Assembly: GCA_009909065.1 (NCBI GenBank)
Contig: JAAANZ010000002.1
Coordinates: 1-64,000 of the forward strand
DNA: 64,000 nucleotides
Reading direction: 5' to 3'
From: Alphaproteobacteria bacterium
Lineage (GTDB): Bacteria; Pseudomonadota; Alphaproteobacteria; Caulobacterales; Hyphomonadaceae
In this document: in pieces, positions 1 through 64,000 of the stretch
Position numbering within the stretch: position 1 is the first letter of the stretch
How the letters are laid out: each line of letters starts with the position of its first letter
Notes under the pieces: generated by a model
Database searches by the model: none
Told to the model about the DNA's origin: nothing
What the model saw: the letters and a program-made list of their open reading frames with translations, nothing else
Position numbers and translations under genes: made by a program

Positions 1-408
1 CGGGGCTGCTTTCAAGGCGGCGATCCGCTCCCGGGTGCGCGCGGTCCAGGGGAAGGGTTTTGCGCTCCTGACCTCGGCATGGCAAAGGCGTGTGCGGATT
101 GCCGCCGCCGGCATGCCATCCCCATGGCGCATTTCCTGATAGAGCTCGACCCAGTCATCGCCCCAGTCGATGACACAGCCCTGCATGGATAGGGGCCTGC
201 CCGGAAGGACCTCACGCATATAACGGATATGCTGGCGCCGCGGCACGAGCGTTGACGCCGCGTTCTCCTGAAAGGCGCCTGGAAGGGCGATTTCATGGGC
301 GAAACGGCCGATGCCTTCCATCGCTTTCTCGACATAGGGGCGCACATTCATGTGCCCCATCTCGTCACAGTCCCAGGTATTGGCGCTGCCCTGCCATAAC
401 GTGATCAT
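1..408 (-). CDS. acyl-CoA thioesterase-like hot-dog protein (3' end outside window)
   Basis: The gene reads leftward from an ATG at 408 and is still open at base 1, so only the first 136 residues are visible. Near the N-terminus (about residues 12-25) is WDCDEMGHMNVRPYVE, which resembles the D-x-x-G-H-x-N segment of hot-dog-fold acyl-CoA thioesterases of the 4HBT type. The rest, including VIDWGDDWVELYQEM, fits the beta strands of such a fold. Proteins of this family hydrolyse acyl-CoA thioesters; the substrate cannot be told from sequence. The ATG was chosen because it is the first start in the frame and sits a normal distance ahead of the motif. The assignment rests on motif recognition only. 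Confidence 0.6.
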   Translation of the reverse strand, partial: MITLWQGSANTWDCDEMGHMNVRPYVEKAMEGIGRFAHEIALPGAFQENAASTLVPRRQHIRYMREVLPGRPLSMQGCVIDWGDDWVELYQEMRHGDGMPAAAIRTRLCHAEVRSAKPFPWTARTRERIAALKAAP

Positions 409-492
409 GCCGGCTCCCTCCGTCTTTCATTGATGAAGGCTTACGGCGGATTTGATGTTCAGGAAAGTCGGCCGGACCGGCGGCGTCTGCGC

Positions 493-789
493 CTATTCGA
501 CCGTCCAGCCACGCGAAGTGCGCCGGGCATCAAGTGTCATTGAAGTCCCCGCCTGGCCGCGCCTGTGCGAACGCCCCGACAGATGAATGCGCCCCATGAG
601 CCCGATCACGAGGGCCACCGCGGCAATTGCCAGACCGGCCACCGCCGTGGCAACCGCAAGTATTCCGGCGGCCAGAATGATGAAGGCGCCGAGGGCGATA
701 CGCCCGGCGACGCCCAGCCCGCGCCGCAGGCTCGCGATCAGGACATCAAGGGGCGCCACATTCGCGCGGTGGGTCTGGTTGAGAGTCAT
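493..789 (-). CDS. small membrane protein of unknown function
   Basis: A 98-residue protein with a strongly hydrophobic middle (about residues 25-65, rich in Ala, Ile, Leu and Val), enough for one long or two short membrane helices. It ends in a basic tail with several Arg and His. The ATG at 789 was preferred over an upstream in-frame ATG because AGGAGG and AAAGG lie just before it. I do not recognise the family. It stands alone between the thioesterase-like gene and the TerB/DnaJ gene. Confidence 0.55.
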   Translation of the reverse strand: MTLNQTHRANVAPLDVLIASLRRGLGVAGRIALGAFIILAAGILAVATAVAGLAIAAVALVIGLMGRIHLSGRSHRRGQAGTSMTLDARRTSRGWTVE

Positions 790-877
790 TGTGCCTTTCG
801 ACCTCCTAGGGCTAATAGGATGGGCGCAATGGTGCCCCACGTCAATCGGCACGTTTGCCGGGTGACAGCCTTGTCAT

Positions 878-1579
878 TCAGGCCGAGACAAGCAAGCCGC
901 GTTCCGCCTTGATCCGCGCAAAAGCCGAGGTGATGGCCGCTGCCTTGTCATGAGCGGCAAGCTCGAATTCCGGCGGGGCCCCGTTCATGACCACCCGGTC
1001 GGGATGATTATCGGCCATAAGGCGCCGGTAGGCACTGCGGATCGCTTCGAAGTCCGCATCATGGGACACGCCGAGGACCCTGTAGGGATCCTCCCTGTCG
1101 GGGCCTAGATGGCTGGCGCGGATCCGGCGGAACGTCGCCGCGTCGAAGCCGAACGCATCGGACACCGTGCGCAGATAATCCATCTCCTCGGATGTGACGA
1201 CACCGTCGGCCGCTGCGATCTGGAAGAGGCCATCCAGAACACCCTCCAGAAGGCAGGGTCGCGTTCTGTATTTGCGGGCAATCCGCCGGGCATAGGATTC
1301 ATAACCGCGCACGGTTTGCCGGGCGAGATTGAAGACGCGGCGAACCGCGGGCGCATCCTCGGGCGCGGCACGGAAAACGCGCGAGAAGACCATCACCTCG
1401 TCATCGGTGACAACCCCATCGGCCGCCGCCATCTTCGCGCCGAGACCGACAACCGCCGCGGTGAAGCCGACATCGTTCGGATCAGGCGCGCAACCTTCGT
1501 CCACATCCTCAGGCGGATCCACCTCGTCGGCATCGAACAGGCGCCGCCCGGCGGCAAGGAGTTTCGTCCAGATACTCAT
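878..1579 (-). CDS. TerB/DjlA-type co-chaperone with C-terminal J domain
   Basis: A 233-residue protein with two recognisable parts. The N-terminal two thirds hold two acidic segments, AAADGVVTDDE and AAADGVVTSEE, typical of the TerB/DjlA-N helical domain that can bind metal. The C-terminus carries a J domain beginning DPYRVLGVSHDAD with the HPD tripeptide in DNHPDRVV, which stimulates DnaK-type ATPases. This is the DjlA architecture, but no N-terminal transmembrane helix is visible, so a soluble form is likely. ATG 1579 was chosen; a GTG 36 bases upstream is possible. A second TerB-like gene lies at 61.6 kb. Confidence 0.75.
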   Translation of the reverse strand: MSIWTKLLAAGRRLFDADEVDPPEDVDEGCAPDPNDVGFTAAVVGLGAKMAAADGVVTDDEVMVFSRVFRAAPEDAPAVRRVFNLARQTVRGYESYARRIARKYRTRPCLLEGVLDGLFQIAAADGVVTSEEMDYLRTVSDAFGFDAATFRRIRASHLGPDREDPYRVLGVSHDADFEAIRSAYRRLMADNHPDRVVMNGAPPEFELAAHDKAAAITSAFARIKAERGLLVSA

Positions 1580-1681
1580 GGTAAAAAGAGTAGCACCAAA
1601 TCCGCCGCGCCGCACGATACGAATTCGAGAAGCTGCCGCATTAATTTCCTGTCAGGAGTGATCGGCGGCCGGGCGCAACGC

Positions 1682-1695
1682 CGTAAGAGCTTACG
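1682..1695. promoter_or_regulatory. short perfect inverted repeat upstream of the fasciclin gene
   Basis: CGTAAG-AG-CTTACG is a perfect 6-bp inverted repeat about 47 bases upstream of the GTG start of the fasciclin gene. It lies in the 163-bp divergent spacer shared with the DnaJ gene. It could be an operator half-site pair, but nothing ties it to a known regulator. Confidence 0.25.
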
Positions 1696-1742
1696 CGAGC
1701 CGCGCTATCCCGCGCTGCCGCGCGATTGAACGGAGACGCAAA

Positions 1743-2294
1743 GTGAGAACGCTTTTCCTCGGAATTTCCGCCCTGGCCCTGGCGGCCGGACCGGCCGTCG
1801 CCAAGGACTGCCCCTGGTCGAAAACCCGCACCGCCGAACAGTCCCAAAGTGATGTTCGTTATGTCGGCGACTATGAAGAATCGCCGGACATCGTCGAGAC
1901 CGCCCAAGCGGCCGGCGCCTTCAACACGCTGCTTGCCGCCGCCGAAGCCGCCGGGCTTGCAGAAGCACTGGCCGGCGACGGTCCGCTGACCGTTTTTGCT
2001 CCCACCGATGCGGCCTTCGAGGCTCTGCCGGACGGCACGGTCGAGAGCCTGCTCAAGCCCGAGAACAAGGACCAGCTGGCCGCCATCCTGAAACTGCATG
2101 TGGTTTCCGGTAAAGTGACCAGCGCCGACCTGGCCGGCAAGACGCTGGAAGCTGAAACGCTGGGCGGGCCGGTCAGCATTGATGCCACGGACGGCGTGAC
2201 CGTCGAGGGCGCGACCGTCACCGAGGCGGATATCATGACCTCGAACGGCGTCATTCACGTGATCGACCAGGTGATCCTGCCCGAGAGCCAGTAA
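1743..2294 (+). CDS. exported fasciclin (FAS1) domain protein
   Basis: A 183-residue protein starting at GTG 1743, with GGAGACGC just upstream as ribosome site. Residues 1-20 form a Sec signal peptide ending AVA. Residues from about 48 on form one FAS1 domain: the H1 segment contains [19 protein letters not shown], followed by [11 protein letters not shown] and the terminal [13 protein letters not shown]. Single-FAS1 secreted proteins are common in alphaproteobacteria and are linked to adhesion or surface roles; the exact role here is unknown. A strong terminator follows directly, so it is probably monocistronic. Confidence 0.9.
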
Positions 2295-2320
2295 GTGCGC
2301 GCCCGCACACCGCGGAGCTG

Positions 2321-2358
2321 AAACCGCGCCGGCCCTTTTGCCGGCGCGGTTTTTCTTT
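2321..2358 (+). terminator. Rho-independent terminator of the fasciclin gene
   Basis: A perfect 10-bp GC stem (2324-2333 with 2340-2349, loop CCTTTT) is followed by TTTTTCTTT. It lies 29 bases after the fasciclin stop codon and just before the convergent peptidase gene ends. Confidence 0.85.
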
Positions 2359-2369
2359 GCTGCGGGGCG

Positions 2370-3269
2370 TCAGGCGGCATCCGGTTGCAGGGCGCGGCCG
2401 TCGCCTTCGGGCGTCGCGTCGCTCACACGCCTGGCCGGTCGGGGCGTTGCCGTCTGATCGAGGTTCAGCGCCGCGTGCAGCGCCGGCCCATCCAGCACCT
2501 GCGGATTCGCGAAGCGCCTGACCATCCGATCGAAATTGGCCGCCCAGTCCGCACCGCCGCCGGGCGGCAAGTCCGCCTTTGCGAGCGCCTGCCAGGACGT
2601 GCCGGGCATTTCCACATGCGGCAGGTCCCATGACAGTGTTTTCAGCCCGGCCTTGTCGGCAAGGCGCCTCATACGCTTCCAGCATGCCATGTAATCGACA
2701 CCCTCCACTGTGCCGGTTTCCCACGGATTTATGCCCGGAATATCAAGGATGAGATCGGCCGCCAGGCCATAATTGTGGATCGAGCGCCAGGCATCGGCAT
2801 TGGTCACAATGTTTCCCGGCCGGCTACGGCCCTGCTCGAACAGGTAGGCCTGCCTTTCCGGGGTACGGTAGGCCTCGAACAGCTTGAATTTCAGGCCCTT
2901 TCGCTTGCAGGATTCCAGCAGGTGGGTCAGCCGGCGGGCAAAACCCGAATGCAGCTCTTCGGTGTGGCGACGCGCGGTTTCCGGCGGGGTGAGGGGATGT
3001 AGCCGAGGCACGGCCGGCGCCTCGACAGGCGAGGGTGTTGGTTCCGGCGCGGGCGTGACGGGCGCGAGATAGGCGCTGGCGCTGTAACCCTCGGCCACAT
3101 AGCCCCCGGAAAAATACGCGCGGATGCGATACCAGCCGCCATTCCAGACCTGGCCATCAAGGCGCTCTGCGCGCATGCCGAACGGCATGGCAACGATGCG
3201 CTCGGCATTCCCGTCCGGCATGCGCCGGATCACCAGGCCGCTGCGCGCGGTGACTTCAAGCAGTTGCAT
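2370..3269 (-). CDS. SH3-domain / M15-type peptidoglycan peptidase
   Basis: A 299-residue protein from ATG 3269 (GGGGAC upstream). Residues 1-70 look like a bacterial SH3 domain with GVWNGGWYRIRAYFSG-type strands. A Pro-rich linker of about 25 residues follows, then an M15C (CwlK/endolysin-like) peptidase domain. Its zinc-site pattern is visible: SIHNYGLAAD supplies His and Asp, and WDLPHVEM supplies the second His and the acidic residue. Such enzymes cleave peptide crosslinks or L-Ala-D-Glu bonds in peptidoglycan. No signal peptide is seen, so it may act after lysis or use another route. It is divergent from the membrane-protein operon at 3363. Confidence 0.75.
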   Translation of the reverse strand: MQLLEVTARSGLVIRRMPDGNAERIVAMPFGMRAERLDGQVWNGGWYRIRAYFSGGYVAEGYSASAYLAPVTPAPEPTPSPVEAPAVPRLHPLTPPETARRHTEELHSGFARRLTHLLESCKRKGLKFKLFEAYRTPERQAYLFEQGRSRPGNIVTNADAWRSIHNYGLAADLILDIPGINPWETGTVEGVDYMACWKRMRRLADKAGLKTLSWDLPHVEMPGTSWQALAKADLPPGGGADWAANFDRMVRRFANPQVLDGPALHAALNLDQTATPRPARRVSDATPEGDGRALQPDAA

Positions 3270-3362
3270 GGCACGTCCCCAAAAAAGCATCGACAAGTTT
3301 CCACAAGTGTGAACGATAGATTAACAGGCGTCCAGAAGCAGATCGGTGGGAGGCGAGCGGCC

Positions 3363-4688
3363 ATGTCGTTCCTGATCGCACTCGTCGCATTCGCGGCCGT
3401 GATCGCGGTGTATTCCACCATTGTGACGGTGCTGGTCGAGGCGATACACAAGCTTTTCGGCCTGCGCAGCTCGGGCCTCGCGGAAATGCTGCGCAGCTTC
3501 TATGACAGCAAGCTGGCGGCCCTTCAGCCCGCCGACACCCCGGCGCAGGACCAGGCTCCGGTCGGCGAGCATTCCGAGCGGACATCGCCGCAGGCGCGGG
3601 ATTTCGCGCGCGCGATGACACGGCGCGCCCCGTCGGAAAGCCTGCGGCCCTGGTATGTGCGCCGCTGGCCCCTGATCGGGCGCCTTCTGTCGTCGCAGAG
3701 CCAGAAAATGACCCCGCTGCAATTCGTGGAACGCCTGGCCGAAACGCCGCAGGGCGCGGCACTGGCCCGCCATGACCGCCGCGGCATGCGCGCCGCGCTC
3801 AGCGCGGCCGCCTATGAGTTCGAACGTCTCGGCGAAGCGCAAGGGGCGTATTTCAAGGCACGCGCCAAGATGATTTCGGTCGCCACGGGCATTATCGTCG
3901 CCCTCATCGTCAATATTGACGCCATCGCGCTCTACAGGGAGCTGTCCTCGAATGCGATACTGTCATCGCAACTGACGCAGGTCGTCAACGCCTCCCAATT
4001 CCAGGCCGGCGAGGAGCGGTCCGCCGATCCGCAAGTCACCGACCTCATCTCGCAGCTTTCCGACTCCTCCGGCGGTTTTCGGGAGATGGGCGTTCCCGTC
4101 GGCCGGGCCATGTTTCCCCATTGCGAAGGCCACACGGCACTGGGCAGCGACGAATTGAAAGCCCGGTATCGCGATGCCCGCTGCGGCTTCCAGGAGCAGC
4201 GGAAAGCCAATGAGACCTGGAAAGAATCCTTCGGCGAGTTTCTCGCCGCCCGGCCGGGCGCGCCAGAAGCCGGCCCCCTCGAAACCGCAGGCCACTGGTT
4301 TCAGTATCGCGCCAAGCGGATCGCGGCCATCGCCAACAATCCCGGCACGTTCGCTCTCTGGGCCCTCGGCATACTGATTGCCGGCGGCCTGCTGGGTCTT
4401 GGCGCGCCATTCTGGTTCAAACTGTTCAGCCGCGCGGCCGGCCTCGTGACACCGGCGGCGCGTGCGAGGCTGGCGACCAGTGCGCCGCCGCCGGGCCGGG
4501 CCCCGCCGCCCGCCGCGCGCAAGATTCGCGATGGCGAGAGCGAAGACCCTGACGATCTCGAACGCGGCTTCCTGATGGTGCTCGGGCGTGGAACCGAGGC
4601 CTTCGCCTCGGCCGACAAGGCCGGTGACTCGCCTCCGCCCGGCCGGGAATACGGGATTCGCCCGCCCGAACGACCGCCACGGGCCTGA
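3363..4688 (+). CDS. three-helix membrane protein of an uncharacterised operon (gene 1)
   Basis: A 441-residue protein; ATG 3363 follows GGGAGG. It has an N-terminal hydrophobic helix (about 1-25), a second one (about 168-190, with GIIVALIVNIDAIAL) and a third near 345-370 (ILIAGGLLGLGAPFWF). The tail is Pro/Ala-rich and charged. The order helix - EAIHKLFGLRSSGL - helix with VNIDAI - helix ending GAPFWF matches, from memory, a scattered bacterial family of unknown function. The central loop has two Cys (HCEG, RCGF). It is the first gene of a tight three-gene operon with the helical protein at 4716 and the lipoprotein at 6812. Confidence 0.7.
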   Translation: MSFLIALVAFAAVIAVYSTIVTVLVEAIHKLFGLRSSGLAEMLRSFYDSKLAALQPADTPAQDQAPVGEHSERTSPQARDFARAMTRRAPSESLRPWYVRRWPLIGRLLSSQSQKMTPLQFVERLAETPQGAALARHDRRGMRAALSAAAYEFERLGEAQGAYFKARAKMISVATGIIVALIVNIDAIALYRELSSNAILSSQLTQVVNASQFQAGEERSADPQVTDLISQLSDSSGGFREMGVPVGRAMFPHCEGHTALGSDELKARYRDARCGFQEQRKANETWKESFGEFLAARPGAPEAGPLETAGHWFQYRAKRIAAIANNPGTFALWALGILIAGGLLGLGAPFWFKLFSRAAGLVTPAARARLATSAPPPGRAPPPAARKIRDGESEDPDDLERGFLMVLGRGTEAFASADKAGDSPPPGREYGIRPPERPPRA

Positions 4689-4715
4689 TGGCAACGCGCC
4701 GCAAGGAGTTTGAGA

Positions 4716-6815
4716 ATGCTCGCCAGCGCCAATGCCATGGGACTCGTTCAGGCCGCCTTCGCGGTTGCCGGGACACTGCGCGAACGCATGGAGACAGCCA
4801 GAATGCGGCAGCCGATCAGCATCGTGCTCCAGCCGGTTCCCATGCCCGATCCCCTCGATTTCGTGCGTGTTCATCTTTCGGACGACAGCATCTATGGCCC
4901 GCAAGGGTCTTATTCGTACATACGAACGGATTTTTCGGACACGATCTGGATCGGTGAGGATGGTAGCCATCATGTCCATCCTGACGCCCCGCTCGAGCGC
5001 CAGTCCGCCCTGGTCGACTGCGTGATCGATTCCCGCCGCGAGGCCTGGACAGGGCCGGCGGAGATTTCCCGCAATCGCTTCGAAGTCTTCGTGCTCAAAT
5101 CCTGGACCGGCCCCGAGGATGCGCGACGTGAACGCAACAGTCTGATCCTGTCGCTTGCAGAGGCGGGCCTGGCCTTTCTGGAGTATCGTGTCGATGCGCT
5201 GGGCCTTGGCAACCGGGCCGAAGCCGTTGTCGGCGCGCTGGCAGAGGGGCTCGACAACTGGCTGGACACGCATCGCGAGGAATTCATCGCGCACGCCTTT
5301 TCGCAGGGCATGGCCAAGCGGGTGCTCGACACGCTGGTCACGACCAGCCTGACAATAGCCGCCGACCGGCCGGAACTCTTCTCACGCAAGAGCCATGTCC
5401 AGGCCCTGGTGGGTGCCGTGGCCGAGCCGCTGCGCCAGATCAATTCCGAGGATACCACAAGCCATCTGGGCCTTGGCGAGCGGATCGAACGCCTGCGCGG
5501 GGCCATTCGCGGACCGGTCAGCCTCGCCGTTCTGGAGACGCTGCACGAACATCGCGAGGACTTCTTCTCCGGAAGCTATCCAGGCAGGGACAAGGCCGCC
5601 GGCGTCGTGACCGAGGCGCTTTTCGCGGCCTTCGTCGAGGATGCGCGCGAACTGGGTAGCGCGGGCGCGGTCTTTTCCGAAGGCTTCGTGCAGCGCATTT
5701 ACCCGGTCATGCTCGATGCCGCCGCCGCGGCGCCGGAGGCCTTCGTGACCGGCAAGGGCGCCCATGTGGCGCTCGGGCGCGACATGCTTGCACAATTCGC
5801 GGAAGCCTTGTCAGGTCACGAACATCTCGAAGGCCGGCCGGAGCTTGCGGGCGAGCTTATGCGCATCGGCGTTGACCTGACACGCCGGCATGCGCGCGCC
5901 TATCTCGTCAGCGAGGCGCGCGGCGCCCTGGCCGAATGGCAGTCGGGCGTGTCCGCGCGGACCCTGGCCACCGGGTCGCCCGACGCGCCCTGGGGCGTCC
6001 TGGGCGTGAAGATTGCCTCGCATCTCGGCGAAACCATGATTGCGGCCTATGCCCGCGAAGGCCCGCAATTCGCGGATAGTCTTGACACCCTGGACACGGA
6101 TCTTGTCCTTGAAATGGTCGGAATGATTGCCGGAGCGGCGGCGGAAACGCCGGGCATGATCCTGCCCGATGATATCAACCCGGAACTGACACGGATCGCC
6201 GAAGGCGTGGCGGCCTTTATCGCAAGCGAGCATGCCGGCCTTCTCAGCCGGGGCGACTGGAAGCGCGTATCCGCCGAGGCGGTGTCCCTGGCCATGCAGA
6301 ACCCGAAGGCCCTGTTCAGCCTGTCGCCCGACAGGCCGGAGGATCATCTCGCGGTCGCCCTCGTCCGCCGGGTGCTTGACAGCGCTCATGACAGCCTGGC
6401 GGATCAGGCGGCCGGGCGCGGGCGCGCCCATCTTGCCTTCGGCGAGACGCTGGCCGGGGCCGTGACAGCGACACTGGGTGCGGCCGCGGACAATGCCGGC
6501 CGGCTCGCCCGGAGCGAGACCCTCGGCGCGGTCGGCCTTTTTGTTCAGCGTCTGAACGCCCTCGCTCAGGCGCAGGCCGGCCCCGCCGGGCCGGGGCTTT
6601 CCGCGCGCCAATGGCTGAAAGCGTTTCGCTGGCATATCGCCAGCGTCATCGCCACCGGAGAGGGCCACGTCCCGGATGAGCGGCTGCTCGCCGTCATCGA
6701 GCACACGGCCCCGGAAATCGCGGCGCCGCCCGACGACAGCCCTCGCCCGCCCGTCACGGACCCGCCGGTTGACGAACCGATACACCCTGTCCCGATTGAA
6801 GGAGCTGAAGGATGA
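4716..6815 (+). CDS. large alpha-helical repeat-like protein of unknown function (gene 2)
   Basis: A 699-residue protein without a recognisable catalytic motif. The first 130 residues are mixed, with a basic then a beta-like segment. From about residue 140 it is almost all helical, with segments of the form PELFSRKSHVQALV, REDFFSGSYPG, PEAFVTGKGAHVAL and PKALFSLSP, each followed by 15-20 helical residues, suggesting a degenerate tandem repeat. The C-terminus is a Pro/Asp-rich tail. ATG 4716 was preferred because GGAG lies 7 bases upstream; a TTG at 4710 is too close to it. It starts 27 bases after gene 1 and overlaps gene 3 by 4 bases. No signal peptide is evident, so it is probably cytoplasmic. 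Confidence 0.7.
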   Translation: MLASANAMGLVQAAFAVAGTLRERMETARMRQPISIVLQPVPMPDPLDFVRVHLSDDSIYGPQGSYSYIRTDFSDTIWIGEDGSHHVHPDAPLERQSALVDCVIDSRREAWTGPAEISRNRFEVFVLKSWTGPEDARRERNSLILSLAEAGLAFLEYRVDALGLGNRAEAVVGALAEGLDNWLDTHREEFIAHAFSQGMAKRVLDTLVTTSLTIAADRPELFSRKSHVQALVGAVAEPLRQINSEDTTSHLGLGERIERLRGAIRGPVSLAVLETLHEHREDFFSGSYPGRDKAAGVVTEALFAAFVEDARELGSAGAVFSEGFVQRIYPVMLDAAAAAPEAFVTGKGAHVALGRDMLAQFAEALSGHEHLEGRPELAGELMRIGVDLTRRHARAYLVSEARGALAEWQSGVSARTLATGSPDAPWGVLGVKIASHLGETMIAAYAREGPQFADSLDTLDTDLVLEMVGMIAGAAAETPGMILPDDINPELTRIAEGVAAFIASEHAGLLSRGDWKRVSAEAVSLAMQNPKALFSLSPDRPEDHLAVALVRRVLDSAHDSLADQAAGRGRAHLAFGETLAGAVTATLGAAADNAGRLARSETLGAVGLFVQRLNALAQAQAGPAGPGLSARQWLKAFRWHIASVIATGEGHVPDERLLAVIEHTAPEIAAPPDDSPRPPVTDPPVDEPIHPVPIEGAEG

Positions 6816-7657
6816 CACTTCGCCATGGCCTCGCGGCGCTTATCGCCGGTCTGTTCGTATCCGCCTGCGCCTCGAATAGCCCCGGTTCGGCCGTCGATGA
6901 GGCCCTTGTCGCGCTCCAGCAAGAGGTGGCCCGCGCGGGGGATTACGAGACCCTCAGCCGGCTCGGCGGGGAAGCCGCGGCGCTCTCCGCAGCGGCAAAA
7001 CAGGACGGCGATGACTCCCGGGCGCTCGCGCGCGCCTCGGCGGCCATCCGTGCCTTCGAGGCGGCCTCCTACAGGCCAGGTATCGACACGGCGAGCTTTC
7101 TGGAGGCGCGGACCCGAGCCTTCACCGCCGCACTGGATGCCTGGCAGATCTGCGAAGAGGGGGCCCCCGACCCGGGGCTTGGACAGCAATGCGCCCATGC
7201 CGCGGCGGTCATGCACATCCATGACAGCCTTGTCGCCGGCCGGGTGCTGGCCGAATCGGTCAGGGGTGAAAACTGGGCCGACGCCGAAGAAAGTGCCGCA
7301 TCCTTCGCCTCCAGCGTCGACAATTCATGGCCTGCCTATGACCGTGACATTGCCGGTCTTGCCAATAGCGACATGGATGCGACGCCGTTCCGGAAGATGG
7401 CGGCGCGAAGCGCTTGCAACCTGCAGCGCCGGCAGGGGCTTGCCGGCCTCATGTCCCGTCACGCGCGCAACCCGGCCGCCCGCGACACACGCCATGCCTA
7501 TCTCGACGCCGCCGCGAGGGCCTCGGCCTTTCTGGAAATTGCTCCGCAGGGGGATGCATGTGCGCGCGAGGGCGAGGAGAGCCTGAATTGCAAGGGCGCA
7601 CGCGAACGCGCTCTCGGCGCCTATTGCGACCGGTTCAATTCAGGCGAGGCCGCGTGA
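6812..7657 (+). CDS. lipoprotein of the uncharacterised operon (gene 3)
   Basis: A 281-residue protein whose start ATG overlaps the stop of gene 2 (ATGA). Residues 1-19 are a lipoprotein signal with the lipobox LFVSAC, so the mature protein would begin with an acylated Cys and sit in the periplasm. The rest is Ala-rich and helical, with several Cys (DAWQICEEG, GQQCAH, RSACNL, DACARE, LNCKG, AYCDRF) that could form disulfides. No family is recognised. Together with a membrane protein and a large cytoplasmic helical protein, it suggests an envelope-spanning complex. Confidence 0.75.
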   Translation: MTLRHGLAALIAGLFVSACASNSPGSAVDEALVALQQEVARAGDYETLSRLGGEAAALSAAAKQDGDDSRALARASAAIRAFEAASYRPGIDTASFLEARTRAFTAALDAWQICEEGAPDPGLGQQCAHAAAVMHIHDSLVAGRVLAESVRGENWADAEESAASFASSVDNSWPAYDRDIAGLANSDMDATPFRKMAARSACNLQRRQGLAGLMSRHARNPAARDTRHAYLDAAARASAFLEIAPQGDACAREGEESLNCKGARERALGAYCDRFNSGEAA

Positions 7658-7726
7658 CACGAAGCGGCAAGGACCAGCGCCTGTGCTTGCCCCGCATCCG
7701 CGCCGCCCGGCCTGAGAGACACCCGG

Positions 7727-8332
7727 TCAGGGCGCGCGGGTCAATGCGCGTTCGACATAGTCGAGCCGGTCATGGCCGAAGAAGATCTCTTCCCCGACAA
7801 AGAAGGTCGGCGCACCGAAAGTCCCGCGCGCAACGGCTTCTTCCGTGTTCGCCTTCAGGGCGGCCTTGTTGGCCTCGTCCACGGCAAGCGCAGCGACCCG
7901 CTCTGCATCCAGCCCGGCCAGGCCTGCCGCCTCGGCCAGGGCTTCGGACTCGCCGAAATCTCTCGGCGTTTCGACACCCCAGGCCAGGTGGAAACATCGG
8001 TCGACAAACGGCGCCTGCGCGTTCGGGTCATCGGCCAGCCCCAGCGCCGCCCTCAAGGCGGGGCGCGAATTGAACGGAAAGGCCGGGTTCATGTGGAAGG
8101 GCACATCGAGATGACGGGCGCAGCGCTGAAGGTCGATCCCGAGATAGCGGGCCTTGGCCGGAACGGTTCCCGGCGGCTTGTTGCCGCTCGCCTGCATCAC
8201 ACCGCCGAGGAACATCGGCCTCAGGGCCATCTCTGCGCCGCTGCGCTCGATCACGGCCGGGGCGGCATGCCAGGCGAGATAGGCCGTCGGGCTGACGAAA
8301 TCGAAAAAGAACTCGAAACGCTCTGACGCCAC
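7727..8332 (-). CDS. 2-hydroxychromene-2-carboxylate isomerase-like (DsbA/GST-kappa family)
   Basis: A 201-residue protein with the thioredoxin-like fold of the HCCA isomerase/GST kappa group: it opens FEFFFDFVSPTAYLAW and ends with GTFGAPTFFVGEEIFFGHDRLDYVE. The usual Ser near the glutathione thiol is in FVSPTAY. In aromatic degradation such enzymes isomerise a chromene carboxylate using glutathione, but no other degradation gene is nearby, so the physiological substrate is open. The start is GTG 8332, with GGGAGG 7 bases before it. Confidence 0.85.
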   Translation of the reverse strand: MASERFEFFFDFVSPTAYLAWHAAPAVIERSGAEMALRPMFLGGVMQASGNKPPGTVPAKARYLGIDLQRCARHLDVPFHMNPAFPFNSRPALRAALGLADDPNAQAPFVDRCFHLAWGVETPRDFGESEALAEAAGLAGLDAERVAALAVDEANKAALKANTEEAVARGTFGAPTFFVGEEIFFGHDRLDYVERALTRAP

Positions 8333-8421
8333 GACCGAACCTCCCGTTCACATGGACGACTTTGCTTTCAGATTAGTGCACATGCGGCCCGCGTGAAAGC
8401 CAGGCCTGGCCCGGCACGCCC

Positions 8422-9726
8422 TCAGAGAATGAATTTCGACAGGTCGGCATCGCCCGCCAGCCCGGCGACGGTATCGCGCACATAATCTGCCGTGATCTCG
8501 AGGGTCTCGCCCCGGCGGTCGGGAGCTTCGAAACTGATTTCATCGACCAGCCGCTCCAGAACGGTCTGGAGGCGCCGCGCCCCGATATTCTCAACCGAAT
8601 CATTGACCTGAACGGCAATGTCGGCGAGCGCATCGAGCGCATCCTCGCTGAATTCGAGGGTCACGTCCTCGGCCGCCATGAGCGCCTTGTGCTGCTTGAT
8701 CAGCGAGGCTTCGGGCTCGACGAGGATCCGCCGCATGTCATCGCGCGAAAGCGCTTCCAGCTCCACACGGATCGGCAACCGGCCCTGGAGTTCGGGCAGC
8801 AGGTCCGAAGGCTTGGCGATATGGAACGCCCCCGAGGCGATGAACAGGATATGATCGGTCTTCACAACGCCGCGCTTGGTCGACACGCTCGTGCCCTCGA
8901 TCAGCGGCAGGAGGTCGCGCTGCACGCCCTCGCGGGAGACATCCGCGCCGCCGCGCTCCTTGCGGGCCGCCACCTTGTCGATCTCGTCGAGGAAGACGAT
9001 GCCGTCCTCTTCCACGGCGCGCACGGCTTCGCGCTGGATCGCCTCCTCGTCCAGCAGGCGGTCAGCCTCCTCTTCCAGGAGGGGCTTGGCCGCGTCCTCG
9101 ACCGTCGTGCGCACCTGGCGTGTGCGCCCGCCCATGGCCTTGCCGAACAGATCCCCCAGATTGACCATGCCCATGGACCCGCCGGCCCCCGGCATGTCGA
9201 GCATCTGCATGGGGTTGGACTGTTCGGCGAGATCAAGATCGACGGGACGGTCGTCGAGTTCGCCGGCCCGCAGCTTGGCCCGGAAAGCCTCGCGCGTTGA
9301 TGACTGGGCATCCTCGCCGACCAGCGCATCCAGCAGGCGTTCCTCCGCGGCATCCTGCGCCTGGGACTCGACCTGTTTGCGCCGGGTCTCGCGGACCATG
9401 ATCAGGGCGCTTTCCACCAGATCGCGGATAATCTGCTCGACATCGCGGCCGACATAGCCGACCTCGGTGAACTTGGTCGCCTCGACCTTCAGGAAGGGGG
9501 CGTTGGCCAGCCGGGCCAGTCGCCGCGAGACTTCGGTCTTGCCCACGCCGGTCGGTCCGATCATGAGGATGTTCTTCGGCGTGATCTCGTCCTGGAGCGT
9601 TCCGCCCACCTGTTTGCGGCGCCAGCGGTTGCGCAGCGCGATCGCCACGGCGCGCTTTGCGGCCGACTGTCCGACAATGTGCCGGTCGAGTTCCGCGACG
9701 ATCTCGCGGGGGGTCAGTTCAGTCAT
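8422..9726 (-). CDS. hslU: HslU, ATPase subunit of the HslUV (ClpYQ) protease
   Basis: A 434-residue AAA+ unfoldase. Walker A is GPTGVGKT (about 57-64), Walker B is FLDEID (about 245-250), and the variable I-domain lies between them. The C-terminal DLSKFIL is the tail that inserts into HslV to open it. The protein unfolds substrates with ATP and feeds them to the HslV peptidase. ATG 9726 has AGGAGAC upstream; an earlier in-frame ATG would add ten residues not seen in the family. It follows hslV by 35 bases on the same strand, the usual hslVU order. Confidence 0.98.
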
Positions 9727-9761
9727 CTGGGATTTGTCTCCTGGCCGTGAGAACAAAAGGC

Positions 9762-10331
9762 TCAGCTGTCGAGCGTCTCGATCGTGAAGCTGGAATTGGT
9801 ATAAACGCAGACATCGGCGGCAATCTCCATTGCGCGCGTGGCCAGCGCCTCGGCATCGGCTTCGTAGTCATAGACCGCGCGGGCCGCGGCAAGCGCATAA
9901 TTTCCGCCCGAACCGATGGCCACGACATCATGTTCCGGCTCGAGCACATCGCCCGTCCCGGTCAGGACGAGCGTGACCTCGCGGTCGGCCACGATCAGCA
10001 TGGCTTCGAGTTTCTGCAGATACTTCTCGGTCCGCCAGTCCTTGGCGAGTTCGACGGCGGCGCGCTGCAACTGCCCCGGAAAGCGTTCCAGCTTTTCCTC
10101 GAGACGCTCGAAAAGGGTGAAGGCGTCAGCTGTGGCGCCGGCAAAGCCGGCCAGAATCCGGCCGCCATGTAACGTTCGGACCTTTCGGGCATTGCCCTTC
10201 ATGACGGTCTGGCCAATCGAAACCTGTCCGTCGCCGATAATGACGACGCGGTCGGGCTTGCGCACGGCGAGGATCGTCGTTGCGTGCCAGCGAGGCGGGG
10301 CGGTCTGCGGGTCGTCAGTCACAAGCGGCAT
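9762..10331 (-). CDS. hslV: HslV, threonine peptidase subunit of HslUV
   Basis: A 189-residue proteasome-like protease. The catalytic N-terminal Thr is expected at residue 18 in [10 protein letters not shown], so 17 residues must be removed or the true start lies nearer. Other family hallmarks are [23 protein letters not shown] and the sodium-site region near the C-terminus. No clear ribosome site precedes ATG 10331, but all downstream starts would remove the active site. It is transcribed with hslU and lies 46 bases after the EAL gene on the same strand. Confidence 0.96.
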
Positions 10332-10377
10332 TTGGCGCCATGACGCCGTCAGCGCAAGAGCGGCGCAACAACGCGCC

Positions 10378-12372
10378 TCAGCCGGCCTGCGCGCGCCGGG
10401 CGCCCGAACGGCGCTGGTTCCAGCTTTCGGCGAAGTCCCGGAATTCGCTTTCGCAAAGCGCTCGCGCATAAAGAAATCCCTGGCCCAGCGTGCATCCGCG
10501 TCGGCGCAGGAAGCGGGCCTGCTCTGGCGTTTCGATGCCTTCCGCCACGGTTTCAAGGCCGAGGCTTTCACCCATGGCCAGGATCATCTCGACGATCGCC
10601 GGGGCGGAGTCATGCCCGTCCAGGCCGGCAATGAATTGCCGGTCGATCTTGAAGACATCGAAATTCAGCCTGGACAGGATGGACAGGTTCGAATGGCCCG
10701 TCCCGAAATCATCAATCGCAAGGCGCACACCCATCGCCTTGAGCGGATGCATGACACTCTCGAACTTTTTCGGATCGGAAACCGCCACCGACTCGGTAAT
10801 TTCAAGCTCGAGGAATTTCGGGGGCAGCCCGGTCTGCGCGAGTGTTCCTGTCACAAGATCGCGAAAATCCGGCCGGGCCACCTGGCTGGGGGACACATTG
10901 ACCGCGACCGGGATAGAAAGTCCTTCGCGCAGCCAGCCCACGGCGGCCTCGCAGGACCGGTAAAGGATTCTCTGGCCGATTTCGTCAATCAATCCGCTTT
11001 CCTCGGCCACCGGGATGAACGCCCCCGGAGACACCGAACTCCCGTCTTTTCGTGTCCAGCGGGCCAGGGCCTCGCATCCCGAGACGCGACCGGTCCTGAA
11101 ATCGATCTTTGGCTGGAAGAAGGGCTCGAACTCGTCCCTCGCGAGGGCGCGGCGCATGTCGGTTTCAAGCTGGAGGCGGCCTTTCGCCACCCGGTCGAGC
11201 CGCGGCGTGAAGAAGCGGAAGCCGGTTCGGCCCTCATCGCGGAGGCTGGAAAGGGCAATCCGCCCGCGGCGCATCAGATCCTCGGCCCGGTCGCCATCCT
11301 CGGGGGCCATGACGATCCCGCCCGAAAGCCCGAGCGTGATTCGGCGCCCATCGAGATTAAAGGGTTTCACAAAGGCGGCGCGCATCGCCCTTGCAACGAG
11401 CGAAGCGTCCTTTCGGCTCGAAAGACCTGAAAGGAAAACACCGAAATCATCTGAATGCAGGTGAGCCAGCCGGGTCTCCTCGACATGGATCAGCCCCTGA
11501 CCTGAAATCTTGGCGAGCTCCGCCTTCATCCGTTCCGCGGCCTTGGCCAGCAGGGCATTACCGGGGCCCGCCCCAAGCATCTCGCAGGCGCGCCCGAACC
11601 GGTCGAGGTTGATGAACATGAAGCAAACAGATGAATGCTCATCGGCTTCGGGAAGAATGCGTTCCAAATACTCCTGAAGGGCGGCCAGGTTGGGCAGTCC
11701 CGTCACCGGATGATGATAGGCAAGTGATCTGAGGTCGTCGCGCTCACGCAAGAGCGAGCGCAGGGTTCGGACCGTGTGCAACCTGAGCCTTTGCAATTCC
11801 GCGAAACTGCCGAACTGACGGCCCGGATCCCGGGCCTGGTGTGCCACGCGGTCGATATCCTGCTCGATGGCCGCTATGTCCCGGACAAGACGCTGAGAAT
11901 ACAGGTAGCCGAACACCGCAGCGACCAGAATAGCGCTGACGCAAATCAGGGCAACAAGCCAGACGGGGGTCTGCATCCGGAATGCCGACAGCTCATGGCT
12001 GTGCAGCTTCGCAATCTCTCGGCCGTCATGGATGACAGGTGCAAAAAGGGTCCTGCCACGATCAAGAAGCTCAGGTTCGCCGGCAAGATGCCTCCCCTTG
12101 GGGGAAACCAGAGCAAGAGCGTCCTGCCCGGCGGCCTCGAACACACGCTCGACGCCCGCCATGTCGCCGGCCGCCAGGTCACTGGCGACCATTCGGGCAA
12201 TCATTTCGGTCTGGCGCTGCGAATCCGTATGGCTCCGCGAAAAATTCGCGCCTATGCTGACCGCCAGAAACGCCGCGACCAACGTCACAGAGATTGCCAC
12301 GGACATGAGCGGATGAAACAGAACAAGGCTCATGCGGCTGGTTACGCGAGCAGGCGCCAGCTTCTCGGTCAC
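10378..12372 (-). CDS. membrane-bound EAL phosphodiesterase with degenerate GGDEF domain
   Basis: A 664-residue c-di-GMP signalling protein. Residues about 20-40 and 135-158 are membrane helices flanking a roughly 95-residue periplasmic sensor region. A GGDEF-type domain follows, but the signature position reads HSDDF, so cyclase activity is unlikely. The C-terminal EAL domain keeps EALARW, NVSPSQ, ELEITE, IDDFGTG, FKIDR and AEGIET, the residues needed for metal binding and hydrolysis of c-di-GMP. The start is a GTG at 12372 with GAGAGGA upstream; an ATG at 12333 is an alternative. It is divergent from hisB. Confidence 0.92.
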
Positions 12373-12415
12373 GATTCGGCAATTCCTCTCGCCTAGGCGT
12401 TCAGCCCCACCCGGA

Positions 12416-12445
12416 TTGAGGATTGTGAGCAGAAAGGCTTATAAT
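12416..12445 (+). promoter_or_regulatory. possible sigma-70-type promoter for hisB
   Basis: TTGAGG (12416-12421) and a perfect TATAAT (12440-12445) are separated by 18 bases, ending 54 bases before the hisB start in the divergent spacer. It is found by eye only. Confidence 0.35.
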
Positions 12446-12499
12446 TCCGTGAATTTCCAAGAATTGACATTCTGACGGCTGCTGATCAGGAGATCCGAG

Positions 12500-13096
12500 A
12501 TGCCAGATACACGCCAAGCTGAGGTTTCCCGCAAGACGAAGGAAACCGAAATCCAGCTGCAACTCTGTCTCGATGGCCAGGGTAACGCCAGTATTGATAC
12601 CGGGATCGGTTTCTTCGATCACATGCTTGAAGCACTGGCCAAGCATTCGGCAATGGATATTGATCTGGTGGCAAGAGGCGACCTGCATGTCGACATGCAT
12701 CACACGGTGGAAGACACCGGAATCGTCCTCGGCACGGCGATCCGCCAGGCGCTTGGAGATTTCGCAGGGATCACCCGCTTCGGACACGCCTATGTCCCGA
12801 TGGACGAGACGCTGAGCCGCGCCGCCATCGATCTGTGCAAGCGCCCCTATCTTGTCTGGCATGTCGGCTTCCGGCGCGACAAGATCGGCGAGATGGACAC
12901 CGAACTGTTCAAGGAGTTCTTTCACGCCCTCGCCGGCAATGGGGGGATGTGCCTGCATGTCGAAAATCTCTATGGCGAGAACAGCCATCACATCATAGAA
13001 AGCAGTTTCAAGGCCACCGCGCGCGCCCTTCGAATGGCCGTGGCACCCGATGATCGTCTGGCCGGGGCGCCGGCGAGCACGAAGGGCAGCCTGTAG
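12500..13096 (+). CDS. hisB: imidazoleglycerol-phosphate dehydratase
   Basis: A 198-residue monofunctional HisB. The family motifs are [14 protein letters not shown], the metal-binding HHTVEDTGI, and [14 protein letters not shown] near the C-terminus. It dehydrates imidazoleglycerol phosphate to imidazole acetol phosphate in histidine synthesis. The ATG follows AGGAG by a normal spacing. It opens the hisB-hisH-hisA cluster, 48 bases before hisH. Confidence 0.97.
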
Positions 13097-13144
13097 AAAC
13101 TGGCAGCCTGCTGCCGGCCGCTCACACTCACCAGGCGATTCCTG

Positions 13145-13789
13145 ATGCAAACGCTCACCCTCATCGACCATGGGTCCGGGAACATTCACTCCGCGCGCCG
13201 CGCGGCCCTCGAGGCTGCCCGGGCCGCGGGCCTGGATCTCGAAATCCAGCTTGCGGCCGATCCCGAAACAATCGCCCGGGCCGAGCGGGTCATCCTGCCC
13301 GGCGTGGGACATTTTGCAGACTGCATGGCGGCGGTGACAGGCACTGACGGGCTTGTCGAAGCGCTGGAGACGGCGGTGCATCGCCGCGGCGCCCCGTTTC
13401 TGGGCATCTGTGTGGGCATGCAGATGCTGGCCGATTTCGGCGCGGAGGACGCAAACACGAAGGGGCTGGGCTGGATTCATGGCGCGGTCCTGCCCATCGA
13501 GCCGGGCGTGGGTCGGCCTGTGCCGCACATGGGCTGGAACACGGTCGAGACCCGCGCCCGCCACCCGGTCCTTGCCGGTCTCGGGAGCGAGCCGCACGCC
13601 TATTTCGTGCATTCCTATGCCTTCTCGCCGGAAGATGAGACGCAAGTGGCCGCCACCACCGATTATGGCGGCCCCATCGTCGCGGCGGTCGCGCGGGACA
13701 ATATGTTCGGCACACAGTTTCATCCTGAAAAGAGCCAGGAGACGGGGTTGCGCCTGCTTGCCAGTTTCCTCCAATGGGACCCTTCATGA
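13145..13789 (+). CDS. hisH: glutamine amidotransferase subunit of IGP synthase
   Basis: A 214-residue class I amidotransferase. The nucleophile is Cys89 in GICVGMQM; His193 and Glu195 in FHPEKS complete the triad. It releases ammonia from glutamine and passes it to HisF, which makes imidazoleglycerol phosphate and AICAR. Its stop codon overlaps the hisA start (ATGA). The partner hisF does not follow hisA here and must lie elsewhere. Confidence 0.97.
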
Positions 13790-14535
13790 CATTCACGCTA
13801 TTCCCGGCGATCGACCTGAAACAGGGCGAATGTGTGCGCCTGGTGCGCGGCGACATGGACCAGGCGACCCGCTTCAGCATGTCACCGGCCGAACAGGCCA
13901 GCGCCTTCGCGCAAATGGGTTTCGAGCATCTGCATGTCGTCGATCTCGATGGCGCCTTTGCCGGGCGCGATGCGAATGGCGAGGCCGTGCGCGCCATCCT
14001 GGCCGCGACCTCCTGTCCGGTTCAGCTCGGCGGTGGCATCCGCACGCGCGCGGCCATTGAAGCCTGGCTCGAAGCCGGCGTCGACCGCGTGATACTCGGC
14101 ACCGCGGCGCTGCGCGACCCGGAACTGGTCCGGTCCGCGGCCAGGGATCTGCCGGGCCGGGTGGTGGTCGGGATCGATGCGCGTGACGGCCGTGTTGCGG
14201 TCGAGGGCTGGGCGCAAACCTCGGACATGCCGGCGAGCGAGCTGGCCCGCGCTTTCGAAGGCTGCGGTGTCGCCGCGATCATCGTCACGGATATCGGACG
14301 AGACGGGACCAAGTCCGGGGTCAATGTCGCCCTGACAGCCGGGATCGCCGGGGCCGTCTCGATCCCGGTGATTGCCAGCGGCGGCGTGCGGTCCGTCGGC
14401 GACATCCGCGATCTCAGGCTCGCCGGACCGGGCCAGCCGATTGCCGGCTGCATCCTCGGGCGGGCCCTTTATGACGGCGATATTGCTCCGGGCGAGGCGC
14501 TGGCGGCCGCGAATGCCCGGGAGAAAGCGCGTTAA
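13786..14535 (+). CDS. hisA: ProFAR isomerase (phosphoribosylformimino-AICAR-P isomerase)
   Basis: A 249-residue TIM barrel. [13 protein letters not shown] contains the first catalytic Asp and [13 protein letters not shown] the second; [11 protein letters not shown] and [11 protein letters not shown] are phosphate loops. It performs the Amadori rearrangement of ProFAR to PRFAR. The ATG within the hisH stop was chosen rather than the ATG four codons upstream because it begins [10 protein letters not shown], as in the family. Its TAA overlaps the stop of the convergent L,D-transpeptidase-like gene in the shared TTAA. Confidence 0.96.
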
Positions 14536-15041
14536 AGCGCGATCTCGAGCCGCGTTTCGCAGGAACACAGGCGCAGCATTGCCAGAAGGTCCTGCTCGCC
14601 CAGGGCCACACAGCCCGCGGTGCCGGAATATTCCGGTCCGGCCAGGTGCAGGAAGATCGCGCTGCCCCGTCCGTCGACCGGCGGATCATCATTGTAACCG
14701 AGCTCGACGATGAGGTCATAGGCATGGTCGTCGCGCCAGAGCCTTTCGTGCGAGACCGGGCAGGGCAGCGTCACGGGGCGGTTATAAAGCGGGTCACCCG
14801 GAGCGTCACACCAGCCGTCATGCGGGGCGAGCGGAACGGTTTCGAGGCCCGTGTCGGGCGGGGCAACACGGTCGGGCCTGTAGAAGACCCGCCGCATCGG
14901 CCAGGCGCCGAGCGGCGACTTGCCGTCACCCTCGCGCTTGATTTCCGCGCCAGTCACGCCCTCGCGGCCAAGCGCGCAGCGGAACGCGAGCCCCTCGCCG
15001 ACAAGCCGGCCGTCACTGTGGGCCCTGAAGCTGGTGTTCAC
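14532..15041 (-). CDS. short L,D-transpeptidase (YkuD-like) family protein
   Basis: A 169-residue protein with a YkuD-type catalytic segment near the C-terminus: [18 protein letters not shown], where the His and the Cys match the HxxG...GC(I/V) pattern. It has no signal peptide or membrane helix, so it may belong to the short alphaproteobacterial YkuD-like group whose export is unclear. Upstream ATGs in frame exist, but GTG 15041 is placed ideally behind GAGGAGG and gives a plausible N-terminus. Canonical enzymes make 3-3 crosslinks or attach lipoproteins to peptidoglycan; the actual role is not known. Confidence 0.75.
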
Positions 15042-15046
15042 CTGAT

Positions 15047-15053
15047 CCTCCTC
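15047..15053 (-). promoter_or_regulatory. strong ribosome-binding site deciding the GTG start at 15041
   Basis: GAGGAGG on the minus strand lies 5 bases before GTG 15041. It argues against the longer in-frame reading that begins further upstream. Confidence 0.7.
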
Positions 15054-15139
15054 GATATTTGATGGCATATTTGCCATATTCGGGCAGACAAGACGGTATC
15101 GGCGCAGTATTCCGCCGCCATCGAGATGGAGGGTCCGAG

Positions 15140-15826
15140 ATGTCCGGCACGAAAACAATCCTGCTCATCGACGATGATAAGGATATGCGCGAAGCGCTCG
15201 CCGAGCAATTCGACATGCATGACGGATTCGAAACACTTCAGGCCGGAACCGCCGGGGCCGGCATCGACCTGGCCGTGAGTGAACGGATCGATCTCATCCT
15301 GCTTGATATCGATCTGCCGGATATGGACGGGCGCGAGGCCTGCAAGCAGATGCGCGCCAAGAGCGTCAGTGTTCCGATCGTCATGCTGACAGGCCAGGAC
15401 ACCGATGCCGACGCGATTCTCGGGCTGGATTCCGGCGCCAATGACTATGTCACCAAGCCTTTCAGGTTTGCGGTCCTGCTCGCCCGGGTACGCGCGCAAA
15501 TGCGCAGCTTCGAACAGAGCGAGGATGCGACATTCCAGATCGGGCCCTATGAATTCCAGCCCTCCATGAAAGTGCTGCAGAGCGGGGAAAGCCGCCGGAT
15601 CCGCCTGACCGAAAAGGAGACCAATATCCTGAAATACCTCTACAGGGCCGGCGGAAAGACCGTGGAGCGCGAGGAACTGCTCTCCGAGGTCTGGGGATAC
15701 AATGCCAATGTCACGACACACACGCTGGAAACCCATGTCTACCGGCTGCGCCAGAAAATCGAGGCCGATCCCGCAAATGCGCGTATCCTGCTGACCGAAA
15801 GCGGCGGATACAGGCTGCAGCCCTGA
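15140..15826 (+). CDS. OmpR/PhoB-type response regulator
   Basis: A 228-residue two-domain regulator. The receiver has the acidic cluster DDD (11-13), the phosphoacceptor Asp56 in LILLDIDLPD, the Thr in LTGQD and the Lys in VTKPF. A winged-helix DNA-binding domain follows, with RLTEKETNILKYL and ETHVYRLRQKIE. ATG 15140 has GGAGGG before it. No histidine kinase is adjacent, so its partner and target genes are unknown. It is divergent from the L,D-transpeptidase-like gene. Confidence 0.93.
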   Translation: MSGTKTILLIDDDKDMREALAEQFDMHDGFETLQAGTAGAGIDLAVSERIDLILLDIDLPDMDGREACKQMRAKSVSVPIVMLTGQDTDADAILGLDSGANDYVTKPFRFAVLLARVRAQMRSFEQSEDATFQIGPYEFQPSMKVLQSGESRRIRLTEKETNILKYLYRAGGKTVEREELLSEVWGYNANVTTHTLETHVYRLRQKIEADPANARILLTESGGYRLQP

Positions 15827-15958
15827 ACCCGGCGATTCGCCGCGGGCGCGAAGGTGTTTGCCCCGCACCTCGGCAAGCGTCATGATTGCATGTTCTGGTG
15901 CGGGCCTTGCTTGGTCCGGCTGGAACGGTATCGAACCATCGCGCAGGAGGCGAATTGC

Positions 15959-16420
15959 ATGCCGAAACCGCACATCTGGACCGCACTCATTCTCGCAAGC
16001 GCCCTCATTGCCGTGCCCGCAAGCGGCGATGGCAAGGATACGGGCCGGCCGGTCGCGGGCCCGGAACCTCTGGCCCCCCATGCTCAGGAATGCACATCCG
16101 AGCTGGAGGGCGGTCAGGACTGCACCCGGCAACAGGAAACGCGCCGCGTCTATCGCAAGGCGGCGCCGAAGCGCACACACCGCATCGTTCGCCGAGCCGC
16201 CGCGCCGGTGACGCAACGTGATTTCAGTGGCCTGACCGGCGGTGTCGGAGCCGGCGTCGCCGCCGGCTTCCATGGTGGCGCGGGCCGCATCGTCATCCTT
16301 GGCGACAGGACGCGATATTCGGGCGTGCTGCAAAGCCGGGCGGCGGCATTCACCTTCCGCCGTTCGGGCCCCACGCAAAGGCCACATCCTCGGCCCACGC
16401 CATGCTGCGGCATGAAATAG
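15959..16420 (+). CDS. small exported protein of unknown function
   Basis: A 153-residue protein with a signal peptide (about 1-23, ending VPASG). The mature part is basic, with KRTHRIVRRAA, a glycine-rich stretch (GLTGGVGAGVAAGFHGGAG) and a Cys-Cys near the end. The ATG follows AGGAGG by 8 bases, which supports real translation. I do not recognise a family. It converges with hpt, the stops being 2 bases apart. Confidence 0.6.
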   Translation: MPKPHIWTALILASALIAVPASGDGKDTGRPVAGPEPLAPHAQECTSELEGGQDCTRQQETRRVYRKAAPKRTHRIVRRAAAPVTQRDFSGLTGGVGAGVAAGFHGGAGRIVILGDRTRYSGVLQSRAAAFTFRRSGPTQRPHPRPTPCCGMK

Positions 16421-16422
16421 CT

Positions 16423-16947
16423 TCAGTCGAGCGCGCCGACATAAGGCAGGCCGCGAAGCCGCCCCGCATCGTCCATCCCATATCCCACGAGGAAACGGTC
16501 GGGCGCCTCGAAGGCATGATAATCGACGCCATCGCCGCGTGCGCCGGGCTTGAGCGCCAGCGCGCAGGTGGCCACGGTGCTCGCGCCCTTGGCCAGAAGG
16601 TGCGTGCGGGCAAAGGAAAGCGTGCGCCCGGAATCGAAGACATCATCGACCACCAGAACATGGCGACCGGCGACGGGCCGCGACAGGTCAGCGCGCACGA
16701 CGACCCGCCCGGAACTTTCCCGCGCATCGCGATAGCTTTCCAGCCAGAGGGCATCGAGCACCGGATGGACGCCCCGGCGTGCCAGCGCCTTCATCAGATC
16801 CGTCGTGAACGGCATCGCGCCGATCAGGATGGACACGATGGTCCACGGACCCGTCATCCGCACCGAGAGGCGCGCGGCGAGATCGTCGACATGGCCCGAC
16901 AGCTCCGCTTCCGTCATGACGATCGAGATTTGCGGTGTTTCGCTCAT
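16423..16947 (-). CDS. hpt: hypoxanthine phosphoribosyltransferase
   Basis: A 174-residue type I phosphoribosyltransferase. VLVVDDVFDSGRTL is the PRPP-binding loop, and the hydrophobic IGAMPFTTDL near residue 42 is the substrate loop. It salvages hypoxanthine (and often guanine) to IMP/GMP using PRPP. Its start overlaps the stop of the zinc-ribbon gene by 4 bases, so the two are co-transcribed. Confidence 0.88.
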   Translation of the reverse strand: MSETPQISIVMTEAELSGHVDDLAARLSVRMTGPWTIVSILIGAMPFTTDLMKALARRGVHPVLDALWLESYRDARESSGRVVVRADLSRPVAGRHVLVVDDVFDSGRTLSFARTHLLAKGASTVATCALALKPGARGDGVDYHAFEAPDRFLVGYGMDDAGRLRGLPYVGALD

Positions 16948-17642
16948 GGCAGGCCGGCCTTGCCGGTCTGCGCGCTCTTGGCTTCCTGGCGCGCCGCCTC
17001 CGCCTCGTCATCCTCCATGAAGCGCAGGCTGAGACTGTAGGATTCGACCGGCGGGTTTTCGAGCACCGCCTCGAAGCGCCCGGTCTCGCCCGCCGCGATC
17101 TGCGCAGGTTCTACATCGGCCAGCATGAAGGCGATTTCGCGGCCATAATCATCCAGCAATCCGACACGGACGACCGGGGCATCCTGCCGGCGGTGGCTGA
17201 TATTGTGCACATCGGCCGCCACCGACAGCACCGGCATGGTACCCTTCAGCTCCCGCTTGCGTTCGACATTCCGGAAATCCAGCCCGAACCGGTTAACCTG
17301 CATTCCAAGGGCTGTGTAAAGACTTGCCGATTGCGGCCAGGCCCTGACCACATCATTGCGCAGGATCACGGCGCCCGTGATCGTCGCGGCAAATGCGGAC
17401 CCGGCGACCAGCCAGACGGCCAGGGCTGTTCGACGCGATCGCTTTTTCCGGCGAATGCGGACCATTTCGAGATAGCGCTCATGCGCGCCGGGCGATGTGT
17501 CGGCGGCGCCGGTCTCGGCGCTCTCGGCCCTGAAGAACCAGGCATGGCCGCAAGCGGCGCATTTGACGCTGCGCCCCTCCGTCCCGATGGTCGACTCGTC
17601 GGCGAAATACTGTGTCTCGCAGGCAGGGCAGGTGAGGATCAT
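16944..17642 (-). CDS. zinc-ribbon membrane protein (MJ0042 / DUF3426 type)
   Basis: A 232-residue protein. The N-terminus carries a four-Cys zinc ribbon (CPAC at 5-8 and CAAC at 28-31), typical of the MJ0042 motif. A basic stretch RIRRKKRSRR precedes a membrane helix (about 72-93). The C-terminal part has the extracellular DUF3426-like strands, e.g. LSVAADVHNIS and GETGRFEAVLENPP. The function is unknown. It is divergent from ftsE, a common neighbourhood in alphaproteobacteria. Confidence 0.8.
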   Translation of the reverse strand: MILTCPACETQYFADESTIGTEGRSVKCAACGHAWFFRAESAETGAADTSPGAHERYLEMVRIRRKKRSRRTALAVWLVAGSAFAATITGAVILRNDVVRAWPQSASLYTALGMQVNRFGLDFRNVERKRELKGTMPVLSVAADVHNISHRRQDAPVVRVGLLDDYGREIAFMLADVEPAQIAAGETGRFEAVLENPPVESYSLSLRFMEDDEAEAARQEAKSAQTGKAGLP

Positions 17643-17744
17643 GGCTTGGATAATCGCGCAATTCGGACAATGGGTCTATTGTTCACGCACTGTTTGTGCG
17701 CCGGAGATATCCATGCGGTCATGAGACAAGGCAAGCGCGAAGCG

Positions 17745-18440
17745 ATGAGCGATGAAGCGGTGCGGCTGGACAATGTGGCCCTGCGCTATGACAGCGCGGA
17801 AGATGTCCTGTCCGGGGTGGACCTCATCCTGAAGCCCGGCTCATTCACCTTCCTTACCGGACCATCGGGCGCGGGCAAGACAAGTCTCCTGAAACTGCTC
17901 TACCTTGCCCTGCCGCCGAGCCGCGGAGACGTCTCGCTTCTGGGTCGCCGCGTGAGCGCCCTCAAGCGCGACCAGATCTCGGCCCTTCGCCGCCGGATCG
18001 GGGTCGTGTTCCAGGAATTCCGGCTGCTCGACCATCTGACGGCCTATGAGAATGCGGCCCTGCCCCTGAGGGTCCAGGGGCTGCGCGCGAGCGATTATCG
18101 CGCCGACGTGGAAGAACTCCTGCGCTGGGTCGGGCTCGGACCGCGCATCGACGCCAACCCCCCGCAGCTCTCGGGCGGCGAACAGCAAAGGGTCGCGATT
18201 GCCCGGGCGCTCGTCAACAAGCCGGACCTTCTGATCGCCGATGAACCGACCGGCAATGTCGACCCGGAAATGGGTTCGCGCCTCCTGCGCCTTTTCGGCG
18301 AACTCAATCGCCGCCTGGGCACCACGGTCCTGATTGCCACCCATGACCTGACCCTCATCCGTGAAATGAATGCGCCGGTGCTTCGCCTGCAGCATGGCCT
18401 GCTCGTGCGCGACATCGAGTTCGGAGGCGAAGCCGTATGA
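17745..18440 (+). CDS. ftsE: cell-division ABC ATPase FtsE
   Basis: A 231-residue ABC protein: Walker A GPSGAGKT (39-46), Q-loop Gln90 in VVFQEFRLL, signature LSGGEQQ (142-148), Walker B LLIADE (162-167) and His200 in the H-loop. With FtsX it forms a divisome complex that activates periplasmic peptidoglycan hydrolases. ATG 17745 was chosen; an ATG 24 bases upstream is possible. It overlaps ftsX by 4 bases and leads a five-gene envelope operon. Confidence 0.95.
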   Translation: MSDEAVRLDNVALRYDSAEDVLSGVDLILKPGSFTFLTGPSGAGKTSLLKLLYLALPPSRGDVSLLGRRVSALKRDQISALRRRIGVVFQEFRLLDHLTAYENAALPLRVQGLRASDYRADVEELLRWVGLGPRIDANPPQLSGGEQQRVAIARALVNKPDLLIADEPTGNVDPEMGSRLLRLFGELNRRLGTTVLIATHDLTLIREMNAPVLRLQHGLLVRDIEFGGEAV

Positions 18441-19306
18441 GCCGACCTGCACCTCTGCTGCCGGAAGGCGATGCCCGCGAAGCGGCCCTGTTTTTCGTGG
18501 TCTGCGCGCTGTGTTTCCTTGCCGCCCTGGCGGCCCTTTCCGCAAGGGCCAGCTACAGCGCGGCGCGGGGATGGACCGCCGAGGTCGAAGGCCAGATGAC
18601 AATCCGCCTGCAGGGCGAGGACCGGCGCGGCGCGGCAGAGGCGCTGGATATCGTTCAGGCCACTGAAGGTGTCGAATCCGCGCGTATCCTGTCGCGCGAT
18701 GAGGTGGAATCCCTGCTGGAGCCGAGTTTCGGTGCCGGAGGGCTGCCGGCCGGCCTGCCGATGCCCCTCATTCTCGACGTGTATGCAGACCCCGAATACC
18801 GCGACATGGACGAGACCCTGGAAAACCGGCTGGCCGATTCGGGAATCGGCGCCCTTGTCGATACCCATTCCGACTGGGCCGGGGATGTACGACGCGCGCT
18901 CGGCGTGGTGCGGCTCGTCGCCTTGTCCACGGTTCTCCTGCTCGGCGCCACGGCGGTCGCGGTGATCGCCTTTGCCACCCATGCCGCGCTTCTGGCCCGC
19001 CGGGACATTGTCGAGGTGCTGCACCTTTCAGGCGCGACGGACAGGTTCATCTCGCGGCTTTTCGAGCGGCGCTTCTGGCTTCTGGGCCTGCAGGCAGGCG
19101 GTGTCGGCGCGCTGTTCGCGCTGGGCACCACCGCGCTTGTCCTGTCGCTGGCTTCGGCGCGGGGCGGGCGAAGCGGGCTCCTGCCACAACTCTCGCTCGA
19201 CGCGCTCGATTTCCTGATCCTTGTCACCACGCCGATCATCGCGGCAATCGCCGCGCGCCTGGCCGCGCGCATGACAGTCCTGCGCTCGCTCAAGGGGAGC
19301 CTGTGA
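18437..19306 (+). CDS. ftsX: cell-division ABC permease FtsX
   Basis: A 289-residue protein with four hydrophobic segments: about 20-38, then three in the C-terminal half. A periplasmic domain of about 120 residues lies between helices 1 and 2 (contains VESARILSRDEVESLLEP). The loop ARRDIVEVLHLSGATDRFI is the FtsX-type cytoplasmic segment. It couples ATP hydrolysis by FtsE to hydrolase activation outside the membrane. It overlaps ftsE and the ydcF-like gene. Confidence 0.93.
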   Translation: MSRPAPLLPEGDAREAALFFVVCALCFLAALAALSARASYSAARGWTAEVEGQMTIRLQGEDRRGAAEALDIVQATEGVESARILSRDEVESLLEPSFGAGGLPAGLPMPLILDVYADPEYRDMDETLENRLADSGIGALVDTHSDWAGDVRRALGVVRLVALSTVLLLGATAVAVIAFATHAALLARRDIVEVLHLSGATDRFISRLFERRFWLLGLQAGGVGALFALGTTALVLSLASARGGRSGLLPQLSLDALDFLILVTTPIIAAIAARLAARMTVLRSLKGSL

Positions 19307-19914
19307 CGGATATGGACAAGCCGGACCGAGGGAAACAGTGGCTGAACTGGCGCCACTGGGGGCTGGCGAGCCTTCTGGTGCTGGCGGCATGGGATTTCCT
19401 CGGCTTTCGGGCCCGCGTGGCCGGAATGGCGCCGCTTGCCGCAGGCGACAAAGCCGAGGCGATCGTGGTGCTGACAGGCGGCTCGGGCATGCGTATCGCG
19501 GAAGGGATGCGACTCCTGGAAGAGGGGCGCGGCGAGAGGCTGCTGATCACGGGCGTCAATCGGGACATCTCCCGGCAAGAGGTCGCCAAACGCGCTGGCG
19601 GGCAGCCGTCTCTCTACGAATGCTGTGTCGATATCGGTTATGAAGCGGAAACGACACGAGGCAACGCCGTCGAAGCGGCCGGCTGGAGCGCAAGCCACGG
19701 GTTCGACTCCCTGCTGATCGTCACCTCGGACTATCACATGCCCCGCAGCCTCATTCACCTTCGAGAGGCCATGGACGGGGTGCAACTGCATCCCGTGCCG
19801 GTGCGCACGAAAATCGATGCGCAACACGCCTTCTCCGATGCGCGCTCCTTTCGCGGACTGGCGACCGAATGGGCGAAATGGCGCGTGACCTGGGCGGCCG
19901 CGCTGTTTAGATGA
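19303..19914 (+). CDS. YdcF/SanA family (DUF218) membrane-anchored protein
   Basis: A 203-residue protein beginning at a GTG that overlaps the ftsX stop. One N-terminal membrane helix (about 17-33) is followed by a DUF218 domain with AIVVLTGGSGMRIAEGMRLL, an acidic EAETTRGNA segment and IVTSDYHMPRS. Proteins of this fold (SanA, ElyC, YdcF) act in envelope integrity; the molecular reaction is unsettled. The position between ftsX and plsC supports an envelope role. Confidence 0.88.
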   Translation: MTDMDKPDRGKQWLNWRHWGLASLLVLAAWDFLGFRARVAGMAPLAAGDKAEAIVVLTGGSGMRIAEGMRLLEEGRGERLLITGVNRDISRQEVAKRAGGQPSLYECCVDIGYEAETTRGNAVEAAGWSASHGFDSLLIVTSDYHMPRSLIHLREAMDGVQLHPVPVRTKIDAQHAFSDARSFRGLATEWAKWRVTWAAALFR

Positions 19915-20675
19915 GCGCAATGAACGCGTTTCGCTCCGTCCTGTTCGTCATCTGCATGTATGCCACCATGCTCGTCATGGGTCTGATCTGGCTGCCTGCG
20001 CTGGTCCTGCCGAGGGGTGCGACGCTTTTCGGAATTCGGACATTTGTGCGGATTGTTCGTTTCGAACTGCGCTGGATCTGCGGGGTGAGGACCGTCATCC
20101 GGGGGCAGGAAAACCTTCCCCCGGCCCCGTATATCTATGCGGCAAAACACCAGTGCATGTGGGATGTCTTCGTCCCCTTCCTGATCTCGCCCGCGCCGGC
20201 CATCATCATGAAACGCGAGCTCCTCTGGTATCCGGTCCTCGGCTGGTATGCGCTGAAGGCCGGAATGATCCCGATCGACCGGGCAGGTGTGACGCGGGCG
20301 CTGCGCGCGATTATCTCGACGGCTGAAGAGCGCGCCGGCGAGGGGCGCGTCGTGGTGATCTTTCCCGAGGGCACACGGCGCCCGCCGGGCGAGGCCGGCA
20401 ATTACCATGCCGCGGGGCTTGGCGGGCTCTACAAACGCCTCGACCTCCCGGTGGTTCCGGTGGCGACCAATTCGGGGCTGACCTGGCCGGCAAGAGGGCT
20501 CGTGCGCCGGCCCGGCCCCGCCCATTTCGAGATCCTGCCTCCCCTCCCGGCCGGGCTTGACCGGCGCGAACTCATGCGCCGGCTGGAAGCCGTCATCGAG
20601 CCGGCCTCAGCGGCCCTCCTGGAAGAAGGGCTCGCCGCTCAGGGCCGCCGGCACGAGCCTATGGAGAAAGCCTGA
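19911..20675 (+). CDS. plsC: 1-acyl-sn-glycerol-3-phosphate acyltransferase (PlsC family)
   Basis: A 254-residue acyltransferase with an N-terminal membrane segment (about 8-34). The catalytic His-x4-Asp motif reads KHQCMWD and the acyl-acceptor motif reads FPEGTR. It adds the second acyl chain to make phosphatidic acid. It overlaps the ydcF-like stop by 4 bases and directly abuts the DUF2125 gene. Another, more divergent acyltransferase lies at 59.9 kb. Confidence 0.9.
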   Translation: MSAMNAFRSVLFVICMYATMLVMGLIWLPALVLPRGATLFGIRTFVRIVRFELRWICGVRTVIRGQENLPPAPYIYAAKHQCMWDVFVPFLISPAPAIIMKRELLWYPVLGWYALKAGMIPIDRAGVTRALRAIISTAEERAGEGRVVVIFPEGTRRPPGEAGNYHAAGLGGLYKRLDLPVVPVATNSGLTWPARGLVRRPGPAHFEILPPLPAGLDRRELMRRLEAVIEPASAALLEEGLAAQGRRHEPMEKA

Positions 20676-21698
20676 ATGTCCGACTCGCCTGACCGAAAAC
20701 GCCGCGGCCTCTGGCTCGTCTTGCCATTCAGCCTGGTGCTCCTCATTGCCCCAGCCTATTCCGCCTACTGGTTCTGGGCGAAGAACCTGCTCGATGAAGG
20801 CATTGATGACTGGATCGCAACCGAACGCGCCGCCGGCCGCACGGTGGAGTTTTCATCGAAATCGCTTGGAGGGTTTCCGTTTCGCTTCGCGCTTCAGGTC
20901 GATGACCCGGTCTATGCCGATCCGCGCGCCGGCCAGAGCTGGGAAGGCCAGAAGCTCCAGCTCGTCATGCAGCCATGGAACTGGCAGCATGTGATTGCCC
21001 GCACGCCCGGCGCCAACACGCTGCGGATGGGCGGCCAGGCCTATCGACTGGAACTGGGCCGGAAATCCGCCGGGAGCCTGTCCTGGAACGATGAGGGAAT
21101 CCGACGCGCTTCGGTTTCCATCGACACCCTGACAGCCCGCCAGCCCGACCAGGCGCTGGGCCGCGCGGAAGGTTTCGAATTCCACCTGCGTCCCCCTCCC
21201 GGGGAAGCGGAAAGCCTCCAGTTGCAGACGCAATGGGATTTGGTTGAGCTTGCCCGCCCGGTGCCGGATGCGGAATTCCTTGGCACCCGCTTCGGTCCGT
21301 CCATCCTTCGCGCCGAGGCGAGCAAGGCGGTTCCGGCCCTGGAACTGGCGCGCGATATGGCCGACCTGCCCGCGACGATCCTCGATATCGGCGGCGATAT
21401 CACGCTTGCGCAGTTCATTCTGGAATGGGGGCCGGCCGATCTTGGCGCACGTGGACGCCTGGACAGGAATGGCCGCGGCGATCTGGAAGGGCAGATTGAT
21501 ATTCGCCTGGAACGACACGAGGCGCTGAAGGCGGCGCTCAGAGAAAGCGGACGCCTTGAAGCCGACACCGAGCAGGCGATCGACATGGTGGCGGCGGCTT
21601 CGGAAAACGGGGAGTTCCTCAGCCTCTCGATCCGGCGCGATGGCCTTTATTTCCTGGGCAACCGGATCCTCGCCGCCGATATCGACCAGGCATTGTGA
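20676..21698 (+). CDS. DUF2125 family membrane-anchored protein
   Basis: A 340-residue protein starting on the base after the plsC stop. One N-terminal membrane helix (about 11-33) is followed by a long beta-rich periplasmic part with FSSKSLGGFPFRFALQVDDP, the usual signature of the alphaproteobacterial DUF2125 family. The function is unknown; it is the last gene of the ftsEX operon. Confidence 0.85.
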   Translation: MSDSPDRKRRGLWLVLPFSLVLLIAPAYSAYWFWAKNLLDEGIDDWIATERAAGRTVEFSSKSLGGFPFRFALQVDDPVYADPRAGQSWEGQKLQLVMQPWNWQHVIARTPGANTLRMGGQAYRLELGRKSAGSLSWNDEGIRRASVSIDTLTARQPDQALGRAEGFEFHLRPPPGEAESLQLQTQWDLVELARPVPDAEFLGTRFGPSILRAEASKAVPALELARDMADLPATILDIGGDITLAQFILEWGPADLGARGRLDRNGRGDLEGQIDIRLERHEALKAALRESGRLEADTEQAIDMVAAASENGEFLSLSIRRDGLYFLGNRILAADIDQAL

Positions 21699-21703
21699 GC
21701 GCC

Positions 21704-21719
21704 CTGTTCCCCTGAACAG
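21704..21719 (+). terminator. hairpin after the ftsEX operon, possible weak terminator
   Basis: CTGTTC-CCCT-GAACAG is a perfect 6-bp hairpin six bases after the DUF2125 stop. Only a weak T-run follows, so termination is a guess. Confidence 0.3.
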
Positions 21720-21916
21720 CGCGATGCCGCAGCGCAGTTTTCGGGACGGCGGTCGAGACACGGTGTGGCGATTGATTCAAAGGGGCTCGCCTTCTCTGCG
21801 GCTTTGTCATAATCTTGTTGTGGAGAATCGTGTATGAGAGTTTCACAAACGGAGGGTCATCGTCTTCACCAGTTACGCTGTCGATAGTCCGGTCCCTTTT
21901 GAATGGGGTTTCCACG

Positions 21917-22480
21917 ATGGCTGAGGTCGTGACGACACCCCCCAGTGGCCGTCCTGCGCTCGTTCTCAATGCCGATTTCCGGCCCCTCAGTTATTACCCA
22001 CTCTCGGTCTGGCCATGGCAGGAAGCCGTCAAGGCGGTGTTCCTGAACCGGGTCGAGGTCGTCGCCGAATATGATCACCTGGTGCGCTCTCCGAGTTTCG
22101 AAATGCGCCTGCCAAGCGTGATCGCCCTGCGCGAATTCATCCGGCAGGACAGGCCACCGGCCTTCACGCGGTTCAATGTCTTCCTGCGCGACGGCTTCCA
22201 GTGCGTCTATTGCGGGGCCGGCCATGAACTGACCTTTGATCATGTGATACCGCGCTCGAAGGGCGGGCGCACGAGCTGGACCAACATCGTCGCCGCCTGT
22301 TCGCCGTGCAACCTCAAGAAGGGCGGGCGGTTGCCCCGCGAAGCGAAGATGTTCCCGGCACGAAAGCCGGCGCGTCCCTCCACCTATCAGCTGCAGGAGA
22401 TCGGACGGCGCTTTCCGCCCAACCACCTGCATGAAACTTGGATGGACTATCTCTACTGGGACATCGAGCTGGAAGCCTGA
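21917..22480 (+). CDS. stand-alone HNH endonuclease family protein
   Basis: A 187-residue protein with a complete HNH site: the zinc Cys pairs are CVYC (96-99) and CSPC (128-131), and the active segment reads FDHVIPRSKGG with the Asn in WTNIVAAC. The N-terminal half (VLNADFRPLSYYPLSVWPW) is the conserved partner region of a widespread alphaproteobacterial chromosomal HNH family. Such proteins are nucleases by family; the cellular role is not established. ATG 21917 has only a weak GGGG upstream, and an earlier in-frame start exists. Confidence 0.88.
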   Translation: MAEVVTTPPSGRPALVLNADFRPLSYYPLSVWPWQEAVKAVFLNRVEVVAEYDHLVRSPSFEMRLPSVIALREFIRQDRPPAFTRFNVFLRDGFQCVYCGAGHELTFDHVIPRSKGGRTSWTNIVAACSPCNLKKGGRLPREAKMFPARKPARPSTYQLQEIGRRFPPNHLHETWMDYLYWDIELEA

Positions 22481-22509
22481 CCGTCCGGTATGGACACAGC
22501 TGGATTATG

Positions 22510-22558
22510 TCGCCCAAATACCCGGTCTTAACGCCTGGATGATTGGGTATGTGGGCGA
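22510..22558. promoter_or_regulatory. long inverted repeat ahead of the acyl-CoA synthetase gene
   Basis: TCGCCCAAATACCC (22510-22523) pairs with GGGTATGTGGGCGA (22545-22558), 13 of 14 positions, with 21 bases between. It ends 22 bases before the start codon and just ahead of the ribosome site, so it could be an operator or an RNA hairpin affecting translation. Confidence 0.45.
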
Positions 22559-22580
22559 ATTTGATGGGAGCGTCTGACCA

Positions 22581-24377
22581 ATGTCATTGATCGAGGACAT
22601 GAAATCGAACTGGCGCGTCCTTTCGGGGCTGCGCCGCACACTCAAATGGATCGAGGATATCGAGCCGGAGTCACGCAATCTCGTGGCTGACGATTTCGAA
22701 CGGGCGGCCGACACCTATCGCACGAATGTCGCGTTCCGCTTCGAAGGCGAGATCGTCACCTATGGTGAACTGGATGCGCGCGCCAACCAGGTCGCCTACT
22801 GGGCCCTGGACGAAGGCCTGCGGGCCGGCGACTGCGTGGCCTTGTTCATGGAGAACCGCCCGGATTATGTCGCGATCTGGTCGGGCCTGGCCAAGATCGG
22901 GGTGGTCACGGCCCTGATCAATTCGCACCTGACGGACGAGGCGCTCGCCCACTGCATCAATATCGCCGAAGCCAAACACGTCATCTGTGGCGAGGAACAG
23001 GACGAGGCGATCCGCACGGCCATCGACCTGCTCGCCGGGGAGACCCGGATCTGGACGCTTCACGGGACAGCCGATCATCCCGTCAGCGACCTCGAACCCG
23101 TGCTCGCCGCCAAACCGTCGGAACGCCCCGACCGCTCCAATCGGGAGGGGCTCACCGCAAGCGACCTCTGCCTTTATGTCTATACGTCCGGCACAACCGG
23201 CTTGCCCAAGGCGGCAAAACTGACCCATATGCGCACGCAGGGCATGATGCGCTCCTTCATTGCGCCCTGCCGGCTGACCGAACGCGACCGGATGTATATC
23301 ACCCTGCCACTCTATCATGGCACCGGCGGCCTATGCGGCATTGGCGCCAGCCTGATGACCGGCGGCACCGTGATCCTGCGGCGCCGGTTTTCGGCAAGCC
23401 AGTTCTGGCAGGAAGCCTGCGACGAAGGCGCAACGGCCTTTGCCTATATCGGTGAGCTGTGCCGATACCTGCTCAACCAGCCGGCGCACCCGAAGGAACG
23501 CGCCCACCGGATCCGCACCGGCTTCGGAAACGGCCTGCGCCCGGAAATCTGGCAGGAATTCTTCGACAGGTTCGCGATACCGCACCTGGCCGAGTTTTAT
23601 GGATCGACCGAGGGCAATGTCAGTTTCGTCAATTATGACGGCAAGATCGGCGCGGTCGGCCGGATTCCGCGCTTTCTCGCCGGCAAGTTCGATCATGTGC
23701 GGTTCGTGAAGTTCGATCTCGAAACCGAGGAGCCCGTGCGCGGGGCCGACGGACACTGCATCGATGCCGAGCCAGGCGAACCGGGGGAGGCGATTGGCCG
23801 GATCGGCGAGGACGCGCGCGAGCGGTTCGAAGGTTACAATGACGAAGACGCCACGAAGAAAAAACTCCTGAAAGACGTCTTCGAGGAGGGTGACCTCTGG
23901 TACAGGACCGGCGACCTGCTCAGCAAGGACGAGAAGGGCTACATCTATTTCATTGACCGGATTGGCGACACGTTCCGCTGGAAGGGCGAGAATGTGTCCA
24001 CAACCGAGGTGGCCAAGGTGCTGGCCGGCTATGACGGGATCGAAACGGCCAATGTCTACGGGGTGGCGATCCCCGGAATGGACGGCAAGGCCGGCATGGC
24101 CGCCATCACCGCAAGCGGCGAGATAGACTTCGCGGCGCTACACGATTATCTGCGTGGCCAGCTGCCGGCCTATGCCATTCCGGTCTTCCTGAGACTGCAG
24201 CGCGAAGCGACGACCACAGGCACATTCAAATACAGGAAGGTCGAGCTGGTCAGGGAAGCCTTCAATCCCGACGAGGTCGAGGATCCGATCTGGTTCGCAC
24301 ACCCCGAGGAGGGCGCTTACCAGCCCCTGAGCCGGGACGAATATGATACGATCATCACGGGTGGCTATCGTTTCTGA
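22581..24377 (+). CDS. long-chain acyl-CoA synthetase (FATP-like AMP-binding enzyme)
   Basis: A 598-residue adenylate-forming enzyme. The AMP-binding loop is YTSGTTGLPKAAKLTH, followed by the YGSTEG motif, WYRTGD, and DRIGDTFRWKGENVSTTEV, which is typical of the very-long-chain/FATP subgroup. It activates a fatty acid to the acyl-CoA through an acyl-adenylate. The ATG follows GGGAGCG. It stands alone between the HNH gene and yggS, preceded by a conspicuous inverted repeat. The chain length preference cannot be read from sequence. Confidence 0.93.
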   Translation: MSLIEDMKSNWRVLSGLRRTLKWIEDIEPESRNLVADDFERAADTYRTNVAFRFEGEIVTYGELDARANQVAYWALDEGLRAGDCVALFMENRPDYVAIWSGLAKIGVVTALINSHLTDEALAHCINIAEAKHVICGEEQDEAIRTAIDLLAGETRIWTLHGTADHPVSDLEPVLAAKPSERPDRSNREGLTASDLCLYVYTSGTTGLPKAAKLTHMRTQGMMRSFIAPCRLTERDRMYITLPLYHGTGGLCGIGASLMTGGTVILRRRFSASQFWQEACDEGATAFAYIGELCRYLLNQPAHPKERAHRIRTGFGNGLRPEIWQEFFDRFAIPHLAEFYGSTEGNVSFVNYDGKIGAVGRIPRFLAGKFDHVRFVKFDLETEEPVRGADGHCIDAEPGEPGEAIGRIGEDARERFEGYNDEDATKKKLLKDVFEEGDLWYRTGDLLSKDEKGYIYFIDRIGDTFRWKGENVSTTEVAKVLAGYDGIETANVYGVAIPGMDGKAGMAAITASGEIDFAALHDYLRGQLPAYAIPVFLRLQREATTTGTFKYRKVELVREAFNPDEVEDPIWFAHPEEGAYQPLSRDEYDTIITGGYRF

Positions 24378-24386
24378 AACGCCGCC

Positions 24387-25052
24387 TCAGCCTTCCCGCA
24401 CGCCGAAAAGTGCGCTGCCAATCCGTACATGCGTGGCCCCCAGCCGGGCGGCCAGGAGATAGTCCCCGCTCATCCCCATGGAAAGGACGGGAAGATTCCG
24501 CTCGGCGGCAAGCTTTGCCAGGAGGGCGAAATGCGGGCCGGCCGGTTCATCGACCGGCGGAATGCACATCAGGCCGCGCACATCGAGCTTGCACACCTCG
24601 GTCGCTGTCGAGAGCAACGCGTCCAGATCGGCCACACCGACGCCGGACTTTTGCGGCTCATCGCCCGTGTTCACCTGAATGAGGCAAGGCACCTCCCGTC
24701 GCGCGGCATCCATCGACTTGCGCAAGGCGTGCGCGAGTTTCGGCCGGTCCAGCGTCTCGATCATGTCGAAAAGTGCCACGGCTTCGTCGGCCTTGTTGGT
24801 CTGCAAGGGCCCGACAAGGTGCAATTCCAGGTCGGGATAATGCGCCCGCCTGGCGGCCCAGTGCGCTGACGCCTCCTGAACGCGGTTTTCCCCGAAAACG
24901 CGCTGGCCCGAATCGAGTGCGGCCTGAAGTCGCTCATCCGGCTGGCGCTTCGACACGGCAACAAGCGTCACTTTATGCTCGCTCACGGCGTCGATTTCGG
25001 AAATGATCTTTCCGCGGCGCGCGGCGATCAGGTTTTCGGTTTTTTCAGGCAT
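24387..25052 (-). CDS. YggS/PLPBP family pyridoxal-phosphate homeostasis protein
   Basis: A 221-residue alanine-racemase-like TIM barrel. The PLP Lys is in VTLVAVSKRQP; FGENRVQEA, LHLVGPLQTNKADEAV and SMGMSGDYLLAARLGATHVRIGSALFG are family hallmarks. It binds PLP without known catalytic activity and controls PLP and amino-acid homeostasis. The start lies only 3 bases from that of the divergent thiE-like gene, so each leader must lie inside the other gene. Confidence 0.93.
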   Translation of the reverse strand: MPEKTENLIAARRGKIISEIDAVSEHKVTLVAVSKRQPDERLQAALDSGQRVFGENRVQEASAHWAARRAHYPDLELHLVGPLQTNKADEAVALFDMIETLDRPKLAHALRKSMDAARREVPCLIQVNTGDEPQKSGVGVADLDALLSTATEVCKLDVRGLMCIPPVDEPAGPHFALLAKLAAERNLPVLSMGMSGDYLLAARLGATHVRIGSALFGVREG

Positions 25053-25055
25053 GTG

Positions 25056-25664
25056 ATGAATTTGAACTCCCGAAATGGCGACATCCGCCGCCTGAAGCTT
25101 GCCACGCGGCTCGCCCGCCAGCATCTGCCGGCCGGGCTGCCGCCGGCTTTGATATTGACCGATCCGTGGCGCAGCGCACCGCCGGAACAACTGGCGCAGA
25201 GAATGCCGCCGGGCTGGGGGCTCGTCTATCGTCATTTTGGCGCGCCGGAGCGTTTCGCGATGGCCGAGCGGCTCGCCAAGCTGGCCTTCAGAGGCCATTT
25301 CACGCTGCTGATCGGCGCGGATCCCCGCCTCGCCGCGGCGGTGGGCGCCGATGGCGTGCACTGGCCCGAGGCCTGCCTGCTTTCCGCCCGTCGCTGGACC
25401 GGGCGGTTTCGCCTCATGACGGCCTCGGCGCACAGCGTTTCAGCCGTTTGCGCGGCGCAACCGAGAGGCATCGACGCGCGCGTCCTGTCGACCGTCTTCC
25501 CGTCCGCAAGTCCGACCGCGTCCACGCCGATGGGCCGGTTCCGGTTTCGCAAGGCCAGCCGGGACGCCGCATGCCCGATCTATGCCCTGGGCGGCATCAC
25601 CGGGGAAACGGCCCCGGCGGTCAGCCGTTGGGCCGGGCTTGCGGGCGTGGGTAAAATCGAATGA
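25056..25664 (+). CDS. thiamine-phosphate synthase/TenI-like protein
   Basis: A 202-residue TIM-barrel protein related to ThiE/TenI. Recognisable parts are LILTDPWR near the N-terminus, VGADGVHWPE in the middle and PIYALGGITGETAPA as the C-terminal phosphate loop. Several ThiE catalytic residues are not obvious, so it may be a TenI-type homologue. No other thiamine gene or TPP riboswitch is nearby. The start is uncertain: ATG 25056 has no clear ribosome site. Confidence 0.7.
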   Translation: MNLNSRNGDIRRLKLATRLARQHLPAGLPPALILTDPWRSAPPEQLAQRMPPGWGLVYRHFGAPERFAMAERLAKLAFRGHFTLLIGADPRLAAAVGADGVHWPEACLLSARRWTGRFRLMTASAHSVSAVCAAQPRGIDARVLSTVFPSASPTASTPMGRFRFRKASRDAACPIYALGGITGETAPAVSRWAGLAGVGKIE

Positions 25665-25669
25665 CCGAA

Positions 25670-26131
25670 TCAGAACTTGAAGGCCGAGCGTAGCCGGATA
25701 CCGGTTTCCAGCGCCTGTTCACGCCATTTCGAACTGTCATCCAGCTCATCAGCGCCCAGCTTCACATCGCCCCCGATCGAAAAGCGCGGCGTGATCTGGA
25801 AGGTCGCCCCCGCAGACATTTCTTCGCGTGGAAGCGGCGAGTCCTCGGGTCGGGCGCGCAGGTCAATCGAGAATTCCCAGCGCCCCGAATTGAGCCATTC
25901 GAGCCGAAGGTCCTGGTCGGGAATACTCTGGATCGCCGGGTTGGTCTCGATCTCCCCCTTGTCCGGCTGGGCAAGCGTGAACTGGCGATACCAGTCGGGA
26001 TGGACACTCTCTGAAGCCTGGCCCTCATCAACCGAGATGGACAGGACATCCGGCGCCGACGTATCTTCGCCCGCAGCCGGACAAGCCAGCGCGGCGGACG
26101 CAGCCAGGAATGTCAATGTCGCCCAATTCAT
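25670..26131 (-). CDS. NtrZ-like small periplasmic protein
   Basis: A 153-residue protein with a signal peptide (about 1-20). The C-terminal part, with SGRWEFSIDLRARPED and SAGATFQITPRFSIGGDV, resembles NtrZ, a periplasmic protein that in Caulobacter inhibits the kinase NtrY. The match is by pattern from memory. No ntrYX is in the window. It lies downstream of the porin gene on the same strand, 75 bases away, and its stop nearly meets that of the thiE-like gene. Confidence 0.55.
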   Translation of the reverse strand: MNWATLTFLAASAALACPAAGEDTSAPDVLSISVDEGQASESVHPDWYRQFTLAQPDKGEIETNPAIQSIPDQDLRLEWLNSGRWEFSIDLRARPEDSPLPREEMSAGATFQITPRFSIGGDVKLGADELDDSSKWREQALETGIRLRSAFKF

Positions 26132-26206
26132 GTTTTCTCCTCACCCAGTTTCAAATATAGTAGCTCGCCGCTTAAGAGAAGATTAAGATTATGACACCGG
26201 CCCGAT

Positions 26207-27409
26207 TCACGGGGACAGTGTGATTTCGACAACAATTCCCTCGCGCCGGGCCCCAAATGGCACATCCGGCATGGAAGCTGTGGCCCGCCAATCGAGATCA
26301 TGCCCTTGATAGCCAAGGGCGATCGTGCCGATTTCACCCAGATCGCGGGCGGCGCCGAGCGTAAAAGATGTTGATTCGGCAGAGATGGCGTCAGCCGAAG
26401 CGGCGCCGAAGCTTGCCGAATAGGTCCAGCTTCCCTCCTCGAAGGCGAGGCCGGCACTCCAGGCGGAATAGTCGCCAGTTTCCAGCCCCTCATCGCTGAA
26501 AAGCGCATTCACGCCCACACGCCACCGACCCTTTTCCAGCTCGCCGCCGGCGGAAAACGTCTCGATAAGCGAGGCCCGGCCCGCCTCCTCCTGCGGGGCT
26601 GAAAGTCCGGCCGTCGAGTAACCCAGCCCGGCGCGCAATCTGAGCCCGCTGTCACGCAGCCTGCGCGAACCGTTGAGAGCAAGCTCAAATCCGTTTTCCA
26701 GACCTGGGGCGGCGACATCCGCGCCATCGAAGACCGGGTTGCGATCCAGCCCGCGCGTATCCGCCTGCGGCGTATAGGATAACCCGGCCTTCAATCCCAG
26801 GAGGCGCGGGCTGGTATAGCTCAGCTTTGCCGAAGGGCCCGTAAGGTCATGGCGGGTTTGCACCAGATTGTAGCCCGACGGATCAAGAAAGGGGCTGACC
26901 GCGCCGGCATGACTGAAAACGCCCACATCGCCTTCGTGGAAACGTGCCGCCACGCCCCGGTCCCTGCCGGCGCTCACCTCGCCATATCCGCCCTCAAGAT
27001 AAACATGGGCGCTCTCGACGGATCCGCGCGGGCCGGTGGCGTCAGCGGCCGGACCGGCGGCCAGACCGGTAAAGCCCCCGCGCGGGCCGGCCGGGCCGCC
27101 TTGCGCCAGGTTGCCGGCAAAACCCGGACGCCCGGCCTGGTCTCTCTGAAGCCTGAAGGCGCCGCGGAACCCGACGCGCGCTCCTGATTCCAGTATCCGC
27201 TCCGCCGATCCGCCAAGAGAGATTTCGAACAGCCCGGCCTTACCCTCCCCAAAGGCGCCGTCCTCGGCCAGGCCGGGCGCAAGAACGAGAACACCCTCGG
27301 CATAGGTATCGGTTTCCCAGAGCCGGAAATCCTCCTCCTGGCCGGCGGCCGGACCGGCGCCGAAGAGCATGACAGCGAGGATCAGGCCGCGAAGGGCTAT
27401 ATGGATCAT
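26207..27409 (-). CDS. outer-membrane porin
   Basis: A 400-residue protein with a signal peptide (about 1-23) and alternating amphipathic strands throughout, e.g. LGGSAERILESGARVGFRGAF, AKLSYTSPRLLGLKAGLSYTP and TIALGYQGHDLDW. It has the Gram-negative general porin pattern, including VYLEGGYGEVSAGRD. The final residues are VVEITLSP rather than the usual terminal Phe. It probably forms a 16-strand trimeric diffusion pore. It is divergent from the DUF3576 gene. Confidence 0.85.
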   Translation of the reverse strand: MIHIALRGLILAVMLFGAGPAAGQEEDFRLWETDTYAEGVLVLAPGLAEDGAFGEGKAGLFEISLGGSAERILESGARVGFRGAFRLQRDQAGRPGFAGNLAQGGPAGPRGGFTGLAAGPAADATGPRGSVESAHVYLEGGYGEVSAGRDRGVAARFHEGDVGVFSHAGAVSPFLDPSGYNLVQTRHDLTGPSAKLSYTSPRLLGLKAGLSYTPQADTRGLDRNPVFDGADVAAPGLENGFELALNGSRRLRDSGLRLRAGLGYSTAGLSAPQEEAGRASLIETFSAGGELEKGRWRVGVNALFSDEGLETGDYSAWSAGLAFEEGSWTYSASFGAASADAISAESTSFTLGAARDLGEIGTIALGYQGHDLDWRATASMPDVPFGARREGIVVEITLSP

Positions 27410-27487
27410 GTTCTAGCCTCTGGCCGCGGCGTGTGGGCCTTGTTATAGCATCCCGAGTCAACAGGTTGTTTCCGACAGGGTTATTTT

Positions 27488-27913
27488 ATGGTGATGCGTT
27501 ATGTCTTCGCGGCGGCTGCCGGCTCGATCCTCCTTGCTGGCTGCGGCACCGGCGGAAATGCCCAGGAGCGGCAGGTCGTTCAGGAAGTCAGCGGCGCGGT
27601 GAATCCGTATCTCTGGCGCGCCTCGCTCGACACGCTGGACGATCTGCCGCTGGACTCCCAACCCGATCCGGTTGGCGGCGTTATCGTCTATGACTGGAAG
27701 AGTTTCGAAGACGCCCCGGACGAGCGCATCAAGGCAACGGTCTATATTCTGGATACGCGGTTGCGCGCGGACGGCGTGAAAGTGTCCGTCTTCCGCCAGG
27801 TTCGCCGCAATGGGAGCTGGGAAGATGCGCAAGTCGACCCGGCAACGCCGGTGCAGCTCGAAAACAAGATCCTTGAACGCGCCCGCCGGCTCAAGGTCGC
27901 CGAGCTTCAATAG
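27488..27913 (+). CDS. DUF3576 lipoprotein
   Basis: A 141-residue protein with a lipobox (ILLAGC, Cys at about 19). The remainder carries the DUF3576 signature VNPYLWRASLDTLDDLPL, DPVGGVIVYDW and VSVFRQVRRNGSWEDA. The function is unknown. It sits directly upstream of leuS (46 bases), a frequent pairing in alphaproteobacteria that with lptE suggests an envelope link. AGGG lies 7 bases before the ATG. Confidence 0.88.
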   Translation: MVMRYVFAAAAGSILLAGCGTGGNAQERQVVQEVSGAVNPYLWRASLDTLDDLPLDSQPDPVGGVIVYDWKSFEDAPDERIKATVYILDTRLRADGVKVSVFRQVRRNGSWEDAQVDPATPVQLENKILERARRLKVAELQ

Positions 27914-27959
27914 GACCATACGCAAATCCGGACATGCGACATGACAGGGAGGCGGGGTT

Positions 27960-30509
27960 ATGACTTCGCGCTATGACCCGCTCAAGGTGGAGCCGAAATG
28001 GCGTGCGGCCTGGGAACGCGAGCAGGTCTTCCGCGCTCTCTCGCCGCACGAGGCGGGGGATCGGCCAAAGGCCTTCATCCTGGAGATGTTTCCGTATCCT
28101 TCGGGGCGGCTGCATATGGGTCATGTGCGCAATTATGCGATCGGCGACGTGATCTCGCGCTATCGGCGCGCCCGGGGCTTCAATGTGTTGCACCCGATGG
28201 GCTGGGACGCTTTCGGAATGCCGGCCGAGAACGCGGCGATCGAGCGCGGCGCCGACCCGCACGAATGGACCTATTCGAATATTGCAGCGATGCGCGACCA
28301 ATTCGCCAAGCTCGGCCTGTCGCTCGACTGGAGCCGCGAATTCGCGACCTGCGATGAGGATTATTACGGTGACCAGCAGCGATTATTCCTGAAGCTCCTG
28401 GACAAGGGGCTGGTCTATCGCAAGGCGTCCAAGGTCAACTGGGATCCCGTCGATCAGACCGTCCTCGCCAATGAACAGGTGATTGACGGCCGAGGCTGGC
28501 GCTCGGGCGCGCCGGTCGAAAGCCGGGAGCTGACCCAGTGGTTTTTCCGGATCACGCACTATGCCGATGACCTCCTCGAACAGGTCGGCCAACTCGAGCG
28601 ATGGCCGGAAAAGGTCCGCACCATGCAGGCCAACTGGATCGGCCGTTCGGAAGGCCTCTCGATGCGATTTGCGTGGGCCGGCCCCCCGCCGGACCGCGCC
28701 AGTGGCGAAATCGAAGTGTTCACCACCCGGCCGGACACGCTTTGTGGCGCCAGCTTCATTGCCCTGTCGCCCGATCACCCCCTGGCGGTCCGGCTCGCCG
28801 AGGACAGCGATGGCCTGAAGGCTTTCCGGGACGCGTGTGCGCATGTCGGCACATCCGAGGAAGCCATCGAGAAAGCCGAAAAGATCGGTTTCGACACCGG
28901 GCTCAAGGTGAAACACCCCTTCGAAGAGCGGGAGCTGCCCGTCTGGGTCGCGAACTTCGTTCTCATGGGCTACGGCACGGGGGCAATTTTCGCCTGCCCC
29001 GCCCATGACCAGCGCGATCTCGATTTCGCACGAAAGTACGGTTTGCCTGTGATACCGGTCGTGCTTCCCCCGGACGCGGAAGCCGAAACTTTCGAAATCG
29101 GCGAGGAGGCCTATACAGGTCCGGGCACGATCTTCAATTCCGGCTTCCTCAGCGGCCTGGCAGTCGACGAGGCGAAATCCGCCGCAATCAGCGCCATCGA
29201 GCAACAGGATGCGGGCCGGCGCATGGTGAATTACCGTCTGCGCGATTGGGGCGTTTCGCGCCAGCGCTACTGGGGCTGCCCGATCCCGGTCATTCACTGC
29301 CCCGACTGCGGCGTGGTTCGCGTTCCGGAAGACCAGCTGCCGGTGACGCTGCCGCGCGATGTCAGTTTCGACATGCCGGGCAACCCGCTTGAACACCATC
29401 CGACCTGGAAGGACACGACCTGCCCGAATTGCGGACGGGCGGGTAAACGCGAGACCGACACGCTCGACACGTTTGTCGACAGCTCCTGGTATTTCGCGCG
29501 TTTCGCCTCTCGTGACGATCTGGACGAGCGCGCCTACTGGATGCCGGTCGACCAGTATATCGGCGGCGTCGAACATGCGGTGCTTCACCTGCTGTATGCC
29601 CGGTTCATTTCGCGTGCCATGCGCGATGTCGGACTGCTGGACCTGCCCGATGGCGAGCCTTTCGCCGGGCTTTTCACGCAGGGGATGGTGACCCATGAAA
29701 CCTATCGCGACGAGAAAGGCCGCTGGGTCGCCCCGGGCGAGGTGACGCGGCAGGACGGGACACTTGTTCATGTTGAAACCGGAGAACCGGTCACGGCCGG
29801 TCCGGTCGAGAAGATGTCCAAGTCCAAGCGTAACACGGTCGACCCCGATGCGATCATCGCGGAATATGGCGCCGACGTTGCTCGCCTGTTCGTTTTGTCG
29901 GACAGTCCGCCCGAACGCGATGTGGAATGGACGCAGGCCGGTGTCGAAGGCGCCGCCCGGTTTGCCCAGCGCGTCTGGTCGGTCTTCGACACCCTGCCCC
30001 CCGGCGGGACAGACGCCGCACCAAAGGGAGACGGCCCCCTGCGCCGGACCAGTCACAAGTCCGTGGCGGCAATTTCCGAAGCGATCGAGCAATTCCGGTT
30101 CAACACGGCCGTGGCCAGTTTCCATGAATGGGTGAACGCGATCAAGAAGACGGGCGATGAGGCCCCCGAGCCCGATCGTTTCGAGGCCGCCTCAATGCTG
30201 GCGCGCTGCTTGACGCCCTTTATGCCCCATCTGGCCGAAGAGGCCTGGGCGCGCTGCGGCGGTGAAGGCCTGGTCTCGGTGGCGCCGTGGCCGGACCCAG
30301 ATCCGGAATTGATCGAGGAGGATTCGATCACATTGCCGGTTCAGGTCAACGGCAAAAAGCGCTCGCACGTGACGGTCTCGAGGCAGGCCCCGAAAGAGGA
30401 GATCGAAGCGGCGGCCCTCGGTGATTCCGGTATTGTTCGCTTCCTGGAGGGCGCCAGCGTGAAGAAAGTCATTGTCGTGCCGGGCCGGATCGTGAATATC
30501 GTCGTGTGA
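27960..30509 (+). CDS. leuS: leucyl-tRNA synthetase
   Basis: An 849-residue class Ia synthetase. The HIGH-type motif is HMGH (52-55) and the KMSKS loop is residues 618-622. The CP1 editing domain lies between, with the threonine-rich [11 protein letters not shown] segment and [15 protein letters not shown]. It charges tRNA-Leu and clears mischarged species. It belongs to the DUF3576-leuS-lptE-holA operon and overlaps lptE by one base. Confidence 0.98.
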
Positions 30510-30988
30510 TGATCCGGTCGCTTCGATACGCCCTTCCTGCCCTCCTGCTTGCCCTCGGGGCCTGCGGCTTCCAGCCGGTCTACGGCACGAATCTCGGCGC
30601 CGGGGACGGCAATGTCCGGATCGAGCAGATCCAGGGCCGAACGGGACATGCACTGCGCAAGGCGCTGCTGCGCGAAACGGCCGCCGGGATTCCGGGCGCC
30701 GGAGGCCCGACCGTGATCCGTGTGGAGCTCGACGAGACCATCAAGCGTCTCGGGTTCCGCCCGGACGGCGCCGCCTCGCGCTCGAGTGTCAATCTGCGGG
30801 CGAAATATGTCGCCGAATTTCCCGATAACGCTGTCTCCGGCCGCGCCGAGACCGAAGTGTTTTTCAATGTTCCGCGGGAGGTTTTCGGAGACGTGGCAGC
30901 GCAAAACAACGCGGCTGAACGCGCGGCCACGGATCTTGCCCGGCGCATCAATGATGATATCCGCCTGCGGCTCGCCGATCGCGGATGA
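30509..30988 (+). CDS. lptE: LPS-assembly lipoprotein LptE
   Basis: A 159-residue lipoprotein with lipobox LALGAC followed by GFQPVYG, a classic LptE start. The domain continues with RIEQIQGRTGHALRKALL. LptE plugs the LptD barrel and helps insert lipopolysaccharide into the outer membrane. ATG 30509 shares its A with the leuS stop; a GTG three bases earlier is also possible. The 3' end overlaps holA by 4 bases. Confidence 0.88.
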   Translation: MIRSLRYALPALLLALGACGFQPVYGTNLGAGDGNVRIEQIQGRTGHALRKALLRETAAGIPGAGGPTVIRVELDETIKRLGFRPDGAASRSSVNLRAKYVAEFPDNAVSGRAETEVFFNVPREVFGDVAAQNNAAERAATDLARRINDDIRLRLADRG

Positions 30989-32004
30989 AGTGGTCCGGCA
31001 AGGCGGCGCTCGAATTTTGCAATGCCCCTGCGGCCACGTTCTGGGCGGCCCTGTGCCATTGCGAGGATGATGGTGTGGCAAACGATGCCGCGCGCGCGCT
31101 CATCGCCGCCTGGTCACGGGAAACGGAAAGCCATAGGCTCGTCCTGACCGAGGAAGAGGTTTCGCGCGACAGCGCGATGCTTTTCGACGCCCTCGAAGCG
31201 CGCGCCCTTCTGGGCGGTCGAACCCTGATACAGGTGCGACTGACGAACGAAAAGCTGGCGCGAACCCTGGGCGAAGCCGTCGCTCTTGGCGACAAGCGAC
31301 CTGCCGGCCCGGACAATCGCCTGGTGGTGATTTCGCGCGGCCTCAAAAAGTCCTCGAAACTGCGCAAGGCCTTCGAGGATGCGGCCCGCGCCGCCTCGCT
31401 GCAGCTGTTTACCGACGACTCCCGTGACATCGCGGAGCTTGTGGGCGCAGAGCTGAACGCCGCGAATATCGAAATCGAGCCGGCGGCTCTCCAGTTGTTT
31501 ACCAGCGCGCTTCCAGGTCACAGGCAGCTTGCCCGTTCCGAGCTCGAGAAACTGAAACTCTATGCCCGGGGGCTCGAGCGGGCCTTGAGCGTCGATGACG
31601 TGCGCGCGCTGGGTATCGCCGATGTCGACCAGCGGGTGACGGGCCTCGTCAATGCCGCATTCGGGGGGGATGGCGGCGAGGCCCTGCGCGAACTCGAACA
31701 TCTCGAGACGGCCGGAACCAACACGATCACGATCCTGCGCGCCCTTCAGCGAGAGGCCGAACGCATGCTCGGCGCACATGCGGCCGGAAGCGGAAATGTC
31801 GGCATGAAACTGCGCCCGCCCGTCTTTGCCCAGCAATGGCCCGCCTTCCAGGCGCGCTTGCGGAAATGGCCCGTCGCGGCATTGCTTCGGCTGCTGGAGC
31901 GCATCCATGACAGCGAGCAGTCCGCCAGGCTCTCCGGCCCGGTCGGCAGCCCGGTTCTCAGGACTCTCGTGAATGACATGGTCCGGCTGGCCGGACGCCG
32001 GTGA
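30985..32004 (+). CDS. holA: DNA polymerase III delta subunit
   Basis: A 339-residue clamp-loader subunit. Features are LFDALEARALLGGRTLIQVR and LVVISRGLKKSSKLRKAFED in the ATPase-like domain, ELEKLKLYARG, and HDSEQSARLSGPVGSPVLRTLVNDM at the C-terminus. Delta opens the beta clamp for loading. It is the last gene of the leuS operon and converges with parB across 19 bases. Confidence 0.93.
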   Translation: MKWSGKAALEFCNAPAATFWAALCHCEDDGVANDAARALIAAWSRETESHRLVLTEEEVSRDSAMLFDALEARALLGGRTLIQVRLTNEKLARTLGEAVALGDKRPAGPDNRLVVISRGLKKSSKLRKAFEDAARAASLQLFTDDSRDIAELVGAELNAANIEIEPAALQLFTSALPGHRQLARSELEKLKLYARGLERALSVDDVRALGIADVDQRVTGLVNAAFGGDGGEALRELEHLETAGTNTITILRALQREAERMLGAHAAGSGNVGMKLRPPVFAQQWPAFQARLRKWPVAALLRLLERIHDSEQSARLSGPVGSPVLRTLVNDMVRLAGRR

Positions 32005-32023
32005 GGATACTGCTGCGCGCTTG

Positions 32024-32931
32024 TCAACGCGATGCGGTCAGCTTCCGGCAAACCTCGTCAAGCTGTTCCAGGTCGCGGTATTTGATGCGGAGCTCTCCGC
32101 GGTCCTTCTTGTGACGGATTTCCACGGAAAGCCCCAGCGACCGGGTCAGGTCCGCCTCCAGAGCCTGCGTGTCCACATCCTTTTCCTCGCTGTCCGACGA
32201 CGCGCCGGAGCCGGGTTCGTCGGTCGACTCGCGGGCGCGCCGGGCCAGCGCCTCGACATCGCGAACGCTCAGCCCGCGGCTGATGGCTCGCTCGGCCAGC
32301 GTCTCCGGCTCCGGCGCGGTGAGCAGTGCGCGGGCATGACCGGCCGACAGCCGGCCTTCGCGAAGATGCTCGCGCACCGCTTCCGGCAGGGCGAGCAGGC
32401 GCAACGTGTTGGCAATATGCGCCCGGCTCTTTCCGACACTCTCGGCAAGCCCCTCCTGGGTCCGGCCGAAACGCTTCATCAGGGCATCATAAGCCTCGGC
32501 CTCCTCGACCGGATTGAGATCGGTGCGCTGCACATTCTCGATGATGCCGACTTCGAGCAGCGCCAGCTCGTCCATGTCCCTGACGACGGCCGGGATGTGG
32601 CTCAGCCCGGCGCGCTTGGCCGCACGCCAGCGCCGCTCACCGGCAACGATCTGGTATTGGCCCGGCGCCTTCGGATCGGGCCGCAAGAGGATGGCCTGGA
32701 GCACGCCGCGCGTGCGAATGGATTCGGCCAGTTCATCGAGCGCGGCTTCATTGAAGACCTGTCTCGGCTGGCCCGGGTTGGCCCGGATATCCGTTACGGC
32801 GACCTCGCTGGCCGCCGCCTCAGGTGTGCCCGATTCGTCATCGCCGGCCGGTGCAACCGCCTCGACCTCGCCGATCAGCGAGGACAGTCCGCGTCCGAGC
32901 CGGCTGGGTTTCGACTTTCCTGCATCTGCCG

Positions 32932-32935
<4 letters not shown>
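32024..32935 (-). CDS. parB: chromosome-partitioning protein ParB
   Basis: A 303-residue CTPase. The C motif GERRWRA (99-105) binds CTP phosphates, NPVEEAEAY begins the HTH region and the final 40 residues form the dimer domain (EIRHKKDRGELRIKYRDLEQL). The N-terminal SRLGRGLSSLIGE is the conserved ParA-stimulating peptide. ParB loads at parS and spreads as a clamp to form the segregation complex. Its start overlaps the parA stop by 4 bases. Three matching parS sites lie 1.4-3.7 kb away. Confidence 0.98.
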
Positions 32936-33736
<801 letters not shown>

Positions 33737-33744
<8 letters not shown>

Positions 33745-34369
33745 GGCGTATGACCTCCGAGATTTTGAGGATCGCGCCCTCGCGATGGGTGCGACTCACT
33801 ATCGCCTCACACGTGAAATTCCAACTTTGTTGCGCCGCCGTCAATTCTTCGTGCCATGTTCGGCCCTTGGGAAACAGCGCTATTCCACCATTTTCAAGCC
33901 ATGGCGCAGACAGTTCGAGAAGCCTCGCAAGCGGAGCGACTGCACGTGCCGTGACGATCTGGACGGGCTCCGGCGTCACGGATTCCACCCGCGCGCAGAC
34001 CACCTCGACAGGCAGCCCCGCCGCCGTGGCCGCCGCGCGCAGGTAAGCGCATTTCTTCCCCACGCTCTCAATCAGGGTGATACGCGAATCCCGGCACCTG
34101 TCCGCGGCGATGATGAGGCCGGGAAAGCCGGCCCCCGACCCGAAATCCATTATCCGGGCGCCGGGGGGAATATGGTCGAGCAGCTGCAGGCTGTCAGCGA
34201 CATGGCGCGGCCAGACCTGGGGCCATTCGCGGGGTCCGATCAGATTGATCCGGGCGCGCCAATCATCGAGCGTTTCGATGATCCTTTCTATCCGGCGCGA
34301 TGTTTCACGTGAAACACCGAATTCCGCCAGGATGTCTGCGGAGGCGTCTCGCCTTGTGGCCTCGGGCAT
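33737..34369 (-). CDS. rsmG: 16S rRNA (guanine-527 N7) methyltransferase
   Basis: A 210-residue Rossmann methyltransferase with the SAM motif DFGSGAGFPGL and the family's NLIGPREWPQVWPRHVADSLQLL. It methylates G527 of 16S rRNA. Its start shares one base with the mnmG stop (TAATG). Codons for the residues VSRET near the N-terminus are made of a parS site, so this coding sequence also serves as a partition element. Confidence 0.96.
34301..34316. other. parS site 1 (inside rsmG)
   Basis: TGTTTCACGTGAAACA is the exact bacterial 16-bp parS consensus. It lies in the 5' part of rsmG, about 7.5 kb from the proposed origin. Confidence 0.97.
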
Positions 34370-36237
34370 TACCCCGCCTTCCGCCGGCCCGAGCGGACAT
34401 GGCCAAGTAGTGCGGTCAGCGCCCCGGGCGTGACGCCCTCGATGCGTGCGGCTTGCCCAATCGTGGCGGGACGCACCTGCTCGAGTTTTCCCCGCACCTC
34501 ATTGGACAGACCGCCCACGCGCGAATAATCGATCCCGTCGGGAATCTTCAGCGCCTCGTCGCGGCGCATGGCGGCCACATCTTCCGCCTGCCTCGTAATA
34601 TAGCCTGCATATTGAGCCTCGATCTCCATCTGGCGACGGACCGGCTCGCCCACACGGGCCAGGTCCGGCCAGGCCGATACGAGATTCTCGAAACACATTT
34701 CGGGATAGGCGAGGTAATCCATGGCCGAGCGCTTGCGCCCGTCCTGATTGACCCGCCAGCCATGTTTCGCAGCCTCGGAGGGCGCCATGACATACGCATG
34801 AAGTTTTTCGCGCGCCTCGGCCAGAGCCGTATGTTTCACGTGAAACGACTCGCGGCGGCTCTGGCCGAGGATTCCCCATTCCTCGCCGCGCGGAGTCAGG
34901 CGCTGGTCGGCATTATCGGCCCGCAGGGCAAGCCGGTATTCCGCGCGCGAGGTGAACATGCGATAAGGCTCGGTCACGCCGCGCGTGACAAGATCGTCGA
35001 TCAGAACGCCGATATAGGCTTCAGCCCGGTCGAGCGTGGCGACCGGCTGCCCGGCCACATGGCGCGCGGCGTTCAGCCCGGCCATCAGGCCTTGCGCGCC
35101 GGCCTCCTCATAGCCCGTGGTGCCATTGATCTGCCCGGCCAGGAAAAGTCCGCAAGCGGCCTTGAGTTCGAGGCCCGGCGACAGCGCCCTCGGATCAACA
35201 TAATCATATTCGATCGCGTATCCGTATTGCAGGATCTGCGCATTGGCCAGCGCTGGAATGGTTTCCAGGAAGGCGCGCTGGATCTCCTCGGGAAGCGAGG
35301 TCGAGATGCCGTTCGGATATACCGTGTCGTCCTCGAGCCCCTCGGGCTCGAGAAAGACCTGGTGGCGGTCCCGATCGCCGAACCGGTGGACCTTGTCCTC
35401 GATGGACGGGCAGTATCGTGGGCCCCGCCCGGCAATCGCGCCGGAATAGACCGCCGACTTTCCGAGATTGTCAAAAATTACCTGGTGCGTTTGCGCATTG
35501 GTATGGGTGATACCGCAGGCGATTTGCGGAACCGTGATCGCGTCCGTCAGCTCCGAAAACGGGATCGGATCATCGTCGGCCGGCTGCATCTCGCAGGCGT
35601 CCCAGTCAATCGTGCGGCCATCCAGCCGCGCCGGCGTGCCCGTCTTCAGCCGGCCCATGGGAAGGCCGAGCCCATAGAGGCGGTCGGAAAGACCCGTCGC
35701 CGGCTGCTCGCCCGCACGGCCGGCGGGGATGCGCCGCTCTCCGATATGGATCAGCCCCTTGAGGAAGGTTCCCGTGGTGATGACCACCGCGCCGGCTTGG
35801 TAGGCTTGCCCGCCCTGTCCGATCACGCCCCGGGTCTGCCCGGCCTCCATGAGGATATCCTCTACACCATCCTCTATCACCGTGAGGCCGGGATGGTTGA
35901 AGATCTCCGCCTGCATGGCCTGGCGGTAAAGCGAACGATCCATCTGGGCGCGTGGACCCCGTACAGCCGGCCCCTTCGAGCGGTTCAGCATGCGGAACTG
36001 GATCCCTGCCCGATCGGCCACCCGGGCCATCAGTCCGTCCAGCGCGTCGATCTCGCGGACCAGATGGCCTTTCCCGAGGCCCCCGATCGCCGGGTTGCAG
36101 GACATTTCGCCGATCGTGGCGCATTTGTGGGTGATGAGCGCCGTGCGCGCCCCCGCCCGTGCCGCGGCTGAAGCCGCCTCACAGCCGGCATGTCCACCGC
36201 CCACGACGATCACATCGAAGTCTTGTGTCTGCGTCAT
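34369..36237 (-). CDS. mnmG: tRNA uridine-34 cmnm5 modification enzyme, FAD subunit
   Basis: A 622-residue flavoprotein with [12 protein letters not shown] (FAD Rossmann loop) at the start, [24 protein letters not shown], and the C-terminal [24 protein letters not shown] region. With MnmE it installs the carboxymethylaminomethyl group on U34 of certain tRNAs. It lies 73 bases after mnmE and carries a parS site in the segment coding SFHVKH. Confidence 0.98.
34832..34847. other. parS site 2 (inside mnmG)
   Basis: TGTTTCACGTGAAACG differs from the palindromic consensus only in its last base. It is in the 3' half of mnmG. Confidence 0.92.
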
Positions 36238-36310
36238 TCCCGAGGCATTCCTGTCACGTCAGCTCAGCCTTGTTATACGCGCTGCTATATAGTCGCGAAA
36301 AGGTGCGCCG

Positions 36311-37651
36311 TCACTTGCCGATACAGAAACGTGAGAACACCTCACCAAGCACCTCTTCCACGCCGATGCTCCCGAGCAGCTGGGAAAGCGCCCGGATCGC
36401 CAGGCGGATCTCTTCGGCCGCCAATTCCGCAAACCCTCCGCGCTCCAGTATTGCGCCGGCCTCTGCAAGATGCTCACGCGCCTCGGCTAACCGCTCGCGG
36501 TGGCGGCGGCGCGTGATCAATGGCGGCGGCTGGTCCGCGGTGCGCTCGGGGATGAGGACCATGAGACGTTTGACAAGCGTGTCCATCCCCTCGCCCGTCA
36601 ATGCCGATACTCTCAGTGTTTCACGTGAAACATCCGGAGGCGGGACCAGATCGGCCTTGTTCAAGACGACAAGATCCCCCGGCCGGGGCGACACCGCTTC
36701 CGATGCGGCACCGTCCGCAGCCGGCCTCGAGCCGTCCAGTACGAACAGACGCAAATCCGCCGACTCGGCCGCGGCCCGCGCCCGGCGCATCCCCTCAGCT
36801 TCGATCACATCCTCGCTTTCACGCAGGCCTGCGGTATCCTGCAGCCAGACGAGGTGGCCACCAAGGTCGAGCCGCACCTCGACGACATCCCGCGTCGTGC
36901 CCGGCCTGTCGGTCACGATAGCGGCATCGCGGCCGGCCAGACGATTGAGCAGGCTGGACTTGCCGGCATTGGGCGCCCCGATAATGGCGATGCGAAATCC
37001 GTCACGCACCTTTTCGCCCAGGGCGCCATCGTCGAGCGCTCGGGTCAATTCCGTGTGCAAATGGCCGATTCGCTGGCGCACATCCCCATGGGCATACCCC
37101 GGCGCCTCCTCCTCATCAGGAAAATCAACCGCCACCTCGACCAGTGCCAGCGCTTCAAGCAGGATCCGGCGCCACTCGGAAAACTTGCCGGAAAGATGAC
37201 CGGAAAGCTGGCGATAGGCCTGCTCTCTCTGCGCCCGCGTTTCGGCATCGATAAGGTCGGCGATGCCTTCAGCCTGAGTCAGGTCCAGTTTGCCCGCCTC
37301 GAAGGCGCGCCGGGTGAATTCGCCAGGCTCCGCCAGCCGCACCCCGCCAGCCGACAGGAGGCTGTCCATCGCATCCTCCACCACCGCGCGGCCGCCATGC
37401 AGATAAAGTTCGAGGATATCCTCACCGGTATAGCTCGCCGGCCCGGGAAACCAGGCGGCCAGCCCGTCATCGATAACCGCGCCTTCCGGGTCAACAAGGC
37501 TCGCCCGGGTCATGTGCCTCGCCGAAATGCGGCTAGGCTCCAGCCTTGTTTCCATGACGCCCCTGACGGCCGGCCCGGAAATCCGGATAACGGCGATTGC
37601 ACAGGGCGGCGCGCCCGAGGCCAATGCACAGATCGTGTCCTGGTTTGCCAT
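36311..37651 (-). CDS. mnmE: tRNA modification GTPase
   Basis: A 446-residue protein with an N-terminal formyl-THF-binding domain (DTICALASG start; GEFTRRAFEAGKLDLTQAE), a G domain with GAPNAGKSS as P loop, DTAGLR and NKAD, and the conserved C-terminal FCIGK. It partners MnmG in wobble-uridine modification. ATG 37651 gives MANQDTICALASG, aligning with the family; an in-frame GTG at 37678 would add nine residues. It follows rho by 40 bases. A third parS is in the codons for VSRET. Confidence 0.97.
   Translation of the reverse strand: MANQDTICALASGAPPCAIAVIRISGPAVRGVMETRLEPSRISARHMTRASLVDPEGAVIDDGLAAWFPGPASYTGEDILELYLHGGRAVVEDAMDSLLSAGGVRLAEPGEFTRRAFEAGKLDLTQAEGIADLIDAETRAQREQAYRQLSGHLSGKFSEWRRILLEALALVEVAVDFPDEEEAPGYAHGDVRQRIGHLHTELTRALDDGALGEKVRDGFRIAIIGAPNAGKSSLLNRLAGRDAAIVTDRPGTTRDVVEVRLDLGGHLVWLQDTAGLRESEDVIEAEGMRRARAAAESADLRLFVLDGSRPAADGAASEAVSPRPGDLVVLNKADLVPPPDVSRETLRVSALTGEGMDTLVKRLMVLIPERTADQPPPLITRRRHRERLAEAREHLAEAGAILERGGFAELAAEEIRLAIRALSQLLGSIGVEEVLGEVFSRFCIGK
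36617..36632. other. parS site 3 (inside mnmE)
   Basis: TGTTTCACGTGAAACA is an exact consensus parS in the second half of mnmE. It is the closest of the three to the proposed origin, about 5.2 kb away. Confidence 0.97.
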
Positions 37652-37691
37652 CTCCACCGGTGCGTTTTGCCCGGTCACCCGGGAAGCCGCC

Positions 37692-38981
37692 CTAATTCTT
37701 CATCGCTTCGAAGAATTCATCGTTCGTCTTGGTCTGGCGCAACTTGTCCAGCAGGAATTCAATCGCATCGGAGGTGCCCATCGGATTGAGGATGCGGCGC
37801 AGAATGAACATCTTCTGCAGCTGTTCCTTCGGCGTTATCAGCTCTTCCTTGCGGGTGCCGGATTTCATGATGTCGATGGCCGGGAAGACGCGCTTGTCGG
37901 CCACTTTCCGGTCCAGCACGATTTCGCAGTTGCCGGTGCCCTTGAATTCCTCGAAAATGACCTCGTCCATTCGAGAGCCCGTCTCGATAAGAGCCGTCGA
38001 GATGATGGTCAGCGACCCGCCATTCTCGATATTACGGGCCGCGCCGAAAAACCGCTTTGGTCTCTGGAGCGCATTCGCGTCGACACCCCCTGTGAGCACC
38101 TTGCCGGAACTCGGCACGGTCGTGTTGTAGGCGCGCCCGAGACGCGTGATGGAATCCAGCAGGATGACCACGTCGCGGCCATGCTCGGCCAGGCGTTTGG
38201 CCTTTTCTATGACCATTTCGGACACCTGGACATGGCGCGTCGCCGGCTCGTCAAAGGTTGACGAAATCACCTCGCCCTTCACTGTGCGTTTCATGTCCGT
38301 CACTTCCTCGGGCCGCTCATCGATGAGCAGCACCAGAAGATAGCATTCGGGATGATTCTCCTCGATCGACTTGGCAATGTTCTGAAGCAAGACCGTCTTG
38401 CCCGTACGCGGCGGCGCAACGATCAGCGCCCGCTGGCCCTTGCCGATCGGAGAGACGATATCGATCACCCGGCCCGAACGGTCCTTTCGCGTCGGGTCGT
38501 CGGTTTCCATGCCCAGCCGCTCCTCGGGATAAAGCGGCGTCAGATTGTCGAAATGAACCTTCTGGCGAGCCTTCTCCGGCTCCTCGAAATTGATCGTCGT
38601 GACATCGGTCAGTGCGAAATAGCGCTCGTTTTCACGTGGTTCCGTGATCCTGCCCTCGACCGTATCGCCCGTGCGAAGGCCGGCCTTCTTGAGAACCTGC
38701 GGGCTGACATAGATGTCGTCAGGCCCGGGCAGATAATTCGACTCCGGCGAGCGCAGAAAGCCGAACCCATCCGACAGAACTTCAAGCACCCCGGCGCCGA
38801 TGATCTCGACATCGCGCTCGGCCAGTTCCTTGAGAATGGCAAAGAGCATGTCCTGCGTGCGCAGGGAGGACGCGTTCTCCACCTCCAACTCCTCGGCATA
38901 ATGAAGGAGTTCTGTCGGCGATTTCGCTTTCAGGTCGCGTAGCGCCACGTGGGTGACGTGATCGAAAGACGTGTCAGGCAT
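37692..38981 (-). CDS. rho: transcription termination factor Rho
   Basis: A 429-residue hexameric RNA helicase. The N-terminal RNA-binding fold includes [22 protein letters not shown], Walker A is in VAPPRTGKT (about 188-196), the R-loop region reads [13 protein letters not shown], and the Q-loop segment is [22 protein letters not shown]. It terminates untranslated transcripts. ATG 38981, preceded by GGGA, gives a length near the usual 420; the frame is open for 41 more codons upstream. Confidence 0.98.
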
Positions 38982-39134
38982 GGGTCCCGGAATATGAAGA
39001 TGCGGCGCCGAAAAGGAATTGTCGGGCCGGGGTTCGGCGTGGGCGTTCACGAAAACACTCCGACGCGATATCCTGTTATGTGAGCAGAGGCTTTCTTGCG
39101 TCAAGCAAAGATTTCACGACACGCAAGGGCCGGT

Positions 39135-39572
39135 TCAAAAGCCCGGTTTGAGGATCGCCAGAAAGACAACGCCGATCATCAGGACGAAGGGCAACTCATT
39201 CATCATCCGCAGGCGCTTTTCCGAAACGCCCGCGCCGCCGGCATCGACCTTCTTGCCCACGGAGATGATAAAGCCATGAATGCCCGAGAGCACGAGCACC
39301 AACACGAGCTTGATCTGGAACCAGGTCTGCGACAGGAGCGTCCAGCCGCCCATCCAGATCATGGCGATACCGAGGATCCAGACGAAAATGAGCGCCGGAT
39401 TGAGGATGATAAGGCGCAGCCGCCGGCTCGCCTCGCGCATCGTCTCGAACAGGGGTTCACCCGGCCGGGCCGAGAGTTGGTAGATCCGCAGGCGCGGCGC
39501 CATGAGCAATCCGGCCATCAGGGCAATCACGAAAACGACATGTGTCGCTTTCACGAGCAGATACCCGCTCAT
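39135..39572 (-). CDS. hemJ: HemJ-type protoporphyrinogen IX oxidase
   Basis: A 145-residue four-helix membrane protein of the HemJ/UPF0093 family. The conserved His is in KATHVVFVIALMAGLL, and the KLVLVLVLSGIHGF helix carries the second conserved His. It oxidises protoporphyrinogen IX in heme synthesis. Its start overlaps the hemH stop by 4 bases, giving hemE-hemH-hemJ as one heme operon. In many alphaproteobacteria hemJ replaces hemG/hemY. Confidence 0.9.
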   Translation of the reverse strand: MSGYLLVKATHVVFVIALMAGLLMAPRLRIYQLSARPGEPLFETMREASRRLRLIILNPALIFVWILGIAMIWMGGWTLLSQTWFQIKLVLVLVLSGIHGFIISVGKKVDAGGAGVSEKRLRMMNELPFVLMIGVVFLAILKPGF

Positions 39573-40615
39573 GGGGCGGCCTCGCGCGCAAAGGGGCAAT
39601 CGCCATATTCCGTCGGACACAGCCGCCCACCCTCGCAGGACCGCAGGCGGGCATCAGCCGACAGCGTGGCCAGCGTCTCGTCGGCCAGCGCCTTGATGAA
39701 TAACGCATCCGTGCCGAGCGCCGGGACGGTATGGTAACCCTGAGCCCCGTTTGCCTCGGCGACTTCCCTGTATTCCTCACCAAGTTCGACGAGGGTTTCG
39801 ATGTGTTCGGACACGAAGGCGACCGGCGCGATCAGGATAGTCTTGCCGTCCACGGCGGCGGCGCGCACCTCTTCCTCCGTGTCCGGCCCGATCCATTTGA
39901 GGGGGCCCACGCGCGACTGATAGCAAACCTGGGTCTCCCAGTCGGAGGGCAGTTTTTCCACGAGCCGCCGGGTCATCTCCTCGACCTGGTACTGGTAGGG
40001 ATCGCCCTTCTTCACGACGCTTTCGGGCAGGCCGTGGGCCGACATCAGGAGTTTCACATTTCCCGGCTCTCCGGCGCTTTTCCAGCAATCCAGGATCCGG
40101 CGGGCATGCGCCTCTATGAAATCGCCATTGAACGGATAGCAACACAAGGTGCGCACTTGCCCCTCATAGACTTTTGCCCATTCCCCGAGACTCGAACCGG
40201 TGGTGGTGGACGAGAATTGCGGATAAAGTGGCAGGAGGATCACTTCGTCCGGTGACCAGGCGCGCACCGCTTCGGCCGCTTCATGCGTGAAGGGATGCCA
40301 GTAGCGCATGGCGATGAAAGCCCTGAATTCATCCTCCGGAGCGCGCGCCCGCAGCTCGGCCACCAGCGCCTCGGCCTGGTCCTCCGTCTCCGGCAGAAGC
40401 GGTGAGCCCCCGCCCGGCTGGTCCATCATCGCGTAATTCTCCCGCACGGCCGGCGCCCGGGTGCGCGAGATGAAGCGTGACAGCAGGAACCGCACGGGGG
40501 ATGGCGCCCGGATGATGGCCGGGTCCTTGAACAGGTTCTCCAGGAAGGGCCGGATATTCTCCTGCCGATCCGGGCCGCCCAGATTGAACAGCACCAGAGC
40601 GATGCGTCGTCCCAT
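39569..40615 (-). CDS. hemH: ferrochelatase with probable [2Fe-2S] cysteines
   Basis: A 348-residue enzyme that inserts iron into protoporphyrin IX. The catalytic His is in LLMSAHGLPESVVKKGDPY, and APVAFVSEHIETLVELGEEY is the second signature. The C-terminus has Cys327, Cys333 and Cys340, and there is an internal Cys pair at 158-159. Ferrochelatases of Caulobacter and mycobacteria bind a [2Fe-2S] cluster with one internal and three C-terminal Cys, so a cluster is likely here. It lies 29 bases after hemE. Confidence 0.97.
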   Translation of the reverse strand: MGRRIALVLFNLGGPDRQENIRPFLENLFKDPAIIRAPSPVRFLLSRFISRTRAPAVRENYAMMDQPGGGSPLLPETEDQAEALVAELRARAPEDEFRAFIAMRYWHPFTHEAAEAVRAWSPDEVILLPLYPQFSSTTTGSSLGEWAKVYEGQVRTLCCYPFNGDFIEAHARRILDCWKSAGEPGNVKLLMSAHGLPESVVKKGDPYQYQVEEMTRRLVEKLPSDWETQVCYQSRVGPLKWIGPDTEEEVRAAAVDGKTILIAPVAFVSEHIETLVELGEEYREVAEANGAQGYHTVPALGTDALFIKALADETLATLSADARLRSCEGGRLCPTEYGDCPFAREAAP

Positions 40616-40644
40616 GAACCTTCTCCTTTGCGCAAAACTCGCGA

Positions 40645-41682
40645 CTAGCCGTCTCGCAGGCAGCTGACCACGGTTTCGACATTGCTGATCGGCGTGTCCG
40701 GAAGAACTCCGTGACCGAGATTGAAGATATGGGGGCGGCCCCGGTAGGCGGCGACAATCTCACGCGTGCGTGCGACAAGTTGCTCGCCGCCCGCGCGCAG
40801 AAGGAGCGGGTCGAGATGACCCTGGACCGGAAAATCCGCCGGCAGGGAGGCATTCACATGCGCAGGCACGGCTGACGTATCGAGGCCGACTGCGCTCACG
40901 CCGGTCTGATCGGCATATTCCGCAAGCATCGCCCCGGCCCCTCGCGGAAAGCCTATGATCGGCAGGGTGACGCCAAGTTCGCGCAACCGCGAGACCAGCC
41001 GGGCGGTCGGGGAAATGATGATTTTCCGGAACACATCATCGGCCAATCCTTCGGCCCAGCTGTCAAAGATCATCAGGGCATCGGCCCCGGCCTCGGCCTG
41101 TGCCAGCATGTAGCGCGCCGTCGCCTCGCTCATCAGTTCAAGGGCACGCCCCAGATCATCGGGGCGCGTGTAGACCCAGCTGCGGGCCTCGTTCTTGTCG
41201 GTTTTTCCGCGACCCTCGATGGCATAAATCAGTACGGTCCAAGGCGCGCCGGCAAACCCGATCAAGGATGTCGCGGGCGATAATTGCGACTTCACCCGGG
41301 AGACCGTTTCACTGACCGGGGCCAGCCGGTCGGCGACGGCGCTGAGCGGGACGGTATCAAGGTCGCCCGGGCCGCCGATTGTCTCGACAATCGGGCCGAT
41401 GCCCTTCTCGAACCGCACGCCCCGCCCCATCGCATCAAGGATGAGCAGGATGTCGGCGAAAAGGATTGCGCCATCCATGCCATACCGTTTGACCGGTTGA
41501 AGCGTTGCCTCGGCTGCCATGCTCGGCGTGTAGCAGAAATCGAGGAAATCCCGCGCCCGGCTGCGAAGCTCGAGATATTCCGGCAGGTGCCGGCCAGCCT
41601 GGCGCATCATCCAGACCGGGGGCCTTTTGTGTATCTCCCCGCCGAGCGTGCGGATGAGTTTCGGTGTGCCGCGAGCAGCCAT
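40645..41682 (-). CDS. hemE: uroporphyrinogen decarboxylase
   Basis: A 345-residue TIM barrel with PPVWMMRQAGRHLPEYLELR at the substrate site and GFAGAPWTVLIYAIEG. It decarboxylates four acetates of uroporphyrinogen III. GGAAG precedes the ATG. It is the gene bordering the proposed origin; in Caulobacter the origin also overlaps the hemE promoter region, linking its transcription to replication control. Confidence 0.98.
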   Translation of the reverse strand: MAARGTPKLIRTLGGEIHKRPPVWMMRQAGRHLPEYLELRSRARDFLDFCYTPSMAAEATLQPVKRYGMDGAILFADILLILDAMGRGVRFEKGIGPIVETIGGPGDLDTVPLSAVADRLAPVSETVSRVKSQLSPATSLIGFAGAPWTVLIYAIEGRGKTDKNEARSWVYTRPDDLGRALELMSEATARYMLAQAEAGADALMIFDSWAEGLADDVFRKIIISPTARLVSRLRELGVTLPIIGFPRGAGAMLAEYADQTGVSAVGLDTSAVPAHVNASLPADFPVQGHLDPLLLRAGGEQLVARTREIVAAYRGRPHIFNLGHGVLPDTPISNVETVVSCLRDG

Positions 41683-41822
41683 GGTGCGTCTTCCAATTCA
41701 GACGGTCTGAGCCGGTGATTATGATTATTAAGCGGTGACATCTGGGGACAAGGCCACCCAGGCCCAATTGTCAACGCTGTTGCACCGGGTTTCAACAGGT
41801 CGCGGATCGCAGCCGGGGGGCG

Positions 41823-41837
41823 TTAACCATCTGTAAA
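41823..41837 (+). promoter_or_regulatory. CtrA-like binding site
   Basis: TTAA-CCATCTG-TAAA matches the CtrA pattern TTAA-N7-TTAA at 7 of 8 defined bases and contains the extended half-site TTAACCAT. CtrA blocks initiation by binding origin sites in Caulobacter. Confidence 0.55.
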
Positions 41838-41921
41838 CCCTGCGTGAAACGCCCGAAAAAGAGACTTCGGCCCACAGGGGAAAACGAAACGTGATCCGCG
41901 CAGGCGGAAAGGCGCGATTTG

Positions 41922-41936
41922 TGAATGTTTTGTTAA
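41922..41936 (-). promoter_or_regulatory. second CtrA-like site
   Basis: On the minus strand this reads TTAA-CAAAACA-TTCA, 7 of 8 defined bases. It partly overlaps a DnaA-box near-match (TGTGAATGT, 41920-41928). Confidence 0.45.
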
Positions 41937-41965
41937 CGAATGAGGACACCCGGATCCATCAACAG

Positions 41966-41974
41966 CGATCCACA
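41966..41974 (+). promoter_or_regulatory. DnaA G-box-like site
   Basis: CGATCCACA matches 8 of 9 positions of TGATCCACA, the moderate-affinity DnaA site used in the Caulobacter origin. A weaker form, TGATCCGCG, is at 41892-41900. Confidence 0.5.
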
Positions 41975-42044
41975 GGTCTTGCGGCGCGGGGGTCGGCCAT
42001 GCACAACACGCTTTTGCGAAACTGAGTGGAGCGGCCCGGTTCCG

Positions 42045-42866
42045 ATGCGTCTGTCCGTCTATTTCAATGTCCATCTGGTCTCGGACTCCACCGGCGAGAC
42101 GCTGAATGCGGTGATGCGGGCGGCTACGGCCCAGTTCGAGCGGGTCCAGGCCCTGGAGCACAATTACTATCTCGTCCGGTCGGAAAAACAGCTTGCCCGG
42201 GTGATGCGGGAGATCGAGGGGGCTCCCGGGCTTGTCTGGTATACGCTCGCCGATGAGGAGCTCAGGGCCAGTCTCGAAGCCCAGTGCCGGGCTGCCGGGA
42301 TCCCGACCCTGCCGGTCCTCGACCCGGCCGTCCATATGCTCAGCCGTCATCTCGGCATTGTTGCCAGTGAGCGGGTGGCGGGCCAGCATTCGCTGAACCA
42401 GGAATATTTTGACCGCATCGAGGCGGTCGATTTCGCCCTGCGCCATGATGACGGGCAGAATGTCGAAGGGCTGAAACAGGCCGATGTCGTGCTGGTCGGC
42501 GTGAGCCGCACCTCGAAGACGCCAACCTGTGTTTATCTGGCCAACCGGGGCATCCGGGCGGGCAATATCCCGTTGGTCCCGGGGCTGGCGCCTCCGCCGA
42601 CGCTGATGGAACTCAAGCGGCCCATGGTTGTCGGACTGAAGATCAGCGCCGAACGTCTTGTCCAGATTCGCCGCCAACGGCTGATGTCGCTGCGTGAAGA
42701 CCAGGACACCGATTATGCCGATGAAGAAGCTGTCCGTTCCGAGGTCACGCAGGCCAACCGACTTTTCCAGAGGATGAAATGGCCCGTGATCGATGTCTCG
42801 CGGCGCTCCGTGGAGGAAACCGCGGCGGCCATCCTGAACAAGCTGAATGAAAGGCGCCCCATATGA
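42045..42866 (+). CDS. ppsR: DUF299 kinase-phosphorylase (PPDK/PEP synthase regulator)
   Basis: A 273-residue protein with VSDSTGETLNAVMRA near the start and a P-loop-like GVSRTSKTPT. The family adds and removes phosphate on pyruvate phosphate dikinase or PEP synthase; which target applies here is not shown. ATG 42045, after GTGGAG, gives the family start MRLSVYFNVHLVSDSTGE. It heads an operon with maf, aroE, coaE and dnaQ and flanks the proposed origin, as DUF299 does in Caulobacter. Confidence 0.93.
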   Translation: MRLSVYFNVHLVSDSTGETLNAVMRAATAQFERVQALEHNYYLVRSEKQLARVMREIEGAPGLVWYTLADEELRASLEAQCRAAGIPTLPVLDPAVHMLSRHLGIVASERVAGQHSLNQEYFDRIEAVDFALRHDDGQNVEGLKQADVVLVGVSRTSKTPTCVYLANRGIRAGNIPLVPGLAPPPTLMELKRPMVVGLKISAERLVQIRRQRLMSLREDQDTDYADEEAVRSEVTQANRLFQRMKWPVIDVSRRSVEETAAAILNKLNERRPI

Positions 42867-43462
42867 GCCAGCCCGCGCTTATCCTGGCCTCGGGCAGTGC
42901 GAGTCGCCGCGCCCTCCTGGACAATGCCGGCATCGAGGCGCAGGCAGTTCGCCCGAACCTGGACGAGGAAACGGCCCGGGCGGGGATGCGTGCGGAGGGC
43001 ATCAGTGTGCGCGACCAGGCGGTTCATCTTGCCGAGCTCAAGGCGCTGAAAGTCTCGTCGGCGCGGCCGGGGCTGGTGGTCGGCGGTGATCAGATGCTGA
43101 ACCTGGATGGCCGGGCCCTCGACAAGCCCGCCGACCTCGCCGAAGCCCGCACACATCTCGAAACCCTGTCGGGCAGGACCCACACGCTGGAAACCGCCCT
43201 TGTCATCTGCGAGGGCGGCACGCCGGTCTGGCGGCATGTGGCACAGCCGCGCCTGACGATGCGCCCCTTGTCCGGCGATTTCATCGATTCCTATCTCGAG
43301 CGGGCCGGCAAAGCGGTCCTGACCACGGTCGGGGCCTACCAGCTCGAAAGCCTCGGCAGCCAGCTCTTTGCCCGGATCGAGGGCGACTATTTCTCCATTC
43401 TCGGAATGCCGCTCCTGGCGCTCATGGATTATTTGCGCACGCGTGGGGTGCTGGCGACATGA
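42863..43462 (+). CDS. maf: Maf family nucleotide pyrophosphatase
   Basis: A 199-residue protein with LASGSASRRALLDNAGI at the N-terminus and VVGGDQMLNLDGR, the conserved acidic loop. Members hydrolyse non-canonical or modified nucleoside triphosphates. The start ATG overlaps the ppsR stop, and its own stop overlaps aroE. Confidence 0.93.
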   Translation: MSQPALILASGSASRRALLDNAGIEAQAVRPNLDEETARAGMRAEGISVRDQAVHLAELKALKVSSARPGLVVGGDQMLNLDGRALDKPADLAEARTHLETLSGRTHTLETALVICEGGTPVWRHVAQPRLTMRPLSGDFIDSYLERAGKAVLTTVGAYQLESLGSQLFARIEGDYFSILGMPLLALMDYLRTRGVLAT

Positions 43463-44280
43463 CCAGGCTGTATGGCGTGATCGGCGATCCTGTAACCCAC
43501 TCCCTGTCGCCTGTGATCCACAGGGGCTGGGCGCGTGACCATGGTCTCGATGCCGATTATCGTGGCCTGCATGTGCCGGCCGAGGCTCTCGGGGACGCGA
43601 TGGGCACTTTCGAGAGACAGGGCGTGAAGGGTCTCAACGTGACCCTGCCGCACAAACAGGCCGTCATGGAGCATTGCGAGTCGATCTCGCCGCTTGCGCG
43701 CCGCATCGGCGCTGTGAACACGCTGTCGCTTCAGTCCGGCGGCGCCTGGCGCGGTGACAATACCGATTATCACGGCTTTCTGGAGGACCTTTCAGAGACC
43801 TGGCCGGCCGGCCTCAGGGGCCGTCGCATTCGTGTCCTGGGGGCGGGCGGCGCAGCGCGGGCGGTTCTGCTGGCCCTGCACGAGGCGGGGGCCCGGCTCG
43901 ATATTGCCAATCGCACGCCTGCCCGCGCTCAGGCCCTGGCGGCCGACCTCCAGCTGCCGGGCACGCCTGTCCTGGGACTGGAGGAGGGCCTGGCTGACCT
44001 CGCGGGCGTCGAACTGGTGGTCAATTGTCTCAGCCTCGGCCATTCCGGGGCGGGACTGGCTCTGCCCGCTGGGGAGGGACGCCCGTTCTATGATATCTCC
44101 TATGGCCCGGCCAGCCGCCGGGTCCTGGGCCCGGCCGAAGCTGCGGGGTGGAAAACGGCGGACGGGCTCGGCATGCTGGTCGCCCAGGCCGCGCTGTCCT
44201 TCGAGATCTGGTTTGCCATCCGGCCCGATCGTGAAGCGGCCCTGCGGCGCTGCCGCGCCGCATTGGAGGCGGCACAATGA
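43459..44280 (+). CDS. aroE: shikimate 5-dehydrogenase
   Basis: A 273-residue NADP enzyme. The catalytic Lys is in NVTLPHKQ, with shikimate contacts in [11 protein letters not shown] and [20 protein letters not shown] is the nucleotide loop and [10 protein letters not shown] the NADP 2'-phosphate contact. It reduces 3-dehydroshikimate in aromatic amino-acid synthesis. Both ends overlap neighbours by 4 bases. Confidence 0.97.
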
Positions 44281-44888
44281 AAATACTCGGGCTGACCGGT
44301 TCCATCGGTATGGGAAAATCGGCGACGGCGGCGATGTTCCGCGAGGAAGGCATTCCGGTCTATGATGCCGATGCGGCCGTGCACGCAATCTATGCGCCCG
44401 GCGGCGCGGCCGTCCAGCCTCTGGAGGCGGCCTTTCCCGGCGTGACCGCACCGGATGGAGGCATCGACCGGGCCCGCCTGCGCGAGCGTGTCCTCGACGA
44501 CAAGGCGGCGCTCGACCGTCTGAACGCGATTGTCCACCCGCTTGTGGGCCAGAGCCAGATTGATTTTCGCGAGGAGGCGCAGGCGGCGGGCGCGGCCTTC
44601 GCCGTACTCGACATCCCGCTGCTTTTCGAAACCGGCGGCGACAAGCGCTGCGATCATGTGCTGGTTGTCACCGCGCCGGCCGACGTGCAGCGCGACCGCG
44701 TATTGGCGCGGAGCGGCATGTCGCTCGATGCGTTCGAGGCCATTCTGGCGCGCCAGATGCCGGATGCGGAAAAACGCGCCCGCGCGGATTTCATTCTCAA
44801 TACCGCCTTCGGATTCGACTTTGCGCGTGACATTGTACGCGCCATCATCGCGCTGATGATTCGTTCCAAGGAGGCGGAGAAACAATGA
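44277..44888 (+). CDS. coaE: dephospho-CoA kinase
   Basis: A 203-residue P-loop kinase with [13 protein letters not shown] at the start, [10 protein letters not shown], and [16 protein letters not shown]. It phosphorylates the ribose 3'-OH of dephospho-CoA, the last step of CoA synthesis. It overlaps aroE and dnaQ by 4 bases each. Confidence 0.97.
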
Positions 44889-45589
44889 GCGCCATGATCA
44901 GGGAAATCGCCTTCGATACCGAGACGACGGGCCTCGACCCGGACAAGGGCGACCGTATCATCGAGCTAGGGGCGGTCGAACTGATCAATCATATCCCCAC
45001 AGGCGAGACGTTTCGCATGCTCGTGAATCCCGGCCGTGCGGTGTCGGGCGATACGGTGCGGATCACGGGCATCACCGATGAGATGCTCGCCGGCCAGCCG
45101 CCTTTCGAAGCGCCGATCGTGGTTGACCGTTTCCTGGAATTTGTCGGCGACGCGATGATCATCGCCCACAATGCCAAGTTTGACCGCGGATTCCTCAACA
45201 TGGAGCTGCTTCGGTGCGGTCGCCCCGTGATCGAGGACGCGCGCTGGATCGATACGGCCGCCATGGCGCGCAAGAAATATCCCGGCGCGCCGGCTAGCCT
45301 GGATGCGCTTTGCCGGCGGTTCAATATCTCGCTCGAAAGCCGGACGCTGCATGGCGCGCTGCTCGACTCGCAGCTCCTGGCGGATGTCTATCTGGAGCTT
45401 CTCGGCGGGCGAGCCCGCGCTTTCGAATTCGAAGCGCAGAATACCGGCGGCGGCGAAAACACACGTGCTGCGGCTCGCGCGCGCCCGGCGCCACTCGAAA
45501 GCCGCCTGACATCGGACGAGGCGGCGCGTCACCGCGCCTTTATCGAAACGCTTGGCGAAGAACCGATCTGGATGAAGCACGGCGCGTGA
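44885..45589 (+). CDS. dnaQ: DNA polymerase III epsilon (3'-5' proofreading) subunit
   Basis: A 234-residue DEDDh exonuclease: FDTETTG (Exo I), [14 protein letters not shown] (Exo II) and [15 protein letters not shown] (Exo III with the catalytic His). A linker of about 25 residues follows, then a C-terminal segment that would bind the alpha subunit. It ends the ppsR-maf-aroE-coaE-dnaQ operon. The link of dnaQ with coaE and aroE next to the origin is conserved in alphaproteobacteria. Confidence 0.96.
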
Positions 45590-45601
45590 CCCGTGCCCGG
45601 C

Positions 45602-46900
45602 TCAGGCGATCATGGGATCGACGCGGTTTTTCTTGTCAGGATTGCCAAGCAAATGGTTGACGAAGGCGACATGGTTGCGCAGCCGATAAAGGTCATCGGT
45701 ATAGGACAGCGGAACCTCGAGACGTCCGATCTCTTCCTGCAACTGCTCGAGGTGTTGTCGCACAAGGTCGCGTTCGGCTCTTGACTCGGCGGCTCGGCCA
45801 CGCGCCTCGAGTTCGCGCAGATCGTTATACCAGACATAGATCTTGCGGCGCGTGCGCCAGCGGTAAAGCGGCGGCGCCATGCGCACGAGCGGTATCAGGA
45901 GGGTAATCAGCGGAATGGCCAGAACCCAGGCCCGTTCAAGGAAATTGGCCACGCCGAACGGAAACCAGCGACGCAGGGCCGACGGCCCATCTTCATAATA
46001 CCGTTCGGCTTCCGGAGACAGTTCGAGATCTGTCATCTGCCCGTTCGGAAAGGTGTTTGCCGTTGCCAGAAGGGAATGCGAGGCGTGAATATCCTTGGCC
46101 GCTTCCAGGAGGATGGCCTGGATCGCCGGGTGCAGGTCCCGCGATACGCCGAGCTGGGCGACAGGCGCGACCATGGGCACGTCTTGCGGCGGCGTCAGTT
46201 CGCCCACATTGATGACCCCGCGCAGCAGTGTGACCTGCGCCAGCGCGGGGTTGCGCCGCTCCAGCGCCGGCGCCAGCGCGAAGGGAACCAGTTCGGCCTC
46301 CGGGGCGGTCAGAAGCCTCTCGACATAGGGCGCCGAAATCCCGGCCGTGAACACGGCCGCCTGGATGTCACCCTTCAGGAGGGCGTCGGCGGCCTCCGAT
46401 CCGCTGATCGGGACAGCCTGCGCATTGTCCCAGTCCTTGTCATACTCTGCCTGCAGCCGCAGGGCGAGGTCGCGCGTGCCCGATCCTTCCGGGCCGATGG
46501 CGACACGCCTCCCGGCCAGTTCCCTGAAGGAGCCGGCGGGCGGGTCACGGCGGGAAAACACCCAGAAGGGTTCGTAGAACAGCCCGCCAAGCGTTTGCAG
46601 CCATTCAGAGTCCTCAGGCATGGCCGTGCCGCCTTGCAGCAAGGCGGCATCCGCGTCGCCATCCTGGAGAAGCCTCAAATTCTCGATCGAGCCGGCTGTT
46701 GATATCAGCTCGACCTCGACGCCGTGTTCGGCGAGGAGATTCCTGTAACGCTCGCCATAAGCGAAATAGGCCCCGCCCTGTCCGCCGGTCGCCAGGGTGA
46801 TGTTCCTGGGCGGCGCCGGATCGACGAATCTCAAGGCGATGATCAGGCCGATCACAGCGACCAGCACCAGCGGCCAATAGACCTTGAGGAAGTCTTTCAT
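45602..46900 (-). CDS. membrane-anchored TAXI-type substrate-binding protein
   Basis: A 432-residue protein. A membrane helix (about 8-25) precedes a TAXI/NMT1-like binding fold with ITLATGGQGGAYFAYGERY, GDADAALLQGG and AIGPEGSGTRDLA. A second hydrophobic segment (about 322-343) follows, then a charged, coiled-coil-like cytoplasmic tail of about 85 residues. Normal TAXI proteins are soluble periplasmic partners of TRAP permeases; here no permease gene is adjacent and the tail faces the cytosol. A sensor-like role is possible but unproven. The stop is 12 bases from the convergent dnaQ stop. Confidence 0.75.
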   Translation of the reverse strand: MKDFLKVYWPLVLVAVIGLIIALRFVDPAPPRNITLATGGQGGAYFAYGERYRNLLAEHGVEVELISTAGSIENLRLLQDGDADAALLQGGTAMPEDSEWLQTLGGLFYEPFWVFSRRDPPAGSFRELAGRRVAIGPEGSGTRDLALRLQAEYDKDWDNAQAVPISGSEAADALLKGDIQAAVFTAGISAPYVERLLTAPEAELVPFALAPALERRNPALAQVTLLRGVINVGELTPPQDVPMVAPVAQLGVSRDLHPAIQAILLEAAKDIHASHSLLATANTFPNGQMTDLELSPEAERYYEDGPSALRRWFPFGVANFLERAWVLAIPLITLLIPLVRMAPPLYRWRTRRKIYVWYNDLRELEARGRAAESRAERDLVRQHLEQLQEEIGRLEVPLSYTDDLYRLRNHVAFVNHLLGNPDKKNRVDPMIA

Positions 46901-46937
46901 GCGAACGGCCCGGTTCTTGCTTGATCCCGCTCGCTAG

Positions 46938-46960
46938 CTTGCCTTCTGCCACAAGGCAAG
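46938..46960. repeat. 8-bp perfect inverted repeat upstream of the TAXI gene
   Basis: CTTGCCTT and AAGGCAAG flank a 7-base loop, 38 bases before the TAXI gene start. It is a candidate operator; no regulator is known. Confidence 0.3.
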
Positions 46961-47014
46961 ACAAGCGTCGCGAGAGGGCCTTTGCGGGCCGCAGACTGAA
47001 GGGAAAAGCCCGAG

Positions 47015-47161
47015 ATGACTCATTTCGAAGGACGCATCGAAGCCGCCCGGCCGGATTCGCATTTCTTCACCCGACTGTTCAGTTTCGCAATCCTCGCCGC
47101 AATGTCCGTGGTCGCGGTCAGTCTTGCCGCGGCCGGGGCTGGGCCGGTCCATGCCGGCTGA
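47015..47161 (+). CDS. possible 48-residue membrane protein
   Basis: A short frame from ATG 47015 to TGA at 47159-47161. AAGGGA lies about 11 bases upstream. The peptide has a charged N-terminal half (THFEGRIEAARPDSHF) and one hydrophobic helix (about 18-43, LFSFAILAAMSVVAVSL). It ends exactly one base before the rlmH stop on the other strand. Support is the ribosome site and the regular topology; no family is recognised. Confidence 0.4.
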   Translation: MTHFEGRIEAARPDSHFFTRLFSFAILAAMSVVAVSLAAAGAGPVHAG

Positions 47162-47626
47162 TCAGCTCTTGTGATACGGCTGTCCGGCGAGGATCGTCGC
47201 CGCGCGATAAAGTTGTTCGGCAATCAGGATGCGCACCAGCCTGTGCGGCCAGGTCTGAACACCCAGCGCCAGCGTCTCATGGGCCGCCCGGTTCACCGGA
47301 TCGCCATGACCTTCGGCTCCGCCGATAAGGAAACAGGTTTGCGGGCATCCCCGGTCCCGCCACTTACCCAGATCGGCCGCCAGGCCGGCAGAGCTGCGCG
47401 CCTGCCCCGCCTCGTCGAGGGCGATGATGTGGGCCCCATCGCCGCATCTGGCCAGAAGCCGGCTGGCTTCCGCCTCCGGCCCGCCGCCGGCCCGGCATTC
47501 GACTTCCTCGGCGCGCCGGAAGCCCACCTGCGGCCCGGCCCGCTGCAGACGCGAGAGGTAATCATCAATCAGGTCCCGCTCGGCGCCTTTACGGATCGCC
47601 CCTGTCGCGATGATGCGCAGATCCAA
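47162..47626 (-). CDS. rlmH: 23S rRNA (pseudouridine-1915 N3) methyltransferase
   Basis: A 154-residue SPOUT methyltransferase. FLIGGAEGHG forms part of the SAM-binding knot and the C-terminus LIAEQLYRAATILAGQPYHKS is diagnostic. It modifies helix 69 of 23S rRNA. It follows rsfS by 18 bases, the usual order. Confidence 0.97.
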   Translation of the reverse strand: MDLRIIATGAIRKGAERDLIDDYLSRLQRAGPQVGFRRAEEVECRAGGGPEAEASRLLARCGDGAHIIALDEAGQARSSAGLAADLGKWRDRGCPQTCFLIGGAEGHGDPVNRAAHETLALGVQTWPHRLVRILIAEQLYRAATILAGQPYHKS

Positions 47627-47644
47627 TAAACCCGTCCGGTCGGT

Positions 47645-48007
47645 TCAGTTGATCTGGAACGCGGTGTCGGCGGGCTCACCGCCCCAGATCCGCTCGAGAT
47701 TGTAGAATTCCCGGACTTCGGGCCGGAATAGGTGAATGATGAGGTCGCCAGTGTCGATCAAGACCCAGTCGGCGGTGGGCAGCCCCTCGACGCGCGCGCG
47801 TTTGCCACCAAGCTCCTTGATCCGCCGGGAAACATGATCCGCAAGCGCCGTCACATGGCGAGCCGATCGGCCGGACGCGATAATCATCTGGTCGGCAATC
47901 GTCGATTTGCCTTCAAGATCCAGGACAATGAGGTCTTCCGCCTTGTCCTGTTCCAGGGACCCGATGACCGCATCGGCAATGGTCTCCGGGTCGGGCTGCG
48001 CAGCCAC
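47645..48007 (-). CDS. rsfS: ribosome silencing factor
   Basis: A 120-residue RsfS/Iojap protein with KAEDLIVLDLEGKSTIADQMIIASGRSARHV and DWVLIDTGDLIIHLF followed by REFYNLERIWG. It binds uL14 and keeps 50S subunits from joining 30S in poor conditions. The start is uncertain: GTG 48007 has no clear ribosome site, while an in-frame CTG at 48043 is preceded by AAGAGGA. Confidence 0.93.
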   Translation of the reverse strand: MAAQPDPETIADAVIGSLEQDKAEDLIVLDLEGKSTIADQMIIASGRSARHVTALADHVSRRIKELGGKRARVEGLPTADWVLIDTGDLIIHLFRPEVREFYNLERIWGGEPADTAFQIN

Positions 48008-48118
48008 GGATGTGGCTGTTCCGCGCTGGGTCTGGGCAGTCAGTGTGGTGTCCTCTTCATTTGCTGCATACAGAGATTAACACGACTGGCCAGCGGGCTC
48101 CAGTCCCACAGCATCCTG

Positions 48119-48703
48119 TTAGAGACCCGGGCGGAACGGATTGCGTGGCCTGGCCCGCCGGCGCAGCGCCGTCGATGACGCTGGATGCCACCGCGCTGTC
48201 AGGAAGGTCCAGGCCGGTGCGGGCAGGTCCGGCAGTGACGCAGCGCTGCGCTCATCGATTCGCGCGGCCCGGAACCGCTGGGGAAACTTCGACAGGCGCG
48301 CGCGCGGCCCGGCATTCGGTCGTGCGACAGCGGCGACCGGCAGGGTGCGGGCGATCTGTGTCCAGCCGCCCCATCGATGGAAGCCGGCCAGATTGTCGGC
48401 GCCCATGACCCATACGAATCGGGCCGCCGGCGCGCGCGCCATCAGGGCGGGCACCAGATCGCGCGTGTAATTGATGCACAGATCGGACTCGATCCGCGTT
48501 ACCCGCATCCGGGGATGATCGGCCATGTCGCGGGCCGAGGCCATGCGCGCCTCGAAATCGCCGTGCGTGTCCTTGAGCGGATTGCCGCGCGCAACGATCC
48601 ACCAGACCCAGTCGAGCTGCAGGCGCCGAAGCGCCGTTTCAGCGACATGGAGGTGGCCGTCATGAGCCGGGTTGAAGCTTCCGCCGAACAGGCCGATGCG
48701 CAG
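48119..48703 (-). CDS. nadD: nicotinate-mononucleotide adenylyltransferase, start unresolved
   Basis: About 195 residues. The nucleotidyltransferase motif RIGLFGGSFNPAHDGH, the segment VARGNPLK, FVWVMGADNLAGFHRW and the terminal SSTALR identify NadD, which makes NaAD in NAD synthesis. The frame has no ATG, GTG or TTG between the motif and the proA stop; only CTG codons (48703, 48724, 48739) are available. An ATG at 48711 is one base out of frame because of a GGGG run; with one more G it would read MRGLRIGLFGG. Either a CTG start or a one-base deletion is implied. The coordinate 48703 is the last in-frame CTG and is provisional. Confidence 0.8.
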   Translation of the reverse strand: MRIGLFGGSFNPAHDGHLHVAETALRRLQLDWVWWIVARGNPLKDTHGDFEARMASARDMADHPRMRVTRIESDLCINYTRDLVPALMARAPAARFVWVMGADNLAGFHRWGGWTQIARTLPVAAVARPNAGPRARLSKFPQRFRAARIDERSAASLPDLPAPAWTFLTARWHPASSTALRRRARPRNPFRPGL

Positions 48704-48756
48704 CCCCGCATGAGGCCCGGGCAGCCGGACGGTTGCCAGGATGTCAGGGCGTGGAT

Positions 48757-50043
48757 TCAGGGCCGTGTCTGCCCGGTGCCGCGCACCACATATTTGAAAA
48801 TGGTCAGCTGTTCGGCGCCAACGGGACCGCGGGCATGGATCCGGCCCGTGGCAATGCCGATCTCCGCGCCCATTCCGAATTCGCCGCCATCGGCGAATTG
48901 CGTCGACGCATTGGCCATGACGATCGCGCTGTCAATCTCGGCGAGGAAACGCTCGCAGACCGCCTGATCCTCGGCAATGACCGAATCGGTATGTCCGGAA
49001 GAAAAGGTCCGGATATGCTGCAAGGCGCCTTCGAGCCCGTCGACAACGCGCACGCCAAGGATCGGGGCAAGGTGTTCGGTGTTCCAGTCCGCTTCGCTTG
49101 CCGGTTCCATCTCGCGACAATGCGTGCGCGCCGCCTCGTCGCCGCGCAGTTCGCAGCCGGCGTCAAGCAGGGGCCGGGCGATCCGGGGCAGCAGGTCAGC
49201 GGCGACCGACCGGTCGACCAGCAGGGTTTCCAGCGCGCCACATATGCCGGGCCGGCGCATCTTTGCATTGAAGACGACATCAATTGCCGTCTGCGGATCG
49301 GCAGATGCGTCCACATAGGCGTGGCAGATGCCTTCAAGATGGCCGATCACCGGGATCCGCGCCTCGTCCTGGACCCTGGAAACAAGGCCCCGGCCCCCGC
49401 GCGGGACGACCACGTCCATCTGCCCGTCAAGCCCGGCCAGCATATGGCCGACAGCGGCGCGGTCATTCGTCTCCACGAGCTGGACTGCATCGGCCGGCAG
49501 GCCTTCACCAGCGAGCGCATCGCGCATGGCCGCGGCGATTGCCGTGGAGGAATTGAGGCTCTCCGACCCGCAGCGCAGGATCGCCGCATTTCCCGAACGC
49601 AGGCACAGCGCGGCGGCATCGGCGGTCACGTTGGGGCGGCTCTCATAGATGATCCCGATCACGCCCAGCGGACAGGCGATGCGCGCAATATCGAGCCCGT
49701 TGGGCCGGGTCCAGCGCGCCAGTTCACGGCCAATGGGGTCGTCGAGCCCGGCAACCGTTCGAAGTCCGGCGGCCATTGCGTCAACCCGCTTGTCATCCAG
49801 GGCCAGCCTGTCCATGAGCGCTGCGTCCAGGCCCTTTTGCTGGCCAAGCTGCATGTCGACGGCGTTGGCCCTGAGGATTTCACCGCGCGCGGCATCCACC
49901 GCCGAGGCCATGGCGTTCAGGCCGCGGGTCCGCTCGGTTTCCCCGACCCGGGAGAGTTGCGAACTGGCCGCGCGGGCGCGCGCGCCCAAGCCGGCCATAT
50001 AGTCGCGCAGAGGCGTGTCTTGGGCTGTATGATCGGCAGTCAT
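48757..50043 (-). CDS. proA: gamma-glutamyl phosphate reductase
   Basis: A 428-residue aldehyde-dehydrogenase-fold enzyme. The catalytic Cys is in RRPGICGALETLL; PLGVIGIIYESRPNVTADAAALCL and VPRGGRGLV are family blocks. It reduces glutamyl-5-phosphate to the semialdehyde in proline synthesis. proB is not adjacent. It lies upstream of nadD in the usual proA-nadD-rsfS-rlmH order, and its stop falls within the possible nadD leader. Confidence 0.97.
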   Translation of the reverse strand: MTADHTAQDTPLRDYMAGLGARARAASSQLSRVGETERTRGLNAMASAVDAARGEILRANAVDMQLGQQKGLDAALMDRLALDDKRVDAMAAGLRTVAGLDDPIGRELARWTRPNGLDIARIACPLGVIGIIYESRPNVTADAAALCLRSGNAAILRCGSESLNSSTAIAAAMRDALAGEGLPADAVQLVETNDRAAVGHMLAGLDGQMDVVVPRGGRGLVSRVQDEARIPVIGHLEGICHAYVDASADPQTAIDVVFNAKMRRPGICGALETLLVDRSVAADLLPRIARPLLDAGCELRGDEAARTHCREMEPASEADWNTEHLAPILGVRVVDGLEGALQHIRTFSSGHTDSVIAEDQAVCERFLAEIDSAIVMANASTQFADGGEFGMGAEIGIATGRIHARGPVGAEQLTIFKYVVRGTGQTRP

Positions 50044-50090
50044 GGTGACTATTCGTGCCCTAAAGCCGCGCGCGCTGCAATATCGCCGGC

Positions 50091-51323
50091 CTAATTCCCG
50101 GCCCGATCACCCGGCTTCATGAGCCCGGGCAGGCCGGAACGGGTCGCGCTGGCCTGGCTGGCCAACGCCCCGCGCAGCCAGGGCAGGCGGTCCGCCGCGC
50201 CGAGTGCAAGTCCACGCAAAGGCTTCAGGACGGGATTCTCGTTGGAATACAGCCGGTCGATCGCATCCATGCCCAGCGCCGTCAGCGTGTCATCGAAGCG
50301 CCGTTTGCGGCGATAATCCTCCAGCTGGTTTGCCGCCCCCGGGTCGAGCCCGCAACGCACCGCCTGGCTGGCGAGTTCCGCAAGGACCGCCACATCCTTG
50401 AAGCCGAGATTGAGGCCCTGCCCGGCCAGGGGATTGATGCGGTGGGCCGCGTCACCCACCAGCGCGACACGCCCGGCGATCATGTCGCGCGCGATCTGGA
50501 GCCTCAGTGGGTAGGCTGAGACAGGCCCGTCAAGCCGCATCCTGCCGGCGAAATCGGCAAAGCGGTGATTGAGTTCGGCCTCGATCTCTTCGGCTGTGCG
50601 CCTGGCAAGCGCCTCGGCCGCGCCCGATTTCATGTACCAGGCCAGGTTGGCGCGATCCCCTGTCAGCGGTAGGGTGGCAAACGGGCCCTCCGGCGTGAAA
50701 AGCTGCCGGGCAATCCCGTCATGAGGCCTGTCGAGCGCGACATTCGCCGCGAAGACGGATTTGCCATATTCCCGCCCCTCCACGCCGATGCCTGCCGCGG
50801 TGCGCACGGGCGAATTAACGCCGTCGCATCCGGCCAGGAGGCGCGCCTCGATCACCCGGCCATTCTGCAGGGCGATGCTGACGCCGCCCTCGACGGGCTC
50901 ATAGTTTTCGAAAAGGGCCGGCCGTAGCCGCTTGAGACGGGTCTCCTCGGCCACCGCCGCATCCAGCGCCGTCTGAAGAGTCTCGGCCTCGATCATCCAG
51001 CCGAGCGTGTTCCCGTCGCCGCCGCCCGGAGGAATATCGGCTGCCGAGAAAAGCACCGAAGGCGCTCCAAACCCGTGCGAGCCGTCTGTGGCTTCAAGCC
51101 CGTTGAGGGGCTGGATATCCGCCCGGTCAATTCGCGCCGTGACTACGGCGGATTCAAGCAGGTGCCAGCTGCCCCGCACCACGGCGTAATTGCGTGTGTC
51201 CGCCCGCGCCGGAAGATCCGTCGGGCGGGCATCGACCAGCACCGTGTCGAGACCGTTCGCCGCGCAGACAAGGGCCAGCGTGCTTCCGGCCGGACCGGCG
51301 CCGATAATCGCGAGATCGTGCAT
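50091..51323 (-). CDS. UbiH/UbiF-type FAD-dependent ubiquinone hydroxylase
   Basis: A 410-residue flavin monooxygenase. The FAD dinucleotide motif is IIGAGPAGSTLALVCA at the start, and GRVALVGDAAHRINPLAGQGLNLGFKD is the second FAD signature, characteristic of the UbiH/COQ6 family. It probably hydroxylates the ubiquinone ring; the ring position cannot be assigned from sequence. It is 47 bases from proA on the same strand. Confidence 0.88.
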   Translation of the reverse strand: MHDLAIIGAGPAGSTLALVCAANGLDTVLVDARPTDLPARADTRNYAVVRGSWHLLESAVVTARIDRADIQPLNGLEATDGSHGFGAPSVLFSAADIPPGGGDGNTLGWMIEAETLQTALDAAVAEETRLKRLRPALFENYEPVEGGVSIALQNGRVIEARLLAGCDGVNSPVRTAAGIGVEGREYGKSVFAANVALDRPHDGIARQLFTPEGPFATLPLTGDRANLAWYMKSGAAEALARRTAEEIEAELNHRFADFAGRMRLDGPVSAYPLRLQIARDMIAGRVALVGDAAHRINPLAGQGLNLGFKDVAVLAELASQAVRCGLDPGAANQLEDYRRKRRFDDTLTALGMDAIDRLYSNENPVLKPLRGLALGAADRLPWLRGALASQASATRSGLPGLMKPGDRAGN

Positions 51324-51495
51324 GGCGGAGCCTGCTCAAGCCTTCTTTGGGAGACAAGACGTAGCCCTGAAAGGTCTCCCCGTCCAGCGCTGTCCAATTT
51401 TCGGGCGGACGCGCCAAGCGCTGCCCAAGAATCCGGCAAGCGCGACTCGATTCTCGGGTCAGCGCTGATCTGCCCTGCCGCGATGATTAAGCAAC

Positions 51496-51511
51496 TGCAA
51501 CATGCCCGCCA
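51496..51511 (-). promoter_or_regulatory. sigma-54-like promoter motif in the ubiH-amt spacer
   Basis: TGGCGGGCATGTTGCA on the minus strand fits TGGCRYR-N4-TTGCW apart from one base, with correct -24/-12 spacing. It points toward the ubiH-type gene, not toward amt. The remainder of the 245-bp spacer (51324-51568) shows nothing else clear. Confidence 0.3.
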
Positions 51512-51568
51512 CGGGGAAAACGAGCAGGCCCCCTGAACTTCATGCCTTGTGACGGGAGAAACAGACTG

Positions 51569-52903
51569 ATGCGAGTATTGATGAAACAGACCGGCCGCCT
51601 GGCGGCGATGGCTTCGGCAGCCATCGTGTCCGCGGGCATGGCCCATGGCCAGGAGGCAACGGTCGAGGAAAGGCTGGCGGCGCTTGAAGGCAGTGCCAGC
51701 GGTTATGTCGACAATTCCTATCTGTTCCTGATTTCGGGACTGGTGGTGATGTTCATGGCGGCCGGCTTCTGCATGCTGGAATCCGGCCTGGTGCGCTCCA
51801 AGAATGCGGCGATGCAGTCCACGAAGAATATTGCCCTCTTCTCCGTTGCCGGCCTGATGTTTTATCTGATCGGTTACCAGATCCTGTATCCGTCGAGCTG
51901 GATCATCGAGAATTATCTGGGCATGCCCGCCATCTGGGCGCCCGGCGATCTGGCAACGTCTGACGGGGGATACGCGTCCAGTTCCGACTGGTATTTCCAG
52001 ATGGTCTTCGTGGCGACCGCCGCCTCCATTGTATCGGGCACCGTGGCCGAACGCGTCCGCATCTGGCCTTTCCTGATATTCACCGCCTTCCTGACCGGGA
52101 TCATCTATCCCATTCAGTGCTCCTGGCAGTGGGGTGAGGGCTGGCTCTATGACATGGGCTTTTCCGATTTTGCCGGCTCGACGCTGGTGCACTCTGTCGG
52201 CGGCTGGGCCGCGCTTGTCGGCGCCATCGTGATCGGGCCGCGCACCGGCAAGTATTTCGGCAAGGCGGTCAATCCGATGCCCGGTTCGAATATTCCGCTG
52301 GCCGCGCTGGGCACCTTCATCCTCTGGTTCGGCTGGTTCGGCTTCAATGGCGGTTCGCAGCTGGCGGCCGGCGGCGTGGAGAATATCAACTCGGTCGCGA
52401 AGATCTTCGTCAACACCAACATGGCCGCGGTCGGCGGCGTCCTGGCGGCCATGATCCTCACGGCCGCGCTTTACAAGGGCAAGATCGACTCGACCATGGC
52501 GTTCAACGGAGCGATTGGCGGGCTCGTTTCCATCACGGCCGAGCCGTTGACCCCGGCCGTGTGGCAGTCCGTGCTGATCGGCGGCATTGGCGGTGTCCTC
52601 GTCGTGCTGACGGTCCCGATGCTCGACCGGTTCAAGATTGACGATGTCGTCGGCGCGATCCCGGCTCACCTGGTCTGCGGCATCTGGGGCACGCTGGCGG
52701 TGCCGATCACCAATACCGGCACGAGCTTCCTCACCCAGCTGATCGGCGTGGTTGCCATCGGGGCCTTCGTGGTCGTCATGTCGGCCATTGGCTGGTTCCT
52801 CCTGAAGCTCACCCTCGGCGTGCGCGCCAGCGAAGAAGAGGAAATGGAAGGCCTCGACAAGACGGAAATCGGCCTCGAAGCCTATCCCGAATTTGCCTCC
52901 TGA
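51569..52903 (+). CDS. amt: ammonium transporter (Amt/MEP/Rh)
   Basis: A 444-residue protein with a signal peptide (about 1-26) and eleven predicted membrane helices. STLVHSVGGWAALVGA holds the first pore His, and AIPAHLVCGIWGTLAV the second; DFAGSTLVH and FNGAIGGLVSITA are family blocks. It conducts ammonium across the inner membrane. ATG 51569 has GGGAG 10 bases upstream. The usual partner glnK is not adjacent. A strong terminator follows. Confidence 0.95.
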   Translation: MRVLMKQTGRLAAMASAAIVSAGMAHGQEATVEERLAALEGSASGYVDNSYLFLISGLVVMFMAAGFCMLESGLVRSKNAAMQSTKNIALFSVAGLMFYLIGYQILYPSSWIIENYLGMPAIWAPGDLATSDGGYASSSDWYFQMVFVATAASIVSGTVAERVRIWPFLIFTAFLTGIIYPIQCSWQWGEGWLYDMGFSDFAGSTLVHSVGGWAALVGAIVIGPRTGKYFGKAVNPMPGSNIPLAALGTFILWFGWFGFNGGSQLAAGGVENINSVAKIFVNTNMAAVGGVLAAMILTAALYKGKIDSTMAFNGAIGGLVSITAEPLTPAVWQSVLIGGIGGVLVVLTVPMLDRFKIDDVVGAIPAHLVCGIWGTLAVPITNTGTSFLTQLIGVVAIGAFVVVMSAIGWFLLKLTLGVRASEEEEMEGLDKTEIGLEAYPEFAS

Positions 52904-52946
52904 TCCGGGCGGCGGACCGTGCGGGCCGCCATCACCGGCCCGAACC

Positions 52947-52982
52947 GGCCCCGGCAGCGCGGAAGCTGCCGGGGCCTTTTTG
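52947..52982 (+). terminator. Rho-independent terminator of amt
   Basis: A perfect 12-bp GC stem (52947-52958 with 52965-52976, loop GCGGAA) is followed by TTTTT, 43 bases after the amt stop. Confidence 0.9.
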
Positions 52983-53113
52983 TCTGGCATCTGAATGTTA
53001 GGCAACGAACCGCGGCACAATTGCCCCATTTACGCCCTGTTTTCGTATTGCGTGCGTGATTACCTCATGCCCGAGCAGACATGAGTCGCCCGATATTGAG
53101 AACGGAGCCGCGG

Positions 53114-54034
53114 ATGCTTTCGACATTCCTGACGCTTGCCGCGATGCAGGCGGGCAGCCTCAACCTCCCGATCCTGGCGCCGGCCCCTCCGGCCGCGACG
53201 GTCGAGACCGACGTGTCAGGCGAGGCGTCCGGCCCCGTCCGCGACACCGCACGGCCCGGCGAAGCCGACGCGCCAGTGGTCCGGGTTCAGGGCGAAAAGG
53301 ACGAACGGGGGTCGGGTGGCGCGGAAAGAGAGTCATCAGGCACCGTGCCAACCGGGCCTGACACAGCGCAATCCGCGCCGGACACGTCCAATCCGCCCGC
53401 CGGCGAGACGCAGGGCGGCGATGCGCCGGCCCGTGCGCAGCTGATCGATCCGCCTCGCGCGCCTGCGGCCCTCTCGCCCACGGAGCGCCGGGCGACCGTC
53501 AAGGCCGCGAGCGAGGCGCTTTCGCGGGTGGAAACGGCGACAGGACGGTTTGTCCAGGTGGACGCCAGCGGCCAGCTCACCGAAGGCAGCTTTGCCCTGA
53601 AGCGTCCGGGCCGCATGCGTTTCGATTATGACGCGCCGACCCCGCTTCTCATTGCGGCGGACGGGGCCACTGTCGCCATCCGCGACAATGAGCTGGAGAC
53701 CGTCGACCGTGTTCCCCTCGCCTCGACGCCGCTCGGGCTCATCCTCGATGATGATCTGGATTTCGAGAAAGAGGCCGAGATTCTCGATGTGCGCAAGGCC
53801 AATGGCGTCGTCTCGGTATCTCTGCGCGACCGCACGGGCGAGGCTGAGGGCACGCTGACGCTGATCTTCGATGCCGGCAGCTACCAGCTGGTCAGCTGGC
53901 GCGCGGAAGACCCCAGCGGCGGCACGACAACCGTGCGTCTCAGCAATGTGCGCACGGGCGTTTCGCTCAATCCGCGCCTGTTCATCGTCGAGGATTTCGA
54001 GGATGACGAGGATGATCGCGGGCGCCGACGCTAG
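53114..54034 (+). CDS. LolA-like outer-membrane lipoprotein carrier with long N-terminal extension
   Basis: A 306-residue protein. The first 20 residues are a weak signal-like segment. Residues about 25-125 are rich in Pro, Ala, Gly, Asp and Glu and probably unstructured. From about 140 on it is a LolA fold: SRVETATGRFVQVDASGQL, GSFALKRPGRMRFDYD, LGLILDDD. LolA ferries lipoproteins across the periplasm; the usual protein is about 200 residues, so the extension is unusual. ATG 53114 has GGAG before it. xthA follows, a common pairing. Confidence 0.8.
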   Translation: MLSTFLTLAAMQAGSLNLPILAPAPPAATVETDVSGEASGPVRDTARPGEADAPVVRVQGEKDERGSGGAERESSGTVPTGPDTAQSAPDTSNPPAGETQGGDAPARAQLIDPPRAPAALSPTERRATVKAASEALSRVETATGRFVQVDASGQLTEGSFALKRPGRMRFDYDAPTPLLIAADGATVAIRDNELETVDRVPLASTPLGLILDDDLDFEKEAEILDVRKANGVVSVSLRDRTGEAEGTLTLIFDAGSYQLVSWRAEDPSGGTTTVRLSNVRTGVSLNPRLFIVEDFEDDEDDRGRRR

Positions 54035-54211
54035 GCACGGGCGATTGTGTCGCGGTCACACGCAAGCGGATAAACAATTGTTTACTTGAAAATCATGCCA
54101 GCAGTGACATCTTTGCAACTGTAGAGACGACGAAACCCACGGATTTCCCCGACCGTGGCTCTCTCTACCACCGGTCCCTTCCCCTCCCGGTGAAAGACGC
54201 ATCGCGTCACC

Positions 54212-54246
54212 AGCGCCCGAGCATTCCCCCCCCGTGCTCGGGCGCT
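54212..54246. terminator. 12-bp hairpin in the lolA-xthA spacer
   Basis: AGCGCCCGAGCA (54212-54223) pairs perfectly with TGCTCGGGCGCT (54235-54246). The T-run after it is weak. It is in a 263-bp spacer (54035-54297) that also has a CCACGG/CCGTGG pair near 54136-54155. Termination or a small RNA are both possible. Confidence 0.45.
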
Positions 54247-54297
54247 TTGGTGTCCGGTGCTTTCCTTTTCGCGCTCCGTCATTTACAGGCTCGGCGC

Positions 54298-55110
54298 ATG
54301 CCGGCTATCAGACTTGTCTCCTGGAACATCAATTCCGTGCGTCTTCGCGCGCCGAATATCGCCCGGTTTGTCGAAGAGCATCGCCCCGACGTGGTCTGCC
54401 TTCAGGAAACCAAGTGCCGTGATGGGGAATTTCCCGGAAAGGCCTTCGCGGAGATGGGCCTGCCGCACCTCCTGGTGTACGGACAGGGGGGCGGCCATCA
54501 TGGCGTGGCCATTGCCTCGCGCCTGCCGCTTGAGCCGGTCGCCGCGCCCGACCTGTGCCGGGAAGGCCATGCCCGCGTGATCGGCGCACGCGTCGGCGGT
54601 TTCGAGCTGCACAATATTTACCTGCCGGCCGGGGGCGACGTGCCCGATGCCGAGGCCAATGAGAAATTCGCCCACAAGCTGGATTTTCTCGAGGCTATGG
54701 GCCGCGCCTATGCAGCCTTGCGCGACACCGACGGACCGCCGCGCCTCCTGCTTGGTGATCTCAATGTCGCGCCGCATGAAAATGATGTCTGGTCGCACAG
54801 GCAGATGTTGAAAACCGTCTCTCACACGCCGGTGGAGACAGATGCGCTGGAATCGGCGCGCCGGGCCGGCGGCTTCACCGATATTGCCCGGCAGGTTCAT
54901 CCCGACGAGCAGAAACTCTTCACCTGGTGGAGCTATCGCGCGCGGGACTGGGCGGCGTCCAATCGCGGCCGGCGGCTGGATCATATCTGGACCGACCCGG
55001 CGGCGACCCAACGCGCCGAAGCGGAAAGCTATCGCATCCATGTCGGCTATCGCGGCGGCTGGAAGCCGTCCGACCATGCCCCCGTGAGCCTCGTGCTCCG
55101 GGGCGACTGA
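54298..55110 (+). CDS. xthA: exodeoxyribonuclease III
   Basis: A 270-residue AP endonuclease of the EEP fold. SWNINSVR, CLQETKC with the metal-binding Glu, HNIYLPAGGD, LLGDLNVAPHENDVW and GGWKPSDHAPV with the catalytic Asp-His are all present. It cuts at abasic sites and degrades 3' ends. ATG 54298 gives the family start MPAIRLVSWNINSVR; the open frame upstream crosses the hairpin and is not coding. Confidence 0.97.
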   Translation: MPAIRLVSWNINSVRLRAPNIARFVEEHRPDVVCLQETKCRDGEFPGKAFAEMGLPHLLVYGQGGGHHGVAIASRLPLEPVAAPDLCREGHARVIGARVGGFELHNIYLPAGGDVPDAEANEKFAHKLDFLEAMGRAYAALRDTDGPPRLLLGDLNVAPHENDVWSHRQMLKTVSHTPVETDALESARRAGGFTDIARQVHPDEQKLFTWWSYRARDWAASNRGRRLDHIWTDPAATQRAEAESYRIHVGYRGGWKPSDHAPVSLVLRGD

Positions 55111-55194
55111 CGCTTCAGGCGTTAAACTTTTCGAAAGCCGCTTCCCGTTTAACGCGAATACTACCAGAAGCTGCATTCGTTCAGGGAGGCGAGA

Positions 55195-57555
55195 ATGGGG
55201 ATTGCGAAACGGGCCGGCAGGTCCGCCATGCTGGCACGGCATTTCCTGCTGGCCGTCCTGGCGCTCATGACCGGACTCGTCGTGATCCCGGATGCCAGTG
55301 CGCAAACGACATATACAGTCTGTTCCAAACAGGGCTCCGAGCTGGACCTGAACAGAGCCAGCACGAGCGGCATGCGGGCCAAGCTGTCCAATACGAACTA
55401 TTTCGGGCCAGGCGGCACTGTCGCGCCCGAGCAGATGGCCTTCCAGTCGCTGTCTTCGGTCAATTCCGGCTCGCTGGCCGCCTGCGATATCTTCATCGGC
55501 GGCGGGTTTCCCGAAAACCTCTCCGTGGCCGAAACCCAGGCAATCCGCACCTGGGTGAATTCGGGCAACCGTTTCGTCATTGCCGGTTGTGACAGCTCGT
55601 CCCAGCTCCTGTGCGGGCCAAATGGCCTGCAGCGCAGCCTCACCAATATCAGCTCGGGTTTCGGCGTGTCGCTCAATTTCAGCCTCGCCTACAATCCGCT
55701 GACTTGCGGCGGCGTCTCCGGCGTCGACACATATGGCGGCGCGGCGACCGTCATATCATCGCTCGCCGGCGATGCCACGCTGGCCACGCATAATGGCACC
55801 TATACCGGCCAGCCGGCCGCCATTGCGCCGGATCTTGTCGCGCCGGAATTCCTTATGACGGCCGACCCCGATATGTATGGCTCATCGGGCAATGGCGTGA
55901 TCGGCAATTCGGCCATCGCATCGAGCGACCAGAGCGTTTTCGTGCTCAATTCCTTCAAGTTCGCCGCCGATGCCCTGTCCGGGCGGCTCCAGAACCCGCA
56001 ATGCCCGGTCGATTACAATTCGGCCGGCGATTTGGAAATCGGCCTGACGGCCAGCGCCGCGTCCGTCAGTGTTGGCGGCACCGTCGATTTCGAAATCGAA
56101 GTCGCCAATACGGGCGGGGCAAGTGTCGGGGATATCGAGGCCCTGTTCGAGGTGCCGGCGGGCTTCAGTTTTGTCAGCGAAGCCGGGCCGGGCAGTTACG
56201 ACAGTGCCAGCGGCGTGTGGACCCTCGGCGCGCTCAATCCGGGAGACAGCGTCACGCTGATTGTCACGGCGACAGCCGCGGCCGTCGGATCACCGCAGGC
56301 CCGGGCCGAGATCACCCGCGCCAACCTGCCCGACAGCGATTCCGCGCCGAATGCCGGTTTCGGCGAGGATGATCTCGCCGACGGGCTGAATGATGATGAC
56401 GAGGCCAGCCTTGCCATGACGATACAGCCAGGCGGTCCCACAGTGTCCGGCCGCGTCTTCGAGGATAACGGCGCGGGGGGAAGCACGGCTCATGACGGCG
56501 TTTTTGCAGGCAACGAGGCCGGGATCGGCGGGGTGCGCATCCTTGCGCGCGACGCCGGCGGCGCGGTGATTGCCCGCACCGAGAGCGATGGAGACGGGCT
56601 CTATACGATCGTCCTGCCGAACAACAGCGCCGGCAGTCAGGTGACACTGCATGCGGTGCGGGCGGGGGGCGAATGGCGGTATGTTTCCGGCGCGCCGGGT
56701 GACCTGCCCGCCGCGGCTGACACGCTGGCGAGCCATGGTGAGGTCAGTTTCACGCCCGTGCCGGGCGCTGATTATAGCGGCGTCGATATCGGCCAGGTCC
56801 GGCGCCCGCAACTGAAGGCCCCGCGCCTTGCCAGCCTCTCGCCCGGCCAGTCGGTCGTTCTGGGCCACACATTCACAGCGACGACAGCAGGGACAGTTGA
56901 CCTGACACTGTCCGATATCGAGGCCAGCCCGGCCAGTGCCTTCACGCAAGCGCTTTTCGCCGACACCGATTGCGACGGCGTGATCGGGCTCGCGGAAACG
57001 GTTGTGTCGGGCTCGCTCGGCGTGGCGGCGGGCGATGAGACCTGCCTGCTTGTCCGTGTCTCCGCAGCGCCGGGCATTCCCGGGGACTCCCGGCTGGACT
57101 ATACGCTCATGGCCGATTTCGCCTATGCGGGCACCGCGCTCGGCGAAGAGCTCGCCAATGACGACCGGGTCACAGTCTCGCCTGAAGGCGCACTGGAACT
57201 GACCAAACAGGTCTGTAACCTGACCGTTTCGGCTTGTGACGCGGCCAGCGGCACGGGCTTTGCGCCGGCCAATACCGGGCGGCCCGGCGATGTCCTGATA
57301 TATCGGATCGGTTTCGAGAATCCCGGGCCCGATGCGATCGACGAGGTCGATATTCATGATGACACGCCGGCCTACTCCCGGCTCACGGCCACCGGCCCGG
57401 ATGTCGTGGCCGCTCCGGCCGGCCTGTCCTGCATGCTCGTTTCGCCGGCGGCTCCAGCCGCGGGTTATGCCGGGGACCTCCACTGGCAATGCTCGGGACA
57501 GATGTCGGCGGGTGACCAGGGCGTGGTCAGCTTCGAGGTCGCGGTCGATGAGTGA
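55195..57555 (+). CDS. large exported DUF11-repeat protein
   Basis: A 786-residue protein with a signal peptide (about 1-36, ending ASA). Residues about 37-270 form a Cys-containing domain with DIFIGGGFPENLS and NRFVIAGCDSSS. A DUF11 repeat is at about 278-365, a Cna-B/SdrD-like beta domain (GRVFEDNGAGG...) at about 416-490, an EF-hand-like DTDCDG loop at about 590, and a second DUF11 domain at about 664-786. Such proteins are surface or extracellular. No C-terminal anchor, autotransporter barrel or sorting signal is present, so the end may be truncated or the protein released. Confidence 0.8.
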   Translation: MGIAKRAGRSAMLARHFLLAVLALMTGLVVIPDASAQTTYTVCSKQGSELDLNRASTSGMRAKLSNTNYFGPGGTVAPEQMAFQSLSSVNSGSLAACDIFIGGGFPENLSVAETQAIRTWVNSGNRFVIAGCDSSSQLLCGPNGLQRSLTNISSGFGVSLNFSLAYNPLTCGGVSGVDTYGGAATVISSLAGDATLATHNGTYTGQPAAIAPDLVAPEFLMTADPDMYGSSGNGVIGNSAIASSDQSVFVLNSFKFAADALSGRLQNPQCPVDYNSAGDLEIGLTASAASVSVGGTVDFEIEVANTGGASVGDIEALFEVPAGFSFVSEAGPGSYDSASGVWTLGALNPGDSVTLIVTATAAAVGSPQARAEITRANLPDSDSAPNAGFGEDDLADGLNDDDEASLAMTIQPGGPTVSGRVFEDNGAGGSTAHDGVFAGNEAGIGGVRILARDAGGAVIARTESDGDGLYTIVLPNNSAGSQVTLHAVRAGGEWRYVSGAPGDLPAAADTLASHGEVSFTPVPGADYSGVDIGQVRRPQLKAPRLASLSPGQSVVLGHTFTATTAGTVDLTLSDIEASPASAFTQALFADTDCDGVIGLAETVVSGSLGVAAGDETCLLVRVSAAPGIPGDSRLDYTLMADFAYAGTALGEELANDDRVTVSPEGALELTKQVCNLTVSACDAASGTGFAPANTGRPGDVLIYRIGFENPGPDAIDEVDIHDDTPAYSRLTATGPDVVAAPAGLSCMLVSPAAPAAGYAGDLHWQCSGQMSAGDQGVVSFEVAVDE

Positions 57556-57593
57556 TGCGCGGTGTTGGGACCGTATTGTCTCGGCCGCACCGT

Positions 57594-58370
57594 TCAGGCG
57601 CTGAGCGGCCACACCCCCGTATCGCTTTCGAGCGACGTGAAGACAACCCGGTTCCGCCCGCCACGCTTGGCTGCGTAAAGAGCCTCATCTGCCGATTGGA
57701 TCGCTTCATCGAGGTCGGACATCGCCGATACAGGCGCCGCCCCGAAACTGGCCGTGACATATGTGTGTACTGACCCGGATTCGAAACAGTGATTCTCGAT
57801 CCTGCGTCTCAGCCGTTCAAAGATACCGCGCGCTTGATCGGGCGTGACATTGCTGGTCAAGACCACGAATTCCTCCCCGCCCCAGCGGCACAGCTTGTCG
57901 AAGGGATGACGCAGTTCATCGCTCAGGAGGACCGCCAGGGTGCACAAGACCTCATCGCCGAACTTATGGCCAAATGTGTCATTGAGCTGTTTGAACCGAT
58001 CCAGATCGACAAAGGCGATCGCGGCAGAATTCCCCGTTCGCTTCATTCGGGCCATTTCGTCGCCAACCGCCGACAGGAAGGAGCGCCGGTTCAGGAGGCC
58101 CGTGAGCGGATCGGTCGAGGCCAGGCGTTCGAGTTTTTCGTTCGAACGACGGATGCGCAGGTCATACTGGGCGGCCAGGCCCGCCATTGGCACAGATACG
58201 AGCAATGCAACAAGTGTGGTGGTTTTCAGGAAGTCCTGCAGAGTATCCGGCACACCCAGATGAAAGGTGACGACGCCCGAAATCACGGACATCGATACCG
58301 CTGCGAGCGGTATCAGAACAAAAAGCTCCAGGGACTGCCCGAAATGCCTATCCAATCGAAGAAAGTTCAT
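57594..58370 (-). CDS. membrane-bound GGDEF diguanylate cyclase
   Basis: A 258-residue protein with two N-terminal membrane helices (about 16-38 and 48-70) joined by a short loop, then a GGDEF domain: DPLTGLLNRRSFL, FVDLDRFKQLND and the active-site RWGGEEF. It should make c-di-GMP. The residue spacing before GGEEF does not give an RxxD inhibitory site. ATG 58370 is used; a GTG at 58412 would add 14 residues. Confidence 0.92.
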   Translation of the reverse strand: MNFLRLDRHFGQSLELFVLIPLAAVSMSVISGVVTFHLGVPDTLQDFLKTTTLVALLVSVPMAGLAAQYDLRIRRSNEKLERLASTDPLTGLLNRRSFLSAVGDEMARMKRTGNSAAIAFVDLDRFKQLNDTFGHKFGDEVLCTLAVLLSDELRHPFDKLCRWGGEEFVVLTSNVTPDQARGIFERLRRRIENHCFESGSVHTYVTASFGAAPVSAMSDLDEAIQSADEALYAAKRGGRNRVVFTSLESDTGVWPLSA

Positions 58371-58712
58371 TTGCAATCGTTTTAAGTAAATCAACTTTTG
58401 TATTGAAAACACTCTTTATTGATTGCACTATATACGCATTAGGCCGAACACTGTTTTGAGGCTTCTGTGCGTACTCGAAACCTATCATGCACTATCTTAA
58501 TAGCGTGCAAATGCCGATATTCGACTTTCAAGGGCGTGTCTCGACTGCGGCTCGAATACGCGTCAACTACGCCCTGATCCTCTGGCTGTGCTCGGATTGC
58601 GTGTGGAATCGCCAAGGCTCGCCCCTTTGTGAGGACGCACATAAAAAAACGGCCCCGCAGTAAAGCTGCGGGGCCGCTCTCGGTTCGGCTTGGGCCGGGT
58701 TCCGGCGCCAAG
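58371..58712. other. intergenic region with AT-rich upstream segment
   Basis: This 342-bp spacer between the GGDEF gene and the MscS-related gene has no convincing frame. Bases 58376-58450 are much richer in A/T than the surroundings, with TATATA near 58430, and probably hold the GGDEF gene promoter reading leftward. Bases 58643-58676 are a terminator for the gene on the right. The middle shows nothing I can assign. Confidence 0.5.
58643..58676 (-). terminator. Rho-independent terminator of the MscS-related gene
   Basis: Read on the minus strand, an 11-bp stem of CGGCCCCGCAG type with a 5-base loop is followed by seven T. It lies 37 bases after the stop codon. Confidence 0.9.
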
Positions 58713-59897
58713 CTATTTGGTCGGACGGAAGCGCTCCAGCTGCGCGGCGGCCCAGTCGCGCCCGCCCCAGCCAAAGGCGATGCCGATGGCCAGCGCCGCG
58801 CCGAGTATGATGTATTTCGCCACTTCCAGGATGAAGGCGCCGCCCGTCGGGTCGAGGCCCATGCGGGAAATGCCGAGAATCACCGAAAGAACGATGATCA
58901 CCCATTTCACGATGCTCGCCGCGGTGTCGGTGGCGCCCGAACCGGCCGATTTCATCGCATCGGTGATCAGGCGGGCCAGGAACACGCCGGCGAAGATGAT
59001 CAGCGCGCCGAACACGATCTGCGCACCCATGTCGAGCACGACGTTCATCGCCTCTGTCAGTGCGGCGAACTCGAGCGCGCGCAGGGCCTGGATCACGCCA
59101 AGCAGGACGATGAAGAACAGCGCCAGGTTGGCGATGATGTTAGAGGCCGTCATGTTGCGGTCCGCGCCCTTGAGCAGGCCAAGCTCGTTGACCGCGCTGT
59201 CGATGCCGAAATTCGGCAGCGTCTTGCGGGCGAGATCGGCGATCCAGCGGCCGACAAACACGAACACGGTCAGGATGATGCCCGCCAGGATAATGTTGTC
59301 GAGGCTGTCGACAATGCTCGACAGGAGCGCGTTTACCGGCTGCGAGATACTTTCGATGTTGAGAGCGTCAAAGGCGGCAATGGCCCCGAGGATCATCAGG
59401 AAGGCCTGCAGGATCGTCGATACGACACCGGAAATATTCACAGGGCCTTCTGCAAAACCGACCTGCTCGGGAAGCGGGTCGGCAAAGACGAGCACGGCCT
59501 TGGAGGCCTGCTTCACCACGTTCGCAACGATGATGAAGATCGCGAAGACGAAGACCGCGGCGATGATGTTCGGCACATAGGAGAAGATCTCGTCCAGCAT
59601 CGCGTTGAGCGGCTGGGTGATCGTGGTCAGTTCGAGCCGGGTCAGTGCCTGGATGACGCCGAGCAGGATGATGACCCAGAAAGCCGCAGACGAAAGGCTG
59701 GCGCCGAGGCTCTTGCGGCCGGGGCCGGCGGTCTGGTTGGCTTTCTTGGCAAGGCCGGTCTTGTCGATCGCTGCGCCGATCAACCATTTCACGACATAGG
59801 CCGCGATGATGAACCCGATCAGGATGATCAGGGCCGCGAATATCTTCGGACCGTATTCATTGAATTGGTACTGGATGTTTTCCCAGAGTTGTTCCAT
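58713..59897 (-). CDS. MscS-related protein of repeated conserved TM-helix units
   Basis: A 394-residue polytopic membrane protein. After an N-terminal helix (about 18-40), four similar units begin at residues 79, 170, 266 and 341 with LLGVIQALTRL, LGAIAAFDAL, LLGVIQALRAL and VILGISRMG, each with a second helix. The C-terminal FGWGGRDWAA is also typical of this channel-like family. A canonical MscS beta domain is absent. The ATG at 59897 follows GGAGGGG, so the ATG 12 bases upstream is not used. The name rests on family resemblance; conductance is unproven. Confidence 0.8.
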   Translation of the reverse strand: MEQLWENIQYQFNEYGPKIFAALIILIGFIIAAYVVKWLIGAAIDKTGLAKKANQTAGPGRKSLGASLSSAAFWVIILLGVIQALTRLELTTITQPLNAMLDEIFSYVPNIIAAVFVFAIFIIVANVVKQASKAVLVFADPLPEQVGFAEGPVNISGVVSTILQAFLMILGAIAAFDALNIESISQPVNALLSSIVDSLDNIILAGIILTVFVFVGRWIADLARKTLPNFGIDSAVNELGLLKGADRNMTASNIIANLALFFIVLLGVIQALRALEFAALTEAMNVVLDMGAQIVFGALIIFAGVFLARLITDAMKSAGSGATDTAASIVKWVIIVLSVILGISRMGLDPTGGAFILEVAKYIILGAALAIGIAFGWGGRDWAAAQLERFRPTK

Positions 59898-59944
59898 TTG
59901 CCCCTCCATTTGGTTTGGATAAGAGGGGCTTTACCACAATCTGG

Positions 59945-60862
59945 TCATGTTTCACGGGGGGCACTGACATTTTCGAAAGCACGGTCAAGGTCTCCGCCCA
60001 GTTCATAGGCCACATAGTCGCGCAGGCGGTCGGTCACCTCGCCGGCATCGCCCTGGAGGGCTTCGGCGGGGATTTCAGGGCCGAAGCCCATATCGAAGCG
60101 TGAGCCCTTCTTGTTGAGAAGCTCGTGGAACAGGGTGATGTCACGAAGCTCACCGTTGACCCGCGAAAAGAAGTAGAAAAGTTTCGAGTTTCGCGCGTCC
60201 AGGTGCAGCGGGATGACGGGGGCGTTCTTCTTGCGCGCCAGGCTGACGGCCGTGGGGAACCAGTCCTGCTCGGTCAATTGGCCCTCGATCATGCGCGCCA
60301 GCTTGCCGGACGGAAAGATCACCACGCATTTTTCCTCCGCGAAGGCTTCCCCCGCCTGGCGCAGGGTCTCGCGCGTCTTGGCGGGGCTGCGCTTTTCCAT
60401 CACCCATTCGACGGGAATCACCTGGTCGGAAAAGCGTGGATTGACGCGGATGGCATCGGCATTCGCGAAGAAGACCACATCCGTGCGCACCTTGCGGATC
60501 GCTTCCCAGACCGCAACCCCGTCAGCCAGCCCGGTCGGGTGGTTGGCCACGACGATACAGCGCCCGCTCGCCGGCAGCCGATCGATATGCTCGACCTGCA
60601 TGCGGAATTGCAGCTTTTCCGCCAGGAAATCGAAGCTCTGCCGCCCGTTCAGGGTCTGCAGGTGATCGGCCATGGCGCGGGCATTGTCATAGCCCAGCAG
60701 GCTGTAGAGCAGCGGACGGGTGAGCGGCCAGGACCAGTGGGAGACAAAGCTGGGACAGCGTTCACGGATGAGTTCATCAACGATGTGAAGGTCGCTGGCG
60801 CCCTCTGCCGGAAGGAAGACCGCCTGGCGTCGGGCAGCGATTGCCGCGGGTTTCTCAGTCAT
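59945..60862 (-). CDS. PlsC-like lysophospholipid/hemolysin-type acyltransferase
   Basis: A 305-residue protein with the variant acyltransferase motif VVANHPTGLADG and FPSGKLAR in place of FPEGTR. This N-H-P-x-G form is typical of a subgroup of lysophospholipid or ornithine-lipid acyltransferases. No membrane helix is clear. It probably acylates a lipid at the inner membrane; the acceptor is unknown. It lies 48 bases downstream of the start of the MscS-related gene, on the same strand. Confidence 0.78.
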   Translation of the reverse strand: MTEKPAAIAARRQAVFLPAEGASDLHIVDELIRERCPSFVSHWSWPLTRPLLYSLLGYDNARAMADHLQTLNGRQSFDFLAEKLQFRMQVEHIDRLPASGRCIVVANHPTGLADGVAVWEAIRKVRTDVVFFANADAIRVNPRFSDQVIPVEWVMEKRSPAKTRETLRQAGEAFAEEKCVVIFPSGKLARMIEGQLTEQDWFPTAVSLARKKNAPVIPLHLDARNSKLFYFFSRVNGELRDITLFHELLNKKGSRFDMGFGPEIPAEALQGDAGEVTDRLRDYVAYELGGDLDRAFENVSAPRET

Positions 60863-61072
60863 GATCGGTCTGCCTCATCGCTTCGCATTACAGCATACAG
60901 CATCGTGAGCCCGGCGAAAGCAGGCGCGCTGCGGCGCCCTGCCTCGCGCGCAATTGTAAACACTTCAGTCATCTTCGCTTTACCAAGGCGAAACAGCCGC
61001 GTGGTTTAAACGGGCTGGCAGAAAGATGAAAGCGCGCGGCTGCACGCTTGGCACAAGTTATGAGGTAGATTG

Positions 61073-61507
61073 ATGAAAGTGCTCTGGGTCGAGGACCATG
61101 AACCTGTCCGCGAAATGCTCGCGATCGCTGCGGACAAGGCCGCGCGTGCCCGTGTGCAAGTCGACCTGGTGACGGCGACGACGCTCATGGAAGCGGAAAG
61201 CCGCTTGCGGCTCGAGAGGTTTTCGCTCGTCATACTGGACCTGACCCTTCCTGACAGCGTGGACCCGGAAATGACGATTGCGCGCATTGCCAATATGGGA
61301 AACCACAGGATCGCCGTCGTCTCCGCCAGTGACGAGCGCGATCGCGCAGTGGAGACCGCGCGCAAGTGCGGCTGCAATATCGCTGCCGAGGCCATCGGCA
61401 AGACAGGTCTTCCCTTCAACCGGTTCATTCAACGCCCCGGCGCCTTCGAGGATTTCCTGCTCTCCCTCATGCCCATGGGCGACACCTCCGCTCCGGTCGC
61501 GGCCTGA
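61073..61507 (+). CDS. single-domain response regulator
   Basis: A 144-residue receiver domain alone. The acidic pair is ED (7-8), the phosphoacceptor Asp56 is in LVILDLTLPD, the Ser of VVSAS replaces Thr, and the Lys lies in AIGKTG. No output domain follows. Such proteins shuttle phosphate or bind partners. ATG 61073 has GAGGT upstream. The kinase is unknown. Confidence 0.85.
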   Translation: MKVLWVEDHEPVREMLAIAADKAARARVQVDLVTATTLMEAESRLRLERFSLVILDLTLPDSVDPEMTIARIANMGNHRIAVVSASDERDRAVETARKCGCNIAAEAIGKTGLPFNRFIQRPGAFEDFLLSLMPMGDTSAPVAA

Positions 61508-61565
61508 CCTGGCCTGGCCAGGCCGGTTCAGCCGGCATTCAGCCGGCGGCTCCTATGAACGCGTC

Positions 61566-62018
61566 ATGGAGCAACGACCGGCAAGCAGCGACGACCTGCG
61601 CGCGCGACTGGCAAGCGAGCTGGCGCACACGCTCGACGCGATTGCGCGCGCCGATGGTGTCCTGCGCCGGGTTGAGCTCGAGACCGGCAAGGCGATCTTC
61701 CGGGAAATCCTGAATTCCGGCCATGATGGCGAAACGCGGCGGACCGGGCGGCGGGCCCCCGGGGATGTGCTGGCCGGGCTGCCCTGGCGTATGAAGCGAA
61801 AACTGGTGCAGCTTTGCTGGTTGCTGGCGGAAAGCGACGGGACGCTGCATGCGGCAGAGGAAGCGGCGATCTATGCGCTTGCCGACCGGATCGGGCTCGA
61901 CCGGCGCACGGTGGCGCTTTCCCAGCCGGCGCTCAACCTGCCTTGCCCGGGACAGAGCCTGGCCCAGCCTGTCGAGCCGGGCCATCTGAGCGAGCACCTG
62001 CTGGCTGCGGCCGGCTGA
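61566..62018 (+). CDS. TerB-like helical protein
   Basis: A 150-residue helical protein with AIARADGVLRRVE and LCWLLAESDGTLHAAEEAAIYALADRIGLD, the acidic-helix pattern of TerB/DjlA-N domains. The C-terminal 30 residues are Pro-rich. No J domain is attached. Its role is unknown. It is 58 bases after the response regulator, and the two may be co-transcribed. No good ribosome site precedes the ATG. Confidence 0.6.
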   Translation: MEQRPASSDDLRARLASELAHTLDAIARADGVLRRVELETGKAIFREILNSGHDGETRRTGRRAPGDVLAGLPWRMKRKLVQLCWLLAESDGTLHAAEEAAIYALADRIGLDRRTVALSQPALNLPCPGQSLAQPVEPGHLSEHLLAAAG

Positions 62019-62095
62019 CACAGGCAGACCGGGTGCTTGCCCGCCGGCGCTGTTTCCGGCAGGACTGCGCAGGTTTCCCTGCGGCAGAGCGTTAT

Positions 62096-62707
62096 ATGGA
62101 ATATTTCACGCAGTTCCCGATCACTTCGGCCCTGATTGCGGCCAATATCGTGGCCAGCCTGATTGCGTTTTCGGCCCATGATTTTTTTGAACAGAACCTT
62201 TTTCGCATTGCTCCGGTCCTGAAGAATGGGGAATGGCACCGGCTCGTGACCTCGGCCTTTCTTCATGTGAACGGACTGCATCTGTTCGTGAACATGTTCG
62301 TGCTGTTCATGTTCGGGCCGATTCTGGAACGTGTTCTCGGAGCCGGCGGCTATCTGCTGGTCTATTTCGCCGCCCTGACCGGGGCCAGCCTCTGGATGCT
62401 CGTCGACAAGCGCGACTCTCCCGATTACAGCGCCGTGGGGGCGTCGGGTGCCATATCCGGGGTCGTTCTGGCTTTTTGTCTCTTCCAGCCTTTCCAGATG
62501 CTCTACCTCTTTTTCATCATGCCCATACCGGCTGTGGTCTTCGGCATCGGCTATATCGCGCTCAGCTTCTGGCTCTCCCGGCGCGAAAGCACGATGGTCG
62601 CGCATGGCGCCCATCTCGGCGGGGCCCTGGCCGGGCTCGCGGCGACCGTGCTGGTCTATCCTGAAGTGATCGGGATCTTCATGCGCCAGCTGACCGGAGC
62701 GGCGTGA
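62096..62707 (+). CDS. rhomboid family intramembrane serine protease
   Basis: A 203-residue protein with six membrane helices. The catalytic Ser is in AVGASGAISG and the His in VAHGAHLGGALAG; FLHVNGLHLFVNMFVLFMFG is the conserved L1/helix-2 region. It cleaves transmembrane substrates within the bilayer; the substrate is unknown. It is 4 bases from zapE. Confidence 0.93.
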   Translation: MEYFTQFPITSALIAANIVASLIAFSAHDFFEQNLFRIAPVLKNGEWHRLVTSAFLHVNGLHLFVNMFVLFMFGPILERVLGAGGYLLVYFAALTGASLWMLVDKRDSPDYSAVGASGAISGVVLAFCLFQPFQMLYLFFIMPIPAVVFGIGYIALSFWLSRRESTMVAHGAHLGGALAGLAATVLVYPEVIGIFMRQLTGAA

Positions 62708-62711
62708 CGCG

Positions 62712-63848
62712 ATGGGGGCGGTGAGCCGAGCCTACAAGGCCCGCGTGGCGGAGGGTGAACTCGAGCGCGATGACGAACAGATGCGCGCGGCCGGCTTGCT
62801 CGATGCCGTCTGTGCCCGTCTTGGTGAGGCCAGGGAGTCCCGCGGCTGGTTCTCGCGCAGGCGGGAGCCGGTGACCGGCGCCTATCTCTGGGGCGGTGTC
62901 GGGCGAGGAAAGTCGATGCTGATGGACCTGTTCTTCACCGCCGCCCCGGTGGAGGCGAAGCGGCGGGTTCATTTTCACGAATTCATGAACGAGGTCCATG
63001 ACGATCTCGCCCGCTGGCGGGCCATGTCAAAGCGCGAGCGCAAGCGGTCAGGCTGGCAGGTGCGCGGGGCAGGCGATGACCCGATCCCTCCGGTCGCCAG
63101 GAAGGTCGCCGAATCGGCGCGCTTGCTGTGCTTCGATGAATTCCAGGTCACGCAGATCGCCGATGCGATGATCCTCTCGCGCCTGTTTGCCGACCTGTTC
63201 GAGCGGGGCGTGACCGTCGTGGCCACATCGAACCGTCACCCGGATGATCTCTACAAGAACGGTATCAACCGCGAGCTGTTCCTGCCCTTCATCGCCCTGC
63301 TGAAACAGTATTGCGAGGTCCATGAGCTGGCCTCGGCGCGCGATTTCCGGCTTGAACATCTCGTGGCCGACAATGTGTGGCACACGCCCCTGGGACCTCA
63401 GGCTGATGCGGCCATGGACCGGGCCTGGCAGCGTCTCACGCTGGGCGCGCAGCCGCAGCATTGCGTGCTCACGATCAAGGGCCGCCGGCTGGAGATCCCG
63501 CGCGAGGCCGCCGGCGTGGCGCGGATGAGCTTTGCGGAGCTTTGTGCCCGCCCGCTCGGCTCGGCGGACTATCTGCGCCTCGCCTCGAGTTTTCATACGC
63601 TGATGATCGATGCGATTCCCATGCTCGGCCCGGACAAGCGCAATGAGGCGGCGCGCTTCGTTGCGCTGGTCGATGCGCTCTATGAGGCGAAGGCCAAGCT
63701 CATTGCCAGCGCCGCGGCCGAGCCCGATCAGATCTATACCGAGGGCGACGGCGCTTTCGAATTCCGGCGCACGACCTCGCGCCTGCATGAGATGCGGTCC
63801 GAGGCCTATCTCGCCGCCGAGCATGAGGTCGTGGACGAGACGGCGTGA
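62712..63848 (+). CDS. zapE: ZapE/AFG1-like division ATPase
   Basis: A 378-residue P-loop ATPase: GAYLWGGVGRGKSMLMDLF is Walker A, LLCFDEFQVTQIADA is Walker B, and VVATSNRHPDDLYKNGINRE follows. In bacteria ZapE associates with the Z ring under stress; in mitochondria AFG1 acts in protein quality control. It is probably translated with the rhomboid gene. The length is normal. Confidence 0.93.
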   Translation: MGAVSRAYKARVAEGELERDDEQMRAAGLLDAVCARLGEARESRGWFSRRREPVTGAYLWGGVGRGKSMLMDLFFTAAPVEAKRRVHFHEFMNEVHDDLARWRAMSKRERKRSGWQVRGAGDDPIPPVARKVAESARLLCFDEFQVTQIADAMILSRLFADLFERGVTVVATSNRHPDDLYKNGINRELFLPFIALLKQYCEVHELASARDFRLEHLVADNVWHTPLGPQADAAMDRAWQRLTLGAQPQHCVLTIKGRRLEIPREAAGVARMSFAELCARPLGSADYLRLASSFHTLMIDAIPMLGPDKRNEAARFVALVDALYEAKAKLIASAAAEPDQIYTEGDGAFEFRRTTSRLHEMRSEAYLAAEHEVVDETA

Positions 63849-63905
63849 CGCGCGAAAAGCCCGCCGGCCGATACGGGATGCTTTCCCGGGGCGGAGCCCG
63901 CGGGC

Positions 63906-64000
63906 CTACATGAAGCCCTTGAACTTGTCCTTGAATTTCGAGACGCGGCCACGCTCGGAAACGCGCGCATTCCCGCCGGTCCACGCCGGATGGGTGGTCG
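63906..64000 (-). CDS. rpmE: ribosomal protein bL31 (5' part outside window)
   Basis: The last 31 residues are visible, ending at TAG 63906-63908. [28 protein letters not shown] matches the C-terminal bL31 pattern HPxxTG...GRVxKF. It is a 50S protein. It converges with zapE across 57 bases. Only the C-terminus can be judged. Confidence 0.8.

Follow-up and report, generated by a model that had tools for sequence, protein, structure and literature searches.

A Cori-type chromosomal replication origin predicted between hemE and ppsR in an uncultured member of the Hyphomonadaceae

The 362-bp spacer between the divergent genes hemE and ppsR, at positions 41683-42044 of the window (the whole 64-kb stretch of DNA analysed here), is very probably the chromosomal replication origin of its source genome and, judged by sequence, the orthologue of the Caulobacter origin Cori. 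For this family it is the expected place: Cori was mapped experimentally between hemE and COG1806 in Caulobacter (PMC1914354), and published marker-frequency data for Hyphomonas neptunium have their maximum near hemE, about 7 kb from parAB (PMC6650430). The origin type is already known and appears here with divergent DnaA boxes. A likely origin at this site had been proposed in a preliminary description, and the proposal is well supported by gene context, conservation across the family, strand switches in three relatives and the marker frequency of H. neptunium. The source genome is a Hyphomonadaceae MAG of 2.49 Mb in 133 contigs, whose nearest named relatives, on which the family assignment is based, are Hyphomonas and further Hyphomonadaceae records; the window covers 64 kb of a 75-kb contig. 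By comparison, the analysis places the origin of an uncultured lineage in which skew and DnaA-box searches have little power (in H. neptunium, too, neither gave a clear prediction; PMC6650430), and it brings together 36 origins from across the family.

The spacer is intergenic and both of its flanking genes point outward, as at the Caulobacter origin: hemE, encoding uroporphyrinogen decarboxylase, occupies 40645-41682 on the minus strand (TIGR01464, 347.8 bits), and ppsR, a DUF299 (COG1806) gene, occupies 42045-42866 on the plus strand (NF003742, 333.6 bits). The ppsR frame also contains an in-frame ATG at 41940, within the spacer (frame 41940-42866); alignment with relatives supports a start at 42045 instead. 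The gene order parB-parA-rsmG-mnmG-mnmE-rho-hemH-hemE, spacer, ppsR-maf-aroE-coaE-dnaQ includes both conserved Cori-flanking clusters, rsmG to hemH at 33737-40615 (minus strand) and maf to dnaQ at 42863-45589 (plus strand). The expectation that gene orientation would mostly diverge from the spacer holds for these immediate clusters, with hemE to parB wholly on the minus strand and ppsR to dnaQ wholly on the plus strand, but fails farther out, where leuS lies on the plus strand on the left and a TRAP-TAXI gene, rlmH and proA lie on the minus strand on the right. Rfam and tRNA scans of the 64-kb window gave no matches.

The same arrangement recurs throughout the family. We found ppsR in 60 of 61 genomes, and each of the 36 family loci read has hemE and ppsR in divergent orientation with 344-397 bp between them. 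An alignment of the window spacer with the spacers of 22 relatives, all from within the family, revealed a shared plan that begins on the hemE side with an AT-rich GCTTATNATTATTA, followed by TTTGTCC, a TCCACA...CACAG pair and one or two CtrA sites, and continues towards ppsR with TCACAG...GGAAC, an inverted TGTG...TGTGA and finally TCCACA...CACAGG.CTTG. A profile built from the 22 relatives, with the window left out, matches 41714-41983 with E=2.5e-20 (nhmmer) and finds nothing else significant on the 75-kb contig. By this measure the window spacer is orthologous to the hemE-ppsR spacers of its relatives, and the conserved plan, rather than any individual motif, is the strongest sequence evidence for the origin.

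The partitioning genes and their sites lie where the preliminary description had put them, 5-10 kb from the spacer. The parA gene is at 32932-33744 (ParA-family models) and parB at 32024-32935 (TIGR00180, 194.5 bits), both on the minus strand, and three parS sites, all on the plus strand, lie on the hemE side, 5.1-7.4 kb from the spacer: TGTTTCACGTGAAACA at 34301-34316 and again at 36617-36632, and a site with the exact 14-mer GTTTCACGTGAAAC at 34832-34847. Across the window and its relatives the distance from parS to the spacer is 4-7 kb. The GC skew of the window is almost level apart from a slight dip at 40-56 kb, and its KOPS are few and mixed in direction. Because the genome itself is too fragmented (133 contigs) for whole-chromosome skew, strand asymmetry was taken from three complete relatives (G014, G016 and G022), sampled chromosome-wide and then over 400 contiguous kb around the locus. 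When GC skew is divided into two arms, the best breakpoint, at the sampling used, spans the locus in G014, adjoins it in G016 and misses it by about 24 kb in G022. The fine cumulative-skew minimum lies within 0.2 kb of the spacer for G016; it is 11 kb away in G014 and, on a broad plateau, 78 kb away in G022. The dnaA gene lies about 0.4-0.5 Mb from the locus in all three, and the origin is therefore not dnaA-linked.

The FtsK-orienting KOPS (GGGNAGGG) are strongly polar in these three chromosomes and change sign in the neighbourhood of the locus. This flip falls on the hemE/parS side of the spacer, at 5-10 kb in G022, 19-20 kb in G016 and 30-42 kb in G014, and all KOPS between the flip and the spacer point the 'wrong' way. 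A flip located at parS fits G022, where it brackets parS, and was rejected as a general description since in G016 and G014 it lies beyond parS. The offset would suit a functional origin a few to some tens of kilobases away on the parAB side, at the KOPS flip, with the spacer merely a conserved neighbour. We regard such a displaced origin as very unlikely: the position of the flip varies among genera whereas the spacer is conserved, the skew minimum departs from the KOPS by falling at the spacer in G016 and on the side opposite the flip in G014, and mapping in Caulobacter placed Cori in the spacer itself (PMC1914354). In Pseudomonas aeruginosa, different processes seem to underlie KOPS bias and GC skew (PMC6199493). 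The offset is not seen in GC skew, and it therefore reduces only slightly our confidence in placing the origin exactly at the hemE-ppsR spacer. With KOPS polarity and origin offset in this way, the polarity of segregation would be distinct from that of replication.

Within the spacer, the DnaA boxes are imperfect, as the preliminary description had noted in suggesting an unusual origin. The best of them is the G-box-like CGATCCACA (8/9) at 41966-41974 on the plus strand, followed by the conserved GG(N)CTTG. Such 8/9 matches occur 13 times in the window against 11.6 expected, so that the G-box, present as described, was rejected as stand-alone evidence for an origin; the weaker boxes described with it fare better, the spacer containing 12 sites with at most three mismatches to TTATCCACA against 5.4 expected (P=0.003, shuffles). 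With at most two mismatches there are two in the window spacer (P=0.12) and four in each of two genus mates, and most relatives are clearly enriched; TCCACA is present in a single copy. Further sites are predicted, several of them placed by alignment with relatives. On the plus strand these are the degenerate box TTGTCAACG at 41768-41776, which reads TTGTCCACC or TTGTCACC in relatives; GTTTCAACA at 41789-41797, which is CTTCCACA in G002 of the same genus; CCCACAG at 41871-41877, the counterpart of a TCACAG box in many relatives; and CCATCAACA at 41956-41964, where 22 of 22 aligned relatives have CACA. On the minus strand an inverted weak box, ACATTCACA at 41920-41928, is the counterpart of the conserved TGTG, and a W-box-like weak site, TTGTCCCCA with core TCCCCA, is predicted at 41743-41751. 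A scan for DnaA-box clusters gave the spacer z=1.9 on its own contig, which is not outstanding; as a sole origin finder the scan was rejected, for it singled out the spacer in G014 but in neither the window nor G022.

Two CtrA-like motifs had also been described in the spacer, and scanning for TTAA-N7-TTAA with one-mismatch sites counted recovered both on the plus strand: TTAA-N7-TAAA at 41823-41837, in a conserved region, and TGAA-N7-TTAA at 41922-41936, whose GTTAA occupies the position of the inverted TGTGA box in many relatives. Each has one mismatch; at least two such sites per spacer are expected with P=0.001 in dinucleotide shuffles of the spacer, and no other 362-bp stretch of the 75-kb contig holds two. 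The AT-rich stretch noted near hemE corresponds to GATTATGATTATTAAG at 41717-41732 (plus strand), a candidate unwinding element whose position is conserved (GCTTATNATTATTA in relatives), though the AT content is modest, the AT-richest 40-mer of the spacer being merely 60% AT. No match to the IHF consensus with zero or one mismatch was found in the window spacer, which has several with two mismatches, or in the Hyphomonas spacers L032-L037. That the spacer is just a divergent hemE/ppsR promoter region under CtrA control, without origin function in the source species, is very unlikely. In favour of this reading, the spacer has to accommodate the promoters of both genes, promoters too can carry CtrA sites and AT-rich patches, and its DnaA boxes are degenerate. 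Against it stand the family-wide conservation of length and box positions, the Cori-type flanking genes and the start of replication near hemE in H. neptunium (PMC6650430).

For the spacer as an origin, a working model can be drawn from Cori, where DnaA occupies weak boxes cooperatively and is kept off by CtrA (PMC4468827). The source genome encodes DnaA, CtrA, GcrA and a CcrM-type RAMA protein, its CtrA being approximately 78% identical to that of Caulobacter. From these regulator genes, the orthology, gene context and motifs of the spacer and the strand switches of the relatives, we infer DnaA and CtrA binding, unwinding and initiation as follows. DnaA would assemble cooperatively on the few weak boxes, with CGATCCACA at 41966 as a probable anchor, and the assembled DnaA would open the AT-rich element beside hemE. 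In the non-replicating cell, phosphorylated CtrA on the 41823 and 41922 sites would block DnaA, the 41922 site overlapping a box position. ParAB and the nearby parS would then separate the new origins.

The window spacer differs from those of its relatives in two further respects. It contains no GANTC (CcrM) site; relatives' spacers hold up to 12. Loss of CcrM as the cause was rejected, given the RAMA-domain (CcrM-type) protein encoded in the genome. Spacers L014-L019, L024, L026-L028 and L032-L037 have 7-12 GANTC each versus 1.3-1.5 expected, those of the Hyphomonas type often as GAGTCACAG, in which the methylation site is fused to a box-like CACAG, and in G016 and G022 the spacer is the densest GANTC stretch in 400 kb. 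Over the whole window GANTC occurs 128 times where dinucleotide shuffles give 324, a 2.5-fold depletion of the kind described in Alphaproteobacteria that have CcrM. The second difference concerns six positions with CACA (or its complement) in relatives, three of which read AACA in the window: at 41789, at 41956 and, inverted, inside the 41922-41936 CtrA site. TCAAC occurs three times on one strand of the window spacer (P=0.002, shuffles) and at most once in every other spacer, a test that was picked post hoc, after the data had been seen, and that includes one change which also creates a CtrA half-site.

We compared these changes with the DnaA of the source genome (L057; G000:C62:137-1477). 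Aligned to 1j1v, it has GRDHATV in place of the E. coli GRDHTTV and so carries Ala, encoded by GCG (G000:C62:219-244), instead of Thr at residue 435. In a survey of the recognition helix across genomes of the family and order, some genomes gave no match and other matches read DHTT, DHST or DHTS; the second DHAT match occurs only in G006, whose genome also has a DHTTV match elsewhere. In the genus mates G001 and G002 DnaA reads DHTSI, then Tyr at 439, and domain IV is just 41-44% identical to that of the source DnaA, whereas ppsR is 82% identical; from these sequences DnaA looks fast-evolving in the source genus. A coupled change of DnaA and its boxes is plausible, on the evidence of one MAG and one codon, because residue 435 of E. 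coli DnaA makes contact with DNA and the T435M substitution impairs binding to boxes (PMC5742627, PMC7561715), and because in Epsilonproteobacteria, in which Ala is found as well, changes of box specificity have been proposed to stem from variation at 435 and 438-439 (PMC5043019). In its full form, such a change would have shifted initiator and origin together, with an Ala435 DnaA reading AACA- and CACA-type boxes, three conserved box positions going from CACA to AACA, and the CcrM (GANTC) sites lost from the origin; we think this unlikely, and the AACA boxes may instead be the result of plain decay. If true, the coupled change would amount to a naturally occurring shift in the recognition code of an initiator.

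Among known origins, that of Rickettsia prowazekii has the same hemE/COG1806 flanks, together with CtrA and IHF sites (PMC1914354), a likeness of description rather than sequence with an AT-rich genome from a distant order. The origin of H. neptunium, from the same family, resembles the predicted one in its peak close to hemE, in parAB about 7 kb off with parS, and in the lack of a clear prediction from skew and boxes (PMC6650430). The named Hyphomonas spacers L032, L034 and L035, none of them that of H. neptunium, have 10 GANTC and two TCCACA each, versus none and one in the window spacer. Caulobacter crescentus Cori shares with the window spacer the hemE and DUF299/COG1806 flanks, CtrA sites, weak G- and W-type DnaA boxes and an AT-rich stretch (PMC1914354, PMC8959179, PMC4468827). 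Unlike Cori, the window spacer is without GANTC and without an IHF consensus within one mismatch, and it has two recognisable one-mismatch CtrA sites and one G-box-like site compared with five CtrA sites and two G-boxes. In Caulobacter crescentus parS lies a few kilobases from Cori, and the window has its parS sites at a like distance from the spacer.
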